Assembly: GCF_001306145.1 (NCBI RefSeq)
Contig: NZ_LGKO01000002.1
Coordinates: forward strand, 744,001 to 808,000
Origin: Thermanaerothrix daxensis
Lineage (GTDB): Bacteria; Chloroflexota; Anaerolineae; Anaerolineales; Anaerolineaceae
Reading direction: 5' to 3'
Length of the DNA stretch: 64,000 bases
Under the pieces are notes generated by a model that was not told the origin of the DNA, did not search any database, and saw only the letters and a program-made list of their open reading frames with translations. Both the position numbers and the translations under genes were made by a program. This document shows, in pieces, positions 1-64,000 of the stretch (positions within the stretch are counted from its first letter, which is position 1; every line of letters begins with the position of its first letter).

Positions 1-227
1 GGCAAGGGTTCGCCCTGACAAAGCCTCTCGAGCGCCCCATCAAGTTGCTGCAAGGTGGCGTCATCTAACCGATGCTCTGGGTGAGTCAGGATGTAGACGC
101 GAGTCAGGCCCGTAAAGTGGGCGAGCAGGGCCTGGGCCTCAAGGAGGGGAGTCTCTGAAGTGGGACGGAGCGCCTTGGCAGCCCGGGCCAACCATTCAGC
201 GATGGTTATCGTCGTCTTCATCCTCAT
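1..227 (-). CDS. prmC: Peptide chain release factor N5-glutamine methyltransferase PrmC, N-terminal part, cut by window edge
   Basis: PrmC methylates the glutamine of the GGQ motif in release factors, and it lies directly downstream of prfA here. The frame starts at ATG 227 or ATG 221, inside the 3' end of prfA in another frame, so translation is probably coupled. About 70 residues are readable before the left edge. They include a stretch [17 protein letters not shown] and, at the edge, a GEPL segment, which are typical of the N-terminal helical domain of HemK/PrmC. The SAM-binding and NPPY parts lie outside the window. The family call rests on the N-terminal pattern and the prfA-prmC order, which is widespread in bacteria. 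Confidence 0.8.
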
Positions 228-1293
228 CAAGGCCAGTGGCCAGTTGTTGGGCCTGGTCACGCAGAGCGAGTTCCTCAATAAACATGTCCAAGTCGCCATC
301 CATAACCGCCGGCAGGTTGTAGGAAGAAAGGCCTATGCGATGATCGGTGACCCGATTCTGCGGATAATTGTAGGTGCGGATCTTTTCGGCTCGTTCCCCT
401 GTGCCGACCTGAGCCCGGCGGGCAGCATCCACTTCTTCCTGGCGCTTCTGCATCTCCATTTCGTAAAGGCGCGCACGCAGGATGCTCATTGCGCGCAAGC
501 GGTTTTGAAGTTGCGAGCGTTCGTCCTGACAGGCAACAACGATGCCGGTGGGTAGATGGGTGATTCGTACGGCTGTTGCGTTTTTCTGCACGTTTTGCCC
601 ACCAGCGCCTGCTGAACGATAGACATCAATGCGCAGATCCGATTCGGGGATGTGGATGTCTACATCCTCCACTTCGGCCAGGACGGCAACGGTAACGGTG
701 GAAGTATGGATGCGTCCCGAGGATTCGGTGACCGGAATGCGTTGTACCCGGTGAACTCCTGATTCATATTTGAGACGTGAATAGGCGCCTTTCCCCTTGA
801 CCAGGAATATGATTTCCTTGAAGCCACCAATACCGGTCTCGTTTTGGGAAAGAACTTCAACCTCCCAGCCCTGACGCTCGGCATAGCGGGAGTACATGCG
901 AAAGAGGTCAGCGGCAAAGAGTGCTGCCTCTTCACCACCTGTGCCGGCGCGGATTTCCATGATGACATTACGTTGATCACGTGGATCTTTGGGCAGGAGG
1001 AGGGCTTTGAGCTCGCGTTCTAATTGTTCCAGTCGCGGCTCCAGTTCTTCGATCTCCTGATCGGCCAGTTCGCGGATTTCCGGGTCATCAGAATCGCGTA
1101 GCGTACGGGCTTCTTCCAAGCGTTGAAGGGTTTGACGGTAGGCCTGGGAGCGCGTGACGATTTCCTCTAACTCAGCGCGCTCTTTCGCCAGTTCAGCCGC
1201 TCGTTGGTAATCATCCACAACCTGCTCAAGGAGTTGGTTAATTTCGTTGTATCGTGCTTCGATTAAAGCCAGTTTATCCAGCATATCTGACAT
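196..1293 (-). CDS. prfA: Peptide chain release factor 1
   Basis: RF1 recognises UAA and UAG stop codons in the ribosomal A site and triggers peptide release. The 365-residue length is normal. A PVT tripeptide at residues 187-189 sits where RF1 has its PxT codon-recognition motif (RF2 has SPF). The catalytic GGQ is at 231-233 in the context [12 protein letters not shown]. The C-terminus carries the usual [14 protein letters not shown] block. A GAGGTGA ribosome binding site lies about 7 nt before ATG 1293. The C-terminus is unusually acidic (a run of Asp and Glu), and this end overlaps the start of prmC. Gene order prfA-prmC is standard. Confidence 0.97.
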
Positions 1294-1392
1294 TTAAATA
1301 TCACCTCATGAGGTTAGCGCCTACAAATTATACCAAGAGGCTATTTCATACGCGATCTGAAACGAGCGAAGGCCACCCGAGTTAAGCCAGAG

Positions 1393-1444
1393 TTTACCCG
1401 TTTACAATCATTTCTTAACCTTTCGGGTGTAAGATTGATTAACA
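1393..1444 (+). promoter_or_regulatory. Possible Pho-box-like repeats upstream of pstB
   Basis: Several TTTAC/TTAAC-type hexamers occur here: TTTACC near 1393, TTTACA 1401-1406, TTAACC 1415-1420 and TTAACA 1439-1444. They resemble the TTAACA half-sites bound by PhoP-type regulators, but the spacing is irregular (8, 14 and 24 nt). The position just before pstB-phoU makes a phosphate-response site plausible. This is a weak visual call. Confidence 0.25.
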
Positions 1445-1460
1445 AGGGTTAGCCAGGTCC

Positions 1461-1490
1461 TTGCAAGGCCCCGCCGCATCTTATGATAAA
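1461..1490 (+). promoter_or_regulatory. Putative promoter of pstB-phoU
   Basis: TTGCAA at 1461-1466 and GATAAA at 1485-1490 are separated by 18 nt. A GGCGGAG ribosome binding site follows at 1497-1503, about 10 nt before the pstB ATG at 1514. The -10 box is imperfect, so confidence is modest. Confidence 0.35.
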
Positions 1491-1513
1491 ATTACTGGCG
1501 GAGTTGATGCCCG

Positions 1514-2350
1514 ATGGAATCCAAATCTGACGCTTTCGTTCGAATAGCCACGCAAACGCGCACTACATCTGCTTCGCCCTCTGTGGTTGATTACGCCATC
1601 GAAATGCGAAACGTTAATGTGTATTATGGTGCATTCCGTGCTGTCAAGGATGTGAATCTGCAAATCGAGGCGCGTAAGATCACAGCCATTATTGGGCCCT
1701 CGGGGTGTGGAAAAAGCACGGTGATCCGGTGTTTCAACCGGATGAACGAATTAATTCCAGGAGCACGTCTGACGGGGGAGGTGCTTTTCCATGGGAAGAA
1801 TATTTACGACCCGGATGTGGACCCCGTTCAGGTGCGGCGCCTGATTGGCATGGTTTTTCAAAAGCCCAATCCTTTCCCAAAAAGTATTTATGAGAATATC
1901 GCTTGGGGCGCACGCATTAACGGTTATCGCGGCAATATGGATGAGTTAGTAGAAGAATCCTTGCGCCAGGCGGCCCTATGGGATGAGGTGAAGGATGATT
2001 TACATAAAAATGCGCTAGCCCTTTCAGGCGGGCAACAACAGCGTCTATGCATTGCCCGCACCATTGCCGTCAAACCCGAAATCATTTTGATGGACGAACC
2101 TTGTTCAGCATTAGACCCAATCGCCACGTTGAAGATTGAAGACTTAATGCGTGAATTAGCGCGCGATTATACAATCATTATTGTGACCCATAACATGCAG
2201 CAAGCCGCGCGCGTTTCGGACTACACAGCATTCTTTACCGTTGATGAGGATCGGGCGGGAGTTATGGTGGAGTATGGCCCCACCAATCAAATCTTCACCC
2301 GTCCTCGTGACCGTCGCACCGAAGACTATATCACAGGTCGCTTTGGTTAA
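1514..2350 (+). CDS. pstB: Phosphate ABC transporter ATP-binding protein PstB
   Basis: PstB is the ATPase of the high-affinity phosphate importer PstSCAB and sits on the cytoplasmic face of PstC/PstA. Walker [10 protein letters not shown] is at residues 61-69, the PstB-type Q-loop FQKPNPF at 115-121, signature LSGGQ at 170-174 and Walker B ILMDEP at 191-196. The C-terminal [12 protein letters not shown] and DYITGRFG ending are family hallmarks. An N-terminal tail of about 28 residues precedes the ABC domain. phoU follows after 21 nt. The partners pstS, pstC and pstA are not in this window, and the prfA operon ends on the other side, so pstB-phoU is separated from the rest of the transporter. 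Confidence 0.96.
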
Positions 2351-2371
2351 ACCCCTAAAAGGACTTTCCCC

Positions 2372-3055
2372 ATGCCTCTGCGAAGTGCGCTTACCCGCCA
2401 AATTGGTCAGATTCAGGATGAGCTCCTTGTCTTGGGGAGTATGGTGGAACATGCGGCGCTGGCGGCGGTTGATGCCCTTAAGCGTCGCGATGCAAAAGCA
2501 GCAAAAGAGATTTTTGAGGAAGATCAACAGATCAACGAGAAGCGGTTCGCCATCGAAAATGCGATCTTGATCCTGATGGCTACCCAACAGCCCATGGCGC
2601 ATGACCTGCGCCAATTGGCGGCCATGCTCGAGGTAAATACCGAACTGGAGCGCATTGGAGACTATGCCAAAGGGATTGCCAAGATCACCATGCTTCTGGG
2701 TGATGCGGACATCCCCGTTCCGGTTCAGGAGATTGATCAAATGGCACAACTGGCCGTCTCCATGTTGCACCGGGCATTAGGAGCCTTTGTGGCGGAAGAC
2801 GTGCCGACTGCGCTTGAGATACCCAAGGAAGACGACAAGGTTGATGAACTTTACAACGTGGTGTATCGCCTGGTCGTGCAAACGATGATCAGCAATCCAG
2901 AGACGATTGATCTGGCCAATTTGCTGATGTGGGTGGCTCACAATCTTGAGCGCATGGCAGATCGGGTGACTAATATATGTGAGCGCACCGTTTTTTGCGC
3001 TACCGGAGAACTCTTTGAAGTGAATGGCATGGATGAGGATGACCTAAACGTCTGA
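2372..3055 (+). CDS. phoU: Phosphate signalling/transport regulator PhoU
   Basis: PhoU is a cytoplasmic two-repeat helical-bundle protein that links Pst transporter state to the PhoR/PhoB system and limits phosphate uptake. The two characteristic ExxxD metal-binding motifs are visible, ELERIGD at residues 91-97 and NLERMADR at 191-198, one per repeat. The 227-residue length is typical. An AAAAGGACT ribosome binding site lies upstream of ATG 2372, and pstB ends 21 nt before, so the two genes form one operon. A very strong terminator at 3080-3111 closes the unit. Confidence 0.95.
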   Translation: MPLRSALTRQIGQIQDELLVLGSMVEHAALAAVDALKRRDAKAAKEIFEEDQQINEKRFAIENAILILMATQQPMAHDLRQLAAMLEVNTELERIGDYAKGIAKITMLLGDADIPVPVQEIDQMAQLAVSMLHRALGAFVAEDVPTALEIPKEDDKVDELYNVVYRLVVQTMISNPETIDLANLLMWVAHNLERMADRVTNICERTVFCATGELFEVNGMDEDDLNV

Positions 3056-3079
3056 AATAAGAAGAGGGTGTTTCTTTAT

Positions 3080-3111
3080 GCCCCATAGGGATACCCTATG
3101 GGGCTATTTTT
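3080..3111 (+). terminator. Intrinsic terminator after phoU
   Basis: A perfect 11-bp stem (GCCCCATAGGG at 3080-3090 with its complement at 3094-3104) encloses an ATA loop and is followed by TATTTTT. It separates pstB-phoU from the kinase-CHAD-HD unit. Confidence 0.93.
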
Positions 3112-3132
3112 CCAGATCGGATCCAATTGGAT

Positions 3133-3162
3133 TTGGTTCAAAATGCACTCATGTTATATAAT
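3133..3162 (+). promoter_or_regulatory. Putative promoter of the kinase-CHAD-HD operon
   Basis: TTGGTT at 3133-3138 and a perfect TATAAT at 3157-3162 are 18 nt apart, placed between the phoU terminator and the GTG start at 3215. The unit downstream therefore looks independently transcribed. Confidence 0.55.
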
Positions 3163-3214
3163 AAATTTGACTGATCAAGTTGATTTTGTAAACAAAAACT
3201 AACAGGAGTCAACC

Positions 3215-4027
3215 GTGTTAGCTCCTCATTCCTACCGTGGAAAACTGATTGTTGTTGAAGGCATTGACGGGAGTGGCAAGTCCACCCAAATAGACCTGTT
3301 GTACAAATGGCTCAAGTCACAGGGTAAGTCCGTTCATTTCACCGAGTGGAACTCCTCGCCTCTGGTCAAGAGCACGACCCGCTTGGGGAAAAAGGAAAAA
3401 ATCTTCACCCCCACCACCTTCAGCCTTATCCAGGCTACCGATTTTGCCGATCGCTGGGAGAATTACCTGCTTCCGCTGCTCAAGGCGGGGGTCATCGTGT
3501 TGGCGGATCGCTATGCATTTACCGCATTTGCTCGCGATGTGGCACGGGGTGTCAGCCGCAGTTGGGTTCGGAATCTATATGCGTTTGCGCCCCAACCCGA
3601 TCTGGTTTTTTATTTTCAGGTCCCGGTGAATATCGCCGTGGAGCGAATTCTCTCTGGCCGTGCCAAACTTAAGTACTATGAGGCTGGTATGGACCTAGGC
3701 CTTTCGGATAATAAAGTCACCAGTTTTCGGCTGTTTCAGCAACGCATTGTAAATGAGTACGATGCCATGATCGAAGAATTTGGTTTTACGGTGATTGATG
3801 GCACATTACCGGTGGAAACTCAGCAGAATCTGGTGCGCAAGACGGTGCGCAAACTCCTACGTGGCTGGGAGGGTTTGCCCACTCCAGAGGTGTTAGCACA
3901 GCGTGCTCGATCACTGTACAAAACGCGACAGTCGCTTGCAGAATCCCGTGAGAAAGTGGGGGCAGAGGGTTTGCCCGCAGACGGGGCTGAGGCTATGATT
4001 TCTAGTACGGGGGAGGCGACGGCATGA
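3215..4027 (+). CDS. Thymidylate-kinase-fold P-loop kinase, divergent (copy 1)
   Basis: This 270-residue protein has the TMP-kinase fold: P-loop GIDGSGKST at residues 16-24 and DRY at 98-100. It lacks the hallmarks of true TMP kinase. The REPGGT substrate loop is replaced by EWNSSPL (44-50), and the SxxAYQ motif after DRY reads ARDVARG. A charged tail of about 45 residues (225-270) extends beyond the usual length. The start is GTG 3215 with AGGAG at 3204-3208. The next gene overlaps its stop by 4 bp, and CHAD and Ppx-type HD genes follow. Because PPK2-type polyphosphate kinases share this fold and CHAD binds polyphosphate, a role in polyphosphate or nucleotide phosphate transfer is an inference. 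The substrate cannot be read from the sequence. Confidence 0.8.
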   Translation: MLAPHSYRGKLIVVEGIDGSGKSTQIDLLYKWLKSQGKSVHFTEWNSSPLVKSTTRLGKKEKIFTPTTFSLIQATDFADRWENYLLPLLKAGVIVLADRYAFTAFARDVARGVSRSWVRNLYAFAPQPDLVFYFQVPVNIAVERILSGRAKLKYYEAGMDLGLSDNKVTSFRLFQQRIVNEYDAMIEEFGFTVIDGTLPVETQQNLVRKTVRKLLRGWEGLPTPEVLAQRARSLYKTRQSLAESREKVGAEGLPADGAEAMISSTGEATA

Positions 4028-4713
4028 CTAAGGCACAGTTTTATGGAGAGGGCTTCCCTTATCTCAAACTCAAGGACATGCCCGGGCGGTTAATCGTCCT
4101 GGAGGGAAGTGATGGTGTAGGACGGTCCACTCAAATCCAGATGCTCCGCGAATGGCTGGAGGCGCAAGGGATTGCAGTTTCGGATACAGGACTGCGCCGT
4201 TCCCCGCTTACCCAGCCCGGGCTGGACGCTGCCAAACAGGGGCACACCTTCAGCCGCACGACAATGAGCCTTTTTTACGCCACCGACTTTGCTGACCGGC
4301 TGGAAAATCACATCATTCCAGCCCTCAAGGCAGGCTTCTTCGTACTTTCAGATCGCTATTTCTTCTCGATCATTGCCCGGGATGTCGTGCGTGGTGCTGA
4401 TCCACAATGGGCGCGCAAGGTTTACGGATTTGCGCTTAAGCCCGATGTGGTGTTCTATCTCAAAGCCGATGTTGAGACGTTGGTTTCACGCATTGTCCAT
4501 GGTCGAGGGTTTGATTATTGGGAGTCGGGAATGGATGTGCGCTTTGCGGATAATATCTACGATAGTTTTTGCATTTATCAGTCCCGGCTGATTGAGCAGT
4601 TTGATAAAATGGCTGAAGAGTACGGCTTTGTCACTATAGATGCCACCCGTCCGGTAAAAGATGTTTTCACCGACCTGCGAGATTACATCAAAAAGACTCT
4701 CATCCAGAAGTAA
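4024..4713 (+). CDS. Thymidylate-kinase-fold P-loop protein, divergent (copy 2), Arg in place of Walker A Lys
   Basis: This 229-residue paralogue of the preceding gene starts with an ATGA overlap (4 bp), so the two are translationally coupled. Walker A reads GSDGVGRST at residues 28-36, with Arg34 where the invariant Lys should be. The DRY motif is kept at 110-112, and ARDVVRG matches the same deviation as in copy 1. The REPGGT loop is again missing. TMP kinases are dimers, so the pair might form a heterodimer in which this subunit binds but turns over nucleotide poorly; that is inference. The C-terminal tail of copy 1 is absent here. Confidence 0.8.
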   Translation: MTKAQFYGEGFPYLKLKDMPGRLIVLEGSDGVGRSTQIQMLREWLEAQGIAVSDTGLRRSPLTQPGLDAAKQGHTFSRTTMSLFYATDFADRLENHIIPALKAGFFVLSDRYFFSIIARDVVRGADPQWARKVYGFALKPDVVFYLKADVETLVSRIVHGRGFDYWESGMDVRFADNIYDSFCIYQSRLIEQFDKMAEEYGFVTIDATRPVKDVFTDLRDYIKKTLIQK

Positions 4714-4751
4714 TCTGATTGAACCTTGATGGATCGCGAGCAGTATTCTTG

Positions 4752-5780
4752 ATGATGCAGGATGACATGCCGGGTTCCTGGTTGATCCGTGGCTACGGTA
4801 GCGAGGTCCTTCTCAAGCATCTGAAAGCCCTTCTAGGAGAGGTGGAGGGGGTACGTGCCCACGAGGATGTTGAGCCAGTGCATCGAATGCGGGTAGCTTG
4901 CCGACGTTTACGCAGTTTGTTGCCTATATTCGGCCCACATTTGGCACCCAAGCGCTATAAGCGCTGGCGGCGGGCTTTTCGCAAACTGGGGCGCGCGCTG
5001 GGAGCAGCGCGGGATACGGATGTGCATATTGAGCGCGTGAAGGTTTTTTTACGCGGGATTGAGGGCAAAGAGCGCTTGGGGGTAGCGCGTCTGCTACTGC
5101 GGCTTCGGCAGCAACGCGCGGCACTGCAGGCAGAAGTTTTGACGGCTCTCTCTGCCTTTGAGCAAAGTCAGGTTGCAGATGAGATGCGCGCTCTTTTGGT
5201 TCCTCTGGCATTGCCTGTAAGGGGAATGACCTGGTCCTTAGTGGCGGAGCCGGAATTGTACCGCCTGGCCGAACAGACCATCCGTGAGCGTCTGGAGGCA
5301 TTTCTTGCTTTTGGGGAGTATGTGGATCGTCCTGAGTGTGTCAACGAACTTCACCTGATGCGCATTCGAGCCAAGCACTTACGTTACACACTGGAAGCAT
5401 TTTCCCCTTTGTACGGCGAGGATTTGAAACCCTACATTCAAGCCGTCCGTACCTGCCAAGAGTGGTTGGGGGCTGTGCATGATTTGGATGTATGGCTGCT
5501 CTACCTGCCCGAATTCACGGAGCAGGAGTTGAAACGAACCCGCGATTATTATGGACACACCCGTCCTTTCGCCCGTTTGCGTCCGGGTTTGGAAGCATTT
5601 CAGGCTTTCTGCCAGACGGAGCGCCAGGAGACCTATGCGCGTTTTCGGGATGCCTGGCAGAGTTGGATGGCAGAGGGTATGTGGCAGGGCCTTGTCCACC
5701 GTCTGGAATTTGCCTTGAGCCCTGGCGGTGCAAGGATTGTGCACGGTCGTCAGGCAGATGACACATTGATGGAAAGTTAA
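4752..5780 (+). CDS. CHAD domain protein
   Basis: CHAD (conserved histidine alpha-helical) domains bind inorganic polyphosphate. Two half-domains are visible, each with the His/Arg/Lys pattern: VHRMRVACRRLRS near residue 43-55 and LHLMRIRAKHLRY near 200-212, followed by HDLDVW. The protein is strongly basic and helical, with no signal peptide or membrane segment. The start is uncertain: TTG 4719, ATG 4752/4755 and ATG 4767 are in frame, and the last has the best ribosome binding site (AGGA). It lies immediately after the kinase pair and 35 nt before the HD gene, consistent with a polyphosphate-related operon. CHAD is often fused to CYTH; here it stands alone. Confidence 0.88.
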   Translation: MMQDDMPGSWLIRGYGSEVLLKHLKALLGEVEGVRAHEDVEPVHRMRVACRRLRSLLPIFGPHLAPKRYKRWRRAFRKLGRALGAARDTDVHIERVKVFLRGIEGKERLGVARLLLRLRQQRAALQAEVLTALSAFEQSQVADEMRALLVPLALPVRGMTWSLVAEPELYRLAEQTIRERLEAFLAFGEYVDRPECVNELHLMRIRAKHLRYTLEAFSPLYGEDLKPYIQAVRTCQEWLGAVHDLDVWLLYLPEFTEQELKRTRDYYGHTRPFARLRPGLEAFQAFCQTERQETYARFRDAWQSWMAEGMWQGLVHRLEFALSPGGARIVHGRQADDTLMES

Positions 5781-5815
5781 TTTCGAGGTTATGGGTATAT
5801 AGGGAGCTGGTCTTG

Positions 5816-6448
5816 ATGAATACAGAAGATGCTTTTGATTGGTCCATATATTCGACGGACCAGCAGGCTCACTTGCGCGCAGCATTACAACTCGCCCAGG
5901 CCTGCCAGTATGAGGCACCACACACTCATCAGGTATTGCGCCTTGCTTTGCGACTATTTGATGACCTGCGGGGGTTGCATGGGCTGGAGAACGAGGGACG
6001 TTTTTGGCTGGAGATGGCGGCTTTGCTTCATGATATTGGTTGGGTGGAAGGGCGAAAGGGTCATCATAAAGCCGCCTTGCAAATCATTCTAAAAACACCA
6101 TTGCTGTTGCTGGATCCACGGGAACGCCTCTTGATTGGCTCCATTGCACGCTATCACCGCAAGGCTCTGCCAAACCTGCGTCATGCTCACTATGCGGCTC
6201 TGAGTAAGGCTGACCGCCGAAGCGTGCGTCGTTTGGCAGCCTTGTTACGCGTGGCGGATGGATTAGATGTTTCTCATCAGTCGCGTGTTGCCGATTTACA
6301 TGCGAGTTACGATGGTAAATCCGTCTATCTGACTTACACCGGCCCAACCCCGGCACCTGAGGAAGAGCGGGCTGCCTCGCAAAAGGGGGACTTGCTTAAA
6401 AAAGTATATAAGCGCCGGTTGGTATTGCAATACCAACCGGCGTTTTAG
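5816..6448 (+). CDS. HD-domain protein related to the C-terminal domain of Ppx/GppA
   Basis: The protein of about 210 residues corresponds to the C-terminal HD module of exopolyphosphatase/pppGpp phosphatases without the N-terminal actin-like catalytic domain. LLHDIGW carries the HD pair at residues 72-73, GHH follows at 82-84, and RYHRKALP holds a further His near 114. LLRVADGLDVSH matches the family's later metal and phosphate pocket. ATG 5816 has AGGGAG upstream; TTG 5813 is the in-frame alternative. It ends the kinase-kinase-CHAD-HD unit, and its last codons form a perfect palindrome (6413-6442). Activity on polyphosphate or ppGpp is inferred from family and neighbours. Confidence 0.82.
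   Translation: MNTEDAFDWSIYSTDQQAHLRAALQLAQACQYEAPHTHQVLRLALRLFDDLRGLHGLENEGRFWLEMAALLHDIGWVEGRKGHHKAALQIILKTPLLLLDPRERLLIGSIARYHRKALPNLRHAHYAALSKADRRSVRRLAALLRVADGLDVSHQSRVADLHASYDGKSVYLTYTGPTPAPEEERAASQKGDLLKKVYKRRLVLQYQPAF
6413..6446 (+). terminator. Perfect palindrome/terminator embedded in the 3' end of the HD gene
   Basis: A 30-bp palindrome without mismatch runs from 6413 to 6442 (left half CGCCGGTTGGTATTG, right half its exact complement), followed by TTTT at 6443-6446. It encodes the last residues of the HD protein. On the minus strand a T-rich run also follows a few bases further on, so it may end both the HD operon and the convergent ldh transcript. Confidence 0.7.
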
Positions 6449-6475
6449 GGCTTTGTGAAGAAAAAGCGGCTTGGT

Positions 6476-7435
6476 TTATAGGTCAAGGGAATTTAGGACT
6501 TCCTTTAAGACGCTTGCGGATTTGCGTAAACCCTCAATCTCTGCTGGGCTGAGATCCAGGCGAATCACTCGTTCAATCCCGTCCAGATCAATCACACTGG
6601 GAAGGCTCAAACACACATCGCTGATACCGTAGTAGTCTTCAAGATAGCTTGAGACAGAAAGTACACTTCCTTGGTCGCGGATGATTGACTCGCAAATGCG
6701 CACCAATCCGGAGGCAATTGCGTAATAGGTGGCGCCTTTGCGTTCGATGATGTGATAGGCAGCGTCGCGGGTCTGTTGGAAGATGTCCTCGAGAATGGAG
6801 GGCTGGCATTCCATGTGATTGATGGCGCAGTATTGAGGCAGGCGCATCCCGGCAATGTTGGCCAGTGACCAGACAGGTACTTCGCTATCGCCATGTTCCC
6901 CAATGATATATGCGTGCACGCTGCGTGGATCTACATCAAAATGCTGACTGAGCAAATAGCGGAAGCGGGCGGTATCGAGTATAGTGCCAGAGCCAATGAC
7001 ATGATTAGTGCGAAACCCTGAAAGTTTCAGCGCCACGTAGGTCAGAATATCCACCGGATTAGTGGCTATTAACAAAATGGTATTGGGGCTGTGGCGCACA
7101 ATTTCGGGGATGATTTGCTTGAAGATTGCCACGTTACGGTTGACCAGATCCAGGCGGGTTTCACCCGGTCGCTGGGCAGCACCGGCTGTGACCACTGTGA
7201 TGAGCGCGGTTGCGCAATCCTCATAAGTGCCGGCCCAGACCCGCGCAGGTTGGGGCAGGAGAGGAACTGCGTGGTTTAGGTCCATTGCTTCCCCTTCTGC
7301 TTTGGCGTGATTGGTGTCGATTAATACGATCTCAGAAGCCAGGCCACTTAGTAGAAGCGCATAAGCAAAGGTGGCACCAACGTTGCCGGTGCCTACTACG
7401 GCGATTCGCGTAGGACGCTTGAAATGAGATACCAT
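6476..7435 (-). CDS. ldh: L-lactate dehydrogenase (NAD-dependent)
   Basis: It interconverts pyruvate and L-lactate in the cytoplasm. GTGNVG at residues 15-20 is the NAD-binding loop with Asp40 for the ribose. The specificity loop reads AAQRPGETRLD with Gln88 (lactate type; malate dehydrogenases have Arg) and Arg94. DTAR holds the substrate Arg157, and GEHGDSEVPVW holds the catalytic His181. The 319-residue length is typical. AAGGAGGT lies about 7 nt before ATG 7435. It follows the receiver-CpaE gene by only 25 nt, so it may be co-transcribed with the signalling genes upstream. Allosteric control by fructose 1,6-bisphosphate cannot be judged. Confidence 0.92.
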   Translation of the reverse strand: MVSHFKRPTRIAVVGTGNVGATFAYALLLSGLASEIVLIDTNHAKAEGEAMDLNHAVPLLPQPARVWAGTYEDCATALITVVTAGAAQRPGETRLDLVNRNVAIFKQIIPEIVRHSPNTILLIATNPVDILTYVALKLSGFRTNHVIGSGTILDTARFRYLLSQHFDVDPRSVHAYIIGEHGDSEVPVWSLANIAGMRLPQYCAINHMECQPSILEDIFQQTRDAAYHIIERKGATYYAIASGLVRICESIIRDQGSVLSVSSYLEDYYGISDVCLSLPSVIDLDGIERVIRLDLSPAEIEGLRKSASVLKEVLNSLDL

Positions 7436-7460
7436 TGTGAACCTCCTTTGGGCAAAAGAA

Positions 7461-8705
7461 TTAACGAGCGCGTTCCGCGGACTTACGGGCTTTTAGAAAC
7501 CGATTATAAACACGTTTCCAGGCTGGGGAGGGAGTAGCCGGCTGGGTTTTCTTGTGGCTGGGAGTGCTAAGGTAGAAGGCAAAGTCCTCAACTAACTCGC
7601 TAAAACGTTCTCCGGGTTGGTGGTATAGGATTGGCTTACCTAGATTGACGGATTGTACCAGCAGATCGGGAACGTAGGGTAATACCAGAGTAATAGGATG
7701 CCCCAGCGCAGTCTCAATCTTATCACGAGGTAATGCATAACGTGGAAACGTGTAGTTTAGCACGATTTTGATTTTATCTTTTTCGTAATTAAGTTTGGTG
7801 TAGGTGTCTAATGCTGCGGCGGCTGCGCGGATAGATGATAATTCTGGGGCAACCAGCATGACGATTATGTCCGCCATGTCCAGGATCTGCAAGGTCACAT
7901 CATTGAAGTCGTGGGGGAGATCGGCTATGATGTAGTCATACTGAGGACGCAGAATCTCTAGCGCGGCGGTGAGTGTTTCGCCAGAGATCATCTCAGCCTG
8001 GGTGGGAGTGGTGGGGGCAGCAATAAGATCAAGCCCGCTTTCATGGGATACAATGATGGACTGGAGAAGTTCAAAGTCCAGTTCCTGAGGAGCAACGTTG
8101 GCAAGGTCTCCCCAAGTGCGCCGCAAAGGGAGATTGAGGAGAAGGGCGTCCTGTCCGGCCAACATGGCCAGATCCATGAGCAGGGTCGGGGCGTTCCACA
8201 ATTCCCGCAACCCGATAGCCAGGTTAACAGCCAGGATCGAGGCCCCGATACCGCCGCGCAGGGTGTGAATGGCAAGCATGCGAGCTTGACGCACTGGCGC
8301 TGGGGTAGGGCCAGCAGGCAGGGCCTGGCGCAGTAATTCGGCCCGCTTGAGCAGGACGCGCATGCGGGCAATCAACTCTTCGGGTTCAAAGGGTTTGTTA
8401 ATGTGATCATCCGCCCCTGCTTCAAAAGAGGCCAACTTGTCTTGTAACGTGGTTTGACTGGTCAGGATGATGATCGGCACATGGGCAAAGCGCGGATCGC
8501 GACGCAGGCGTCTGGTGACTTCGTAACCCGAAATGTCGGGCAGATTAATGTCAGTGATAACGATGTCAGGGTGAACGACCTGTGCGGCTTCCAGCCCTTC
8601 TGTCCCGGTGAGCTCGGTGTAAACAATGAACCCGAGTGGACGCAATGCGTGTTCTAGCATGCGATGGTAGATGATTTCATCTTCGATTAGAAGAACGGTG
8701 GGCAT
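7461..8705 (-). CDS. Response regulator receiver fused to CpaE/TadZ-like ParA-MinD family domain
   Basis: Residues 1-120 form a receiver domain with the phospho-acceptor Asp52 (ITDINLPDISG) and Lys104. Residues about 142-380 resemble CpaE/TadZ, the MinD-like protein that positions Flp/Tad pili. The deviant Walker A reads RGGIGAS at 150-156, so the signature Lys of KGGxGKT is replaced by Ala155; atypical P-loops are known in TadZ-type proteins. DLAMLAGQDALLL and YDYIIADLPHD match the switch and Walker B regions. The basic C-terminal tail is unassigned. Its start overlaps the 3' end of the hybrid kinase by 19 bp, so kinase and regulator are coupled. No pilus genes lie in the window. Confidence 0.85.
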   Translation of the reverse strand: MPTVLLIEDEIIYHRMLEHALRPLGFIVYTELTGTEGLEAAQVVHPDIVITDINLPDISGYEVTRRLRRDPRFAHVPIIILTSQTTLQDKLASFEAGADDHINKPFEPEELIARMRVLLKRAELLRQALPAGPTPAPVRQARMLAIHTLRGGIGASILAVNLAIGLRELWNAPTLLMDLAMLAGQDALLLNLPLRRTWGDLANVAPQELDFELLQSIIVSHESGLDLIAAPTTPTQAEMISGETLTAALEILRPQYDYIIADLPHDFNDVTLQILDMADIIVMLVAPELSSIRAAAAALDTYTKLNYEKDKIKIVLNYTFPRYALPRDKIETALGHPITLVLPYVPDLLVQSVNLGKPILYHQPGERFSELVEDFAFYLSTPSHKKTQPATPSPAWKRVYNRFLKARKSAERAR

Positions 8706-11700
8706 AAGGGGTTATCCTTCCGGCTTGGGGGGGTGACTCTAAGAGCGGCCTTTATCTCAGTCAGGTGCTGACGTAGTGGCGTAAGGGCATCAGCAATCGC
8801 TTCGATCAGCGCTGGGGCGCCATCGAGTTGATTTTGGCGCGCCATCTGTTCCAGGGTAGCGCTCATCGTTACCAGTGTGGTGGCTTCAAAATTGGCTGCT
8901 ACACCTTTCAGGTTATGGGCCAGAAGCCTCAACGTAGTGGGGTCATTCTTTTGAGCCGCCCGACGCAGTTCCTTAACTTTCTGGGAGGTTTGCTCAATGA
9001 AGGCCTCAAACATTTCAATGAAAAAGCCGGGTTCGTTGCCAAAACGCGGCAAGATGCTTTCCAGGTATTGGGGATGTCCCAGCGGGAAAGGTTGATTGGC
9101 CGGGGGTGGCGCTTTGGGGCTCAAAGGTGTAGTAGGGGCGGGTTTTGCGGGCGGGGTTGTTGAGCCTGCGTTGGTTGGGGCTGGTGTATCCGGGGGCGGG
9201 GGTGGTGACTGGTCAGCAGAAGCGGACTGAAGCCAGCGTGAAACGGTTTCGTAGAGAAGGTGAGGTTTCAGAGGCTTGGCAAGATAATCATCCATGCCAC
9301 AAGCCAGACAGCGTTGAATATCCTCACGAAAGGCGTGCGCCGTCATAGCAATGATGGGTGTGTGTCGAGCATTGCCCTCGCGGGCGCGGATGTGCAAGGT
9401 GGCCTCCAGTCCGTCCATAACCGGCATTTGTACATCCATCAGAATCAGGTCGTAGGTTTTGCGCTGAACGGTTTCCAGCGCTTGGGCTCCATTCTCAGCA
9501 GTATCCACCTGATAGCCGGCTTTGGTCAGCAGATTGACCACCACCTTGGTGTTTATGGCGTTGTCTTCTACTAAAAGAATGGATTTGCCCTGAGGAACTG
9601 ATTTAGGGGGTGGTTGGGGAATCCCCGGTTCAATGTAAGACGGCTGAGGAATATAAATTGAGAGCAGGGTTTGGTAGAAAGCCTGCAAACGAACCGGTTT
9701 TAATAAGAGCCCCTGGCATTCCAGGCTTTGGAGTTGGGCTCGGTTATAGGTGCGATTAAGAGTGGTTACCAGGATAATGGGAAGGTTGCAGGAGGGGGGT
9801 GTGGCACGCAGGCGTGTGATCAAATCTTCGCCATGGGATTCCAAAAAATGGGCATCCAGAAAGAGAAGGTTATACGACGCTTGACCAGCGGCCTCCTGAT
9901 TCAAAATGCGTATGCCTTCCTCGGGACTGCGGGTGGTGGTGATTTGCCAGCCGAGAGCGCCGATGATTTCCGAAAGGAGCAGCCGATTGTGGGTATTTCC
10001 TTCAATGGCCAGAACGCGCTGGGGTGACAGGGCGAGCAGGGCAGGCGGAGGTAATTCGCGAGCCACTTCTTGTTTGGGCAGGGTCAGATTGAAGGAAAAT
10101 AAACTGCCGCGGTTGGGTTCGCTGATGAGGGAGATTTTGCCCCCCATTAATTCAACCAGGTGGGCAGAGATAGCTAGGCCTAGACCTGTGCCTCCATAGC
10201 GCCGTGTGGTGGACATATCGGCCTGGGTGAAGCGCTCAAATATTGCTGCCTGACGTTCAGGTGGTATGCCAATGCCGGTATCCTGGACAGAGAAAGTTAG
10301 GGTCACGTGGGTACGCGATTCGGAAACCCGCTTGACTCGCAGGATGACCTCTCCTTGTTCGGTGAATTTAACTGCATTTCCCACCAGGTTGGTTAAAACC
10401 TGGCGCAGGCGATTGGCATCGCCGCGCAACAGGGTGGGAACATCGGGGGGGATGTGACAAATCAATTCAAGATTCTTACTGGCTGCCCGCTGGGCCAAGG
10501 TGCTGGCCACCCCCTCCATGACGGTGCGCAGGTTGAAATCGGCCATTTCCAATTCCATGCGCCCTGCTTCAATTTTGGAAAGGTCCAGAATGTCGTTCAG
10601 CAGCCCTAACAGATTCTCGGCACTTTCCAGAGCGGCGCGAAGATACTCAGCCTGTTCGGGGGAAAGCTCGCTTTCCAGCGCCAAGTTAAGCATACCGATG
10701 ATACCGTTCAAAGGGGTGCGAATCTCATGGCTCATATTGGCCAGGAATTCGCTTTTTGCCAGATCGGCTTCCTCAGCCTTGCGACGTGCACGGACCAATT
10801 CGGTAATGTCATGGTAGAGTGCTAACAAGCCCAGGGTCTGACCGTGAACGATGACCGGCACACCGAAAATTTCCACGTCAATGAATTGCCCGGTTTTGGT
10901 CACACGACGCGAGACATTGTGATAAATCTCGCCACGCTGGACGCGCCGATTGAATTCCTGGATGGTATGCCGATAGGCCTCGGGGGTGATGAGGTCATCC
11001 AGGCGCCCCCCGATTACTTCTGCCTGTGAGTAACCAAAAAGTCGCTCAAAGGCTGGGTTGCAGGCTACCACGGCTCCATCCAGGGCCAGCGTTACAATGG
11101 CAACCGGGCTGTTCTGGAAGATACCCTCGAAGTATTGTTTCTGCCGCTGAACCTCGGCTTCGGCTCTGCGATGCTGCTCGATATCCCGGAAGATGAAAAC
11201 CTGTCCTTGTGTATTGTCCTCCAATTGGAAGGGGTGTGCAGTGACCTCAAACCAGCCGTACTGTGAAGGCATGGAGAGGGGTAAATGATGGGCATCGGGA
11301 TTGCGGAAGGCTTCCACCACGCCCGGAAAGTAAGCATCCATCGCTTGCCCGATAATAGTTGTGTAGGACTGTTGGAGACGGACGGTAGCCGCTTGGTTGC
11401 AACGAATGATCTTACCCTGTGCATCTGTAAGAATGATGGGGTCGGGAATTGCATCGAAGGTGGTTTCCCACTCCCGTTTTGCACGGCTGATGATGGTTTC
11501 GGCTTGATGGCGTTCCAGTATTTCGCGTTGGGCTTGTTCTTTGGTTGCATGTAACTCGGCAGTCCGTTCATCCAAGGCGGTGGAGAGTATTCTGACTTGT
11601 CGCGAAAGGCGTGAAAGATCGTGCCTGATCTTAAACAACGTTCCACTTACTAGGAGAGCAGCCCCATCTATCAGCCAGAGCAAAGGGGTTTCAGATTGTA

Positions 11701-11875
11701 TTCGGATGAAGTTTGTCAGACTAAAAGGAAGGGGGCGTAGAGAAAGTACCAACCAGGTGCCCAAAAGAGGAGTCGCCAGAACAAGCCAGGCGGCCATTTG
11801 CAACCAGCTGGACCTTAGGAATGGTCCAAGGGGTTGTTTCGAGCAGGGAGGAGAAGGAGGAGATAAGGGTAACAT
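8687..11875 (-). CDS. Hybrid sensor histidine kinase (TM-PAS-PAS-HisKA-HATPase-REC-REC-Hpt)
   Basis: This 1062-residue membrane phosphorelay protein has two N-terminal hydrophobic segments (about 27-47 and 64-82), a coiled coil (90-135), PAS domains (about 136-235 and 247-362), HisKA with His383 in MSHEIRTPLNG, and HATPase_c with N-box NLVGNAVKF, DTGIGI and GGTGLGLA (about 486-600). A degenerate receiver follows (620-740; Asp674 kept, acidic pair reduced to IEG). A canonical receiver holds Asp814 (LMDVQMPVMDG). A Pro-rich linker (888-928) leads to an Hpt domain with His987 (LLAHNLKG). The start ATG 11875 lacks a clear ribosome binding site. The cognate output is probably the overlapping receiver-CpaE gene. 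The signal is unknown. Confidence 0.93.
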   Translation of the reverse strand: MLPLSPPSPPCSKQPLGPFLRSSWLQMAAWLVLATPLLGTWLVLSLRPLPFSLTNFIRIQSETPLLWLIDGAALLVSGTLFKIRHDLSRLSRQVRILSTALDERTAELHATKEQAQREILERHQAETIISRAKREWETTFDAIPDPIILTDAQGKIIRCNQAATVRLQQSYTTIIGQAMDAYFPGVVEAFRNPDAHHLPLSMPSQYGWFEVTAHPFQLEDNTQGQVFIFRDIEQHRRAEAEVQRQKQYFEGIFQNSPVAIVTLALDGAVVACNPAFERLFGYSQAEVIGGRLDDLITPEAYRHTIQEFNRRVQRGEIYHNVSRRVTKTGQFIDVEIFGVPVIVHGQTLGLLALYHDITELVRARRKAEEADLAKSEFLANMSHEIRTPLNGIIGMLNLALESELSPEQAEYLRAALESAENLLGLLNDILDLSKIEAGRMELEMADFNLRTVMEGVASTLAQRAASKNLELICHIPPDVPTLLRGDANRLRQVLTNLVGNAVKFTEQGEVILRVKRVSESRTHVTLTFSVQDTGIGIPPERQAAIFERFTQADMSTTRRYGGTGLGLAISAHLVELMGGKISLISEPNRGSLFSFNLTLPKQEVARELPPPALLALSPQRVLAIEGNTHNRLLLSEIIGALGWQITTTRSPEEGIRILNQEAAGQASYNLLFLDAHFLESHGEDLITRLRATPPSCNLPIILVTTLNRTYNRAQLQSLECQGLLLKPVRLQAFYQTLLSIYIPQPSYIEPGIPQPPPKSVPQGKSILLVEDNAINTKVVVNLLTKAGYQVDTAENGAQALETVQRKTYDLILMDVQMPVMDGLEATLHIRAREGNARHTPIIAMTAHAFREDIQRCLACGMDDYLAKPLKPHLLYETVSRWLQSASADQSPPPPPDTPAPTNAGSTTPPAKPAPTTPLSPKAPPPANQPFPLGHPQYLESILPRFGNEPGFFIEMFEAFIEQTSQKVKELRRAAQKNDPTTLRLLAHNLKGVAANFEATTLVTMSATLEQMARQNQLDGAPALIEAIADALTPLRQHLTEIKAALRVTPPSRKDNPLCPPFF

Positions 11876-12035
11876 CGCCTGGGCACGCCGGGGTCAAAAA
11901 CGGGAGAACCACTGCTGGTTTTGTACACGCGAGGAGGGGGCGGGGGAGAAACCGGGTGGTGCTGTGTTACCCCCAAGCAATGCACAGAGAGGGAGGGTGT
12001 GAGGTATAAAGCACCCTTATTCTCTCATATTATAA

Positions 12036-12064
12036 TTGACGGGGCAACAGTTTGATTGTATAAT
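12036..12064 (+). promoter_or_regulatory. Sigma-70-type promoter of the K+ transport operon
   Basis: TTGACG at 12036-12041 and TATAAT at 12059-12064 are 17 nt apart. Predicted transcription starts near 12071. This leaves a short leader with AGGAGG at 12091-12096 and no room for a c-di-AMP riboswitch. Confidence 0.8.
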
Positions 12065-12111
12065 CCGGGGCCTTGTCGGATTGTGATCACAGGAGGCCAA
12101 AACGGTCACTT

Positions 12112-14052
12112 ATGAATATAGAGGGTCGTGGTAGTACAACCATTGTGCACCGCGAAACGGGGTATAAGCCCCCACGCTCCTGGCGGACCTGGCTAATCGG
12201 ACGTCCTCTCCCCACCGCCGATGCTCCGCACCAGACCATTGGTAAATTCATTGGCCTTGCGGTTTTCGCCTCAGATGCACTCTCCTCGACCGCTTACGCG
12301 ACCCAGGAGATGTTGGTTGTTCTGGCTGTGCTCGGCACAATGGCCTACGATTTTGTTTTTCCCCTTTCGCTGGCCATTGTTGTCTTGCTGGCCATTGTCA
12401 CACTTTCCTACGAGCAGACCATTCATGCCTATCCCAACGGTGGTGGCTCCTATATTGTCTCGCGCGAGAACCTGGGAATCTGGCCGGCGCGCATTGCAGG
12501 CGCAGCCCTCTTGACTGACTATATTCTAACTGTAGCGGTTTCGGTGTCATCCGGAGTCGCCCAGATTATCTCGGCTTATCCGGTTCTTTTCCCCTGGCGA
12601 GTATGGCTGTCGGTAGGGTGTATTCTTTTTATTATGCTTGTCAACTTACGAGGGATCAAAGAGTCGGGTGCTACTTTTGCCATTCCCACCTATTACTTTA
12701 TCCTGGCAATGTATGCTATGGTTGGCGTGGGGCTCTTCCGGTACCTGACGGGTGCTTTAGGCATAGTGCAGGATCCCCCTCCTTTAGAGGTACTGCACAT
12801 GGGGCAGGGACTATCAGCGTTTTTGATTTTAAGGGCCTTTGCGAGTGGCACTGCCGCGTTGACAGGGGTTGAGGCCATTTCTAATGGGGTTCCGGCTTTC
12901 AAAGAACCGCGCTCCCGTAATGCTGGCATCACGCTTATTATCATGTCGTCCATCTTAGGCTCCCTTTTGCTGGGTATTTCCTTTCTAAGCGCTTATGTTC
13001 AGGCTGTCCCTTCGGAGGCCGAAACCGTCATCTCTCAGCTCGCCCGGACAGCCTACGGAGGACGCGGTCTCTTTTACATGCTTACCATTAGTGCTACTAC
13101 CATTATTCTGATCCTAGCAGCCAACACGGCGTTTGCAGACTTCCCGCGTCTCAGCGCGTTCATGGCGAGAGATAACCTCCTGCCGCGTCAGATGACATTT
13201 CGGGGTAGCCGGTTAGTCTTCTCCCGTGGTATTGTCACCTTAGCGGTGCTTGCGTCTGCACTCATCGTTATTTTTAATGCCAGCGTAACACGTTTGATCC
13301 CTCTCTACGCAATTGGAGTTTTCTTCTCCTTTACACTCTCTCAGGCGGGGATGGCGCGTCGCTGGTGGAAGGTAGGTCACCTGAGACCCGGTGAGGAGGT
13401 CCGAGAGCGGAGCTCGGTTTTGCGCTACGATCCTGCCTGGCGAATCAAAATGGCCATCAACGGCTTTGGGGCTTTTTGTACCGGGGTGGTGATGATTATC
13501 TTCGCTGTCACCAAGTTTGTGGATGGGGCCTGGGTTGTTGTACTGGTCATTCCTGGCATGGTGGCGATGTTTACAGCCATTGAGACCCATTATCGTCACG
13601 TTGCTCAACGGCTCTCGCTAGAACACTATGGAGCCCCGCCACGCATAGCCCGTCATCGGGTTATCCTGCCCATTTCGGGGGTTCATCGAGGCACGCTGGC
13701 TGCCCTGCGCTACGCGCGGACCCTTTCGGATGACATCACGGCGGTCCATGTTTCCATTGATCCTGAGGAGGCCGAAAAAGTGCGGAGAAAGTGGGAGGTT
13801 TGGGGGGATGGGGTCCGACTGGTGGTGCTAGAATCGCCTTACCGGCTCTATATTGAGCCGCTTCTGGAGTACATTGATGAAGTGCATCGCCAGCGCCAGC
13901 CCAATGAAGTCATTACCGTGGTGGTGCCGGAGTTTGTTTCGCATCATTGGTGGAGCGGCTTGCTCCATGCCAGGGCGGCAGTGACCTTGCGGGCGGCGTT
14001 ACTTTTCCACAAAGATCTGGTGATCACCAGCGTGCCTTATCAAATAGACTGA
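12112..14052 (+). CDS. KimA-like APC-family potassium transporter
   Basis: This 646-residue membrane protein belongs to the APC superfamily and resembles the KimA/YdaO K+ importers: FASDALSSTAYATQE in the first helix, TGVEAISNGVPAFKEP in the central region, about 12 membrane segments, and a soluble C-terminal USP-like domain from about residue 510 (HRVILPISGVHRGTLAALRYA). ATG 12112 is preferred because AGGAGG lies at 12091-12096; TTG 12073 would sit at the predicted transcription start. Two RCK (TrkA-like) genes follow at once, and no TrkH/KtrB channel gene is present. An ancestral amino-acid permease role cannot be excluded, but the RCK neighbours favour K+. Confidence 0.85.
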   Translation: MNIEGRGSTTIVHRETGYKPPRSWRTWLIGRPLPTADAPHQTIGKFIGLAVFASDALSSTAYATQEMLVVLAVLGTMAYDFVFPLSLAIVVLLAIVTLSYEQTIHAYPNGGGSYIVSRENLGIWPARIAGAALLTDYILTVAVSVSSGVAQIISAYPVLFPWRVWLSVGCILFIMLVNLRGIKESGATFAIPTYYFILAMYAMVGVGLFRYLTGALGIVQDPPPLEVLHMGQGLSAFLILRAFASGTAALTGVEAISNGVPAFKEPRSRNAGITLIIMSSILGSLLLGISFLSAYVQAVPSEAETVISQLARTAYGGRGLFYMLTISATTIILILAANTAFADFPRLSAFMARDNLLPRQMTFRGSRLVFSRGIVTLAVLASALIVIFNASVTRLIPLYAIGVFFSFTLSQAGMARRWWKVGHLRPGEEVRERSSVLRYDPAWRIKMAINGFGAFCTGVVMIIFAVTKFVDGAWVVVLVIPGMVAMFTAIETHYRHVAQRLSLEHYGAPPRIARHRVILPISGVHRGTLAALRYARTLSDDITAVHVSIDPEEAEKVRRKWEVWGDGVRLVVLESPYRLYIEPLLEYIDEVHRQRQPNEVITVVVPEFVSHHWWSGLLHARAAVTLRAALLFHKDLVITSVPYQID

Positions 14053-14076
14053 GCTTCACGGGGAGGTCCGTATCTT

Positions 14077-14733
14077 ATGAACATTATTGTGGTAGGATGT
14101 GGTCGTTTAGGCTCGCAGCTGGCGTATCGGTTGTGCAAAGCAGGGCACAACGTGGCAGTCGTTGACACTAACCCCTTGGCTTTTAATAATCTGCCCCCTG
14201 ATTTTAGCGGGCGCTTGCATGAGGGAGATGCCATGGGGCAGGATGTGCTTCTGCGGGCAGGTATTGAGCAGACCCATGCCTTAGCCGCTGTGACCAACTC
14301 GGACCCATTAAATGCGGTTGTGGGCCACATTGCGCGTTCGGTTTACCATGTTCCGCATGTAGTAGCGCGCAATTATGACCCGCATTTCCGCCCAATCTTT
14401 GAGGCTTTTGGTTTACAAACCGTGAGTTCCACCTCCTGGGGGGCTCAGCGGATTGAAGAGTTAATCTCCGGCGGTGATATCCGTGCAGTTTTCTCAGCCG
14501 GCAATGGTGAAGTGGAGATTTACGAGGTGGATATTCCGGAGGCCTGGAATGGTCATCCGATCAAAGAATTAATCCCCTCTGAAGAATGTATCCTGGTGGC
14601 ACTTAGCCGCGCCGGGCGTGCCTTTCTGCCGGCTTCCGAGTTTGCCTTGATGACTGGCGATGTACTGGTGGTTGGAGCAACATTTGAGGGAATCACGGCC
14701 CTGCGTAAACAATTACAGGGAGAGGTGAGGTGA
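14077..14733 (+). CDS. RCK (TrkA-N/TrkA-C) potassium uptake regulatory protein, first copy
   Basis: RCK proteins bind NAD(H), ATP or c-di-AMP and gate K+ channels or transporters. The Rossmann motif VVGCGRLGSQ is at residues 5-14, with Asp30 at the end of strand 2 (VVDTNP). The TrkA-C domain occupies about 140-215 (EVEIYEVDIPE through DVLVVGA). The 218-residue single-RCK length fits KtrA/CeoB-type proteins. It sits 24 nt after the permease, with AGG upstream of ATG 14077, and 4 nt before the second RCK gene. The arrangement permease-RCK-RCK resembles the Mycobacterium Rv2690c-ceoB-ceoC neighbourhood (recalled, not searched). Confidence 0.9.
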   Translation: MNIIVVGCGRLGSQLAYRLCKAGHNVAVVDTNPLAFNNLPPDFSGRLHEGDAMGQDVLLRAGIEQTHALAAVTNSDPLNAVVGHIARSVYHVPHVVARNYDPHFRPIFEAFGLQTVSSTSWGAQRIEELISGGDIRAVFSAGNGEVEIYEVDIPEAWNGHPIKELIPSEECILVALSRAGRAFLPASEFALMTGDVLVVGATFEGITALRKQLQGEVR

Positions 14734-14737
14734 GGTT

Positions 14738-15412
14738 ATGTTTGTTGTGATTGCAGGTGGAGGTCGAACAGGGGCGCAACTGGCGCGCATTCTGCTCAGC
14801 CAGAATCATAAGGTGCACTTAATTGAGCATCGCAGAGAGGTGCTGGCGCGCATTCATCGTGAACTGCCCACTGAGGTGGTTTACGAAGGGAACCCAATTG
14901 AACCGTGGGTGTTGGAGCAGGCTGGTATTCGCGAGGCTGATGTGCTGGCAGCGTGCACCCAATTGGACGAGGTGAACCTGACGTTATGCTACTTTGTGCG
15001 CTGCCGTTATCAGGTGCCTAGAACCATTGCACGCATCAACAATCCTCACAATGCCTGGTTGTTTGACGAGAAATTCCATGTGGATGTGGCAGTTAATCAG
15101 GCCGAGATCATGGCCTCAATCATTGAAGAGGAAATGTCCCTGGGAGATATGTTAACTTTGCTGAAATTGCGCCGGGGACACTACTCTCTGGTAGAAGAAA
15201 AGATCTTACCTGGTGCCAGGGTTATCGGTATTCCCATCAAAGATCTAAAACTCCCGGAGCATTGTGTGATTGCTGCGATTATTCGTAATGGTGAGGTGAT
15301 TGTACCACGCGGTATAACAGCCATTGAGCCGGGAGATGAAATCCTGGCTGTGACCGATCACGAGGGTGCCAAGCAACTGGCTCATTTATTCTCGCCTCCA
15401 GAAGAATCCTGA
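14738..15412 (+). CDS. RCK (TrkA-N/TrkA-C) potassium uptake regulatory protein, second copy
   Basis: This 224-residue paralogue of the upstream gene has Rossmann motif IAGGGRTGAQ at residues 5-14 and Glu30 (LIEHRRE) in the ribose position, where copy one has Asp. The C-terminal RCK_C domain (about 145-220) contains LPGARVIGIPIKDLKLP and GDEILAVTD. GAGGTGAGG-rich sequence forms its ribosome binding site inside the end of copy one. Two different RCK subunits beside one transporter suggest a hetero-oligomeric gating ring; that is inference. Confidence 0.9.
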   Translation: MFVVIAGGGRTGAQLARILLSQNHKVHLIEHRREVLARIHRELPTEVVYEGNPIEPWVLEQAGIREADVLAACTQLDEVNLTLCYFVRCRYQVPRTIARINNPHNAWLFDEKFHVDVAVNQAEIMASIIEEEMSLGDMLTLLKLRRGHYSLVEEKILPGARVIGIPIKDLKLPEHCVIAAIIRNGEVIVPRGITAIEPGDEILAVTDHEGAKQLAHLFSPPEES

Positions 15413-15420
15413 AACACCAC

Positions 15421-15448
15421 TTGACGCTTACCTGGTCATGCATATGAT
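15421..15448 (+). promoter_or_regulatory. Putative promoter of the first plsY
   Basis: TTGACG at 15421-15426 and TATGAT at 15443-15448 are 16 nt apart. Initiation near 15455 would leave a leader of only about 10 nt before ATG 15465. Confidence 0.55.
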
Positions 15449-15464
15449 TTATGAGTAAACAATC

Positions 15465-16088
15465 ATGCTGACCGGGGTGTTTTTGCTTCTTTTGTCTTAT
15501 CTCATTGGCTCCCTTCCTACTGCAGTGCTCATTTCGCGCGCGGTATTGGGTAAGGATATCCGCTATTTGGGGGATGGGAACATGGGGGCACGGAATGTAG
15601 CCAAGGTGATGGGATGGCGCTATGGGGTTGTGGTTTTCACGGTGGATTTTAGTAAAGGCGTGTTGGTGGTTGTTTTAGCACGGATGTTAGGCTTTTCGCT
15701 GGAGTGGCAATTGCTGGCGGCAGGTTGTGCCGTATTGGGGCACGATTTCCCAATCTTTGTCGGGTTGCGCGGAGGCCAGGGATTGGCAACCATTCTGGGC
15801 ATCTTATTCACTTTGATGCCTGCTGAGTTCCTGGGGGCGTTGGTGGCTTTCCTGGCCATCTACGCCTTTACACATCACCTGGATCTTAGTTTGGGGGTAG
15901 GAATTGGGTTGTTAATCTCGTTTGCATTGGTGCTGAGAGAACCTCCGGCGATGGTTCTTGCGGCGGTGATCATGGTGTTGAGCATTCCGCTGAAGAAATT
16001 TGTGATTGATCGAGCGCATCGCACCCGGGTAGAGGCGCAGATGACCTCCGTGCAGGATGAGGTGCATTCTCATTCTACGAAGTCGTAA
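15465..16088 (+). CDS. plsY: Glycerol-3-phosphate acyltransferase PlsY-like (copy 1)
   Basis: PlsY transfers an acyl group from acyl-phosphate to glycerol 3-phosphate in the membrane, the first step of phospholipid synthesis. The 207-residue, five-helix pattern fits, with YLIGSLPTAVLIS near the N-terminus and the first loop reading GDGNMGARNV (usual GSGNxGATN). The second loop GLRGGQGLATILG replaces the usual Lys-rich KGGKGVAT. A soluble basic tail follows residue 185. A second PlsY-like gene lies at 23719-24432 with different deviations, so specialisation or PlsY-like non-canonical function is possible. Confidence 0.82.
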   Translation: MLTGVFLLLLSYLIGSLPTAVLISRAVLGKDIRYLGDGNMGARNVAKVMGWRYGVVVFTVDFSKGVLVVVLARMLGFSLEWQLLAAGCAVLGHDFPIFVGLRGGQGLATILGILFTLMPAEFLGALVAFLAIYAFTHHLDLSLGVGIGLLISFALVLREPPAMVLAAVIMVLSIPLKKFVIDRAHRTRVEAQMTSVQDEVHSHSTKS

Positions 16089-16171
16089 ATTCTCTGGCTT
16101 TTGATGGCTGAAGAGGCTTCTATAAGATTGCGGCATTGCGGGTGTCGGCGTGCTTGCTCTATTTTTTAGGG

Positions 16172-16177
16172 TATAAT
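16172..16177 (+). promoter_or_regulatory. -10 box of the rpmH operon
   Basis: A perfect TATAAT preceded by AGGG lies about 49 nt before the rpmH ATG. No convincing -35 box is seen at 16-18 nt. Nothing resembling clustered DnaA boxes is visible in 16089-16225. Confidence 0.4.
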
Positions 16178-16225
16178 TTACCTTTGCTGAATTTGAGCCA
16201 ATTTATGGTATGAGGTGTAGTTACA

Positions 16226-16396
16226 ATGCCAAAGCGAACCTATCAACCCAAAATCCGTCGTCGTGTTCGAGTGCACGGGTTTCGCGCCCGCATGGCCACT
16301 GCAGATGGGCGCAAGGTGCTAAAGCGACGCCGTCTTAAGGGACGTTACCGCGTCACGGTCACCATGAACCAGCACGTTAAAAAGATTCGTTGGTAA
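16226..16396 (+). CDS. rpmH: 50S ribosomal protein L34
   Basis: This 56-residue basic protein begins [20 protein letters not shown], the L34 signature, followed by [15 protein letters not shown]. Typical L34 proteins are 44-47 residues and end soon after the KGR motif; here a tail of about 10 residues ending KKIRW is added. The start ATG 16226 has GAGGTG upstream. rnpA follows after 60 nt, the near-universal rpmH-rnpA order. Confidence 0.96.
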
Positions 16397-16456
16397 TTAC
16401 TGATTGGAGGTCAATGGTTCAGGCCCGGCCTGCATTATTTACGGTAGGGTGCATGG

Positions 16457-16843
16457 GTGAAGCGCAAGCACCGACTGAAGCGCGCAAGCGATTTCAAGCG
16501 AGTTCGAGCCGAAGGAAAATCATTAGGTCATCCGCTGATCGCGCTGGCGTTTGCTCCCAATGGATTGCCGTATTCACGGGTGGCCGTAGTGGCCGGGCGC
16601 AGTGTGGGCAAGGCTGTTCGACGCAATCGAGCCAAACGACGGTTGCGCGCTTGCGTCGAGCAGCTTTTCCCTTATCTTCAGTCGGGATGGGATGTGATTG
16701 TATATGCTCGCCCGGGTGTCGTCGAGGCGCCTTTTAGCGCACTCCTGGATGCCATGAGCCACTTGCTACGACGTAGTGGCCTGTGGCAAGCGTTACCTGT
16801 GCAGGATCACGTTGAATCTGATCATGAACGATTATCCGAATGA
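16457..16843 (+). CDS. rnpA: Ribonuclease P protein component
   Basis: RnpA is the protein subunit of RNase P, which matures tRNA 5' ends. The 128-residue protein starts [20 protein letters not shown] and contains the signature [16 protein letters not shown] (about 49-64), the RNR motif that contacts the P RNA. The start is GTG 16457 with AGGG upstream; an in-frame TAG at 16445-16447 excludes an upstream start. It overlaps yidD by 20 bp. Confidence 0.95.
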
Positions 16844-17096
16844 ACCGCGCTTGCGGGATTTACCGCTAACCCTTTTCACGCTTCCGCGGTGGCTGTTACT
16901 GGCTTTGATTCGCCTCTATCAAACCCTTATTTCGCCTGCGTTGCCACCCAATACGTGCCGTTTTTATCCCTCGTGCTCTCATTATGGTTACCAGGCCATT
17001 TATAAGCACGGAGTGATAAAGGGCACGGTGCTGGCGGTTTGGCGAGTTTTGCGGTGTAACCCATTTAACCCGGGTGGGTACGACCCAGTACCATAG
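16824..17096 (+). CDS. yidD: Membrane protein insertion efficiency factor YidD
   Basis: This 90-residue protein starts at ATG 16824 inside the rnpA 3' end. It has a hydrophobic/amphipathic segment and the family core [21 protein letters not shown], then [14 protein letters not shown] and [14 protein letters not shown], which are diagnostic of the YidD (haemolytic domain, DUF37) family. YidD assists YidC/Sec-dependent insertion at the inner face of the membrane. The rnpA-yidD-yidC order is classic, except that a lipoprotein gene separates yidD from yidC here. Confidence 0.95.
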
Positions 17097-17134
17097 AACA
17101 TTCAATCGCTATGCTGGATGCAAGGATGAGGTCA

Positions 17135-18196
17135 ATGACGCGTTCGCCTAAAATTTTCTTGTTTGTAAGTCTGCTGCTGGTGGCTCTTCTGCTTGGGGGA
17201 TGCTCGGGGGTATTGGCCTCTTCGAGCTGGCCGGGAGTGACGGTGGTTGATGATGTGGCTTACGTAGCCTATGCCAACCATGTGTATGCCCTTCGTACAG
17301 ACAATGGAAGTATGCTTTGGCGCTTCCCGGAGAAGGCAGAAGGGCAGAGACTTTTCTTCGCGGCCCCGGCAATTGCGGATGGGCACCTGGTGGTTGGTGA
17401 TTACCTGGCGGTTCTGCACAGCCTGGATCCGCAGACAGGGCAGGAGCAGTGGGCATTCACCGGCGCGCAAGGACGCTGGATTGCCAGTCCGCTGGTGGTG
17501 GATGGACGTATTTATGCTCCTAATGCCGATCACAACCTTTACGCGTTGGATTTACAAGGCAAATTGATTTGGAAGTTTCAGGCTTCTAAGGCCTTATGGT
17601 CACAGCCGGTAAGTGATGGGAAGCGTATTTACCAGGCTTCGATGGATCATTACCTGTATGCCCTTGACCCAGCCAATGGTCAGAAGATTTGGGCGCGTGA
17701 CCTGGGCGGCGCGGTTGTCTACTCACCGGTGTTGAGCAACGCAGGGATCATTTACGTCTCCACTTTGGCGCGTAACGTGCTGGCCATTCGGGCTGAGGAC
17801 GGAAGCGTGGTATGGCAGAAAGCCTTTGAAAACAATTTCTGGTCGCAACCCCTGCTTCACGGCGAACGCCTTTATTTGGGAGATTTGGGCGGTAAGGTCT
17901 ATGCCCTGAGCGCTCAGGATGGCACTGTGATTTGGGAAAGCAACCTGGGCGAATCCCTGACGGGTGCACCAACCTGGATAGATGGACAGGTGGTTTTCAC
18001 CACTGAGAGCGGCAAGGTAATCGCTTTCACCGAAGAGGGAAGTCAAAAATGGGTCGTGACTCTTGAGGGCAAGATTTATAATGGCCCTGTGATTGCCGAT
18101 GATCGGCTGTTGGTGGGCATAGCGCAGGGCAAAGTTTTGATCCAGGCACTGACTCCTGCTGGACAGCAGGCCTGGGCATTTGAGCCTCCAAAATAG
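17135..18196 (+). CDS. PQQ-like beta-propeller lipoprotein (BamB-like)
   Basis: This protein has a lipoprotein signal: hydrophobic FLFVSLLLVALLLGGC with the lipobox Cys about residue 23 from ATG 17135. Earlier in-frame ATGs at 17111 and 17126 are possible, but GAGG just before 17135 favours it. The mature part is a run of about seven blades with recurring DGxxYxxSxDxxLYALDxxxGxxxW motifs, as in BamB and PQQ-repeat proteins. The quinoprotein catalytic residues are not evident, so it is probably a structural or binding propeller on the outer side of the membrane. Its position between yidD and yidC suggests a link to membrane-protein insertion or folding; that is inference. Confidence 0.85.
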   Translation: MTRSPKIFLFVSLLLVALLLGGCSGVLASSSWPGVTVVDDVAYVAYANHVYALRTDNGSMLWRFPEKAEGQRLFFAAPAIADGHLVVGDYLAVLHSLDPQTGQEQWAFTGAQGRWIASPLVVDGRIYAPNADHNLYALDLQGKLIWKFQASKALWSQPVSDGKRIYQASMDHYLYALDPANGQKIWARDLGGAVVYSPVLSNAGIIYVSTLARNVLAIRAEDGSVVWQKAFENNFWSQPLLHGERLYLGDLGGKVYALSAQDGTVIWESNLGESLTGAPTWIDGQVVFTTESGKVIAFTEEGSQKWVVTLEGKIYNGPVIADDRLLVGIAQGKVLIQALTPAGQQAWAFEPPK

Positions 18197-18215
18197 GCAG
18201 GATGGGTAAATAACC

Positions 18216-19013
18216 ATGTGGGATGCGTTAATTATCACCCCTTTTGTAAATGTGATGCTGTTTATCTACAACCTGGTTGGGCAGAATTTTGGTCTGGCGA
18301 TCATTCTGTTTACGTTGCTGATCCGTCTGATCACGCACCCTTTGATGGTCAAGCAGATTAAGGGTGCGAAAGCGATGCAGGAACTGCAGAAGAATGAAAA
18401 GTGGCTCAAGATCCAGGAAAAATACAAGAACGATCGTGAGAAACTGGCCCAAGAGCAAATGGCGCTCTATCGCGAATTGGGGATTAACCCATTTGCTTCC
18501 TGTCTGCCAACCCTGATCCAATTCCCAATCATCATTGGGCTGTATCAAAGCCTGATCATTACGCTGGCCAGCACCCCCATTGAACTCCTGAATCTGATCC
18601 GTCATATCTACCCGGCATTGCTGAAGGTTGAAACCCTTATCCCCTTGAACAGCCAGTTCTTGTGGATGGATCTGGGGCTGCCCGAGCGCTTAGTATTGCC
18701 TTTCCTCCCCGTAGGGATTCCGGTGCTGGCGATTGTGGTCACCGTTACAACGTATTTGCAAGGCAAACTGATGACACCGCCCAGCGCTAACCCTAAGGAT
18801 CAGTCGGCCATGTTTTCGAACATGATGAATCTGTACATGCCGTTCCTGATGGGGTATCTGGCGTTGACGTTGGCTTCGGGGCTGGCTCTCTACTTTGTTG
18901 TTTCGAACCTGATCGGAATTCTTCAGTACGCCATGCTCGGTCAACTCAATTGGAAAAACATATTGCCAAAACGGGCGGCGGAGAAGCCATCGAAGGTGGG
19001 GGCCAAAAAATAA
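18216..19013 (+). CDS. yidC: Membrane protein insertase YidC
   Basis: This 265-residue protein of the Oxa1/YidC/Alb3 family inserts membrane proteins. It has the five-helix core without the large periplasmic domain of Gram-negative YidC: NFGLAIILFTLLIRLITHPLMVKQIKG (helix 2 and the conserved Arg in the groove), a cytoplasmic coiled coil (about 50-95), NPFASCLPTLIQFPIIIGLYQ, and C-terminal helices ending in a basic tail. No lipobox is seen, unlike many Firmicute homologues. GGCAGGATGG precedes ATG 18216. The jag gene follows after 23 nt. Confidence 0.95.
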   Translation: MWDALIITPFVNVMLFIYNLVGQNFGLAIILFTLLIRLITHPLMVKQIKGAKAMQELQKNEKWLKIQEKYKNDREKLAQEQMALYRELGINPFASCLPTLIQFPIIIGLYQSLIITLASTPIELLNLIRHIYPALLKVETLIPLNSQFLWMDLGLPERLVLPFLPVGIPVLAIVVTVTTYLQGKLMTPPSANPKDQSAMFSNMMNLYMPFLMGYLALTLASGLALYFVVSNLIGILQYAMLGQLNWKNILPKRAAEKPSKVGAKK

Positions 19014-19036
19014 CAAACTACACATGAGGCGGACTT

Positions 19037-19819
19037 ATGAAACAAGAGCGAACGACTCTGGAAGTCATTGCGCCAACTGTTGAAGAGGCCATTGCGCGTG
19101 GACTGAATCAATTGGGTCTTTCTCAAGATCAGGTGGAGGTGGAGGTGTTGGATCCCGGCAGTCGGGGTTTTCTGGGTATCGGCAGTCGCCATGCCAGAGT
19201 CAAGCTTTCGGTGAAGGCGGCGGGCGAGCCTCCGGTTGAGGTCGCCTCAACTATGCCGGAGACGGGGGCTTTGCCACAGGTTGAAGAGGAGGGCGTTGCC
19301 GAATCGGGGATGCCGCTTGGGCAATGGGATGAGCAGAAAGCCGTTGAGGTGGCGCGGCGGGTGGTTGGTGAGTTGCTGGATCGTATGAAAGTTCATGCGC
19401 GCTTGCGAGTGCGCATTCAGCCCCCTCAGGAAGAAAACGCACAATCGGTTGTGTGGGTGGAAATTCAGGGGGATGATTTGAGCATTTTGATCGGGCGCCG
19501 CTCAGAGACTCTCAATGCCTTGCAGTATATTAGTAGTTTGATTGTCAGCCGCGAGATGGGGGTCTGGGTGCCTCTTATCATTGATGTTCAAGGCTACCGT
19601 GCCCGACGTGAGCGCCAATTGCGTATTCTGGCTCGACGAATGGCTGATCAAGCGGTACTAACGGGGCGACGCCAGGTGCTCGAGCCGATGCCGGCGAATG
19701 AGCGCCGCATCATTCACCTGGAATTACGAGACCATCCTGAAGTGATTACTGAAAGCATTGGAGAAGAACCTAACCGCAAGGTCACAATCGTGCCAAAACG
19801 TCCGGCACGGCGCCTTTAG
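19037..19819 (+). CDS. jag: Jag/KhpB RNA-binding protein (Jag-N, KH, R3H)
   Basis: This 260-residue cytoplasmic RNA-binding protein is the usual partner of yidC. The Jag-N domain (about 1-52) contains LEVIAPTVEEAIARGL and GFLGIGSRHARV. An acidic linker follows. The KH domain (about 120-190) has IGRRSETLNALQYISSLI, in place of the common GKRG loop. The R3H domain (about 195-255) has MPANERRIIHLEL with the RxxxH core. A terminator follows at 19836-19862. Confidence 0.93.
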   Translation: MKQERTTLEVIAPTVEEAIARGLNQLGLSQDQVEVEVLDPGSRGFLGIGSRHARVKLSVKAAGEPPVEVASTMPETGALPQVEEEGVAESGMPLGQWDEQKAVEVARRVVGELLDRMKVHARLRVRIQPPQEENAQSVVWVEIQGDDLSILIGRRSETLNALQYISSLIVSREMGVWVPLIIDVQGYRARRERQLRILARRMADQAVLTGRRQVLEPMPANERRIIHLELRDHPEVITESIGEEPNRKVTIVPKRPARRL

Positions 19820-19835
19820 GTAGAGTGACCATAAG

Positions 19836-19862
19836 CCTCCCCATTCGGGGGAGGTTTGTTTT
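19836..19862 (+). terminator. Intrinsic terminator after jag
   Basis: CCTCCCC at 19836-19842 pairs with GGGGAGG at 19848-19854 around ATTCG and is followed by TTTGTTTT. It ends the rpmH-rnpA-yidD-lipoprotein-yidC-jag unit. Confidence 0.85.
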
Positions 19863-19871
19863 GGAGTCGTA

Positions 19872-21032
19872 ATGCCTGTGCATTGGAGCAACCCACAAGA
19901 CGGAATCCTTGTTTTTTTGTTGGTGCTCCTGCTCATTTGCCTTTCCAATCTCTGGGCTTTTCAAAGGCCTTGTTCGTCCCGTGAGCCCTCTCATTGGCCG
20001 GAAGTGGCCGTTTTGATCCCGGCCAGGAACGAAGCCGATAATCTGCCTCGTTGTCTGGAGAGTTTACGTAGGCAGGATTATCCGGGTGTCTTTGAGGTAT
20101 GGGTTCTCGATGACGATTCTACGGATGCCACCGGTGTTCTGGCAGCAGAGGTTGCAGCCAGCGATGAGCGATTTCATTGCTTGAGAGGGGCTCCTTTGCC
20201 GGAAGGATGGTTGGGAAAACACTGGGCTTGTCAGCAATTGGCTGAAAGTGCTTCAGCCGAGGTCCTGCTGTTCTTAGATGCCGACACACAACTGGCTCCT
20301 GACGCGCTACGACGCGCTGTGTCGGCTTTTGAGGTAGATCGCCTTGATCTCCTCTCCCTCGTGCCTTATGAGGTCATGCAAACTTGGGGGGAGCGTCTTA
20401 TTCAGCCCTTTTTTCTCTGGGCAATGATGTCTTTTTATCCTCTGGCATTGGCTTTTCGCCTGCGTTGGCCCGCTCTAACGTTTACGATTGGACAATTTAT
20501 GCTTATACGCCGCCAAACCTATTTTGCAATCGGCGGTCATGCAGCGTTTCGGGATGATGTGGTAGATGATATGGCGCTTGGGCGTCGGACAGTTGCGGCG
20601 GGTTATCGATGGCGCCTCATGGATGGCGGAGAGTTAATCCAATGCCGCATGTACCATTCCTGGCGGGAAGCTTTTCACGGATTTTCCAAAAATTTGTTTG
20701 GGGTGTTCAGTTACCGGGTCGTGCCCTTTTTATTTGTGATGGGGTGGTTAGGGTGGGTGTTTCTGCAGCCTTGGGGTGTGATAGCGGCTCACTTGTTGGG
20801 TTTCTCTTTGGGCGCTGATTTGCAAAAGGCCCTTCTGGCGATTTTGTTATCTTTTATCCTGTTTGGGCTGGCCTATCTTCGCCTGCGCATACCTCTATAT
20901 CTGGCGCTGTTTTACCCAATCACCATAGGTATAAACCTGAGCATTGGTTTATACTCATTATGCCTAACGTTGCAAGGTGCTTCGACCTGGCGCGGACGGC
21001 GCCTGGTAAAGCCTCGAATCCGTTGGCTTTAA
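19872..21032 (+). CDS. Membrane-bound family 2 glycosyltransferase (CrtQ/HpnB-like)
   Basis: This 386-residue protein has an N-terminal membrane segment (about 11-29), a GT-A domain with [16 protein letters not shown] at 47-62, DDDST at 80-84 and the metal-binding DAD at 136-138, and three or four C-terminal membrane helices (from about 290). The motif [16 protein letters not shown] (109-124) is typical of the CrtQ/HpnB-like glycosyltransferases associated with carotenoid or hopanoid lipids. The acceptor cannot be inferred; no carotenoid or hopanoid genes lie nearby. GGAG lies just upstream of ATG 19872. The 3' end stops shortly before the deoA-like gene. Confidence 0.82.
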
Positions 21033-21061
21033 AACTTCGCTTCTGTGTGGAGGAAAATCAC

Positions 21062-22381
21062 GTGCGCGCTGTGGATATTATCATCAAAAAACGTGATGGT
21101 TTAGAGCTGACCCGCGAGGAGATTGAATTCTTTGTGCGGGGCATGGTCTCGGGGGAAATCCCGGATTATCAAGTTGCTGCCTGGGCTATGGCGGTGATGT
21201 TGAGAGGCATGACCGAGCGCGAAACCACTGACTTGACCCTGGCTATGGCACATTCAGGGGAGGTGCTGGATTTGAGCCAGGTCGTGCCCATTGCGGTGGA
21301 TAAGCATTCAACGGGTGGGGTGGGTGATAAGACCACGCTGGTGGTTGAGCCTACGGTGGCGGCTTGCGGTCTGCCGGTAGGGAAAATGTCGGGGCGTGGA
21401 CTTGGCTTCAGTGGTGGAACGATTGATAAAATGGAATCCATTCGCGGTTTTCGGGCTGCCCTGAGCGTCGAGGAATTCCTCCATAACTTGAAAACTTATG
21501 GGATTGTGTTAAGTGCTCAGTCGGCGAATCTGGCTCCTGCTGATGGCATCCTCTATGCATTGCGTGATGTTACAGGTACGGTGCCCTCCATTCCGCTGAT
21601 TGCATCTTCCATAATGAGCAAGAAAATTGCAGCAGGAGCCCAGGCCATTGTTCTCGATGTGAAAGTGGGGCGAGGAGCGTTCATGCGCACGCTTGAAGAA
21701 GCGCGCCGGCTCGCTGAAATGATGGTGGCGATCGGTAAGTTGAGCGGACGGCGCACCATTGCACTTCTCAGTGATATGAATCAGCCATTGGGGCGGGCAG
21801 TAGGAAACGCGCTGGAGGTAAAAGAGGCTATTGATACTTTGCATAATCAGGGTCCAGAAGATTTTGTTGAACATTGTCTGGTTGTAGCCAGTTATATGCT
21901 GGTATTAGGAGGAAAGGCTAAAGATCTGGAATCGGCTCGCCTGATGGCTGAGGCGGCACTTCAAGATGGACGGGCTTGGGATAAATTCCGGACTTTGGTC
22001 ATAGCTCAGGGTGGGGACGTCAGTCAGGTGGATGATCCCGAGCGACTTCCGCAGGCACAGTTTGTTGAGACTGTCACCGCACCACGTCGAGGTTACTTAA
22101 GCCAGATAGACGCTCAGCAGGTGGGTGAGACATCACTTCTTCTTGGAGCCGGGCGCACCAAGAAGGGCGATCCGATTGATCATGCGGTGGGGGTGCTCGT
22201 GCTCCATAAAGTAGGCGACTATGTAGAAGAGGGTCAACCGTTGTTTGTTGTCCACGCGAATCGTCGCGAACATTTGGCAGTAGCCAGAGAACGATTACTG
22301 GCTGCCTGCCAGTGGAGCGAGGTGGCTGTTGATCCCCTGCCTCTGTTCTATGGGGTGATAGGGGAACTACCGGAAAATTGA
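21062..22381 (+). CDS. pdp: Pyrimidine-nucleoside phosphorylase
   Basis: It cleaves thymidine, deoxyuridine or uridine with phosphate to the base and (deoxy)ribose 1-phosphate. The 439-residue length fits. The family signature [18 protein letters not shown] follows the phosphate-binding [28 protein letters not shown] and [11 protein letters not shown] complete the active site, and the C-terminal domain holds [15 protein letters not shown]. The start is GTG 21062 because GGAGG lies at 21049-21053; the frame is open further upstream into the glycosyltransferase gene but lacks a site there. Whether it is thymidine-specific (deoA) or broad (pdp) is not decided. Confidence 0.93.
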
Positions 22382-22390
22382 AAAGCAGAA

Positions 22391-23260
22391 ATGGCGATGG
22401 CGCAGGAAGGGCTACCGAATTTGGCTGATGGGGTGATCCCCATGCTTTCCGAGAGTGAACGTTTGCCACTTTCACGCTTTAGTCAGGTAGCGGCTGTGGT
22501 CTGCCTCGGCTATGCCACGCTCCCCTTCCTGCATTTGCAACTGGAATCACCTACTCTGGCACTGCCGGGGTTTCTCTTCGTTTTGCCCCTGACTTCGTCC
22601 AGTTTAGCGGCAATATGGGTAACTCTGCTGGTGATCAGTGGCATGGATTGGATTCTTCAGGAGCGGGAGGAGCGGCTTGCATTACGTTACCGCCTGGTCC
22701 ACTGGCCACTGCCGGCGTTGGTGGCATGGGCACTTAGCGTTCCATTGGGAACTCTGCAGGTGAGTCCCCAGTGGTGGCTGATCTTTGGGCTGGGTAGTGT
22801 GCTGCTTTTTGCCGTGATGGCGGCGGAATATGTGGTAGCCGGGCAAATAGGAGCTGGGCAATTTTGGGCTTATGTGACCCTCACTGCGGTCTCGTTTGCA
22901 TTGTTTCTGATTTTGGCGGTTACCCTGCGCGCGGCAGGGGTTCGTCTCTATTTGCAATGGTTGGTGCTGGTGCCTGCGATTGTGCTGATTGTTCTGCGCA
23001 ATCTCTATCTGCGTATGGTTGAGCGCTGGTCGTGGGAATGGGCGGCGGTAGTGGGGGTGCTAATCCTTCAGATTTCGACCGGGTTGCATTACCTTCCCTT
23101 GAAACCCCTCTCTTATGGGCTCATTCTTACCGGTTTTGCCTATGGCCTGACCAGCCTGGCTGGGGCATTAGAAGAGGGGCGCCCTTGGCGAAGCGCCTGG
23201 CTAGAGCCCCTAATCATGATGCTCCTTCTGGGATTCCTGGCTTTCATATTCGGACGATAA
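22391..23260 (+). CDS. Polytopic membrane protein, unrecognised
   Basis: This 289-residue protein has about eight hydrophobic segments separated by short charged loops (for example EREERLALRYR near residue 91). No transport or enzyme motif was recognised. It begins 9 nt after pdp and its TAA stop overlaps the ATG of the JAMM peptidase gene by one base (TAATG), so the two are probably translationally coupled. Function is unknown. The tight coupling suggests the two proteins act together, but that is inference. Confidence 0.7.
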   Translation: MAMAQEGLPNLADGVIPMLSESERLPLSRFSQVAAVVCLGYATLPFLHLQLESPTLALPGFLFVLPLTSSSLAAIWVTLLVISGMDWILQEREERLALRYRLVHWPLPALVAWALSVPLGTLQVSPQWWLIFGLGSVLLFAVMAAEYVVAGQIGAGQFWAYVTLTAVSFALFLILAVTLRAAGVRLYLQWLVLVPAIVLIVLRNLYLRMVERWSWEWAAVVGVLILQISTGLHYLPLKPLSYGLILTGFAYGLTSLAGALEEGRPWRSAWLEPLIMMLLLGFLAFIFGR

Positions 23261-23676
23261 TGTCACGGGAATTGCGTCTTTCATTAACCCAAAAGGCAAT
23301 GATTCTGCATCACGTCATTCGGCACTTGCCTGAGGAAGCATGTGGCTTGCTGGGCGGTCGGGGAGAGACTGTGTCTGTGGTGATTCTGGTCACCAATCAC
23401 CTTCATAGCCCGGTGCGTTTCAGGATGGACCCTAATGAACTTCTAAGGGCCCTTGAACGGCTGGATGCTGAGGGTTTAGATCTGGTGGGTATTTTCCATT
23501 CCCATCCTCGTGGTCCGGCAATGCCCTCAGAAACGGACTTGCTTGAGTATGCCTATCCTGATAGCCTTATGGTGATCGTTTCTCCAGTGGGAGAAGATTG
23601 GCAGTTGCGGGCTTTTGAGATTAACATTGAAATGCGCACCTATCAAGAAGCACACCTGATTATTGAAACAGAGTAA
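23260..23676 (+). CDS. JAMM/MPN+ (M67) zinc metallopeptidase
   Basis: This 138-residue protein has the JAMM zinc site: Glu25 or Glu26 in LPEEACGLLGG, His80 and His82 in GIFHSHP and Asp93 in the PSETD segment. Small bacterial JAB proteins cleave after Gly-Gly or related C-termini, and are often paired with ubiquitin-fold sulfur carriers (MoaD/ThiS). No such partner is adjacent here; a MoaD-like fusion lies about 14 kb away (37924-38865). The start ATG 23260 overlaps the upstream stop codon. Confidence 0.88.
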   Translation: MSRELRLSLTQKAMILHHVIRHLPEEACGLLGGRGETVSVVILVTNHLHSPVRFRMDPNELLRALERLDAEGLDLVGIFHSHPRGPAMPSETDLLEYAYPDSLMVIVSPVGEDWQLRAFEINIEMRTYQEAHLIIETE

Positions 23677-23718
23677 CTTTTACAACGGATTAGGGTTTGG
23701 TAGATTGGAGGTCGTGCA

Positions 23719-24432
23719 ATGCCAGTAGCATTAAAAACCATCTTTAGTTTATTAGGTTCTTACCTTGTGGGTTCGATTCCCTTTGGGCTGATCGTTGTTT
23801 GGGTGGCACGCCGCCAGGATGTGCGCCGCATTGGGAGTGGTCGCACAGGCGGTACCAATGTGATGCGTGCAGCAGGATGGTTAGCGGGGGTGATCACGGC
23901 TGTTTTGGATGTGCTTAAAGGTGTGGCGGCTGGATGGATCGCGCGTGCCCTGGTGCCTGAGAATCCCTGGGTTTTGGTGGCTTCGGCTGTTTTGGTGGTC
24001 ATGGGGCATAATTATTCGGCTTTTCTGGTTGAAAGACGAGAGCAGGGTGGAATTCGCTTCAAAGGAGGCGCAGGTGGGGCAACGGCTTTTGGGGGTGCAA
24101 TCGCCATCTGGCCGCCGATTTGGATGTATATCCTGCCCATCGGTGCTCTGGTGTATTTCCTGGTCGGTTATGCCTCGGTAACCACGATAAGCGTGGCGGT
24201 GGTCACTACGGTGGTATTTGCCGTTCGGGCTTTGAAGGGCGAGTCCACCTGGGTGTATGTTCTCTATGGGGTTGCGGTGCTTGGGGTGGTTCTCTATGCC
24301 CTGCGTCCCAACCTGGAGCGTTTACGCAAAGGGACGGAGCGCGCGGTGGGCTTGCGAGCATATCTGCAAAAGCGCCAACAGCAACAAGGTGGTCCCCCGG
24401 TCAATTCTGGAAACCAGAACGCGACACCTTAA
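23719..24432 (+). CDS. Glycerol-3-phosphate acyltransferase PlsY-like (copy 2)
   Basis: This 237-residue, five-helix protein of the PlsY family starts at ATG 23719 with GGAGG upstream. GSYLVGSIPFGLIV opens it. The first catalytic loop reads GSGRTGGTNVMRAAG (usual GSGNxGATN, so Asn is Arg here) and the second FKGGAGGATAFGG (usual KGGKGVAT). The C-terminus is a Gln-rich, polar tail of about 30 residues. Compared with the copy at 15465-16088, the loop residues lost differ, which suggests divergence in substrate or function. Confidence 0.78.
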   Translation: MPVALKTIFSLLGSYLVGSIPFGLIVVWVARRQDVRRIGSGRTGGTNVMRAAGWLAGVITAVLDVLKGVAAGWIARALVPENPWVLVASAVLVVMGHNYSAFLVERREQGGIRFKGGAGGATAFGGAIAIWPPIWMYILPIGALVYFLVGYASVTTISVAVVTTVVFAVRALKGESTWVYVLYGVAVLGVVLYALRPNLERLRKGTERAVGLRAYLQKRQQQQGGPPVNSGNQNATP

Positions 24433-24445
24433 AAAGCCTTTTTGG

Positions 24446-25315
24446 CTAATCACTTCCCGGTGCGGATTGGGAAACTGGTGCGCTTTCCTCGCGGCTGAGC
24501 AGGCGGTATAAAAAGCGCACATTGCGGCGATGAAGTTCCCGCGCCAGTCCTCCCAGGTATACGTGGCTTTTTCCGCAGGACTCAATATCAATTGCGTCCA
24601 AAGCCTCTTGTGGATTGCGTCGCTTGAGGGCAGCACGCACGGCTTTCCGCACAGCACTCAGGTAATTCAGGTTTTCACGTACGGCTTCGTCAATTTCACC
24701 CCGCAGGATAATATCCCCGTGTCCCTGGACAATGTTTTCCAGGCCCATTTTGCCGATCATGCGAATTGTTTCCGCAAGGGTATCCAGGTCGCCATCTACA
24801 AAGTAAGGCAGGGGGAGGAAAGCATCACCAGCAAAGAGCACACGATCCTCTTCAACCAGAACCGAAATGCCATCGGTGCTGTGCCCGGGGGTTGGGAATA
24901 GCACCAGATTCTTTTTACCCACTCTTAAAGCCAGCGAGCCTTGTTCAAAGGTCAGATGAGGAAGAACAAGTTTGACCTGCTTAAAGGCAGCATTTTGACG
25001 ACGCGCCGATTCCAGCGCAGCGGGCCCCCGCTGCTCAAGCAACTGGCGGCACAGCGTATGGCTGATGACAGTGGCTCCTGGAAAGAATCCATTCCCCCAG
25101 GCATGATCCGCATGATAATGCGTATTAATAATATAACGTACCGGGACTCCTAATTGCTCCTCGATAAAGGCACGCATTGCCAAGGTCTCTTCGGGAAGGG
25201 CCAGTGTGTCAATTAAAACAGCCCAATGGGGTCCCGTTACGGCGCCAGCGGTGACCTGTGCATAAATATCGCTTTGGAACCAATAAACGTTTTCGGAGAT
25301 GCGTTCGCGTTGCAT
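24446..25315 (-). CDS. Metallo-beta-lactamase-fold hydrolase
   Basis: This 289-residue MBL-fold protein has the metal motif THYHADH (His66, His68, Asp70, His71), GHSTDG for the next His, FAGDAF for the bridging Asp and GHGD for the last His. It resembles MBL hydrolases of the glyoxalase II/quinoprotein-relay type, but the substrate cannot be assigned. The C-terminal 60 residues form a helical, basic extension. It is convergent with plsY copy 2 (13 nt between stops) and divergent from the SPFH gene. Confidence 0.85.
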   Translation of the reverse strand: MQRERISENVYWFQSDIYAQVTAGAVTGPHWAVLIDTLALPEETLAMRAFIEEQLGVPVRYIINTHYHADHAWGNGFFPGATVISHTLCRQLLEQRGPAALESARRQNAAFKQVKLVLPHLTFEQGSLALRVGKKNLVLFPTPGHSTDGISVLVEEDRVLFAGDAFLPLPYFVDGDLDTLAETIRMIGKMGLENIVQGHGDIILRGEIDEAVRENLNYLSAVRKAVRAALKRRNPQEALDAIDIESCGKSHVYLGGLARELHRRNVRFLYRLLSREESAPVSQSAPGSD

Positions 25316-25535
25316 ACCTGCACCTGCATGGTAGGATGAGGGATGATCCGGATTCTGCGGAGTGCAGATAAGGGATCACGGCATTAACAATAGCATAAAC
25401 CCAGATAAATGTCAAAAAACGCCAGTTGAGAGTAAACCAAATATGTTGTGGATTGGGGGCATCATCTATTGGGGTTAAGGCACTTCTAGTAGGGTTGTAC
25501 ATGAGTTGCCAGCCAGCGAAGACCCGGGTCGGCAT

Positions 25536-25541
25536 TATAAT
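25536..25541 (+). promoter_or_regulatory. -10 box upstream of the SPFH gene
   Basis: A perfect TATAAT lies 40 nt before ATG 25582 in the 266-bp divergent intergenic region. No matching -35 box at 16-18 nt was found. The rest of 25316-25535 shows nothing recognisable. Confidence 0.35.
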
Positions 25542-25581
25542 TGTGGCGATGCTTTGATTAAGACGCATAACGGAGGGCTTT

Positions 25582-26613
25582 ATGAATATCGCCAATCTGT
25601 TGCAGGGGTTTGCCTCATTGCTCTGGATTGTGTTGGTCGGATTGATGATCCTGGCCATTGTTCGCGCTGCCCAAAACCGGCCTATGCGCAAAGCGGGCAC
25701 TACCATTTTGATTACTGCAGCATTGGCGATTGTCTCAAGTTTAGTAGCAGCAGGGTTGGTATTTATTGAACCCCAGGAGCGTGGAGTTGTGATCTCTGCT
25801 CTTGCCCCCAAGGGGTATCGCGATCAGGCTCTGGAGCCTGGCTTGCGCTGGGTGATCCCCTTTGTGGAGTACGTTGTTCGTTACCCTATCTCCAACCAAA
25901 CGTACACGATGTCCAAGGTAGCCAGCGAGGGAGAAATCAGCGGAGATGATTCGATCGCCGCACGCACAGCCGATGGGCAAGAGATATTTGTTGATGCTTC
26001 AGTCATTTTTGCAGTGGACCCCTCCAAGGTGGTGCAGGTTCACATAAAGTGGCAAGACCGTTATGCTCGCGACCTGGTGCGGCCATTGGCACGAGGGGTT
26101 GTGCGAGATGCAGTTTCCCAATATGGGGTAGAACAAGTGGTTAGTAGTAAGCGCTTTGAACTCGTAGATCGCATTCGTGCAACCCTGGCGCAAAAGCTTG
26201 AGGAGAATGGCCTGGTTTTAGTGGATTTTGTCCTGCGAAATGTGACGTTCTCTCCAGAATATGCGGCATCGGTGGAACAGAAACAAATTGCCGAGCAACA
26301 GGCACAACAGGCGCGGTTTATTGTGGAGCAGAAGAAGCAGGAAGCAGAGCAAGCGCGTCAGGTGGCTCAGGGTAAAGCAGATGCTGCGGTGATTGAGGCT
26401 AAGGGACAGGCTGAGGCGCGCATCATTCAGGCGCGGGCAGAAGCCGAGGCCTTAAAGGTAATTGCCGAAGCCCTGCGTGAAGATCCGGAATTACTCAATT
26501 ATCTCTATGTCACCAAGCTTTCGCCGAACATTCAGGCGCTGCTACTGCCAAATAATGCGCCCTTTATTCTGCCATTGCCCACACCACAGCCCCAGGCAAC
26601 ACCTACTCCGTGA
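25582..26613 (+). CDS. SPFH/prohibitin-family membrane protein
   Basis: This 343-residue protein has two N-terminal membrane segments (about 11-30 and 40-60), then an SPFH domain (about 63-240; IEPQERGVVISALAPKGYRDQALEPG) and a long Ala/Gln/Glu-rich coiled coil (about 230-295) typical of prohibitin and stomatin proteins. The C-terminus is Pro-rich (LPLPTPQPQATPTP). Such proteins form membrane-associated rings that organise proteases or lipid domains. GGAGGG precedes ATG 25582. Its stop lies 8 nt before the selD start at 26622, so the two genes are probably co-transcribed, though no functional link is evident. Confidence 0.9.
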   Translation: MNIANLLQGFASLLWIVLVGLMILAIVRAAQNRPMRKAGTTILITAALAIVSSLVAAGLVFIEPQERGVVISALAPKGYRDQALEPGLRWVIPFVEYVVRYPISNQTYTMSKVASEGEISGDDSIAARTADGQEIFVDASVIFAVDPSKVVQVHIKWQDRYARDLVRPLARGVVRDAVSQYGVEQVVSSKRFELVDRIRATLAQKLEENGLVLVDFVLRNVTFSPEYAASVEQKQIAEQQAQQARFIVEQKKQEAEQARQVAQGKADAAVIEAKGQAEARIIQARAEAEALKVIAEALREDPELLNYLYVTKLSPNIQALLLPNNAPFILPLPTPQPQATPTP

Positions 26614-26621
26614 GGTAGATC

Positions 26622-27680
26622 ATGGTGAATCCACCCTCAGGACGCCAGATACGTCTGACCAGTTTGGCCACCTGTGCAGGTTGAGCATCAAAATTAAGCG
26701 CGGAAGCGCTGGCGCACGTGTTGCGCCCTCTCAGGAACATTTTTCAACCTCAGGATTACCCCGACCTATTGGTTGGGCTGGAGTCGCCGGACGATGCGGC
26801 GGTTTGGCGGGTGGATGCCTCACGCGCTTTGGTGGTGACCACAGATTTCTTCACCCCCATTGTGGATGATCCATATGCTTATGGAGCCATTGCAGCCGCC
26901 AATAGCCTCTCGGATGTCTACGCCATGGGAGGAGTACCGTTCCTGGCATTAAATATCGCTGCTTTGCCGCCGAGTCTCCCTCATGACCTGATGAGTGAAA
27001 TTTTGCGCGGTGGTGCGGAAAAGGCGCGTGAGGCGGGCGTTGTCATTGCTGGGGGGCACACGATTCAGGACAAGGAGCCTAAATATGGTTTGGTTGTATT
27101 GGGGTGGGTTGATCTGCAGCAGATGTTCACCAAGGGTGGTGCTTGCCCCGGAGATGTGTTGGTCTTAAGTAAGCCTCTTGGTTTTGGGGTGACTACTACG
27201 GCTTTGAAGCGTGATGCGGCTCGTCCTGAAGATGTCGATGAAGCCGTTGCCTGGATGATGCGCTTGAATCGCTCGGCTGCCGAAATGGGTCGTGAAGTTG
27301 GTGTACGTGGTGCTACGGATGTGACGGGATTTAGCCTTCTGGGGCATGGGCTGGAGATGGCTTTGGCCAGCCGTGTGGGTTTACGTTTGGTTTTTGAGCG
27401 CATTCCCTTCATTGAAGGGGCACGTACCTATGCAGAGCAGTGGATGTTCCCGGGGGGTGCTTCTGATAACCGCCTGTATTTTGGCGGGCAGGTCCGTTTT
27501 GCGCCTAGAATTGACGAGGCCTCCCAGATGTTGCTGTTTGACCCACAGACCAGTGGTGGCCTGCTCATGGCTGTGCCGAAGGAACGCCTTAATATCTTGC
27601 TTGCCCTAGCAGAGGATCGAGGAGAGCCTTTGTGGGTGATCGGTGAGGTGATTGAGGGAAGCGGTATTGAGGTGGTATGA
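26622..27680 (+). CDS. selD: Selenide, water dikinase SelD with selenocysteine encoded by in-frame TGA
   Basis: SelD makes selenophosphate from selenide and ATP for Sec-tRNA synthesis. The real start is ATG 26622 with GAGG at 26612-26615. The frame reads LTSLATCAG-TGA-ASKLSAEALAHVL, placing TGA 26682-26684 at residue 21, exactly where SelD has its catalytic Cys or Sec, three residues before the essential Lys24. A hairpin fitting a bacterial SECIS follows (26697-26710). The remainder shows DDAAVW, TTDFFTPIVDDPYAYG, GGHTIQDKEPKYGL and DPQTSGGLL. Total length is 352 residues. An automatic caller would start at GTG 26718 and lose the active site. The gene is joined to the next by an ATGA overlap. 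Confidence 0.93.
26682..26710 (+). promoter_or_regulatory. UGA(Sec) codon with candidate bacterial SECIS hairpin
   Basis: TGA at 26682-26684 is followed, 12 nt later, by stem AGCGC (26697-26701), loop GGAA and complement GCGCT (26706-26710). A G in the first loop positions, 18 nt after UGA, fits the loose bacterial SECIS consensus (apical G about 16-37 nt downstream). The stem is short; folding and SelB binding are inferred. Confidence 0.65.
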
Positions 27681-29341
27681 ATCCCGGGGGCAATGGGCTC
27701 TTTAGATCACTGAATTCATTCATGCCTTACCCATCACGGCGCTCGGTTGTGATGGGAACACGGGGCATGGCGGCGGCTTCACAGCCCCTGGCGGTGGCAG
27801 CGGGGTTGCGGATTCTGGAGCAAGGGGGAAACGCGGCAGATGCCGCTGTTGCGATGGCCGCAGTGCTGGCGGTCACCGAACCCACCTCCACCGGGCTGGG
27901 GGGTGACTGCTTTGCATTGTATTACGAAGTAAATTCGCGCAGTGTCCATGCATTGAATGGCTCCGGACGAGCCCCCCGGGATTTAACCCCGGAACGTATA
28001 AAGAAAGCGGGCTTTGAGGGTGCGTTACCTCCCTTTCATCCCTATACAATCACGGTGCCTGGCGCATGTGCGGGTTGGTGTGATCTGCTTGATCGGTTTG
28101 GTCAACTGGATCTTGCCAGAGTGCTGGCCCCTGCCATTGATTTGGCTGAGCGGGGTTTCCCCGTGGCTCCGTTGACCGCTCATTTCTGGCAGCGAGGCGC
28201 AGAGGCCCAATTGCGCCATGCGCTAAACGGGCATGAATTGTTGATTGATGGACGGGCCCCACGTGCAGGAGAGTGCTTTCGTAATCTCAATCTCTCCCGC
28301 GTTTTGCAGCAAATTGCGCTTGGGGGGAAGCGTGCTTTCTATGAGGGTCCCGTTGCAGAGGCAATTGTCAGTACGGTGAGAGAGGCAGGTGGCTGTCTTT
28401 CGCTAGATGACCTGGCTGAGCACCAAAGCACCTGGGATGAGCCTTTGTCAGTTACCTACCGTCACTTGCGGGTTTGGGAATGTCCGCCAAACGGTCAGGG
28501 GCTTACGGCACTGCTGGCATTAAATATTTTGAGCGGGTTTGATCTTGCTTCTTTGGAGGCGCTTTCGGCTGATCGTCTTCATCTGGAAATTGAGGCTCTT
28601 CGTCTGGCTTTTGCGGATGCCTTTCGCTACATTGCCGATCCATCTTTTGCTTCTATTCCGGTAGAAGTGCTTTTGAGCGGGGCTTACGCGGCTGAACGGC
28701 GAGCCCTGATCCATCCGCGACAGGCGTTGCCTGAGGTCGGCTATGGTAACCCTTACCAGGGGTCTGATACAGTGTATTTCTGCGTAGTGGATGGTCAGGG
28801 GAATGCTTGTTCCTTCGTAAACAGCAATTATATGGGGTTTGGCACCGGTATTGTTCCACGTGGGTGTGGCTTTAGCCTGCAAAATCGCGGTCACAACTTC
28901 AGCCTTGACCCGACTCATCCGAACGCATTACAGCCGGGCAAACGCCCTTATCACACCATCATTCCTGCCCTGGTCACCCACGCAGATGATGACGCTTTAT
29001 ATGCGGCTTTAGGGGTGATGGGTGGGTTTATGCAACCTCAGGGACATGTCCAGGTTGTGACGGCGCTTGCAGATGATGCCTTAGATCCACAAACGGCGTT
29101 GGATCGGCCTCGCTTTTGCTTGCAGGATCAATCTGTTCGTGGATTGGTGGCGCTGGAAGAGGGCATCCCCGAAGCCACCCTGGTGGCTCTGGAAGCCATG
29201 GGGCACCCGGTAGAACGCGTGACCGGGATGTCGCGAGCGCTCTTTGGACGCGGGCAGATTATTTTTCGGGATCGGGAGACCGGCGTTCTGTGGGGTGGCA
29301 GTGATTTACGCGCCGATGGATGTGCATTTCCCCTGATTTAG
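27677..29341 (+). CDS. Gamma-glutamyltransferase family protein
   Basis: This 554-residue Ntn-hydrolase-type protein has GNAADAAVAMAAVLAVTEPTSTGLGGD near the N-terminus and the autoprocessing/nucleophile region GSDTVYFCVVDGQGNACSF with Thr365 as likely nucleophile, followed by NSNYMGFGTG and the YHTIIPALV block. No signal peptide is seen, unlike exported glutathione-cleaving GGT, so a cytoplasmic acylase or GGT-like role is possible. ATG 27677 overlaps the selD stop (ATGA); ATG 27722 in MPYPSRRSVVMG is an alternative start. Classical GGT lid-loop residues were not checked. Confidence 0.88.
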   Translation: MNPGGNGLFRSLNSFMPYPSRRSVVMGTRGMAAASQPLAVAAGLRILEQGGNAADAAVAMAAVLAVTEPTSTGLGGDCFALYYEVNSRSVHALNGSGRAPRDLTPERIKKAGFEGALPPFHPYTITVPGACAGWCDLLDRFGQLDLARVLAPAIDLAERGFPVAPLTAHFWQRGAEAQLRHALNGHELLIDGRAPRAGECFRNLNLSRVLQQIALGGKRAFYEGPVAEAIVSTVREAGGCLSLDDLAEHQSTWDEPLSVTYRHLRVWECPPNGQGLTALLALNILSGFDLASLEALSADRLHLEIEALRLAFADAFRYIADPSFASIPVEVLLSGAYAAERRALIHPRQALPEVGYGNPYQGSDTVYFCVVDGQGNACSFVNSNYMGFGTGIVPRGCGFSLQNRGHNFSLDPTHPNALQPGKRPYHTIIPALVTHADDDALYAALGVMGGFMQPQGHVQVVTALADDALDPQTALDRPRFCLQDQSVRGLVALEEGIPEATLVALEAMGHPVERVTGMSRALFGRGQIIFRDRETGVLWGGSDLRADGCAFPLI

Positions 29342-29349
29342 GTTTACCA

Positions 29350-29378
29350 TTTTCACATATTCAGGGGCGCATTACAAT
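29350..29378 (+). promoter_or_regulatory. Putative promoter of uvrC giving a near-leaderless mRNA
   Basis: TTTTCA at 29350-29355 and TACAAT at 29373-29378 are 17 nt apart. The uvrC ATG at 29389 begins 10 nt after the -10 box, and no ribosome binding site precedes it. Confidence 0.4.
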
Positions 29379-29388
29379 TATTTGTACG

Positions 29389-31251
29389 ATGGACATCGGT
29401 GAGCGTTTACAGGGTATTCTAGAAACGATCCCAACCAAACCGGGGTGTTACTTAATGAAGAACGCCTCCGGTGAGGTGATTTACGTCGGCAAGGCAGTTA
29501 ATCTGCGCAACCGGGTGCGTTCCTACTTTCACAGCCCCGCCACTCATCCTCCCAAGGTTCGCCGCATGGTACAGCAAATTACGGATATTGAGTGGATTGT
29601 GGTGGGCTCGGAACTGGAAGCACTCATTCTGGAAATGAATTTAATAAAAAAGTATCGCCCACGCTACAATGTGCGCCTCAAGGATGATAAGCGTTACCCC
29701 TATATCAAAGTTCATTGGGCTGATGACTTCCCTAAAGTGACCGTTACCCGTCAGATGGTAAATGATGGTTCGCGCTACTTCGGGCCTTATACCAGTGTAT
29801 GGGCGGTGCATCAAACGCTGGACGTGCTGCGCCGTCTTTTCCCTTATCTCACCTGTGATCGCAACATTACAGGCAAGGACGAGCGCGCTTGCCTCTACTA
29901 CGACATCAAACTATGTGCTGCCCCATGTATTGGGGCCATTGATCGTCAGCATTATCGGCAGATGGTTGATGACCTGTGCCAATTCTTAGAGGGCCGTACC
30001 GAACCCATAGTCGCCCGCCTGCGCCAGGAAATGGAGGAGGCTGCCGAGAGTCTCAATTTTGAGCGAGCAGCGGCGCTACGGGATCAAATTTTTGCCATTG
30101 AGCGGGTGGTGGAAAAGCAAAAGGTCTTCACGACCGAGCAATTGGACTCGGATGTGATTGCCATGGCGCGGGATGACGGCGAAGCCTGTGTGCAGGTCTT
30201 TTTTATTCGCAATGGGAAATTAATCGGGCGGGAGTACTTTATCCTGGAGGGAGCACAAGATAGCGAAGATACCGAGGTGCTGGCGGAATTTATCAAGCAA
30301 TTTTACGCCGAAGCCGCCAGCGTACCAGCGCAGGTGCTCCTTCCCCACGAGATTGAGGAAGCGGCTATCATTCAGCAGTGGCTGAGAGATCGTCGCGGGG
30401 GGCCTAAAGTGGAGTTGCTGGTCCCTCGGCAGGGCCTCTCTCAAGAACTGGTGGAGATGGCGGCAGAGAATGCGGTGGAAACCCTGCGTGCGCTCCGCGC
30501 CCAGTGGGAAGCGGACAAACATCGTCAGAGCCAGGCGCTAAGCGAGTTGCAGCAGGCATTGGGGCTTTCTCACCCCCCCAATCGCATTGAGTGTTACGAT
30601 ATTTCGAATACACAAGGGACTTACGCCGTTGGGAGCATGGTGGTTTTTGAGCAGGGGGTGCCTAAGAAGGCTTATTACCGACGCTTCAACATCCAGACGG
30701 TGAGCGGCCCGGATGATTTTGCTAGTATGGAGGAGGTGCTCACCCGCCGCTTTCGCCGTTACGTGGCGGCGCAGGAGCAGGCAGCGCAGCCGGGTGGAAA
30801 GCCGGATCCGGCATTCGCTTTGCTGCCCGACTTGCTGATTGTGGATGGTGGCAAGGGCCAGCTGAGCCGGGCTATGGTGGTGCTGGAGCGTTTTGGTCTG
30901 CAGGAGAAGATCGCTGTTGTGGGCCTGGCCAAGCAGCAAGAAGAGTTGTTCTTACCAGGGCGCAAGGAATCCCTGATGCTGCCGCGCCACTCGCAGGGGT
31001 TGTATCTTCTGCAACGCATTCGCGATGAGGCGCATCGTTTTGCCATCACTGCACATCGCAATCGGCGCACCAAGGCGGGATTGGCTTCCCAACTAGATTC
31101 CATTCCCGGGATCGGACCTGCCCGGCGTAAAGCCCTGTTGCAGCGTTTCGGTAGCCTGGAAGGCATTCGCCAGGCCAGCCTGGAAGAACTCGTCAGCATC
31201 AAGGGCATCACCCCTGAAATTGCGCAGACCCTGAAAGCCCATCTCGATTAA
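29389..31251 (+). CDS. uvrC: Excinuclease ABC subunit C
   Basis: UvrC makes the dual incisions of nucleotide excision repair. From ATG 29389 the protein is 620 residues. The GIY-YIG domain occupies about 10-95 (PGCYLMKNASGEVIYVGKA), the UVR motif about 200-235 (LRQEMEEAAESLNFERAAALRDQ), the RNase H-like endonuclease about 385-540 (IECYDISNTQGTYAVGSMVVF, DGGKGQL) and tandem HhH motifs the C-terminus (SIPGIGPARRKALLQRFGS). An upstream in-frame extension to 29320 overlaps the GGT-like gene and has no support. Its stop codon overlaps the stop of the convergent flippase-like gene. Confidence 0.95.
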   Translation: MDIGERLQGILETIPTKPGCYLMKNASGEVIYVGKAVNLRNRVRSYFHSPATHPPKVRRMVQQITDIEWIVVGSELEALILEMNLIKKYRPRYNVRLKDDKRYPYIKVHWADDFPKVTVTRQMVNDGSRYFGPYTSVWAVHQTLDVLRRLFPYLTCDRNITGKDERACLYYDIKLCAAPCIGAIDRQHYRQMVDDLCQFLEGRTEPIVARLRQEMEEAAESLNFERAAALRDQIFAIERVVEKQKVFTTEQLDSDVIAMARDDGEACVQVFFIRNGKLIGREYFILEGAQDSEDTEVLAEFIKQFYAEAASVPAQVLLPHEIEEAAIIQQWLRDRRGGPKVELLVPRQGLSQELVEMAAENAVETLRALRAQWEADKHRQSQALSELQQALGLSHPPNRIECYDISNTQGTYAVGSMVVFEQGVPKKAYYRRFNIQTVSGPDDFASMEEVLTRRFRRYVAAQEQAAQPGGKPDPAFALLPDLLIVDGGKGQLSRAMVVLERFGLQEKIAVVGLAKQQEELFLPGRKESLMLPRHSQGLYLLQRIRDEAHRFAITAHRNRRTKAGLASQLDSIPGIGPARRKALLQRFGSLEGIRQASLEELVSIKGITPEIAQTLKAHLD

Positions 31252-32276
31252 TGGACGCCCTGTTCCCGCGTGGGAGAAGCAAACAGGTCCTGACGAGTTT
31301 TTAGTCCCAGAAGATCAGGGGAAAAGGTCCACGTGATTAGCCCCAAGGAAACACCGAACCACAAAGTAGCCAGGCGGATTAGTAATGTAGCAGCGGCAGC
31401 CTGGGCTTGAGGCAAATGAGCCAGAAGAACCAGCATGCCGGCAATTGAGGCTTCGGCTGCACCCAGACCGCCTGGAAGGGTGGAGACGGCGCCAACCACG
31501 GTTGAGAACGACAGGATAAAGATGGCGAGCCCGGCAGTGTGGGCGGTGGCAGGCATACCCAACCCTACCAGGATCAGGTAGAACCCAATCCCCTCGCCCA
31601 GCCAGGAGAGACTGCCCAAAGAGACGGCCAGAAGCGTTGAGCGGGGGCGGAAGAGGATGAAAGTCCCCTCGTAGAACTGGCGCAGTGGGGGAATAAGGCG
31701 ACCCAGCCGACGCAGGCGGGTCAACCAGTTGAAGATTTGCATGACGAGAGTCCGCATTTGGGAGAGAATAATGCCCCCAAGTAAGAGTAATCCAATTGAA
31801 GCAAAAGCGGGCCAGTATTGAGGATATGCCATAACGCCTGAGGTGGAAAGGATGAGCACGGCCAGGCCGTCGCTGATACGTTCAGCCAGCACGATGGATA
31901 CACCCTGGGCCACCGGTAGGCCGCTTTTCTGCTGGATCCAGATGGCCTTGAGCACCTCGCCGACTTTGCCGGGGGTAACGGCCAACGGGAAACCAGCCAC
32001 AAAGAGGCGCAAACTTTGCCACCAGGGCAGTGTAGAGACTTCTACCAGGCGCAGGTAGTAGTGCCACTTTACGAAGCGCAGGGTGTAGTTAAACAGTGTG
32101 AGCACTAGCGCCAGGGGGTAAATGCGCCAATCAAAGTGTTGCACCACTTGTCCTACCTGGCGGATATCTCCGAACAAGGCCAACCCCAAGAGCACCAGGA
32201 AGCCCAGAATCAATCCCAAACCCAGGCGCTGGCGCAGGGCACCCATTGAAGAAGCATAATGGGTGTTAGTACTCAC
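31248..32276 (-). CDS. Lysylphosphatidylglycerol-synthase-TM/UPF0104 flippase-like protein
   Basis: This 342-residue protein with about eight membrane helices belongs to the AglD/MprF N-terminal (UPF0104) family of lipid flippase-like proteins. Diagnostic stretches are NYTLRFVKWHYYLR, VTPGKVGEVLKAIWI, LAERISDGLAVLIL and TLPGGLGAAEASIAG. The soluble synthase domain of MprF is absent. The start is GTG 32276; a TATAAT (32284-32289) lies 7 nt before it, so the mRNA may be leaderless. MGALRQRL, ten residues in, is an alternative start. Substrate unknown. Confidence 0.87.
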   Translation of the reverse strand: MSTNTHYASSMGALRQRLGLGLILGFLVLLGLALFGDIRQVGQVVQHFDWRIYPLALVLTLFNYTLRFVKWHYYLRLVEVSTLPWWQSLRLFVAGFPLAVTPGKVGEVLKAIWIQQKSGLPVAQGVSIVLAERISDGLAVLILSTSGVMAYPQYWPAFASIGLLLLGGIILSQMRTLVMQIFNWLTRLRRLGRLIPPLRQFYEGTFILFRPRSTLLAVSLGSLSWLGEGIGFYLILVGLGMPATAHTAGLAIFILSFSTVVGAVSTLPGGLGAAEASIAGMLVLLAHLPQAQAAAATLLIRLATLWFGVSLGLITWTFSPDLLGLKTRQDLFASPTREQGVH

Positions 32277-32313
32277 GGGCTGTATTATACCCGGCGGGCA
32301 AGTATTTCAGGGA

Positions 32314-32322
32314 TGGTATAAT
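32314..32322 (+). promoter_or_regulatory. Extended -10 promoter of the amino-acid ABC operon
   Basis: TGGTATAAT is a perfect extended -10 (TGn plus TATAAT). No -35 box is needed or seen. The leader of about 65 nt leads to GGAGG and GTG 32392. Confidence 0.6.
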
Positions 32323-32391
32323 AATCACAAGCCCGCCAATGCGGCTAAATTTCTCATTTCTTTCACAAAAATCGAAAAAGGAGGAGACGCC

Positions 32392-33234
32392 GTGAAAAAA
32401 AATGGCCTTAAGTGGATGTTGTTTGTGGTGATCTTAGGGTTGCTGCTGGCAGCCTGTCAGCCAGCCGCGCCTGCAACTCCACCAGCAGGGGAACAGGCCG
32501 GCTATCCAGCGCCTACGACCGAAGGGGCAGCACCGCAGGCTACTGCATACCCCGCTGCGACTCAAGTGACGGTCCGTGTAGCCACTGATGCCACCTTCCC
32601 ACCTTTTGAATTAGTGGATGAAGCCACTAAGCAGCTCACCGGTTTTGATGTGGAATTGATGAACGCCATTGCTCAAAAGGCGGGTTTCAAGTTGGAATGG
32701 ACCAATCTCCCGTTTGATCCTATGTTGGCGGGGCTTTCCGAGTGCCAGTATGATGCAGCCATTGCCGCGATCACGATCACCGAGGAGCGTAAACAGTCCA
32801 TGCTTTTTTCCGACCCCTACATTAACGCAGGTCAGATTGTGGTGGTTCGAAAGGGTGAAACGCGTATCAAAAGCAAAGATGACCTGGGAGGGATGACCGT
32901 AGGGGCGCAACTCGGAACAACTGGTGCGATCGAAGCGCAGAAGATCCCGGGTGTGACTTTCAAGCCTTATGATACCTATGACCTGGCTTTCCTCGATTTG
33001 GCAAATGGTCAAATTGATGCGGTAATCGCGGATTATCCTACGGCTCTTGGTTTTATCGGCAAAAATCCTGAGAAATTGACCACTGTAGGAGAGGTCTTCA
33101 CCGAGGAATCCTACGGTATTGCCATCTGCAAGAATCGGGCTGATTTGGTTGAAAAAATCAACGCAGCGCTGAAGGCACTCAAGGACGAAGGGTTTATCCA
33201 GCAACTCGAGCAAAAGTGGCTGGCCTCGCAGTAG
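32392..33234 (+). CDS. Polar amino acid ABC transporter substrate-binding lipoprotein
   Basis: This 280-residue family 3 solute-binding protein starts at GTG 32392 (GGAGG upstream). The signal KWMLFVVILGLLLAACQ gives a lipidated Cys22. A Pro/Ala-rich linker of about 35 residues follows. The mature domain has VRVATDATFPPFELVDEA, GFDVELMNAIAQKAG, ITITEERKQSMLFSDPY and GAQLGTTGAIEA, typical of GlnH/ArtJ-type proteins. The ligand could be glutamine, glutamate, arginine or another polar amino acid. A stem-loop separates it from the permease gene. Confidence 0.93.
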   Translation: MKKNGLKWMLFVVILGLLLAACQPAAPATPPAGEQAGYPAPTTEGAAPQATAYPAATQVTVRVATDATFPPFELVDEATKQLTGFDVELMNAIAQKAGFKLEWTNLPFDPMLAGLSECQYDAAIAAITITEERKQSMLFSDPYINAGQIVVVRKGETRIKSKDDLGGMTVGAQLGTTGAIEAQKIPGVTFKPYDTYDLAFLDLANGQIDAVIADYPTALGFIGKNPEKLTTVGEVFTEESYGIAICKNRADLVEKINAALKALKDEGFIQQLEQKWLASQ

Positions 33235-33253
33235 ATCCATAAGCTCACCTCGC

Positions 33254-33285
33254 AGGGCCGGTGCACCGCAGCATCGGCCCTATTT
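33254..33285 (+). terminator. Stem-loop/partial terminator between binding protein and permease genes
   Basis: AGGGCCGGTGC (33254-33264) pairs with GCATCGGCCCT (33271-33281) with one G-U pair, followed by ATTTG. The weak U-tract suggests attenuation or 3' protection that would keep binding-protein mRNA in excess. Confidence 0.55.
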
Positions 33286-33322
33286 GTCCATTAATCTAAT
33301 CTGTTTTTTGTGAGGATTGCCC

Positions 33323-34126
33323 ATGAATCTGCCCGCGCGTGATTCTGCCCCACTGCTCTCTCAAAAAAGGTTCCGCGATCCCTGGTGGCTGCTGGTCCTG
33401 GCCATTGTACTGATCGTAATTGCGCTGGTTGTCCTGCAACCGGATCCCTTCCAGCGCATTCTTCTGTTCGTGCGCGATGGTATTCAAGTAACTATCTATG
33501 TCACGCTGGTCTCTTTTGCGCTGGTCCTTTTCTTAGGGCTGATCGTAGGGCTGATTCGACTTTCAAAACTTACGCTGTTGCGGGGCATCGCCACCATATA
33601 TGTGGAAGTCATCCGTGGTATTCCGGTGCTGGTTCAATTGATCTTTTGGTATTTTGCTTTTCCTTCACTAGTGCAGGATATTGGCCGTTCGGTAGGTTGG
33701 TCACCTTTGATGAATTATCGGCCCAATCCGGTTGCCATGGCCATTCTGGGATTGACGATTTGTTATGCGGCTTATATGAGCGAGGTTTACCGGGCAGGCA
33801 TCCAGAGCATCCCGCGGGGGCAGATGGAAGCCGCGCGCAGCCTGGGGATGACCTACTTTCAGGCCATGCGATATGTAATCTTGCCGCAGGCTGTGCGGGT
33901 CATTTTACCACCAGTGGGCAATGAATTTATCACATTGCTCAAAGACTCCTCGCTCACCAGTGTTGTGGCGGTGCCCGAATTGACCCGGCGGGGACGCGAA
34001 TTTATGGCGGCCAGTTTTATCCCGCTGCAAACCTGGTTGATGGTGAGTCTGTTATACTTGGTGATGACACTACTGGCAACCCGAGTGGTGGCATGGATAG
34101 AGTACAAGACGCGTTTGGAGAAATAG
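33323..34126 (+). CDS. Polar amino acid ABC transporter permease
   Basis: This 267-residue permease of the HisMQ/GlnP type has about five membrane helices; the EAA loop reads MEAARSLGMTYFQAMRYVILPQAVR and is followed by PPVGNEFITLLKDSSL. YVEVIRGIPVLVQL is another family hallmark. ATG 33323 has GAGG at 33312-33315. A single permease gene implies a homodimer. The ATPase gene follows after 3 nt. Confidence 0.94.
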   Translation: MNLPARDSAPLLSQKRFRDPWWLLVLAIVLIVIALVVLQPDPFQRILLFVRDGIQVTIYVTLVSFALVLFLGLIVGLIRLSKLTLLRGIATIYVEVIRGIPVLVQLIFWYFAFPSLVQDIGRSVGWSPLMNYRPNPVAMAILGLTICYAAYMSEVYRAGIQSIPRGQMEAARSLGMTYFQAMRYVILPQAVRVILPPVGNEFITLLKDSSLTSVVAVPELTRRGREFMAASFIPLQTWLMVSLLYLVMTLLATRVVAWIEYKTRLEK

Positions 34127-34129
34127 CGC

Positions 34130-34867
34130 ATGGAGCGAGAACCCATTATCCATATTGAAAACGTCCATAAATGGTTTGGACATGTCCACGCTTTGCGAGG
34201 AGTCAACCTGGATGTTTACAAAGGGGAAGTCGTGGTCATCATCGGCCCTTCAGGGTCTGGAAAATCCACCCTGCTGCGATGCATCAACCGTCTAGAAGAA
34301 TTCGATGAGGGGAAGATCATCGTTGACGGTATCCCCCTGGACAGTGCTGAAAATATCAACGCAGTACGCACCGAAGTTGGCATGGTTTTCCAGCAATTTA
34401 ACCTTTTCCCACATCTGACGGTGCTGGAAAATATCTGCCTGGCGCAACGAATTGTGCGTAAGCGCAAAAAAGAAGAAGCCGAGGCCATTGCCATGGAGCT
34501 CTTGCGCAAAGTAGGCATTCCTGAGAAAGCCCACAATTACCCGGCGCAATTATCCGGCGGGCAGCAGCAGCGGGTCGCCATTGCGCGTGCGCTGGCCATG
34601 AATCCCAAAATCATGCTTTTTGATGAGCCGACCAGTGCTCTGGATCCAGAAATGATTCAGGAAGTACTGGATGTGATGCTCAACCTGGCGCGTGAGGGGA
34701 TGACCATGGTGGTGGTTTCCCATGAAATTGGTTTTGCACGGGCTGCTGCCCATCGGGCGATTTTGATGGATGAAGGTCAGATTGTGGAAGAGGCGCCGCC
34801 CGATATTTTATTCAACAATCCGCGGCATGAGCGCACCCGCGCTTTTCTCAGCAAAGTTCTCCACTGA
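34130..34867 (+). CDS. Polar amino acid ABC transporter ATP-binding protein
   Basis: This 245-residue ATPase of the GlnQ/HisP type has Walker [10 protein letters not shown] (about 39-47), Q-loop [11 protein letters not shown], signature LSGGQQQR, Walker [15 protein letters not shown] and switch His in VVSHE. It is the last gene of the three-gene importer. [25 protein letters not shown] is the usual N-terminal sequence of this group in shortened form; the start ATG 34130 lies 3 nt after the permease stop. Confidence 0.95.
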
Positions 34868-34903
34868 GGTTTGTCGCCGGGTGGCGGTAGGCCTTAGGTT
34901 CGT

Positions 34904-37420
34904 ATGCATGACTGGATGATGTCAGTGGCGCAGCGCTTCAGGGGTTTATTAATTATCTTCCTGGGATTAGGGCTGATTGCTCTAGGGGGGTGGTATCTAA
35001 ATCACCATGCCATTGTCTGGGCTCAAACGGCTCAAACTGGCGCTGTGACTTTACTAAGTCCGGTGGCTTGTCCCGCCGCGGGTTGTGCGGCAGGTCAGCG
35101 CCTAAACGTACGCGCCAATTATCTACTGCAGACCTACGACCCGACTCAAGCACCTAACGTTCGGGTGTGCGTATATACGCCGCAAGCGTGGTCAGTGAAT
35201 GAGGTTGTCTTCTCACCAAACGGGTTAATCAGCAACCTCCCATACACAATTGGTGATCTCGCCGGTTGCGAAGGGGCGCCCTCGGGATACGAGTTAAAAA
35301 ACGGGGCAAGCGTGACATTGCCGGCCGGTCAGTTTGGCGATGGGCTGGATTTTGCGTTTCGCATTGGTTCAACGGCTACCTCCTCTGGCACGCTGCGTCT
35401 GCGGGTGCTGGAACGAGGGAGTAGTGGCTGGATACAAACCCAGGAATTGTTTCTCTTTATTCGGGTAGTCCCCAAAACCTCAATTGGATATGTGGCGAAC
35501 GACGCTACGGCGTGTGGTCAATTCAGTCCCTGCTACATCAACAGCGGTGATGACCAGGTTGGTGGAATCGGCACTGGTTTGAAAGATGCCGTGGACGCCT
35601 TGGATGCCGGGAGCCAGATCACTATCCAGGGCAATTACAGCATCAAAAGCCAAACCGTTGTCATTGATAAGCCTCTGACGCTTCAGGGGCTGGATAATGC
35701 TGTCCTGACCTACGTGGGGCCAGATTGTTCTCAGCCAATGCTCCAAATTGGGGGTGGGGTTGTCGTATCTAATCTAACCCTCAAAGATGGGGCTTGCGTG
35801 TTTCCCGGTCGGGATCTGATCGTGGTGAACCCAACGGAGGGAGAGGTCAGGATTGAGTATGTAAATCTTATAGAAGGAAAGGACGCACTGCGGGTCCAAG
35901 ATGGGTTGGGGCAAGTCACACTTCGCTTTAGCCACATCCAGGGCAACAGTGGTTACGCCATTCTCCGTGAAGCCGGTTCATCCTCAGGTCGTGTTTGGGC
36001 GGTAGGAAATAACCTGTATGGCAATCGTGCAGGGGTTCAAGTTGAGTGTAACAATCACGGCACGGTTAATCACAACTTTTTTGGGTGGAGCCCCTCCCTT
36101 GCTTTGGCGGTTTCCCAGTGTGAGGTGGACCCGATGAAGGTTTTGGGTGCCCCAGCCTTGCGGCGCAGTAATCAACCCGGTGTGAGCGCAACGCGGGTCA
36201 CGGTAACCGAAAGCAAGACCTATGCCTTTGACAACCGCATTGCCTTTCAGCATGGAAGCGGAGAAACCGATTTTGATTTGTATCTCGTGGAGCACGGGGC
36301 TGGCAGTACGCTCAACGTGCCATTTACGGGTGGCTCGGGAGAGGACTTGACCCCGTGTAGCAGTTACTGGGATATCTTCCTGGCCGAAGGTGCTGCACCA
36401 GGGGGAACCCTCAGCCTTTTCTTCCGCCACGATCTCACACCAGGATGTGTAACTGCCGTTGAGTCAGCCCTCTATTGCGGAAGTGGCAACCCGGCGCTAT
36501 ATCCCTTGTGGTGGTACCATCCGGCGGGAAATATTACCCAAGGCTGGGATACGACAGGGCAGCGTCCAGCGGGTTCAGCAGCAGCGGGGAGCAACGGGCA
36601 GACCACCACTTGCCTGACGGGTGAGAAAGAAATCCGGGTTGACATTGATAACGATGGGCGGCCGGGTTTGAATCTGGATCTTGGATATTTGCCTTTTGTG
36701 GTGGGGGTGTCGGCAAACCCCAGAACGCCAACCCCCTCCGTGACGTGGACGTTTACCCCAAGTCTCACCCCGACGCCCAGCGTGACACCTACCCGTACCA
36801 TCACACGCACCACAACACCCATTCCCACTTGGACTAGTTCGCCCACCCGACTGCTCTTGCCGACTCGCACGCGAACCCCGACCCCGACACGTACCTTATT
36901 TGCATCACGCACCCCTTCACGGACCCCTTTTGGGGGCGTAACGGTTTCACCCACACCCAGTCCCGCACTTACACGAACCCTTACCTCTTCACCTCTACCT
37001 GGTTACACGCTGACGCCAGGAGGGTATCCATTGCCTTCATCGGATCAGACATTAACACCAGCGGGTTATCCACTCTCTTCACCCAAAGCAACTACCAGTG
37101 GCGGAGCCCCTGTTCAGGGTGAATATCCGAGCGGAGGTGGGCTGACCCCATCGCCATCTGGATCTATAAGCGCTTCTCCATCTGTTCCCCTTGAAGAAAC
37201 CCCCAGCATCACTTTTACTCCCTTATCTCCAATCGCTTCAGATAACAGTGGACTTTTATGGGCTGCCTGGCTGGGGGGCCTGATCCTTGCTGTGGGGGCG
37301 TTTTGGGGATTTTGGCACTACCGCCGATATCTGAGAAAAAGGGAGTTTTCTACTGATTCGGCAGTGGAGAAGGAGGCTGTACCTCCAGAAGAGGATCCTC
37401 CTTCCTTCCCTACTGCCTGA
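34904..37420 (+). CDS. Secreted, membrane-anchored protein with beta-helix-like region and Thr/Pro-rich linker
   Basis: This 838-residue protein has an N-terminal signal or anchor (about 14-42). Residues about 45-190 form a beta-rich domain with paired Cys, and about 195-400 a right-handed beta-helix-like region (IGYVANDATACGQFSPCYINSGDD, then repeated short strands). Two further beta domains follow to about 605, with FDLYLVEHG and a DIDNDGRPGLNLDLG stretch. A long low-complexity linker of Thr-Pro-Ser-Arg (about 607-780) leads to a C-terminal membrane helix (about 785-805) and charged tail. It is likely a cell-surface protein. No enzyme motif was recognised. Confidence 0.75.
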   Translation: MHDWMMSVAQRFRGLLIIFLGLGLIALGGWYLNHHAIVWAQTAQTGAVTLLSPVACPAAGCAAGQRLNVRANYLLQTYDPTQAPNVRVCVYTPQAWSVNEVVFSPNGLISNLPYTIGDLAGCEGAPSGYELKNGASVTLPAGQFGDGLDFAFRIGSTATSSGTLRLRVLERGSSGWIQTQELFLFIRVVPKTSIGYVANDATACGQFSPCYINSGDDQVGGIGTGLKDAVDALDAGSQITIQGNYSIKSQTVVIDKPLTLQGLDNAVLTYVGPDCSQPMLQIGGGVVVSNLTLKDGACVFPGRDLIVVNPTEGEVRIEYVNLIEGKDALRVQDGLGQVTLRFSHIQGNSGYAILREAGSSSGRVWAVGNNLYGNRAGVQVECNNHGTVNHNFFGWSPSLALAVSQCEVDPMKVLGAPALRRSNQPGVSATRVTVTESKTYAFDNRIAFQHGSGETDFDLYLVEHGAGSTLNVPFTGGSGEDLTPCSSYWDIFLAEGAAPGGTLSLFFRHDLTPGCVTAVESALYCGSGNPALYPLWWYHPAGNITQGWDTTGQRPAGSAAAGSNGQTTTCLTGEKEIRVDIDNDGRPGLNLDLGYLPFVVGVSANPRTPTPSVTWTFTPSLTPTPSVTPTRTITRTTTPIPTWTSSPTRLLLPTRTRTPTPTRTLFASRTPSRTPFGGVTVSPTPSPALTRTLTSSPLPGYTLTPGGYPLPSSDQTLTPAGYPLSSPKATTSGGAPVQGEYPSGGGLTPSPSGSISASPSVPLEETPSITFTPLSPIASDNSGLLWAAWLGGLILAVGAFWGFWHYRRYLRKREFSTDSAVEKEAVPPEEDPPSFPTA

Positions 37421-37424
37421 TCGT

Positions 37425-37751
37425 TTACTCGGGTAGCATTAGCAACAGCATACGCAGGTCCGTATGAGCAAGGAGAGCATGGGGCGTGTGGGCTTCCATG
37501 AAAACCCAGGCGCCGTCGCGTAGCGTATAAACGTCCTTACCCAGCCTTAAATCGCATTCACCTTCCAGGATGTGAATAACCGCCGGCATGGAAGCCGTGT
37601 GTTCAGAGAGTTCTTGCCCGGCGCCAAAGGCAAAAAGGGTAACCTTGAGACGCGGGTGCTGAAGTAGCGTGCGGCTGAGAATGCTATTGGCTGGGACGGT
37701 GGGAGTGAGAGAGGTCAGATTCTCAAATAGGATATAGGGTTTGTCCATCAT
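37425..37751 (-). CDS. Small cupin-domain protein
   Basis: This 108-residue single-domain cupin contains FGAGQELSEHTASMPAVIHILEGECDLRLG, the first cupin motif (His52 and Glu-type metal ligands), and THPHAL-like HTPHALLAHTDL in the second. GAGGTAA lies about 6 nt before ATG 37751; a second ATG follows directly. The stop lies 4 nt beyond the convergent surface-protein gene. Cupins of this size bind metals, small molecules or act as isomerases; the function is not assigned. Confidence 0.85.
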   Translation of the reverse strand: MMDKPYILFENLTSLTPTVPANSILSRTLLQHPRLKVTLFAFGAGQELSEHTASMPAVIHILEGECDLRLGKDVYTLRDGAWVFMEAHTPHALLAHTDLRMLLLMLPE

Positions 37752-37816
37752 GAAATTACCTCAAATCAGAGATGTGAAAACTATACCTCAACTTACGCAG
37801 GCCACTTTGCACTGGC

Positions 37817-37861
37817 GCAAACTCCTTCCTTTTTGCGTTACCGCAAACTCAATGGAGTTTG
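37817..37861 (+). promoter_or_regulatory. Repeated GCAAACTC motifs and inverted repeat upstream of the globin-MoaD gene
   Basis: GCAAACTC occurs at 37817-37824 and 37843-37850, and its near-complement GAGTTTG at 37855-37861 makes the hairpin/operator CAAACTC-AATG-GAGTTTG (37844-37861). It lies just before TATAAT 37869-37874. This looks like a regulator-binding site, but no regulator can be named. Confidence 0.45.
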
Positions 37862-37868
37862 AGCCATT

Positions 37869-37874
37869 TATAAT
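37869..37874 (+). promoter_or_regulatory. -10 box of the globin-MoaD gene
   Basis: A perfect TATAAT in an AT-rich run sits 49 nt before ATG 37924. The -35 region coincides with the inverted repeat at 37844-37861, so a bound regulator could block or activate it. Confidence 0.45.
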
Positions 37875-37923
37875 AAAATATATGTAAATGGAATGATCAG
37901 GTAGCCCAGAAAGGTGGTAGGTT

Positions 37924-38865
37924 ATGGTAGCAAAGGGTTTGGATTGGCAGGTGGCACTCTCGATTTTTGCAGGGAGTCCGGCGCAAATTTGGGAATTGCG
38001 GGGGCTAGACCCCTCTCCTGAGGAAACCTGGGATCACTTAAGGGCCTATCTTCATCTGGATGAGGGTGATATACGGGCCATGCTTGAAACCGTCGAGCCG
38101 CTTTTTCGGCAAGGTCATGATCTGGTTGTTGAAAATTACGCTTACCTGGAGGCGTTCCCTGAAACGGCGGCATTGCTTGGGTGGAGTGGAGGGGCAGACC
38201 CCCAGCACCTGGCAGAGCGGCGCCGTTTCTTTACCGTGTGGTTGGCACGCACTCTGGGGCTGGATTTTAGCCATGATTTTGCTCGTTACCTGTTCCGTGC
38301 GGGCCAGATTCATGCGGGGCATGGACGGCGCCACTTGCACATTCCAAGCCTGTATGTGGTGGGGAGCATTGGTCTGATGACAGCAAGTTTTGCCCGTGTC
38401 CTGGAACAGGCGGGTGTAAGAACGGATACGCAGTTAAAGGCGCTGGCGGGCTGGAATAAGGTGTTCATCCTCCATCTCCAAATGATGCTCCAGGGATACC
38501 GAAGCGCCCTGGCGTTAGAGGAAGGGGAAACAAAAGTGAGAGTCACAGTTTATGGGCGGTTGCGTTCGTTGATCGGACGGGACTCGCTAGAGATCGGTAT
38601 CTACCCAGGCCAGAGTGTTCTGGAAGTCCTGCGAAAATTTTTCAACTATTACCCACAAGCCCGTTCGGAGATCCTGGAAAGCCTGTGGGAAAGTCAGCAT
38701 CACGATGATGCACGCGGCAATCCCTGGATGGAGGTGGAACGGGTTTATCGGCCCCGCGCTGGTTGGCGAATTCTGCGCAATGGGCGGGATATTGCCTATC
38801 TGGCGGAGGATCAATGGCGCCTGGAGGGTGCTGATCAATTGGCCATCTTTCCGCCAGGGCGGTGA
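37924..38865 (+). CDS. Protoglobin-type haem domain fused to a MoaD-like ubiquitin-fold domain
   Basis: Residues about 5-195 resemble the globin domain of globin-coupled sensors and protoglobins: helical, with GRRHLHIPSLYVVGSIGL (134-151), where His137 fits the proximal haem ligand (family pattern HxxIG..WY). Residues about 204-313 resemble MoaD: VRVTVYGRLRSLIGRD, PGQSVLEVLRKFF, then ILRNGRDI and the C-terminal ADQLAIFPPGR. MoaD proteins end in Gly-Gly for adenylation and thiocarboxylation; this one ends Gly-Arg, so sulfur transfer is doubtful without processing. A region (255-280) is inserted in the ubiquitin fold. AAGGTGG precedes ATG 37924. The fusion is unusual; oxygen, NO or redox sensing linked to the MoaD-like part is inference. 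Confidence 0.72.
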   Translation: MVAKGLDWQVALSIFAGSPAQIWELRGLDPSPEETWDHLRAYLHLDEGDIRAMLETVEPLFRQGHDLVVENYAYLEAFPETAALLGWSGGADPQHLAERRRFFTVWLARTLGLDFSHDFARYLFRAGQIHAGHGRRHLHIPSLYVVGSIGLMTASFARVLEQAGVRTDTQLKALAGWNKVFILHLQMMLQGYRSALALEEGETKVRVTVYGRLRSLIGRDSLEIGIYPGQSVLEVLRKFFNYYPQARSEILESLWESQHHDDARGNPWMEVERVYRPRAGWRILRNGRDIAYLAEDQWRLEGADQLAIFPPGR

Positions 38866-38907
38866 GCAAAGATTCGCAAAAGCAGGGCCTGGACAAGAAA
38901 AAGATGA

Positions 38908-38937
38908 TTGAATCCTCCAGGTGACTGGTTATATAAT
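38908..38937 (+). promoter_or_regulatory. Promoter of the MEMO gene
   Basis: TTGAAT at 38908-38913 and TATAAT at 38932-38937 are 18 nt apart. GGAGG at 38949-38953 precedes ATG 38961. The MEMO gene therefore need not depend on the globin-MoaD promoter. Confidence 0.6.
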
Positions 38938-38960
38938 AAATACCAGAATGGAGGATTACG

Positions 38961-39806
38961 ATGACCGTGATTTCGGAGGTACGCCCTTCACCGATCGCGG
39001 GTTTGTGGTACAGCGGTGATCCCATCGAACTGGCCGCCCAGGTGGATCGTTACCTGGAGGAGGCTAAATTACCCCCCTTGGTGGGGGAAGTGGTGGGGGT
39101 GATTGCTCCTCATGCCGGCCATCGCTATTCAGGGCGCACAGCGGGTTACGCCTTCAAAAGCGTATTCGATCAGAGCCGCGACTTGGTCGTTGTGGTTTCA
39201 CCATATCATCGCTTTCATCCTGCTCCGGTGCTGACAACGGCGCATCGCATGTACGAGACGCCCCTGGGCACGATTGAAGTTGACCGCGATTTGCTTGTTC
39301 GGCTGGACGAGACTTTACAAAATAGACTTCAAGTGGGACTCACACCTATTGCCAACGATGATGAGCATTCACTAGAGATTGAACTTCCGTTTTTGCAACG
39401 CGCTTTGCGGGGGCGTTTCAAGTTACTTCCGCTCATGCTTCGCAGTAAGCATGAGGAGTTGTTACGCGTTTTGGGCCAGGCACTGGCAGAAATGGTGCGC
39501 GACCATAACTACCTGCTAGTAGCCAGCACGGATCTTTCCCATTTTTATCCCGAGAAAGTGGCGCGCCGCCTGGATGGTGAGATGCTTCGCCAGATGGCGC
39601 GATTTTCTCCGGAGGGGGTGCTTCAGGCCGAAGAAAATGGGACCGGTTTTGCTTGTGGTGTGGCGGCCGTGGTGACCGTGATGATTGCTGCCAAAGCCTT
39701 GGGAGCCAATCACATTGAAATTTTGGATTACACCACGTCGGCGGACACTACGGGAGATACCACTTCTGTGGTGGGCTACGGTGCGGCTGCAATTTTGCGT
39801 CGCTGA
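38961..39806 (+). CDS. MEMO1-family (AmmeMemoRadiSam protein B) protein
   Basis: This 281-residue protein begins with SPIAGLWYSGDP and has PHAGHRYSGRTAGYAF near residues 50-65, NDDEHSLEIELPFLQRA, VASTDLSHFYP and a C-terminal TSADTTGDTTSVVGYGA block, which together mark the MEMO family (fold related to extradiol dioxygenases). In prokaryotes it often accompanies an AMMECR1 protein and a radical SAM enzyme, neither of which is in this window. Metal ligands are probably His51, His near 131 and His near 192. Function unknown. It may be co-transcribed with priA, 17 nt downstream. Confidence 0.9.
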   Translation: MTVISEVRPSPIAGLWYSGDPIELAAQVDRYLEEAKLPPLVGEVVGVIAPHAGHRYSGRTAGYAFKSVFDQSRDLVVVVSPYHRFHPAPVLTTAHRMYETPLGTIEVDRDLLVRLDETLQNRLQVGLTPIANDDEHSLEIELPFLQRALRGRFKLLPLMLRSKHEELLRVLGQALAEMVRDHNYLLVASTDLSHFYPEKVARRLDGEMLRQMARFSPEGVLQAEENGTGFACGVAAVVTVMIAAKALGANHIEILDYTTSADTTGDTTSVVGYGAAAILRR

Positions 39807-39823
39807 GGACAGGGCTGGGCGCT

Positions 39824-42331
39824 TTGGCTTCATCCTCGCTTCCTGAAACCCCACCGTGTGTTCAGATTGTCATTGACCTCCCCGGCGTGGGAGGGGTATT
39901 CGATTATCAGGTTCCCCCTCATCTAATGGAACGGGTGCAGGTGGGCAGCCTGGTCATTGTGCCTTTTGGAGAACGTCGAGTCTACGGCATTGTGGTTGCA
40001 GGATCTCCTTCCTTTCAGGGGCGGGCCACACGGGCGATCGAGGCCGTCCTGGATGAACGTCCTGTGGTGACGGCGGCACAAATAGAATTGGCCCGAATTA
40101 TTAGCACCGAAACACTTTCTCCATTGAATAGCGTGCTATTTGCCATGTTGCCCCCGGGGCTGTCTCAACAGGCGGATGTTCTCTACACGTGGATCGGCCC
40201 CGAGGAGGTGGACGAAACCAGAGCCACTGAAAAGGCTCTGGCCCGTTTGCTGAAACGGCGGGGGCCCTTGCGCGGACGACAAATTGATGCGGCCTTGCCA
40301 AATCGAGATTGGCGGGCAGTGGCTCGGCGCCTGGTCCGGCAGGGTGTTCTGCGGGCAGATCCGGTTCTGCCCCCTCCTTCTGTACGTCCTAAAATCGTAC
40401 GTACGGCCCAATTGGCCTGCTCTCCGGAAGAGATTGAAGCCGCCTTGCCTCATCTAGGACGGCCAGGTTCGGCGGCTCTGGCGAGACGCCAGGCTATGTT
40501 GCGTTTTCTCCTTCAGGAACCCTGGCCGTTAGATGTGACCTGGCTATATGCCGTGAGTGGGGGCAACCTGAGAGATCTTGAACGCTTGGCTGAATTAGGC
40601 CTCATTCATCTGAGCGAAACGGAAGTCTGGCGTGATCCTCTGGAAGGCATTCACCCGGAGGGTGAGCCCGTTGAGCCTTTGGAGTTCTCCGAGGATCAAA
40701 AGCGGGCATGGGAAACCATTTGCCAGGCCATCCATCAGGTCGAGCACGCAGATGTAAAGCCCATCTTGTTGTTTGGGGTCACTGGTTCGGGGAAAACAGA
40801 ACTCTATTTGAAGGCTGTTGCCGAGGTTCTCTCGCAGGGTCGGCAGGCTGTGGTTCTGGTGCCGGAGATTGCCCTGACTCCCCAGGTGGTGCGGCGCTTT
40901 CTAGCCCGTTTTCCGGGAAAGGTGGGGCTGGTACACTCGCGTCTTTCCTCAGGGGAGCGCTATGACACCTGGCGCCGCGCCCGTGAGGGACGTCTTTCGG
41001 TCATCATTGGCCCACGCAGCGCTTTGTTTACCCCCTTTGATCGTTTGGGGCTTGTCATTGTGGATGAGTGTCACGAACCCTCTTACCATCAAAGTGAAAC
41101 ACCACCTCACTATCACGCGGTTCAGGCCGCCATAGCATATGCTCGTCTTACAAAAAGTGTTTTGGTGCTGGGCTCCGCAACACCTGAGGTGCACCTGTTT
41201 TATCGCGCTCAAAAGGAAGAGTGGCCGTTATTGCGGTTGCCCCTGCGCGTGCGAGTGAGTCGGGTGGTGGAAGGACAAACGAGCAGAATAGAGACCGCTC
41301 CAATGCCAGAGGTCAAAATTGTGGACATGCGGCAAGAACTCAAGGCAGGGAATCGCTCCATCTTTAGCCGCATTCTATTGGAAAACCTTGACCAGATCAC
41401 ACGAGCGGGTCAACAGGCGATCCTTTTTTTGAATCGTCTGGGTTCGGCGACCTATGTGTTCTGCCGTGAATGCGGTTATGTGCTCAAGTGTCCACGATGT
41501 GATATACCTCTAACTTATCACCTGGAGCCACAGGGACTGATTTGCCATCGGTGTAACTACCGCCGAAAAATGCCAGATACCTGTCCGCAGTGTGCGAGCC
41601 GCGAGTTTCGGCAATATGGTCTGGGGACGGAGCGGGTGGAACGAGAGCTTTTCAAGGTTTTCCCACACCTTCGCGTGCTTCGAATGGACTCCTCCACCAG
41701 CCGCCCTAAGGGGGCATTGGATCTCATCCTGTCCCATTTCAGTCGTCATCAAGCCGATGTTTTAATTGGTACGCAAATGCTGGCCAAAGGGTTGGATCTT
41801 CCTCTGGTTACCCTGGTGGGGGTCATCCTCGCGGATGTGGGGCTTTCTCTGCCCGATTTTCGCGCTGCTGAGCGCACATTCCAGTTGCTGACTCAGGTGG
41901 CAGGGCGAGCCGGGCGCGGGCCATTGGGGGGAAGAGTGATTTTACAGACCTTCCAGCCGGAGCACTATGCAATTCGGTATGCCTCGCAACATGATTATGA
42001 GGGATTTTACCAGCACGAACTGGCGCTAAGGCGTGAGATTGGGTATCCGCCCTTCTCCCAATTGGTGCGCTTGGAGTTTCGGCATCGAGAAGCAGAGGTG
42101 GCGGCCCACGAGGCGGAGTGGTTGGCAGGGCGCATTCGTCGCTGGTTGGCTGAGAGTGGACAACCCCATTGTGATTTGATTGGGCCAGCGCCTTGTTTTT
42201 ACGCCCGTTTGGAAGGCTACTACCGCTGGCAAATCATTCTGCGAGGCGATGATCCGGCGGCTTTTCTTCGAGCCCATCTTTCCGAGTTAAAAGACTGGCG
42301 GGTCGAAGTGGACCCGCCAAGCCTGCTCTAG
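39824..42331 (+). CDS. priA: Primosomal protein N' (replication restart helicase PriA)
   Basis: PriA reloads the replicative helicase at stalled forks. The 835-residue protein has the 3'-DNA-end-binding domain (about 10-110), a winged-helix region (about 130-270), helicase Walker A GVTGSGKT (318-325), Walker B DECH (414-417; DEEH in most PriA), a zinc-binding insertion with CRECGYVLKCPRCDIPL and CHRC/CPQC motifs (about 548-590) and the motif VAGRAGRG. The start is TTG 39824; a ribosome binding site is weak (AGGG about 10 nt away). It is convergent with the M23 peptidase gene. Confidence 0.95.
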   Translation: MASSSLPETPPCVQIVIDLPGVGGVFDYQVPPHLMERVQVGSLVIVPFGERRVYGIVVAGSPSFQGRATRAIEAVLDERPVVTAAQIELARIISTETLSPLNSVLFAMLPPGLSQQADVLYTWIGPEEVDETRATEKALARLLKRRGPLRGRQIDAALPNRDWRAVARRLVRQGVLRADPVLPPPSVRPKIVRTAQLACSPEEIEAALPHLGRPGSAALARRQAMLRFLLQEPWPLDVTWLYAVSGGNLRDLERLAELGLIHLSETEVWRDPLEGIHPEGEPVEPLEFSEDQKRAWETICQAIHQVEHADVKPILLFGVTGSGKTELYLKAVAEVLSQGRQAVVLVPEIALTPQVVRRFLARFPGKVGLVHSRLSSGERYDTWRRAREGRLSVIIGPRSALFTPFDRLGLVIVDECHEPSYHQSETPPHYHAVQAAIAYARLTKSVLVLGSATPEVHLFYRAQKEEWPLLRLPLRVRVSRVVEGQTSRIETAPMPEVKIVDMRQELKAGNRSIFSRILLENLDQITRAGQQAILFLNRLGSATYVFCRECGYVLKCPRCDIPLTYHLEPQGLICHRCNYRRKMPDTCPQCASREFRQYGLGTERVERELFKVFPHLRVLRMDSSTSRPKGALDLILSHFSRHQADVLIGTQMLAKGLDLPLVTLVGVILADVGLSLPDFRAAERTFQLLTQVAGRAGRGPLGGRVILQTFQPEHYAIRYASQHDYEGFYQHELALRREIGYPPFSQLVRLEFRHREAEVAAHEAEWLAGRIRRWLAESGQPHCDLIGPAPCFYARLEGYYRWQIILRGDDPAAFLRAHLSELKDWRVEVDPPSLL
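42289..42319 (-). terminator. Terminator of the rho-M23 operon, lying inside the 3' end of priA
   Basis: On the minus strand a perfect 9-bp stem (42296-42304 with 42311-42319, loop of 6) is followed by GTCTTTT. The same bases encode the last residues of PriA. No U-tract follows on the plus strand, so termination is expected for minus-strand transcripts. Confidence 0.5.
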
Positions 42332-42348
42332 TTGTTCTGGGATAACAG

Positions 42349-43449
42349 TTAAGGTAGTACGTACCAGGGGTTGACAAACCCACCCATGTAGCGCACTTCA
42401 AAGTGCAGATGCGGTCCAGTGGAGCGCCCGGTACTGCCCGCAAGTCCGATGACTTGTCCCTGACGTACGCTGGCCCCACAACCGACCCGGATGGCGCTCA
42501 AGTGTGCGTATAGAGTCTGATAGCCATTGCCGTGGTCAATCATTACCATGTTGCCATACCCACCGCTAATCCAGCCGGCATAAACGACCACACCGCTATC
42601 TGCTGCGTAGATCGGATCGCCAATACCAGCGGCGATATCAATGGCCAAATGACCATCCCAGTAGTCATTACCGGAAAGCACGTGTTGGGGTGTGGGCCAG
42701 ATGAAGGTTCCGCTGCCGTAGGCACCGCCCTGTCCCGTATCGCATGCTCCCGGCCCCAGGATGCTTTTGTTGACCCCTGCTGGGCCGCGGGGGATGCTGG
42801 GCACTACCCAGGTGCGGAATTCACGCCGTCCCCCGGGGATCATGATGTACTGACCGGGCTCGATGACCGGGTTGGTGATATCCAGTTTATTCCCTGGCCA
42901 GAGCAGAATGTCCTCCGGCTTAACCCGGAAAGAGGCTGCTACTGCCTCGATTGTGTCGCCCTCTTTCCACTTGTAATATACCCCATCGGTGGGGGGAATG
43001 ATCAGTTTAAGTCCCACTTCAATCATGTGGGGGTCATCATTCAGAGTGTCATAATTTGCCCACAGGACGCTTTCGGGTTTGAGGTTGAATTTCTTTGCGA
43101 TTCCAAAAATGGAATCACCCTTTTGGACCTCGTAAGTGATGGCATTTTCGCGAGGCTGCGAAACCACAATGGTATGCGGATTGGCCGCACGGGTGATGAA
43201 ATCTGGCGGCAGCGATTCTTCAAGTGGGGGTAAAGTGGCCTCACCGCTATTTGCAGGTAATTCAGGAACCTCGGGAAGATTCCCGGAAAGAGAATTTGTC
43301 GCTGCAGTGACACGCTGGACGATCAAGAAAACGGCTAGCGCCACCATGGCTGCAGCCACAAGCCAGAGTAAGCGTGCCAACCAAGGTGATGAGGTTCCCC
43401 TCGAGGTCTCCTGAGACCGCGGCGCACGGTTCGAGGTGACTTGGGTCAC
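42349..43449 (-). CDS. LysM-M23 peptidoglycan endopeptidase, membrane-anchored
   Basis: This 366-residue exported protein has a membrane helix near residues 27-45, two LysM domains (about 105-152, ITYEVQKGDSIFGIAKKFN; and about 157-205, YYKWKEGDTIEAVAASF), and an M23 (LytM-like) peptidase domain (about 250-366) with GHLAIDIAAG (HxxxD zinc ligands) and PHLHFEVR. It would cut peptide cross-links in the cell wall. Its ATG overlaps the rho stop by 4 bp, an unusual partner for a cell-wall enzyme. Confidence 0.92.
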   Translation of the reverse strand: MTQVTSNRAPRSQETSRGTSSPWLARLLWLVAAAMVALAVFLIVQRVTAATNSLSGNLPEVPELPANSGEATLPPLEESLPPDFITRAANPHTIVVSQPRENAITYEVQKGDSIFGIAKKFNLKPESVLWANYDTLNDDPHMIEVGLKLIIPPTDGVYYKWKEGDTIEAVAASFRVKPEDILLWPGNKLDITNPVIEPGQYIMIPGGRREFRTWVVPSIPRGPAGVNKSILGPGACDTGQGGAYGSGTFIWPTPQHVLSGNDYWDGHLAIDIAAGIGDPIYAADSGVVVYAGWISGGYGNMVMIDHGNGYQTLYAHLSAIRVGCGASVRQGQVIGLAGSTGRSTGPHLHFEVRYMGGFVNPWYVLP

Positions 43450-44720
43450 AATTCCTCCGTCAACGTTTCCAGGAACTCCATATTATTCTTTGTGCGGAGC
43501 ATGCGCTGCAAAATGGCCTCGGTAGCAACTGCCGGGTCCATGCCCGCTCCTTGTGGAGGCGGGCTGATCATTTGCAGGTACATGCGCCGCATGAGCCAGA
43601 CGCGCTGCAGGATGTCTGGACCGAGCAAAAGCTCTTCACGGCGGGTTGATGAGCGCTCAATGTCAATGGCCGGGAAGATGCGACGTTCCTGCAAGCGGCG
43701 CGAAAGGTGCAACTCCATGTTACCAGTGCCCTTGAACTCTTCGTACACCACATCATCTAACCGTGATCCCGTATCCACCAGTGCCGTGGCGATGATGGTC
43801 AATGAACCACCCTCTTCCACGTTACGCGCTGCACCAAAGAAGCGCTTGGGTGGGTAGAGGGCAGAGGGGTCCATGCCGCCTGAAAGCGTGCGCCCGGAGG
43901 GGGTCACAACCAGGTTGTAGGCACGGGCCAGGCGGGTGAGGGAATCCAGGAGAATGACTACATCCCGCCCTATCTCCACCAAGCGCTTGGCGCGCTCTAG
44001 CGTAATCTCCGCCGTACGCACATGCGAAGTTACTGGCTCATCAAATGTGGAGGCAACTACCTCGGCCTCTACGGAACGATCCATATCGGTGACCTCTTCG
44101 GGGCGCTCACCGATCAACGCAATGATGAGATGGACCTCGGGGTACTTGGTGGATATGGCATTGGCGATCTGCTTCAAAATGGTAGTTTTGCCTGCTTTGG
44201 GGGGTGAAACGATCAAGCCGCGCTGCCCCCGTCCAATCGGGGCAATTAGGTTGATCAGACGGGTGGAGAGGATAGTGGGATCGGTCTCCAGGTCAAAGCG
44301 CTTGTTCGGGAAGATAGGGGTGAGCCGTTCGAAAACTGGGCGATCGCGGGCTTCTTCTGGCGAGAGGCCGTTGATGGACTCAACCCTTACCAGTCCATAG
44401 TGACGTTCTGCCTCACGGGGCGGCCGCACCACGCCAATGACCAAATCGCCCATGCGTAAGTCGTAGCGCCTTAACTGGGCCTGGGAGACATATACATCAT
44501 CCGGGCCAATCTGATAATTTTTACGCAGAAAGCCGATACCTTCGGGCAGGATTTCGAGGATGCCACCACGCACCTCTAGCCCTTCTCGCTCGGCTTCAAC
44601 CTGGCGAATGGCCAGGATGAGATTTTCTTTCTTCATGCGTGAAGCATTGGGGATATTCATTTCTCTGGCGATCTGGCGCAGATCAGCCAGCGTGGCCTTT
44701 TCAAGTTCAAGGAACTTCAT
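43446..44720 (-). CDS. rho: Transcription termination factor Rho
   Basis: Rho is the hexameric RNA helicase that ends transcription. The 424-residue protein has Rho_N (about 1-42), the cold-shock-like RNA-binding domain (about 48-120; GILEILPEGIGFLRKNYQ) and the ATPase domain with Walker A SPPKAGKT (172-179), Walker B VVILLDSLTRLARAYN, the Q-loop TPSGRTLSGGMD and arginine finger region. No large insertion is present. It is transcribed from the strong promoter at 44883-44911 through a leader of about 155 nt and overlaps the M23 gene downstream by 4 bp. Confidence 0.97.
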   Translation of the reverse strand: MKFLELEKATLADLRQIAREMNIPNASRMKKENLILAIRQVEAEREGLEVRGGILEILPEGIGFLRKNYQIGPDDVYVSQAQLRRYDLRMGDLVIGVVRPPREAERHYGLVRVESINGLSPEEARDRPVFERLTPIFPNKRFDLETDPTILSTRLINLIAPIGRGQRGLIVSPPKAGKTTILKQIANAISTKYPEVHLIIALIGERPEEVTDMDRSVEAEVVASTFDEPVTSHVRTAEITLERAKRLVEIGRDVVILLDSLTRLARAYNLVVTPSGRTLSGGMDPSALYPPKRFFGAARNVEEGGSLTIIATALVDTGSRLDDVVYEEFKGTGNMELHLSRRLQERRIFPAIDIERSSTRREELLLGPDILQRVWLMRRMYLQMISPPPQGAGMDPAVATEAILQRMLRTKNNMEFLETLTEEL

Positions 44721-44882
44721 ATGGGCTTATCCGTATGAGATGGGATTTTAGAATCAGTTCGGGTGAAATTACGCCTATTGAGGAGCGTTTCTGAAAAGCC
44801 GCTGATGTCTAAGTTTACGTTGCGCAGGAGACAACTTTGAGCGGCCCCCTTGGTTGCCACGCTCACTCCGTTGGATGCTCGA
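44721..44882 (-). other. Long 5' leader of rho
   Basis: The predicted transcript starts near 44876 and runs about 155 nt before ATG 44720. No recognised riboswitch or tRNA was seen. Short minus-strand reading frames pass through but do not look like proteins. Rho genes are often autoregulated in their leaders, so a Rho-dependent attenuator is possible; that is inference. Confidence 0.4.
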
Positions 44883-44911
44883 ATTATAACATGGGGTATC
44901 ATCGAATGCAA
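44883..44911 (-). promoter_or_regulatory. Promoter of rho
   Basis: Read on the minus strand: TTGCAT (44906-44911), 17 nt spacer, TATAAT (44883-44888), with TGT before the -10 making it an extended -10. This is one of the best promoters in the window. Confidence 0.75.
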
Positions 44912-45073
44912 GCGCAAGGAGATGTCCGTCTCCGGAGTAGAGCAATGCCAATTTATTGCGCATAACCTCGTCGAATAGAGATTCGAGGTAGTCAAACCGT
45001 GCGACATTTCCACTCCTACCGGGTACAAACCTAGACCAAGATAAAAAGCGGCAGCGTTTTTCTACCGATACCT
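44912..45073. other. Intergenic stretch without recognised gene
   Basis: Between the rho promoter and the small reading frame at 45074-45241 I see no gene or RNA. It holds a TCGAAT/ATTCGA inverted repeat near 44970-44986 and an A-tract/T-tract pair around GCGGCAGCG near 45041-45061, too imperfect to call a terminator. Confidence 0.4.
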
Positions 45074-45241
45074 CTAAGGCGTGGCATAATACTCCATTCT
45101 ATAACCGTATGTGTGGATTAGCCGGGTCTCTGTTGTACGCCCTTTGGCACGCCAAGCGTTGATAAGGGCCTGTTTAATGGCTGTATAGTGCTGACGGCCA
45201 AAGGGCGTAACCGGGCTATTCTTTTTCGTAGGGGATGCCAT
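45074..45241 (-). CDS. Possible small protein (55 residues), unrecognised
   Basis: An ATG at 45241, inside the 3' end of the permease gene in another frame, opens a 55-codon frame reading MASPTKKNSPVTPFGRQHY and then a helical, basic stretch ALINAWRAKGRTTETR before ending EYYATP. The composition is protein-like, and it would be translationally coupled to the permease. There is no clear ribosome binding site and rare codons (ACA, CTA, AGA) are frequent. A 13-bp inverted repeat (45136-45148 and 45197-45209) lies inside, so the region may instead be a structured 3' untranslated RNA. Confidence 0.25.
   Translation of the reverse strand: MASPTKKNSPVTPFGRQHYTAIKQALINAWRAKGRTTETRLIHTYGYRMEYYATP
45136..45209. 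repeat. 13-bp inverted repeat downstream of the nucleoside ABC operon
   Basis: TACGCCCTTTGGC at 45136-45148 is exactly complementary to GCCAAAGGGCGTA at 45197-45209, separated by 48 nt. It follows the last permease stop codon by a few bases on the minus strand. No U-tract follows, so it could protect mRNA 3' ends or terminate weakly. Confidence 0.6.
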
Positions 45242-46487
45242 CGGCTGCTGGTGGGCGAGCGCGCCCTATGACACCTGCCAGCACGATCATGGTAGCAATG
45301 TAAGGGGCCATCAGGAGGAACTGTGAGGGAATGGCCACCCCCAGGATGGCCAGGCGTGAAGCCAGAGCATCTGCAAAGCCAAAGAGCAAGCCCGCACCGA
45401 AAGCGCCGAAGGGATTCCAATTACCAAAGATCATGGCGGCCAGGCCGATGAAACCGCGTCCCGCGGTCATCACCTCGTCGAAGCGCCCAGCTGAACCCAG
45501 AGTAAAGTAGCCGCCCGCAAATCCGGCCACCATGCCCCCCAGGATGACCGCCATGTAGCGGGTTTTGAACACATCAATGCCCAGGGTGTCAGCGGCTTTA
45601 GGGTGTTCACCCACCGCGCGCAAACGCAGTCCCCACCGGGTCTGGAACAAAGCGATGTTTAGAACAATCAGTAGGACAAACATGACATAGACGAAAATGC
45701 TGTTATTGAACAGCACCGGCCCCAAGATGGGGACCTCGCTCAACAAAGGGATTGGCGTGCCGCCAAAGGTGGGCGGATTGTTAAGGGCCTGGTTGACCTG
45801 AAGGAACTTTGCCGAAATGTAGGAAGTCAATCCAGTAGCGAAGATATTAATGACAGTGCCGGACACGATCTGGTTGGTCTTATATTTTATAGAGAGCACT
45901 GCATGGATAAGTGCCAATAGCGCCCCTGCAAAGATGGCTGCCAGCAATCCTATCCAGGCGTTTTGTGTAATGCTGCCTACCAGGGCACTGACCATGGCAC
46001 CGGTGAGCATCATGCCCTCAATCGCGATATTAACCACGCCGGAGCGTTCGCATAAGATGCCGGAGAGGGCACCCAGGGTGATAGGAACCGAGCGGCTGAG
46101 GGTGGTATTGAGCATTCCTACCAGGTTAAGCGATTTGCCGGCCGCTGCCCAAACCAGAAAGCCAAAGATAAAGAAACCCACCACAAGGCCCAGAACCCAA
46201 TTGGTGTAGCGGCCAAAGCCACGCGCCAACTGGATGCCACCAAGGATGGCACTGACAACTGCCAGACCGTACAGGGTGGGAAGTGTGTGCACCTGCCAGG
46301 GAGGGAGTTGAATGTCTGAGGTGGCCAGCGATAACCCGAATGTTGTCACTTGCCCTTGGGAAAGACCAGGGGTAAAGAAGAAAACCAGGGCTAGCCCGAG
46401 GAGGATGAACAGGATCCCCATGACCCGCTGGCGGGTTGGGGAGACAACCTCAATTTTGCGGTGAAAAGCACTGGTTGTGGTGGCCAT
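45216..46487 (-). CDS. Nucleoside-type ABC transporter permease (second permease)
   Basis: This 423-residue permease belongs to the branched-chain/BPD_transp_2 family found in BmpA-NupABC (YufNOPQ) nucleoside importers. Typical stretches are ITLGALSGILCERSGVVNIAIEGMMLTGA, LRAVGEHPKAADTLGID and GRGFIGLAAMIFGNWNPFGAFGAGLLFG. An N-terminal region of about 100 residues with three helices precedes the core. GGGAGGG lies before ATG 46487, 3 nt after the first permease gene. Confidence 0.93.
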   Translation of the reverse strand: MATTTSAFHRKIEVVSPTRQRVMGILFILLGLALVFFFTPGLSQGQVTTFGLSLATSDIQLPPWQVHTLPTLYGLAVVSAILGGIQLARGFGRYTNWVLGLVVGFFIFGFLVWAAAGKSLNLVGMLNTTLSRSVPITLGALSGILCERSGVVNIAIEGMMLTGAMVSALVGSITQNAWIGLLAAIFAGALLALIHAVLSIKYKTNQIVSGTVINIFATGLTSYISAKFLQVNQALNNPPTFGGTPIPLLSEVPILGPVLFNNSIFVYVMFVLLIVLNIALFQTRWGLRLRAVGEHPKAADTLGIDVFKTRYMAVILGGMVAGFAGGYFTLGSAGRFDEVMTAGRGFIGLAAMIFGNWNPFGAFGAGLLFGFADALASRLAILGVAIPSQFLLMAPYIATMIVLAGVIGRARPPAADGIPYEKE

Positions 46488-46490
46488 GGT

Positions 46491-47777
46491 TTACCCTCCC
46501 CACCCTTTGATGGTAATCATACCCTCGCCTTCTGCCGGTTTGCGGAGCCGGTAGAGGGAGCGAATGATGGCCGGTGCGGCGATGAAAGCGAGGATGACGG
46601 CTTGTAGAACGGAAATAATATCATTTGGTACATTAGCGGAAAGTTGCATACTAGTAGCGCCATTCCGTAAGGTGCCAAACAGCAGGGAGGCCAATACGAC
46701 CCCTACCGGATGATTGTTCCCTAACAAAGCCAGGGCAATGCTGTCAAAGCCATATCCGGAGGAGAAAGCCATGGCCAGGGAGTGGTTGACGCCCAAGACC
46801 TCATTGGCGCCGGCCAGCCCCGCCAGTGCCCCCGAAAGGGTCATTGCTAGGACGGTGTTTTTGGTCACATCCATGCCGGCATATTTGGCTCCGTAGGGGT
46901 TACTGCCCACCGTGCGCAGTTCAAACCCCCAGGTGGTTTTGAACAGGAACCAGTACACGACATAGGCCATACCCAAAGCCAGGAAAAAGCCCAGATGAAA
47001 GCGAATGGGGTCTTCGAAAAAGCGCGGCAACCAGGCTGAAGGCTGAATCTCGGGGCTGACCGGGTTGTACGACCCTGGGCGTTTCATGGGACCGGTCAAC
47101 AGCCATTCGCTCAGGCGAAATGCAATGTAATTCATCATGATCGTGTTGATGACCTCATGACCGCCGGTTTTGGCCTTGAGCCAGCCGGGGATAAAGCCCC
47201 AAATGGCGCCGCCCAGGGCGCCGGCTAATAGAGCCAGTGGCAGGTGAATGATCATCGGTAATCCGACCAATTTGTAGCCCACATAAGTGGCGGTGATGGC
47301 TCCCATAAACAACTGGCCTTCAGCACCGATGTTGAATACACCGGCGCGAAAGCCCAAGGCAACTGCCAAACCGGCGAAGATGTAGGGAGTGGAGGTGACC
47401 AGACTTTCTAAGAAGGGGTTGAAGGCACGGCGAATTTCCAGGGCGTTACCTGACTGAAGTGCGTTGATCATACGCACCGGGTCACCTAACGCACCGGTGA
47501 AAAGCGCCGTATAGGAACGCGCTACCACATCCCACATCGCCGTTAGACCGGCTCCGAAGGACTGCCCGAAACCGTTATAGACCTCCTGGCTGGTCAGAAT
47601 GATGAAAATGGCTCCAAAGATTAACCCTGTCAGGACAGCCAGAAGCGGGATTAGAACGCTCTGGGGGATGCCACGCTTGCGCCGCTCGGGTTGGGGTGGG
47701 GGAGCGGCTTCATGGTTGATTTCTTCGAGCACGAGTTTGCCAAAATCCGGGGGCTGGGGCGTTTTCTCAGGATTCAA
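46491..47777 (-). CDS. Nucleoside-type ABC transporter permease (first permease)
   Basis: This 428-residue permease pairs with the next gene as a heterodimer. The core carries AVALGFRAGVFNIGAEGQLFMGAI, GGHEVINTIMMNYIA and LRTVGSNPYGAKYAGMDV, all typical of NupP/YufP-type permeases. The N-terminal 35 residues are polar. The start is TTG 47777 with GGAGGGA 6-7 nt upstream. It is followed by a 3-nt gap to the second permease. Confidence 0.93.
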   Translation of the reverse strand: MNPEKTPQPPDFGKLVLEEINHEAAPPPQPERRKRGIPQSVLIPLLAVLTGLIFGAIFIILTSQEVYNGFGQSFGAGLTAMWDVVARSYTALFTGALGDPVRMINALQSGNALEIRRAFNPFLESLVTSTPYIFAGLAVALGFRAGVFNIGAEGQLFMGAITATYVGYKLVGLPMIIHLPLALLAGALGGAIWGFIPGWLKAKTGGHEVINTIMMNYIAFRLSEWLLTGPMKRPGSYNPVSPEIQPSAWLPRFFEDPIRFHLGFFLALGMAYVVYWFLFKTTWGFELRTVGSNPYGAKYAGMDVTKNTVLAMTLSGALAGLAGANEVLGVNHSLAMAFSSGYGFDSIALALLGNNHPVGVVLASLLFGTLRNGATSMQLSANVPNDIISVLQAVILAFIAAPAIIRSLYRLRKPAEGEGMITIKGWGG

Positions 47778-47800
47778 CGGATTTCCCTCCCTGCGAGTTC

Positions 47801-49357
47801 TTATCCGATTTCAACTGGCTTGCGCCCGATGCGTTGGCGGGCTTCCTCGGGGGGCACACCTGCCATCAGTAAGCCAATGTAATCTTTGGTGGCTTCGGCG
47901 GCGGGCACAATGGCCACAATTTGTCCTCTGTACATGACGGCAACGCGATCTGAGAGTTGTAAAATCTCATCAAGTTCAGTAGAGGCCAAAAGTACCGCTA
48001 CACCCTGACTGCGTTTCTCAAGAATTTGCTGATGAATGTATTCAATAGATCCTACGTCCAGGCCGCGAGTGGGCTGTGCAGCAACCAGCAGACGAATGGG
48101 GCGTGAGAGTTCGCGCGCTACAATGACTTTTTGCTGATTTCCCCCCGAAAGTGCGCTGCAAAGAGTTAATGCACTGGGAGTTCGAATGTCATACTGTTTT
48201 ACCAGTGCTTCTGCATGTTGGCGAATGGTTTCCCATTCCATTCGCCGGCCACGGGCAAAAGGCGGCTTGTAGTAGGTGCGTAGGATCAGGTTGTCCATCA
48301 CTGGGAAAGCCAGCACCAACCCATCGCGCTGACGGTCTTCCGGAATGTAGCCTGTGCCCAGTTCCGTGATCACACGCGGCGGTGCATTGGTAACGTCCTG
48401 TCCTAAAAGGCGCACTCGTCCCTCAAGGATGTGGCGATGGCCAGTGATAGCCTCAATCAGTTCAGTTTGACCATTTCCTTGCACCCCGGCAATGCCCAGA
48501 ATCTCCCCGCTGTGAACATCAAAAGAGACGTGGTCCACAGCCAGTTGGCCCAGTTCATCGGTCACCAGCAGGTTTTCCACTTCCAGAACCGGCTCACCAG
48601 GTTCGCTAGGAGGGCGTTCCAATTCCAGTTGTACCTCTCGCCCGACCATCATGGAGGCCAGGCGATATTGATCGGCCTCCTCAGGGCGGACGCTGCCAAC
48701 CACGCGCCCGCGCCGAATGACCGTGATCAGGTCGGCAATTTCCAGTACCTCACGCAATTTGTGAGAAATGAAGATGATGGACTTCCCCTGCTCCACCAGG
48801 GAGCGCATGATATCAAAGAGTTCCTCCACCTCTTGTGGAGTGAGCACCGCGGTGGGTTCGTCGAGGATCAAAATATCGGCTTTTCGGTAGAGCAGTTTAA
48901 TGATCTCGACGCGCTGCTGGACGCCAACGGGCAAATCTTTGACATAGGCGTAAGGATCCACTGCCAGCCCATATTGTTCGGAGATGGTGCGCACGCGGGC
49001 AGCAGCTTGGTCACGATCCAAGAAGCCATCAAAGCGGGTGGATTCTTCCCCCAGCATGACGTTTTCGGTGACTGTAAACACTGGAATCAGCATGAAGTGC
49101 TGGTGAACCATGCCGATTCCCTGGGCAATGGCATCAGCGGGGGAGTGAATGGTCACCTTCTGTCCGTTGATGAAAATCTCGCCCTCATCAGGTTGATAAA
49201 GCCCGTAGAGGATGTTCATCAAAGTGGTTTTGCCCGCACCGTTTTCCCCCAGCAGGGCATGAATTTGCCCCTTTTCCAGGGTTAAATTAATATGATCATT
49301 GGCTAAAACACCAGGGAAACGCTTGGTAATCCCGCGTAACTCAAGAATAGGGGTCAT
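47801..49357 (-). CDS. Nucleoside-type ABC transporter ATP-binding protein (two NBDs)
   Basis: This 518-residue protein carries two ABC domains. NBD1 has Walker A GENGAGKT at 37-44 and a degenerate signature LPVGVQQRVEI; NBD2 has a degenerate Walker A GVQGNGQTE (Lys replaced by Gln) and a canonical LSGGNQQKV. This complementary arrangement is normal for the RbsA/NupA (YufO) group. VHQHFMLIPVFTVTENVMLG in the Q-loop region is characteristic of the nucleoside group. GGAG lies 5 nt before ATG 49357. The binding-protein gene upstream is separated by a terminator. Confidence 0.94.
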   Translation of the reverse strand: MTPILELRGITKRFPGVLANDHINLTLEKGQIHALLGENGAGKTTLMNILYGLYQPDEGEIFINGQKVTIHSPADAIAQGIGMVHQHFMLIPVFTVTENVMLGEESTRFDGFLDRDQAAARVRTISEQYGLAVDPYAYVKDLPVGVQQRVEIIKLLYRKADILILDEPTAVLTPQEVEELFDIMRSLVEQGKSIIFISHKLREVLEIADLITVIRRGRVVGSVRPEEADQYRLASMMVGREVQLELERPPSEPGEPVLEVENLLVTDELGQLAVDHVSFDVHSGEILGIAGVQGNGQTELIEAITGHRHILEGRVRLLGQDVTNAPPRVITELGTGYIPEDRQRDGLVLAFPVMDNLILRTYYKPPFARGRRMEWETIRQHAEALVKQYDIRTPSALTLCSALSGGNQQKVIVARELSRPIRLLVAAQPTRGLDVGSIEYIHQQILEKRSQGVAVLLASTELDEILQLSDRVAVMYRGQIVAIVPAAEATKDYIGLLMAGVPPEEARQRIGRKPVEIG

Positions 49358-49485
49358 TGGAACTCCAAGCCAGCAAGATTGTTACAATTTTACCATAATG
49401 TCTGAGATGTGGTTCGGACTCTACGTCGCGCAGTTGTACTTAATTCTTGTACGTGTTGGCGAGTTACATTGAAGAGGCATTTGAG

Positions 49486-49516
49486 AAAAAAGAGGGGCTG
49501 AAGATCTCAGCCCCTC
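49486..49516 (-). terminator. Intrinsic terminator after the BMP lipoprotein gene
   Basis: On the minus strand a perfect 10-bp stem, GAGGGGCTGA paired with TCAGCCCCTC (49492-49501 and 49507-49516), has a 5-nt loop and is followed by six T residues. It lies between the binding protein and the ATPase genes, so the latter are transcribed by read-through or from their own promoter. Confidence 0.9.
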
Positions 49517-49539
49517 GGGTAATGTGGCATTGTCTGGGT

Positions 49540-50580
49540 TTACGGCGTGGTCTTGATCTTGCCAGCGATGATGTCCGCCTTTACCTGATCCAATTCCGCT
49601 TTCAATTGGTCAGAGATCACGCCAGCAGGGAAGTCGGCGATCCCAACGCCCTCATTCTCCAGCGTACCCACGTAAACGCCACCTTTGAAGGTCCCATTGA
49701 GAACCTGCTCAATGGCAGCAAAGACGGCGTTGTCCATGCGCTTCATGATTGAGGTGAGGATGATGGGGGTGTACTGGGACGCGCTGATAGTCCAGTCGGT
49801 GTCCACACCGATGATCCAGGCCTTGCCGCGTTCCTGCACAGCGGCTGCTGTTCCAAGCCCAACCGGACCGGCGACTGGCAGAATGATATCAGCGCCTTCG
49901 TCCATCAAAGTCAAGCCCATCTGGCGACCATCATCTGTGCTTTCGAAGTTGCCAGTGAAGAGGCCAGTTTGCTTTTCCGGATCCCAGCCCAACACCTCCA
50001 CATTGGTGCCGTGCTTCTCGTTGTAGTAGCGCACACCCAGGGCGAAGCCGTCCATGAAAACGGTGACTGGCGGGATCTGAATGCCGCCAAAGGTGCCCAC
50101 TTTGCCGGTCTTGGTCACACCCGCGGCTGCGTAGCCAGCCAGGAAGGCGGCCTGATCGGTTGCGAAAGTCAGACCCAATACGTTATTCAATGGCGGGTCG
50201 TAGGCAAAGTCCACAATAGCGAATTTCTGATCCGGGTTCTTTTCCGCCGCGGCTTTGGTGGCATCACCGAGCAGGAAGCCTACGGTGACGATGAGATCGC
50301 ATTTTTCCTCGATGAAAGCGTTAATGTTTTTCTCGTAGTCGGTCTGTTGCTGCGACTCGAGATATTTCCCCTCAACACCCAGTTTGGCAATGGCGTCTTC
50401 CACGCCTTTCCAGGCGGTGGCGTTGAAGGATTTGTCGTCAATCCCACCGACGTCTGTCACCTGGCAGATTTTCGCCTTCTTGGTTTCGGCGGGGGTGGGG
50501 GTGGCAGCAGGCTGGCAGGCTGCCAATACCAGTGCCAGCACAATCAGTGCAGAAAAAACAAGGTACAACTTCTTTTGCAT
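49540..50580 (-). CDS. BMP-family (BmpA/nucleoside) substrate-binding lipoprotein
   Basis: This 346-residue lipoprotein has signal LVFSALIVLALVLAACQ with Cys22, a short Thr/Pro linker and a PnrA/BmpA-type binding domain: ICQVTDVGGIDDKSFNATAWKG, DLIVTVGFLLGDA, FAIVDFAYDPPLNNVLGLTFATDQAAFLAGY and IGVDTDW. Proteins of this family bind purine or other nucleosides. AAGGAGGAG lies before ATG 50580. Its own terminator downstream suggests it is made in excess over the membrane subunits. Confidence 0.93.
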   Translation of the reverse strand: MQKKLYLVFSALIVLALVLAACQPAATPTPAETKKAKICQVTDVGGIDDKSFNATAWKGVEDAIAKLGVEGKYLESQQQTDYEKNINAFIEEKCDLIVTVGFLLGDATKAAAEKNPDQKFAIVDFAYDPPLNNVLGLTFATDQAAFLAGYAAAGVTKTGKVGTFGGIQIPPVTVFMDGFALGVRYYNEKHGTNVEVLGWDPEKQTGLFTGNFESTDDGRQMGLTLMDEGADIILPVAGPVGLGTAAAVQERGKAWIIGVDTDWTISASQYTPIILTSIMKRMDNAVFAAIEQVLNGTFKGGVYVGTLENEGVGIADFPAGVISDQLKAELDQVKADIIAGKIKTTP

Positions 50581-50621
50581 TTGGATTTCTCCTCCTTACC
50601 AAATTGGGGATTTTGTATTTT

Positions 50622-50652
50622 GGGGAGACAGGTAGACAACCTTTTTCTCCCC
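50622..50652 (-). other. Hairpin in the 5' leader of the BMP lipoprotein gene
   Basis: GGGGAGA (50622-50628) pairs with TCTCCCC (50646-50652), and inner AGGT (50630-50633) pairs with ACCT (50639-50642). It lies between the predicted transcription start (about 50659) and the ribosome binding site. It may stabilise the mRNA or be regulatory. It does not match a purine riboswitch. Confidence 0.45.
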
Positions 50653-50665
50653 AGGGGCTGCTTCT

Positions 50666-50694
50666 AGTATATGCTTGAATACAAAAGGTTGCAA
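50666..50694 (-). promoter_or_regulatory. Promoter of the BMP lipoprotein gene
   Basis: Minus strand: TTGCAA (50689-50694), 17 nt spacer, TATACT (50666-50671). It starts the nucleoside-transporter operon. Confidence 0.68.
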
Positions 50695-50734
50695 GTGATT
50701 GATGTCACAGATTTCACCTTACCTATTGGGGGAG

Positions 50735-51898
50735 TTAGTGAGGGTAGTGTCCGTACTCTAGTGCGGCTTTCACCATGGCCAGGATGTTATGGGGAGGCAC
50801 CTCGTTGGTGATGGAGTGTACTGCGGCTAAGAGGTAGCCGCCATCCTCACCCAGGATTTCAATGACGCGTTTGACCTCTTGACGCACGTCTTCAGGGGTG
50901 CCAGCAGATAGCACCCCTTGAGTATCAATGCCGCCGCAGAAAATCAGTTTCTTCCCATAGCGACGCTTGATTTCGTTCAGATTGCCCATCTGCCCAGCGC
51001 TGGTCTGGATGGGGTTAAGGATATCTACACCAATTTCGACAAAATCATCCAGAAAGGCGCTAACATCGCCGTCTGAATGGAAGAGGATTTTAGCCGGACT
51101 GTTCGCCTTGACAAAAGCAATGATTTCGGCGTGAATGGGTTTGAGGATACGACGATATAAGCGCGGGGAGATTAGAGGGCCGTTTTGTGCACCCAGATCG
51201 TCACCGAGGATCAGAATGTCCACGTGGTCGCCTAGCGCTTTGAGGAAATATCCCAGGTGAGTCAAGCAAAGGGTCTTGATCTTTTCTAGAAGGGCTTGAG
51301 CGAAATCCAGATTCTCAATCAAGTGAACCAAGAAGGTTTCCATGCCCTGCAATTGACAAGCCCGTTCAAGGGGGGCGATCAGCCAGGGAGCGGCTACAAT
51401 CGCGTAGCGATTTTCATTGGCCAGGGTTGCTGCCTGCTGGGCTATGTGTGCATAGCGCGTTGGGTCATCCATATCCGGCCAGCAGGGATAATTTGTGATT
51501 TCTTCCAGCGTGTGAGCCTGAGCCAGGGGGTGAATGCTTGGGTAGTAGAAATCGGGAGCAATTTCAGTTTGCCCCACTCCCCAATCATCCCAGTAGGGGG
51601 TGCCTGGCGGGCGGGTTCGATTGTGATGATAAGTTGCGGCAGGGAAACGATCATGAACGCCTCTCACGTCACTGTGTAGGTGTTCCAGCACTACGTCCTC
51701 GATAAGGGGTGCCCCCAACTCGGGCCAATCATATAAATACCTTTCAACTTTGGGCGCCAAACCCAGGTAAGCCTTAAGATTGAGATAGGCATGCTTCAAG
51801 ATGCCCGTTGTAAGATCTGCACCGATGAAAATGGGCACCCGATCAGGTCGCTCATGGGCCAGAACGGCCAGCACGCGTTCACGTGGTGTCATGGGCAT
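50735..51898 (-). CDS. Uroporphyrinogen decarboxylase (URO-D) superfamily protein
   Basis: This 387-residue protein starts MTPRERVLAVLAHERPDRVP, the usual opening of URO-D-like methyltransferases (MtaA, CmuA and relatives) rather than of true HemE. Later FHSDGDVSAFLDDFVEIGVDILNPIQ and CGGIDTQGVLSAGTPEDV match the substrate and metal region; the His-x-Cys zinc motif of MtaA is not evident. No haem-synthesis genes lie nearby. It follows the MFS gene by 25 nt and is probably the third gene of a trmD-MFS-URO-D unit. The substrate is unknown. Confidence 0.87.
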   Translation of the reverse strand: MPMTPRERVLAVLAHERPDRVPIFIGADLTTGILKHAYLNLKAYLGLAPKVERYLYDWPELGAPLIEDVVLEHLHSDVRGVHDRFPAATYHHNRTRPPGTPYWDDWGVGQTEIAPDFYYPSIHPLAQAHTLEEITNYPCWPDMDDPTRYAHIAQQAATLANENRYAIVAAPWLIAPLERACQLQGMETFLVHLIENLDFAQALLEKIKTLCLTHLGYFLKALGDHVDILILGDDLGAQNGPLISPRLYRRILKPIHAEIIAFVKANSPAKILFHSDGDVSAFLDDFVEIGVDILNPIQTSAGQMGNLNEIKRRYGKKLIFCGGIDTQGVLSAGTPEDVRQEVKRVIEILGEDGGYLLAAVHSITNEVPPHNILAMVKAALEYGHYPH

Positions 51899-51923
51899 AG
51901 GGCTATCTCCCAGTGTTTGGGGG

Positions 51924-53201
51924 TCAGTCGGCGGGAGCCGGTTGAGGGCGGTGGGCTTTGGCCTCGCCTCGGCGTACGCCCAGCATCATTATCAAAGCGG
52001 CCAGCATGAAGAAGGGAGCCACGATCATGATGAGAGCGTAGTTCTCGCCGCTAAGTTGAATAATCCAGCCGTTGAGATTGGGTCCCACAATTGCTGCCAG
52101 GGTGGAGAACAGGTAATAAAGGCCGGTGTAGGTACCAATATGCAGGTCGTCCGTCATGTCAACTACCATGGGCAGCGAGTTGATGTTGATCAAAGCCCAG
52201 GCGATTCCGGCAACCATCAGTGACACACCTGCTATGGGTACCACACCTAGCACTGGCAGACGAAACAGAGTTGTGGTTAGGATGGGAGCGGGAGTGAAGT
52301 AGAGCACCAACATCACGGCGGTGAGCAGGAGGATACCGCTGAGAATGGTTCGACGTCGGCCCAGACGGCTACCTAAAAATCCGGCTGGCAGGGCAAAGAG
52401 CACAAAGAAGAGTGAGAGTTGCCCAAGCAGGCGGGCGCCATCTGCTTCGGAGATGTGCAAGTGGTTAACGGCATAGAGGGTGAAGAAGGCTTCAATAGCG
52501 TTGTAAGCCACGAACCAGAAAAAGATCGCCAGCAGAATGCGTAAGGCGCTCTTTTCTCGGGCGGTGACAACCTGGCGTAAACTTTGCCATAGACTGGGTG
52601 GGGTTTCGTCGGTGATTTCGTATTCTTGGGGCTCCCGAATGAAGGCAAAGACCATTAAAGCGGCTAAAATCACCAGCGCAGAGCCCAGCCAGAATGGGTA
52701 GGCCGGATTCATCTCATAGAGGGAAGCGCCGATGAAGAAGGCAATGATGGCACCCACACCCCCCATGAAATTAATGATGCCATTGGCCTGGGAGCGGTAA
52801 CGGGATGGGGTAATATCGGGCATTAGCGCCACTACTGGGGTGCGCCAGAAAGCCATGCTCAGAATGAGGGTAATGGTGCAAGCCATGAAAAAGGGCAGGA
52901 AGGTTTGCAGAGGGATCAGGCCAAAGGCTAGTGCTGAGATCGGGGCGCCTGCAAGAATGAAGGGCAGACGCCGTCCGATGGGAGTGCGTAAACGATCTGA
53001 CCAAGCGCCAACTGGGGGCTGGATGAATAGCGCTGCCAGGTTGTCCAGTGTCATGAAGAAACCAATGATCCCGGGCGGAATATCAAAGCGATTGCGCAGA
53101 AAGATGGGCACGTAGGCGTTGTAAACGCTCCAAATCACACTGACGCCAAAGAATCCAAAACCCAGCAAAAAGATTTTTCCAATGGAGAAGCGTGATTTCA
53201 T
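51924..53201 (-). CDS. Major facilitator superfamily transporter (GPH/SLC45-like)
   Basis: This 425-residue protein with 12 predicted helices begins SIGKIFLLGFGFFGVSVIWSVYNAYVPIFL and has DNLAALFIQPPVGAWSDRLRTPIGRRLPFI, the loop 2-3 signature of the glycoside-pentoside-hexuronide/SLC45 sugar transporter group. A polar central loop (about 185-215) joins the halves. Sugar or glycoside transport is the usual role, but the substrate is not shown here. It lies 18 nt after trmD and 25 nt before the URO-D gene. AAAGGAT precedes ATG 53201. Confidence 0.88.
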   Translation of the reverse strand: MKSRFSIGKIFLLGFGFFGVSVIWSVYNAYVPIFLRNRFDIPPGIIGFFMTLDNLAALFIQPPVGAWSDRLRTPIGRRLPFILAGAPISALAFGLIPLQTFLPFFMACTITLILSMAFWRTPVVALMPDITPSRYRSQANGIINFMGGVGAIIAFFIGASLYEMNPAYPFWLGSALVILAALMVFAFIREPQEYEITDETPPSLWQSLRQVVTAREKSALRILLAIFFWFVAYNAIEAFFTLYAVNHLHISEADGARLLGQLSLFFVLFALPAGFLGSRLGRRRTILSGILLLTAVMLVLYFTPAPILTTTLFRLPVLGVVPIAGVSLMVAGIAWALININSLPMVVDMTDDLHIGTYTGLYYLFSTLAAIVGPNLNGWIIQLSGENYALIMIVAPFFMLAALIMMLGVRRGEAKAHRPQPAPAD

Positions 53202-53219
53202 GGGAGATGATCCTTTCGT

Positions 53220-53996
53220 TTAGTCTGAGTTTTTAGGGTGATCGGATGTATCAGGGGTTGAAAGGGCGTTTTGTTGTTTGAGCCGCTCCAAAAATTTCCG
53301 GTCGGCTTCAGTGAGGTTGGCCCTAGCGAGCAGGTCAGGGCGGCGCTGCCAGGTGCGCAAGAGAGCCTGCTCGCGCCGCCAGCGAGCAATGGCGGCATGA
53401 TTGCCCGAGAGCAAGATTTCGGGCACGCGCCATCCACGGAACTCCGCCGGTCGAGTGTATTGAGGGTATTCCAGCAAACCGCTGGCGAATGAATCATCAA
53501 TGGCCCCATCCGGGTCACCCAGCACCCCTGGGATCAGACGACTAACGCTGTCAATAATGATCAGAGCCGGTAATTCGCCCCCGGTCAGGACATAATCGCC
53601 GATGGAGATCTCGTCGGTGACCAGGTGCTCACGCACGCGTTCGTCAATGCCTTCGTAATGTCCACAGAGGAGGGCTAATCGGGATTGTTCGGCCAGTTCA
53701 CGCGCAATTTCCTGGTTATAGGTGCGCCCTTGAGGGGAAAGCAGGATTAGTGGGCAGGCCGGAGGAATTCCCAGCACAGCTTCCACGGCCCGGAAGATGG
53801 GCTCGGGCTTCATGACCATACCGCCTCCACCTCCAAAGGGTGCATCATCAGCAGTACGGTGCTTATCGGTGGTGTAATCGCGAATATTGTGAATATGAAC
53901 CTCGATCAAGCCGCGCTGAATGGCGCGCTTGAGGATGCTTTCTTCAAGATAGGGCTGGATCAGGGTGGGAAAGAGCGTGAATACATCAAAACGCAT
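53220..53996 (-). CDS. trmD: tRNA (guanine-N1-)-methyltransferase TrmD
   Basis: TrmD methylates G37 of tRNAs. The 258-residue protein has [10 protein letters not shown], the [17 protein letters not shown] loop, [15 protein letters not shown] (knot) and [21 protein letters not shown], followed by the family C-terminal domain with [21 protein letters not shown]. No ribosome binding site precedes ATG 53996, and a -10 box ends 9 nt upstream, so the mRNA may be leaderless. The usual partners rpsP, rimM and rplS are not adjacent. Confidence 0.95.
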
Positions 53997-54004
53997 AAGT
54001 TGAT

Positions 54005-54032
54005 TTTATATCCTGCACAGCAGAAAGAGCAA
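54005..54032 (-). promoter_or_regulatory. Putative promoter of trmD (leaderless)
   Basis: Minus strand: TTGCTC (54027-54032), 16 nt spacer, TATAAA (54005-54010). Only 8 nt lie between the -10 box and ATG 53996. Confidence 0.5.
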
Positions 54033-54074
54033 GCCCGCCGCAGATGGTTTCTCGCTTTGGAAAATCCTTCATCC

Positions 54075-54103
54075 TTGACGTTAATTTTGGGGCAGGGTAA
54101 GAT
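54075..54103 (+). promoter_or_regulatory. Promoter of the first TPR gene (leaderless)
   Basis: TTGACG at 54075-54080, 17 nt spacer, TAAGAT at 54098-54103. ATG 54110 begins 7 nt after the -10 box, the position where transcription should start. Confidence 0.65.
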
Positions 54104-54109
54104 GCAAAT

Positions 54110-55360
54110 ATGTATTTACGTGGTAGTCACTTTAATCTAAACCGTCGGCGGCGCCGCTCCAACCCGGTGCGCGTTGTTGTGCTGGTAATGTTGATTGGAG
54201 CGGCTCTGTACGTCAACCAGTTTGTGGTGCCCCAGACGCCTCCTCTCTTTGTGCCTACACCTACACCAACGCGTGCGCCCGAATCTTATGCGATTGAGGC
54301 AGAACAACTTGCCAACCAGGGGAAATTCTTACAGGCTATCCAGGTTTACCGTGAAGCCCTCCTAGTAGATCCCAAGAATCCTTCCTATCATTTGGCGCTG
54401 GCCCGCCTGTATCTTTACACAAAGCAGTATCAGCAAGCCCTGGAGAGTGCAGGCAATGCATTGCTCCAGAATCCTAATAACGCACAGGCGCTGGCGCTAC
54501 GGGGGTATGCCTTGGGATTGATGGGAGATTATTTGCAAGCCGAGGCGGTTCTCAACCAGGCCATTGAACTGGATCCTAACAACCCGGTGCCTTACGCCTA
54601 CCTGGCTGAAGTGTTGGGCTTAAAGGTACAGAGTGGGGAGGGGGATCTTGTTACCTTAAATCGCGCCATTGATCTTTCGCGCAAAGCCCAGAGTCTGGGC
54701 CCCGATCTTTTGGAAACCCATCGTGCACGGGGGTTGGTGCTGGAACTCACCGCCAATTACGCCGATGCAGTGCGTGAATTTGAAGCCGCAATTGCCCAAA
54801 ACAAGTACATCCCCGACCTTTATCTGGCGTTGGGGCGTAATTACCGTGCGATTCCAGATTATCCCAAAGCCATTCAGGCATTTGGAAATGCGATTCCACT
54901 GGCCCCGACTGATCCTTTGCCTTATATGTATCTCTCCAAGACCTACCTGGCTACGGGCGAATTGACCCGGGCATTACAATATGCGCAACAGGCACTGAGC
55001 CATGCCCCAACGGATCCTTTCCTTTACGGCAATTTGGGAGTGATTTACTACCGCACTCGGGACTACGTACGTGCCATCCAGTATTTGCGTATCGCAGTGA
55101 GGGGCGGGACCAGTGAAGACGGGCAACCGGTCCAGGGCCTGGCACTAGATTATTATCCCATTTCCGAGTATTATTACACGTATGGTTTGGCACTGGCTCG
55201 CACAGGGGAGTGCGATGAGGCAGTCCAAATTGCCCGTGCCCTTTTGCAAGGTGTGAGTAACGAGGATGTTTCGGTGAGCAATGCTCAGGAGATTCTGAAT
55301 ATTTGTGGTAGCCAGGCGGCAGGCACCCTGCCTGCGACCCAGCCTTCGGCTACTCCTTGA
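54110..55360 (+). CDS. TPR-repeat protein with N-terminal membrane anchor (copy 1)
   Basis: This 416-residue protein has an Arg-rich start (NRRRRRSNPVRVVV), one membrane helix (about 18-35), a Pro/Thr linker (PLFVPTPTPTRAPESY) and about eight TPR units, for example FLQAIQVYREALLVDPKNPSYHLALARLY and YLQAEAVLNQAIELDPNNPVPYAYLAEVL. The C-terminus is Thr/Pro-rich. It is probably exported and anchored, and acts as a scaffold. The next gene is a clear paralogue with the same layout. Function unknown. Confidence 0.85.
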   Translation: MYLRGSHFNLNRRRRRSNPVRVVVLVMLIGAALYVNQFVVPQTPPLFVPTPTPTRAPESYAIEAEQLANQGKFLQAIQVYREALLVDPKNPSYHLALARLYLYTKQYQQALESAGNALLQNPNNAQALALRGYALGLMGDYLQAEAVLNQAIELDPNNPVPYAYLAEVLGLKVQSGEGDLVTLNRAIDLSRKAQSLGPDLLETHRARGLVLELTANYADAVREFEAAIAQNKYIPDLYLALGRNYRAIPDYPKAIQAFGNAIPLAPTDPLPYMYLSKTYLATGELTRALQYAQQALSHAPTDPFLYGNLGVIYYRTRDYVRAIQYLRIAVRGGTSEDGQPVQGLALDYYPISEYYYTYGLALARTGECDEAVQIARALLQGVSNEDVSVSNAQEILNICGSQAAGTLPATQPSATP

Positions 55361-55375
55361 ACATGAGATTGCATT

Positions 55376-56713
55376 ATGGTGCTTAAAATCGAGGAGAGAA
55401 AGCCGCTGTTTCGGCGGCATCGTGCGCGCAGCAATCCTTACCGAGTTGTGGTGCTGGTTTTTCTAATTCTGGGGGGGATGTTCCTGTTGCGTGCCTATGA
55501 TGCCCGCGCCATTCAACCTTTATTTTTGCCAACTCCCACACCCACCCGCGCAGCGAATTCGTATGCCTTAGAGGCAGAAACCCAATTTTACGCCGGTAAT
55601 CTAGGGGCTGCCATTGAGGCTTATCAAAAGGCCGTTCAGATTGACCCTCAGAATGCGCGGCTGTATGCTGAATTGGCGCGGGTGCAAACTTACTCTTCCA
55701 GCCTGCTGACGACAGACGCCGAGCGGAAGCAACGCCTTGGGGAAGCCTTGCAGAATGCTAACCAGGCGGCTGAATTAAATCCTGATGACACGCTGGTTCA
55801 TGCAATTCGTGCATTTGCGTTGGATTGGAATGCTAACCCGGTCCTAGCGGGAGAAGAGGCCCCGCGTTTGCTGGTCGAAGCCGAACAGGCCGCCTTACGC
55901 GCCCTGCAATTGGACAGCCAGAACGCACTGGCTTTGGCTTATTATGCAGAGATCCTGGTGGACCAACAAAAGTGGGGTCAGGCCGAGGAATATATCCAGA
56001 TTGCTTTGCAGCGGGATTCTTCGCTGATGGACGTGCATCGCGTGAGCGCTTATGTGCAGGAATCCCTGAGAAATTATGAGGGGGCGATTCAGGAGTACCT
56101 GCAGGCCATCAAAATTACCCCTAACTTTACGCCGCTTTATATCGCCATTGGGGCTAATTTGCGTCAGTTGAAGCGTTATGACGAGGCCTTGGAATATTTT
56201 GCCAAAGCCGTTGAGATCAACCGACGGCTTGGGGTTAAGGATCCCATCCCTTATCTTTCTATTGCCAAGACGTATTCCCAAAAGGGGGAGTTCTTTGCGG
56301 CCGCACTCAACGTGCGAGCGGCTTTGGAGATGATCCCGGATAACCCGGATGTCTACGGTCAGTTGGGGATGGTATATTTCAAATCACGCAACTATGAGAG
56401 TGCCATTCCGGCTTTGAAGTGCGCCGTGAGGGGGTGTTCTGCCGAGGAATCCTGTGAGGTACGGCGCTGTGATCCAGAGACCGACCGCCCCACGGCCATT
56501 CAGGGATTGCCCTTGAGCGACAGCACGGTGGTGTATTACTACACTTATGGGGCCGCTCTGGCAGGTATGCATCGCCCTTCAAACAATTATTGTGCCGAGG
56601 CTATGCAGGTGTTGGCGGAAGTGCGCCGTGCGTACGCGCAGGACTCAGTCATCATGGGAATTGTGCAGCCCAGTGAACGCATTTGTGAGTCCTTTGGCTA
56701 CACCCGGCCTTAG
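55376..56713 (+). CDS. TPR-repeat protein with N-terminal membrane anchor (copy 2)
   Basis: This 445-residue paralogue of the preceding protein repeats the layout: basic start (RRHRARSNPYRVVVLVFLILGG), membrane helix, LFLPTPTPTRAANSYALEAE linker and TPR array (LGAAIEAYQKAVQIDPQNARLY and further units). A Cys-rich insertion (CAVRGCSAEESCEVRRC, about 352-368) distinguishes it. It follows copy 1 by 15 nt, and the groE promoter lies directly downstream. Partners are not evident. Confidence 0.85.
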   Translation: MVLKIEERKPLFRRHRARSNPYRVVVLVFLILGGMFLLRAYDARAIQPLFLPTPTPTRAANSYALEAETQFYAGNLGAAIEAYQKAVQIDPQNARLYAELARVQTYSSSLLTTDAERKQRLGEALQNANQAAELNPDDTLVHAIRAFALDWNANPVLAGEEAPRLLVEAEQAALRALQLDSQNALALAYYAEILVDQQKWGQAEEYIQIALQRDSSLMDVHRVSAYVQESLRNYEGAIQEYLQAIKITPNFTPLYIAIGANLRQLKRYDEALEYFAKAVEINRRLGVKDPIPYLSIAKTYSQKGEFFAAALNVRAALEMIPDNPDVYGQLGMVYFKSRNYESAIPALKCAVRGCSAEESCEVRRCDPETDRPTAIQGLPLSDSTVVYYYTYGAALAGMHRPSNNYCAEAMQVLAEVRRAYAQDSVIMGIVQPSERICESFGYTRP

Positions 56714-56758
56714 GCTTTTCCCGAATATCAGAGTTTTATAAGAATTTTTCGAAACCTC

Positions 56759-56787
56759 TTGACTTCTCCCCCAAAGATAGGTATGAT
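56759..56787 (+). promoter_or_regulatory. Promoter of groESL
   Basis: TTGACT at 56759-56764, 17 nt spacer, TATGAT at 56782-56787. Transcription should start near 56795, just before the CIRCE element. Confidence 0.85.
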
Positions 56788-56797
56788 ACAGGGCGGT

Positions 56798-56824
56798 TTA
56801 GCACTCTGGCTCTTAGAGTGCTAA
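56798..56824 (+). promoter_or_regulatory. CIRCE operator (HrcA binding site)
   Basis: TTAGCACTC, a 9-nt spacer and GAGTGCTAA form a perfect CIRCE inverted repeat. It lies downstream of the -10 box in the leader, so HrcA should repress groESL until heat shock. hrcA itself is not in the window. Confidence 0.97.
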
Positions 56825-56866
56825 AATGTCAGATCAAATTACCCAATTCTCGAACGGGAGGTATCT

Positions 56867-57166
56867 ATGGGCGTCAATCTAAAGCCACTTGGTAGCCGTG
56901 TTGTGGTCGAACCGATTGAGGAAGAAGAGGTAACCGCAGGGGGTATTGTGCTGCCTGAAACGGCCAAAGAGAAACCGCAGAAAGGGAAGGTTCTCTCCGT
57001 GGGGCCCGGTGATCGTGATGAATCGGGCAAGCGCATCCCGTTGGATGTCAGCGTGGGTGACACGGTCTTGTTTGCCAAATATGCTGGCACCGAAGTGAAG
57101 GTTGAGGGCAAGAAGCTGCTCATCCTGCGCGAAAGTGATATTCTGGCCATTATCGAGTCTAAATAA
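56867..57166 (+). CDS. groES: Co-chaperonin GroES
   Basis: This 99-residue subunit forms the heptameric lid of the GroEL chaperonin. [36 protein letters not shown] carries the mobile loop (GGIVLP) and [19 protein letters not shown] the roof region. GGGAGG precedes ATG 56867. It is directly upstream of groEL under CIRCE control. Confidence 0.97.
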
Positions 57167-57194
57167 TCCAATCCCCTTCTGAAAGGAGTGTACT

Positions 57195-58826
57195 ATGGGA
57201 GCGAAGCAACTGGTTTTCTCGGATGATGCACGTCGTCGTCTGAAAGCAGGTATTGATATTCTGGCAAATGCAGTGGTTACCACGCTGGGTCCGAAAGGGC
57301 GCAACGTGGCGCTGGATCGCAAGTTTGGTGCGCCGACCATTACTCATGACGGCGTGACGGTGGCAAAGGAACTGGAATTGGAAGATCCCTTTGAGAATAT
57401 GGGTGTGCAGCTGCTGAAAGAAGCAGCGACCAAGACCAACGATATTGCCGGTGATGGTACGACCACTTCTACCCTGTTGGCTCACTCCATTGTGACCGAG
57501 GGTCTAAAAGCCTTGGCAGCCGGGGTTAACCCGATGCTACTCAAGCGCGGGATTGAAGCCGCAACCAAGGCCGTATCTGACGAGATTAAGAAACAGGCGA
57601 TTCCGATCAACTCCAAGGAAGATATTGCTAACGTAGCAACCATCTCTGCTCAGGACCGCACCATCGGTGAATTGATCGCCGAGGTCATGGACAAAGTAGG
57701 CAAGGATGGCGTTATTACCGTTGAAGAGTCCAAGGGTCTGGAATTTGAAACCGAGTATGTCGAGGGTATGCAGTTCGACCGCGGCTACATTTCGCCTTAT
57801 TTCATCACCGATCCGGAGCACATGGAAGCGGTGGTGAACGAGCCTTATATCCTGATCCATGATAAGAAGATCTCTGCCGCGGCGGATATTGTGCCGATCC
57901 TGGAAAAACTGGTGCAGATTGGCAAGCGCGATCTGGTCATCATCGCCGAGGACGTGGATGGCGAAGCTCTGGCAACTCTGGTGCTCAACAAACTGCGCGG
58001 TATGCTGAACGTCCTGGCGGTTAAGGCGCCCGGCTTTGGTGATCGCCGCAAGGCCATGTTGCAGGATATTGCCATCCTGACGGGTGCAACGGTAATCTCT
58101 GAAGAGACCGGCCGCAAGTTGGAGACCGCTACGATTGCCGATCTGGGCCGTGCTGAGAAGGTGGTGGCCGATAAGGACAACACCACGATTGTGGGTGGCA
58201 AGGGCGATGAGAAATTGATCAAAGCCCGCATTGAGCAGATCCGGGTGGAGATTGAAAAGACCACAAGCGACTACGACCGCGAGAAGCTCCAGGAGCGCCT
58301 GGCGAAGCTTGCTGGTGGTGTGGCCATCATCCGCGTGGGTGCGGCGACCGAAACCGAGTTGAAAGAGAAGAAGCACCGCGTGGAGGACGCTCTCTCGGCG
58401 ACCCGTGCGGCGGTTGAGGAAGGCATTGTGCCGGGTGGCGGTGTGGCGCTGATCAATGCGATCCCTGCGCTCGATAATGTCAAGATGGAGTATGAGGACG
58501 AGCAGATGGGCGTCAACATCGTCCGGAAGGCGCTGGAGATGCCGCTGCGCAAGATCGTCGAGAACGCCGGCAAGGACGGTTCGGTGATCCTCGAAGGCGT
58601 CCGCCAGGCTCAGAAAGCGCAGAATAATAAGAACATCGGTTACGATGTCCTGCGCGAGGAATATATTGACATGGTCAAAGGCGGCGTCATTGACCCGGCC
58701 AAGGTGACCCGCGGTGCATTGGAGAACGCGGCTTCGATTGCGGGCATGATCCTGACCACCGAAGCGTTGATTACAGATGTACCTGAGAAAGAGAAGCCCG
58801 CTACGCCGCCGATGCCGGAGTACTAG
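57195..58826 (+). CDS. groEL: Chaperonin GroEL
   Basis: This 543-residue subunit of the ATP-driven folding chamber has the ATP-binding [12 protein letters not shown], the apical [20 protein letters not shown] and the equatorial [12 protein letters not shown] and [12 protein letters not shown]. The C-terminus ends [13 protein letters not shown] and lacks the usual GGM repeats, which is common in several phyla. AAAGGAG precedes ATG 57195. A strong terminator follows at 58846-58880. Codon use is visibly richer in C-ending codons, as expected for a highly expressed gene; this also produces a long spurious minus-strand frame. Confidence 0.98.
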
Positions 58827-58845
58827 ACCGACCCGTAGTGCAAGC

Positions 58846-58880
58846 AAGGCCGTGGCCTCATTGGGGCTACGGCCTTTTTT
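58846..58880 (+). terminator. Intrinsic terminator after groEL
   Basis: AAGGCCGTGGCC (58846-58857) pairs with GGGGCTACGGCCTT (58863-58876) over 12 bp with one G-U pair, and six T residues follow. Confidence 0.92.
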
Positions 58881-58899
58881 ATCCCACCTCATTTGCGAT

Positions 58900-58905
58900 T
58901 ATAAT
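58900..58905 (+). promoter_or_regulatory. -10 box of the parvulin-like lipoprotein gene (possibly leaderless)
   Basis: A perfect TATAAT ends 8 nt before ATG 58913. The -35 region is poor (TTTTAT at 58877-58882). CAGAGCG is a weak ribosome binding site at best. Confidence 0.4.
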
Positions 58906-58912
58906 CAGAGCG

Positions 58913-59824
58913 ATGTTGCGCCGTTTGCATTATGTGTTAGTTGGGTTAGGACTCCTATGGGGAATGATTGGCTGTCAGAGCAATCGTGTTCCGGCCACAT
59001 TCCCATTGCCGAATGGAACCCCTTTGCCGACAATGACGTTCACGCCGGCAGCAACGCCAACGGCTACGCCGGAGCCTTTGGCTATTCGGGTCAATGGCCT
59101 TGCAATTACGCAGCGGGAGTTTGAAGCCGAACGTGCACGCTTGCGGGCGGCTGCCGAATCCTTGGGGCAAACGTTGGATGCTCGTACCGAACGTGAGCGG
59201 CTGGTCAATGAGTTGGTGGATGAGTTGTTGCTGGCTCAAGCTGCTTTTGCGAATGGTTATAAGGAAGATGAGGCGGTTTTGGAGAGCAAGATAAATGAAC
59301 TTAAAACCAAAATGGGAGGCGAAGCGGGGTGGCAACAGTGGTTGACTCAGAACGGGTATTCAGAGACTGATTTTCGCCAGGCTCTGAAGCGTGCATTGGC
59401 TGCTGCCTGGCAACGCGATCGTATCATTGGGGCGGTACCCGAGGCTATGGAGCAGGTGCATGCGCGTCAGATTCTGACTCGTGATCAGGGCACGGCTGAG
59501 GCGTACTATCGTCAGTTGCAGGCTGGCACAGATTTTGATACGCTGGCTTTTCAGGTTGATCCCCTTACCGGAGGTGATTTGGGGTGGTTCCCGCGTGGGT
59601 ACATGACTCGCCCGGACCTGGAAGCAGCAATATTTGCGCTGGAGCCCGGGCAATATACCTCAATCATTCAGACCGATTTGGGCTTTCATATTGTGAAAGT
59701 GATTGCTCGTGAAGGTCAGCGTCCTTTGGCGGCGGATGCCCGGCGCGTGCTTCAGCATCAGGCTCTGGAAAAATGGCTGAATGAACAACGTCAAGCCGCC
59801 ACGATCGAAATTTTGATCCCTTAA
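58913..59824 (+). CDS. Parvulin-type peptidyl-prolyl isomerase lipoprotein (PrsA/SurA-like)
   Basis: This 303-residue protein starts at ATG 58913 with signal VLVGLGLLWGMIGCQ (lipobox Cys21) and a Thr/Pro linker. A SurA_N-like helical domain (about 60-175; RVNGLAITQREFEAERARL) precedes a PpiC/rotamase domain (about 176-275): VHARQILTRDQGTAEAYYRQLQAGTDFDTLAF, GGDLGWFPRGYM and FHIVKVIAREGQRPL. It would assist folding of exported proteins on the outer side of the membrane. An in-frame extension to 58838 crosses the groEL terminator and is rejected. Confidence 0.93.
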   Translation: MLRRLHYVLVGLGLLWGMIGCQSNRVPATFPLPNGTPLPTMTFTPAATPTATPEPLAIRVNGLAITQREFEAERARLRAAAESLGQTLDARTERERLVNELVDELLLAQAAFANGYKEDEAVLESKINELKTKMGGEAGWQQWLTQNGYSETDFRQALKRALAAAWQRDRIIGAVPEAMEQVHARQILTRDQGTAEAYYRQLQAGTDFDTLAFQVDPLTGGDLGWFPRGYMTRPDLEAAIFALEPGQYTSIIQTDLGFHIVKVIAREGQRPLAADARRVLQHQALEKWLNEQRQAATIEILIP

Positions 59825-59853
59825 TATTGGCCCCTGGCTCTTAAGGAGCGTTT

Positions 59854-60576
59854 GTGTCACCCACACGTACACCTGAAGATCCTGATCTGCTCTGGAATGT
59901 ATTGACCTTGCTGGTTTGGCTGGGCATTGGGGGGGTGATTCTCCTGGTTGGGGTGATCTATGTCAATCCTAATACGCCAGTAAATCCCTTTCCACCCCAT
60001 CCCTTACCCACATTGCTCAGCCTGCCTACCCTGGATGGGGAGGGCGGTTTGCCCACCATCTCTCCTACGCAAACGGTCCCAGAAATATCCCCAACTCCTT
60101 TACCCAGCACCACTCCAACCCCGGAACCTACGTTCATCCTGGCTACCCCTTTGCCAGAGGCGTTGAACCCAACGGGCACTCCTACACCTCCCTTCTGGTA
60201 CGCTTTCGGCGTGCAGGGGAAACCTAATGCTGTTTCTGCAGCCCTCTACCATCCAGAACGCACGTGTGATTGGATGGGGGTGGCAGGGCGTGTGTTCGAT
60301 ATTCAAGGAAGACCTGCTATCGGGATACGAGTGTTATTACGAGGTTACCTGGGGGGTAAAAGTGTGAATCTGCTCAGCCTGACCGGAACCGCCAGTTTAT
60401 ATGGGCCTTCGGGGTATGAGTTTACCCTGGCTGATGCGCCCATTGCCTCCCGAGGTACGCTTTATATCCAGTTGTTGGATCAAGCCGATTTACCGCTTTC
60501 ACCCCAGGTTGCGTTTGATACTTTTGCAGAGTGCGAGAAAAACCTGATCTTGATTGATTTTAAGCAGGTGCGTTGA
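59854..60576 (+). CDS. Membrane-anchored protein with Pro/Thr linker, unrecognised C-terminal domain
   Basis: This 240-residue protein starts at GTG 59854 (AAGGAGCG upstream). One membrane helix (about 14-35) is followed by a Pro/Thr/Leu-rich linker (about 42-110) and a C-terminal beta-rich domain with TCDWMGVAGRVFDIQGRPAIGIRVLL, resembling carboxypeptidase-regulatory-like beta-sandwich domains in exported proteins. Function unknown. It lies 29 nt after the parvulin-like lipoprotein gene, which suggests joint expression. Its last 17 bp overlap the convergent DUF711 gene. Confidence 0.75.
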   Translation: MSPTRTPEDPDLLWNVLTLLVWLGIGGVILLVGVIYVNPNTPVNPFPPHPLPTLLSLPTLDGEGGLPTISPTQTVPEISPTPLPSTTPTPEPTFILATPLPEALNPTGTPTPPFWYAFGVQGKPNAVSAALYHPERTCDWMGVAGRVFDIQGRPAIGIRVLLRGYLGGKSVNLLSLTGTASLYGPSGYEFTLADAPIASRGTLYIQLLDQADLPLSPQVAFDTFAECEKNLILIDFKQVR

Positions 60577-61792
60577 AACTTGCGAGATTGACTTCCTGGT
60601 CGTGAATCCCAAGCGATGCGGAAAGCGAACTACTGGGTAATGCCATCACACCACCGGGAGCAAAATAAGCGAAATCAAAGGATACCGGATCTCCCGCTTT
60701 TTTCCCGGGGATCGGCATCAGCCGGGCAGTAAGGGGCTTGCGCAGGCGGGTTGAAAGAAATGCCAGATCAGCCAACAGGCCTGTGAGCTGGTCGGGGGAT
60801 GTCTCTCCTGGTAAGGGCACGGTATCCAGGCCAGTACCGCAGACAGCCGAAAACAGTAGCAGGTCTTTGATGGTCAGGGTGCCTTCTGCGGCACGCTGGG
60901 CCAAGATGGTATCTTCCAGTACCGGCAACATGAGGCCATTGAACCCACTGCGCGGCCAATGTCCGCGGCCCAGGGTTTCGGCCAGGAAAGTAGCGGCGCT
61001 TAGCGAGCCCAATGTGCCCAACCGTGAAGCTCCCAGGCATTCCAGGGCTGCGCCGATTGAACATGCGGGGTTGGGGAAAGGTGCAGTGGAGAAATCAAAC
61101 CCCCAGAAGACGGTTTTTGAGTTGAGAAGGGGTGTGATCACCGAGGTGATCTGGTTGGCAAAGGCTTCCAGGCGCTCCAGGAGGGCCTGACGGATTTCAT
61201 TCCAGGTTATCACCCCTCCTGAGAATACCTCTAACACAGCATCAGCGCCTTCAATAGCCAATGCCAGGGCGGGGGGATGGCCGGCCAGGTGATGGGCGGC
61301 GGGAAAGAAGGGTGCACCTGGGGGGACATTGGCTAAGGCAGCAAACCGCAGGTTGCTAAAACCGTCGCTAGATAGGGAAGCGGCTTGATCAATGATGTGT
61401 GCGCAGGCCCGAATGGCGCGAAAAGAAATCCCAGGATCTGGTTCGGCCATTTGAGCAGCAATGAAAGTGCTGGACGTATTGGCCAGGATGGGGATTACTG
61501 CGTTATAAGAAGTCGGATGGATCAGGAGCGCCGGACCTACCCCCAGATAGTCAAAACCAGAGGTTAATGCTTGCTCCTCCAGGTCTTTTACGGTACGGAC
61601 CATCTGGCTTTCCGGAGCCAGATCAAGCCATAGCGGGAAAGGGGTAGTAGCCACCCGACAGGTCTGAACCTCGATCCCGGTATCTTCAAGGGCATGTTTA
61701 AGATCTTGGCTCAGACGACTCAGATGGCGCAAGGTTTCGGGAATCTGATGAAATGAGGGATCGAAAAAGCAGGTGATGGCGCGGATCTTCAT
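60560..61792 (-). CDS. DUF711 (UPF0210) family protein
   Basis: This 410-residue protein resembles the DUF711/UPF0210 family: YLGVGPALLIHPTSYN, GFDFSTAPFPNPACSIGAALE, AVCGTGLDTVPLPGETS and a C-terminal PGKKAGDPVSFDFAYFAPGGVM block. Relatives are structurally related to glycyl-radical-like or acyl-lyase proteins, but the activity is not established in my knowledge. Its start (ATG 61792) overlaps the stop of the SpoU methyltransferase gene by 4 bp, so it is the third gene of a macrodomain-SpoU-DUF711 unit. Confidence 0.85.
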   Translation of the reverse strand: MKIRAITCFFDPSFHQIPETLRHLSRLSQDLKHALEDTGIEVQTCRVATTPFPLWLDLAPESQMVRTVKDLEEQALTSGFDYLGVGPALLIHPTSYNAVIPILANTSSTFIAAQMAEPDPGISFRAIRACAHIIDQAASLSSDGFSNLRFAALANVPPGAPFFPAAHHLAGHPPALALAIEGADAVLEVFSGGVITWNEIRQALLERLEAFANQITSVITPLLNSKTVFWGFDFSTAPFPNPACSIGAALECLGASRLGTLGSLSAATFLAETLGRGHWPRSGFNGLMLPVLEDTILAQRAAEGTLTIKDLLLFSAVCGTGLDTVPLPGETSPDQLTGLLADLAFLSTRLRKPLTARLMPIPGKKAGDPVSFDFAYFAPGGVMALPSSSLSASLGIHDQEVNLASFNAPA

Positions 61793-62640
61793 AGGGTTTG
61801 CCTCTGACGGACAACCTCAAAGAGCAGGATGGCTGCGGCGATGGCTGCATTGAGGGACTCGCTCTCTCCTGGCATGGGAATGGTGATCCATTCGTCAGCA
61901 TAGCGCTGGGCTTCAGGGCTGGGCCCCTCGGCCTCACTACCGACCACCAGCAGGAGAGGCTGACGGAGATTGCACTGCCAATAAGGAGTTCCCCCTTGGG
62001 CCTCAGCCAGGAAGATGCGCGCCGGTTCGGGCACACGTTGCCTGGCCAGGGTGGTTATCTCCTCCCAATTAAACTTGTGAATAGGGAGATGGAAATGGGC
62101 GCCCATGGCAGCACGGACCACTTTTGGGGCAAATAGGTCCGTTGTGCCTGGGGTGGTGATAACGGCGTGGACTCCAGCGGCCCATGCAGTGCGGAGAAGG
62201 GTGCCGGCGTTGCCGGGATCTTTAATCCCGTCTAAAACCAATAGAAAATCCCATTGCTCAGGGAAGGGGAGATGATGCATGGGAAGTACGCACAGAATCC
62301 CTTGGGGGGTCTCTGTGCCGGCCAGGGTTTCTATTAACTCCTGAGTGACCATGTGGATAGGGACACCCAAGGTACGAAATTGCTCCACCAGTTGCTGGCC
62401 GCGTTCCCCCAGTAGCCCGTGGTAGAGAACATACTGAGGACGCCATCCGGCTTTGAGAACCTCTTCGCATAGTCTAATTCCCTCGGCGACAAATGCCCCT
62501 TTCTCTTCACGCTCGCGTCGCCGTTCAATCAGGGCTCGCACTTCACGAAAGCGCGGGTTGTGGCGAGAATGGATAAGTGGCTCATGAGGTGGGCGATTGG
62601 GATTTTCGCCAGGTTTCAAAGGTTTCAAGGAAAACCTCAA
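61789..62640 (-). CDS. TrmH/SpoU-family RNA 2'-O-methyltransferase
   Basis: This SPOUT-class methyltransferase acts on rRNA or tRNA ribose. An N-terminal substrate-binding domain (about 20-105; NPRFREVRALIERRREREEKGAFVAEG) precedes the knot domain with DGIKDPGNAGTLLRTAWAAGV, VVGSEAEGPS and IPMPGESESLNAAIAAAILLFE, the three SpoU motifs. The start is uncertain: TTG 62640 lies inside the macrodomain gene; TTG 62628 and 62619 are in frame, and the conserved part begins at about residue 23. The 3' end overlaps DUF711. The target nucleotide is unknown. Confidence 0.9.
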   Translation of the reverse strand: MRFSLKPLKPGENPNRPPHEPLIHSRHNPRFREVRALIERRREREEKGAFVAEGIRLCEEVLKAGWRPQYVLYHGLLGERGQQLVEQFRTLGVPIHMVTQELIETLAGTETPQGILCVLPMHHLPFPEQWDFLLVLDGIKDPGNAGTLLRTAWAAGVHAVITTPGTTDLFAPKVVRAAMGAHFHLPIHKFNWEEITTLARQRVPEPARIFLAEAQGGTPYWQCNLRQPLLLVVGSEAEGPSPEAQRYADEWITIPMPGESESLNAAIAAAILLFEVVRQRQTL

Positions 62641-63166
62641 GCGTCGGGGTATCGTAGAGGGTGATACGTACTAGCGAAAGGGGGGAATTGGGAGATTGGG
62701 AAAAGTAATCGGCGATCGTTTGCAAAAAAACCCGTGCTGCGAGGTCTTTAGGCACACCGAAAATCCCGGTTGAGATTGCGGGAAAAGCCAGAGAGCGTAT
62801 GCCCAGCATTTCGGCCAGTTGCAGGCTTCCGGAGATGGCAGCACTGAGTTTGGACTGCTCATCACCTTCGCCCCAAATGGGGCCGACAGCGTGAATGATG
62901 TAGCGAAATGGCAACCGCCCTGCGTGAGTATAAGCGGGCCTGCCGTGGGTGACGGGCCCATGTTGCCGTACCCAGGCATCGCTTTCCTCTTGAATTTGTG
63001 GCCCCCCTTTGCGCAGGATGGCTCCTGCCACCCCCGCCCCGTGTTGGAGCATAGCGTTGGCGGCATTGACAATGGCCTCTACATCCTCGGCGGTGATGTC
63101 TCCCTGGGCGATTTCCAGGTTTTGCCCCCCTGGAAACTGGTATCTGGCTTTGACTTGCGATGCCAT
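62582..63166 (-). CDS. Macrodomain protein (ADP-ribose/O-acetyl-ADP-ribose binding)
   Basis: This 194-residue macrodomain has DITAEDVEAIVNAANAMLQHGAGVAGAILRKGG (the NAAN and GGVAGAI-type ADP-ribose loops) and FPAISTGIFGVPKDLAARV (the diphosphate loop). Such proteins hydrolyse or bind ADP-ribosyl groups and O-acetyl-ADP-ribose. ATG 63166 is the start because GAGGTG lies 6-7 nt upstream; an in-frame extension to 63253 crosses the rplT terminator. It overlaps the SpoU methyltransferase gene by up to 59 bp. Confidence 0.92.
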   Translation of the reverse strand: MASQVKARYQFPGGQNLEIAQGDITAEDVEAIVNAANAMLQHGAGVAGAILRKGGPQIQEESDAWVRQHGPVTHGRPAYTHAGRLPFRYIIHAVGPIWGEGDEQSKLSAAISGSLQLAEMLGIRSLAFPAISTGIFGVPKDLAARVFLQTIADYFSQSPNSPLSLVRITLYDTPTLEVFLETFETWRKSQSPTS

Positions 63167-63193
63167 TTCTGCACCTCGCTTTACTGCGGAGAG

Positions 63194-63202
63194 ATTATAG
63201 CA
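63194..63202 (-). promoter_or_regulatory. Extended -10 promoter of the macrodomain operon
   Basis: Minus strand: TGCTATAAT, an extended -10 (TGn plus TATAAT at 63194-63199), about 28 nt before ATG 63166. TTGCAT 19 nt upstream could act as -35. It sits right after the rplT terminator. Confidence 0.5.
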
Positions 63203-63224
63203 CAGTGCAGGGGAGGGGATGCAA

Positions 63225-63256
63225 TAAAAACGTGGGGCGCACATTGGCCCCACGTT
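63225..63256 (-). terminator. Intrinsic terminator after rplT
   Basis: Minus strand: AACGTGGGGC paired with GCCCCACGTT (63247-63256 and 63229-63238), 8-nt loop, then a T-run. It ends the rpmI-rplT operon. Confidence 0.9.
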
Positions 63257-63286
63257 GGCTTACCTGCCTCTTGCCTGGATTGAGTA

Positions 63287-63637
63287 TTACAGAGCGGCCT
63301 TGGCCTGGGCTACCACAGCGGCAAAAGCCTGAGGATCGCGCACGGCCAGGTCAGCAAGAACTTTGCGGTTGAGGTTAATGTTGGCTTTCCTCAGTGCGTA
63401 GATCAGCCGACTGTAGGTTGTGCCGTTCAGACGAGCAGCGGCGTTGATGCGCGCAATCCATAACTTACGCAGATCGCGTTTGCGCTGTCGTCGGTCGCGA
63501 TACGCATACCACAGGCTCTTAAGCATGGCTTCGTTGGCCCGCCGGAACAGGCGATGACGTGTTCCAAACTGGCCTTTTGTGAGTTTCAACACCTTCTTAT
63601 GTCGCAGATGGCTGTGTGGACCACCTTTTACACGCAT
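63287..63637 (-). CDS. rplT: 50S ribosomal protein L20
   Basis: This 116-residue basic protein is a primary 23S rRNA-binding protein needed early in 50S assembly. It shows the L20 pattern: [39 protein letters not shown] and [32 protein letters not shown] lies before ATG 63637. It follows rpmI by 83 nt, the standard infC-rpmI-rplT order. Confidence 0.97.
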
Positions 63638-63720
63638 GACTCTCTCCTTTGCGAACCCCTGAGCGTCGGTGCATTAACACCTGTTGCAAACACCCAGCAG
63701 CCGCATCAAGTGATGTGGAA

Positions 63721-63960
63721 TTAATCGGCTTTTTTCAAGTAGGGCGCCAAACGATGAATCCGCTGGATGATCTTTTCGCCCTGGACCGGGATCATTTCGG
63801 TGAATAGAGCCTTGGTGCGCTTTGAGGTGCGGCGGCGCAGGTGGCTCTTACCGCCCTTTGTGCGGACCAGGGTGCCCGATCCGGTTAAGCGGAAGCGCTT
63901 GGCAGTTGCCTTGTGGGTTTTGAGTTTGAACTTCTTTCCCGGTTTTGCTTTGCGAGGCAC
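63721..63960 (-). CDS. rpmI: 50S ribosomal protein L35
   Basis: This 79-residue protein begins MPRKAKPGKKFKLKTHKATA and contains KRFRLTGSGTLVRTKGGKSHLRR, typical of L35. The C-terminus, after the usual KRxR region, is longer than the common 65 residues, ending RIHRLAPYLKKAD. GAGAGGAG precedes ATG 63960. infC would be expected just beyond the right edge; 63961-64000 holds only the leader. Confidence 0.95.
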   Translation of the reverse strand: MPRKAKPGKKFKLKTHKATAKRFRLTGSGTLVRTKGGKSHLRRRTSKRTKALFTEMIPVQGEKIIQRIHRLAPYLKKAD

Positions 63961-64000
63961 GGCTCACAACTCCTCTCACAAAAAGATAAGGCAGGTAATA

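Follow-up and report, generated by a model that had tools for sequence, protein, structure and literature searches.

A protoglobin fused to a MoaD-like domain lacking Gly-Gly in Chloroflexota and Thermus: a possible gas-controlled switch for molybdenum and tungsten enzymes

An open reading frame in a 64,000-nucleotide stretch of the Thermanaerothrix daxensis genome (here, the window) encodes a protein that is a real fusion of a protoglobin with a MoaD-like beta-grasp domain. Two candidate haem residues are invariant among its Chloroflexota orthologues, the terminal Gly-Gly of MoaD has given way to a PPGR tail, and the gene is linked at many loci to genes for a tungsten aldehyde oxidoreductase (AOR) or for respiration. 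The MoaD fold hands sulfur to the molybdenum/tungsten cofactor; here that sulfur-donor fold has had its chemistry tail replaced, and the replacement is fixed across two phyla. The AOR and nitrate-respiration neighbours suggest a gas-controlled switch for molybdenum and tungsten enzymes, and our leading interpretation, to which we assign a probability of roughly 0.38, is that the protein senses gas or redox state and gates Mo/W bis-pterin enzymes as a non-transferring mimic of MoaD.

Results

The frame (Table 1) opens with ATG, has no internal stop codon and is preceded by a purine-rich AAAGGTGG a few bases 5' of the start. The protein matches the Pfam family Protoglobin (PF11563) at E 6.7e-14 and 52.6 bits, above the curated cut-off of 25, and the match recurs in all 14 aligned orthologues. 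In the C-terminal half of the window protein, the Pfam family ThiS aligns with residues 207-311 at E 0.056 and 14.4 bits, under the cut-off of 22.5; the NCBIfam model moaD_arch reaches 5.2e-8 and 33.3 bits, under the cut-off of 49.5, and the NCBIfam SAMP1 match is also sub-threshold. Among the aligned orthologues ThiS was matched at E<=1 in 14 of 14, the best at 2.4e-9, and the profile of the MoaD-like half matched 2m19 at E 4.1e-8. Of the features of MoaD and ThiS-type sulfur carriers, this half has the beta-grasp fold but neither the C-terminal Gly-Gly nor, in the window protein, scores above the curated cut-offs; it is MoaD-like rather than an output domain of a known signalling type.

An AlphaFold2 model with 14 orthologues as input (pLDDT 84.1, pTM 0.80; below 50 pLDDT at residues 1-16 and 137-139) contains both a globin fold and a beta-grasp fold. 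When it was used in a fold search, residues 30-197 matched the Tlr1989 globin (8h17; Z 17.7, rmsd 2.6, 155 residues aligned), and the globin half also matched AfGcHK (5ohf; Z 17.4) and 2veb (Z 16.2); residues 202-312 matched SAMP1 of Haloferax volcanii (4hro; Z 13.2, rmsd 1.5, 86 residues aligned) and the MoaD related protein 1v8c (Z 12.4 over 84 residues). In the model the final globin helix spans residues 167-199, and after a three-residue gap the MoaD-like half opens with a strand at 203. An initial annotation, made from the letters of the DNA, had read the protein as a globin-coupled-sensor-type domain followed by a MoaD/ubiquitin-like domain, and the PF11563 and 8h17 matches on one side and the 4hro and orthologue ThiS matches on the other bear it out for both halves.

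Candidate haem residues were sought in an alignment of 55 distinct full-length Chloroflexota sequences, which left out 10 partial domain rows from 7 loci as well as exact duplicates. His130 and Tyr72 were invariant, and His139 was present in 54 sequences and His133 in 53. In the profile alignment His130 falls on His99 of AfGcHK, His120 of the Methanosarcina acetivorans protoglobin (MaPgb) and His93 of the Geobacter sensor (GsGCS), and in the profile of the globin half Tyr72 falls on Tyr45 of AfGcHK and Tyr61 of MaPgb, these residue numbers having been counted by hand off the printed alignment. We take AfGcHK 99, MaPgb 120 and GsGCS 93 to be the haem ligand positions, and AfGcHK 45 and MaPgb 61 to be the distal Tyr positions. 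Ligand and distal roles for a proximal His and a distal Tyr are described for the globin-sensor family in parts of PMC10882959 and PMC5549716. His137, which the initial annotation had named as the proximal ligand, is a histidine in only 13 of the 55 sequences and is ruled out in that role; the invariant aligned histidine is His130. The annotation had staked its globin reading on His137 being kept in orthologues, and it is not, but that expectation had been set on the wrong residue. With both candidate residues invariant, the protein could plausibly be coupled to oxygen, NO or redox state.

The C-terminal tail reads FPPGR or YPPGR in 54 of the 55 Chloroflexota orthologues, L086 ending in PPWVTYF, and PPGR was also found in both Thermus homologues that were translated. 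No Gly-Gly lies just inside the PPGR tail, where trimming could expose it. In MoaD, the terminal Gly-Gly serves adenylation and sulfur loading. Standalone MoaD tails were compared at 14 loci (L006, L008, L015, L020, L043, L045, L052, L060, L063, L065, L067, L068, L080 and L086): 13 carry Gly-Gly two or three residues past an FP motif, in most cases terminal or nearly so, with a longer in-frame stretch beyond it in L063 and L065, and the sole exception is L086, with FPKTG. The window genome has a GG-tailed MoaD adjoining its AOR, a MoaD-MoaE protein and ThiS, so the MoaD half of the fusion is an extra copy without Gly-Gly. The absence of a terminal Gly-Gly makes the "ubiquitin-fold carrier" of the initial annotation unlikely and rules out a Gly-Gly carrier for the orthologues and the two Thermus homologues. 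As the tail is fixed between phyla at about 35% identity, it is probably recognised by a partner.

Table 1. Coordinates of the features discussed (positions in the window unless a locus is named)
Feature	Position	Strand	Basis
Whole gene, protoglobin-type globin plus MoaD-like beta-grasp fusion	37924..38865	+	ORF, 313 aa
Protoglobin domain, residues 34-195	38023..38508	+	Pfam PF11563; 8h17 fold match, Z 17.7
Tyr72, putative distal (B10) Tyr	38137..38139	+	invariant 55/55; profile alignment; codon checked
His130, putative proximal haem ligand	38311..38313	+	invariant 55/55; profile alignment; codon checked
His137, ligand of the initial annotation, not conserved	38332..38334	+	His in 13/55
MoaD-like beta-grasp domain, residues 203-313	38530..38862	+	model strands; SAMP1 4hro, 1v8c and 2m19 matches
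C-terminal PPGR tail replacing MoaD Gly-Gly	38851..38862	+	54/55 orthologues; two Thermus homologues translated
Divergent small cupin gene adjoining the fusion	37425..37751	-	Pfam Cupin_2, 1.8e-8
DUF1952 proteins, examples	L015:7985-8239; L060:8923-9162; L067:5384-5644	-; -; +	five more in alignment A5

The fusion is present at full length in 60 of 396 Anaerolineae genomes; 67 genomes matched at E<=1e-10, the other seven matches being partial (two) or globin-only (five). A scan of 400 Chloroflexota genomes across the phylum gave seven matches at E<=1e-15, five of them outside Anaerolineae. Among the 101 genomes nearest to that of the window, two-domain copies occur only in the window genome, its sister and G072, and presence within the window's own family is thus sporadic. 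Phyla beyond Chloroflexota were covered by short exact peptide patterns in genome contigs, which found 13 loci, all titled Chloroflexota, and by plasmid records, in which all 15 matches were to Thermus; 14 of these cover at least 80% of the query, and the best 10 of the 15 have 34.0-35.5% identity. No match to the fusion was found in phage records. The architecture, which the initial annotation had proposed to look for in other genomes, therefore recurs in Anaerolineae, elsewhere in Chloroflexota and on Thermus plasmids. The window genome also encodes a stand-alone protoglobin (G000:C4:120165-120671, locus L114; 125 bits). In G381 (L090:6841-8165, + strand) the fusion frame stops within the MoaD half and AOR coding continues in another frame, a junction that may reflect a deletion or a misassembly.

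The clade of AOR found near the fusion, defined by at least 59% identity to the protein of locus L015, is encoded in 55 of the 60 Anaerolineae genomes with the fusion versus 47 of the other 336 (p 7e-33, uncorrected for relatedness); here G361 and G381, both partial, are grouped with the genomes that lack the fusion, and G361 is among the 47. At a stricter cut of 65% identity the counts were 45/60 and 33/336, and an AFOR_N protein was present in all 60 fusion genomes (listing read by eye) versus 244 of the 336 others (Fisher 5e-8). The 47 genomes that have the clade AOR and no full fusion count against a gating role. Clade AOR was missing from five fusion genomes. In G480 a contig end carries the first 125 residues of such an AOR (84%), and completeness is 72% for G326 and G369 and 87% for G461; G291, at 94% completeness, has the fusion and no clade AOR, which likewise counts against gating. 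Outside Anaerolineae, a clade AOR is present in fusion genome G771 and fragments of 82-86% identity in G657 and G685; none was found in G566 and G808. The clade AOR of the window genome (G000:C2:478623-480434; 73% identical) has as its closest solved relative the tungsten-dependent WOR83 of H. volcanii (9q1t, E 4.9e-214).

The idea that the fusion marks those AOR holders that respire oxygen was rejected, as COX1 was present in 37 of 40 fusion genomes versus 38 of 40 AOR-clade genomes without fusion; nosZ was present in 16/40 versus 8/40 (p 0.087). For these comparisons 40 genomes were taken from the 60 with the fusion and 40 from the 46 that have the AOR clade but no fusion, with completeness of at least 85% throughout; the partial G361 and eight further fusion genomes of that completeness were left out.

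Gene neighbourhoods were scanned at 60 distinct Chloroflexota loci, the gene clusters having first been built on 49; the duplicates L024, L025, L026 and L028 were dropped, together with L089, a contig-end fragment flagged as a duplicate. Within 5 kb of the fusion, clade AOR was found at 27 loci, MoaD at 24, DUF1952 at 21 and any of the three at 30. Gene order around these varies: AOR may lie downstream on the same strand, a MoaD-DUF1952-fusion row may face a convergent AOR, or the row may run fusion-MoaD-DUF1952. A further 17 loci have nosZ, nosL, a COX1-like small protein or two uncharacterised membrane families within 8 kb, and nosZ or nosL lies within 8.5 kb at seven loci. No locus combines the AOR and respiratory contexts, and 13, the window included, have neither; in the window no AOR lies within 5 kb, the AOR of that genome being on another contig. 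Many contigs are short, so all of these counts are lower bounds; where the contig reaches 5 kb or more to each side of the fusion, as it does at 30 loci, 13 loci are in an AOR context and 10 in a respiratory one. In G771 the fusion, clade AOR, DUF1952 and MoaD lie within about 13 kb, in a cluster that also holds a moeA-like gene identified by eye.

Several further observations concern the surroundings of the fusion. The next gene in the window (38961-39806, + strand) encodes AmmeMemoRadiSam system protein B (MEMO) and is absent from the recurring neighbour clusters. In G771 (L104:8440-15604, - strand) genes that by eye resemble an iron alcohol dehydrogenase and a [NiFe] hydrogenase cluster come after the fusion. 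A membrane protein family (alignment A4; for example L085:6057-7178, + strand, and L107:9309-10655, - strand) lies within 5 kb of the fusion at 13 of the 60 loci and has invariant histidines (54, 285 and 299 in L085); a search with its 10 sequences found no solved structure related at E<=1, and Pfam matches were confined to scattered hits in single members. The DUF1952 proteins whose genes adjoin the AOR-linked MoaD genes end in R-[G/A]-G-[G/A] in all eight aligned (alignment A5), and this ubiquitin-like tail makes AOR-cluster DUF1952 a candidate second carrier. A search of seven loci (L015, L052, L058, L017, L021, L101 and L104) with Rfam gave no Moco-type RNA at gathering score, the only matches at that score being RNase P and a tRNA-Sec, both in L101; the tRNA-Sec (L101:17062-17154, - strand) lies about 7.6 kb from the clade AOR of the window genome.

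The Thermus plasmid homologue, recorded as "protoglobin domain-containing protein" (e.g., WP_014511187.1) with annotation that covers the globin half only, shares the two-domain architecture and the PPGR tail and is about 34-36% identical over about 90% of the window protein; it differs from the Chloroflexota proteins in its nitrate-respiration context. On all four Thermus plasmids examined, its gene begins 2 bases beyond a small COX1-like gene. Two DUF2249 genes directly precede the latter on pHB5018b, pTHTHE1601 and TF21c, and on TTHNAR1 a transposase gene stands between; by place, length and domains, this pair is identified as drpA and drpB. narGHJI lies upstream on three of the four, the small T. 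brockianus plasmid having a nitrate/nitrite transporter only, and a 383-amino-acid membrane protein and an FeS_assembly_P protein follow the homologue on three of the four. The word "globin" is absent from the main text of PMC6282519, PMC7694296, PMC10989939 and PMC3764938.

Discussion

AOR and nitrate reductase are W/Mo bis-pterin enzymes that serve under low oxygen or in the presence of N-oxides. We favour the MoaD mimic because the MoaD half lacks Gly-Gly, its tail is fixed and both of these bis-pterin enzymes recur beside it. In such a protein the globin half would bind haem via His130, with O2 or NO as a ligand near Tyr72, and a change in haem state would travel along the final globin helix into the first MoaD-like strand. 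The MoaD-like half would keep the shape of MoaD and, with PPGR in place of Gly-Gly, should escape adenylation and sulfur loading; it would dock at sites made for MoaD, on molybdopterin synthase, on MoeB or on the enzyme being matured. Oxygen or nitric oxide would thereby come to control how the W/Mo bis-pterin cofactor is supplied or inserted, or how active the target enzyme is, and the target would be the tungsten AOR in many Chloroflexota and the nitrate-respiration system in Thermus. Of these steps, we infer haem binding, the docking partner and the direction of control. Stated as a haem-gated pseudo-MoaD, in which an O2/NO-sensing globin switches the maturation or activity of W/Mo bis-pterin enzymes, the proposal is more doubtful. 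The 17 loci of the respiratory kind with no AOR nearby and the 13 of neither kind count against the mimic.

The fusion might instead sense gas so as to control anaerobic respiration at the level of transcription, its MoaD-like half binding regulators such as DrpA/DrpB, Crp/Fnr proteins or cupins as an output that involves no cofactor chemistry. This is consistent with the Thermus gene following drpA and drpB, whose deletion makes nar induction insensitive to nitrate according to part of PMC6282519, and with neighbours in Chloroflexota: relatives of DrpA lie near the fusion in L057 (66%), L106 (43%) and L107 (45%), of Crp/Fnr within 5 kb at 6 of 60 loci and of the cupin within 8 kb at 13, the window included. 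Yet the 30 loci with AOR, MoaD or DUF1952 hold enzyme and cofactor genes, and a MoaD fold with a fixed tail would be an odd choice of general binding output, so that we regard transcriptional signalling as rather unlikely. Denitrification-type neighbours would also suit a tethered scavenger, in which the globin consumes or binds O2 or NO, in a dioxygenase- or peroxidase-like manner, beside a sensitive metalloenzyme to which the MoaD-like half holds it. The distal Tyr pattern is of the sensor type, the clusters inspected have no recurring reductase partner gene and the short stiff link suits signalling; although none of these points is decisive, we consider a scavenger still less probable, and the MoaD mimic is favoured over both.

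A genuine sulfur carrier or ubiquitin-like modifier controlled by haem, which the initial annotation had supposed, would fit a beta-grasp fold nearest to SAMP1 and MoaD, and MoaD genes within 5 kb at 24 of 60 loci. However, the ending in PPGR, in Thermus too, with no Gly-Gly that trimming could expose, and the GG-tailed MoaD, MoaD-MoaE protein and ThiS already present in the window genome make this very improbable.

The fusion shares its globin fold and the positions of the proximal His and distal Tyr with globin-coupled sensors (AfGcHK, HemAT, DosC and the Tlr1989 globin) and protoglobins (M. acetivorans and A. pernix). It also shares with them an N-terminal sensor that carries a C-terminal partner domain on a long helix, and its helix-to-strand junction recalls the signalling helix proposed for globin-coupled sensors, both as set out in part of PMC10882959. 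The same source, in part, lists chemotaxis, signalling and second-messenger modules as outputs of globin-coupled sensors; in place of a kinase, cyclase, phosphodiesterase or chemotaxis module the fusion has a MoaD-like beta-grasp domain and, unlike those sensors, a very short linker. With the AOR-linked MoaD genes described in portions of Iyer et al. 2006 (PMC1779556) and, for aorD/aorE of Aromatoleum, of PMC6365974, it shares the MoaD fold and, at many loci, a place adjoining a tungsten AOR; unlike them, it sits behind a globin and has no Gly-Gly, and a GG-tailed MoaD is usually also present. The T. thermophilus protein 1v8c shares the MoaD fold and has no globin; its second domain, which follows MoaD in one protein, is DUF1952, and DUF1952 genes neighbour the fusion within 5 kb at 21 of 60 loci. 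The initial annotation took this pairing to be not known among described globin-coupled sensors, and we found no earlier description of a globin-MoaD architecture in the open-access papers searched; the beta-grasp/Ubl surveys PMC1779556, PMC1949818 and PMC2948915 make no use of the word "globin".

The homologues in Thermus thermophilus, where the neighbouring drpAB have already been deleted and studied (PMC6282519, in part), make the question directly testable. If the pseudo-MoaD reading is true, the fusion would connect gas sensing directly, at the post-translational level, to the use of the Mo/W cofactor in both Chloroflexota and Thermus. If it gates enzymes, it would help to explain how oxygen-respiring bacteria keep oxygen-sensitive tungsten enzymes.
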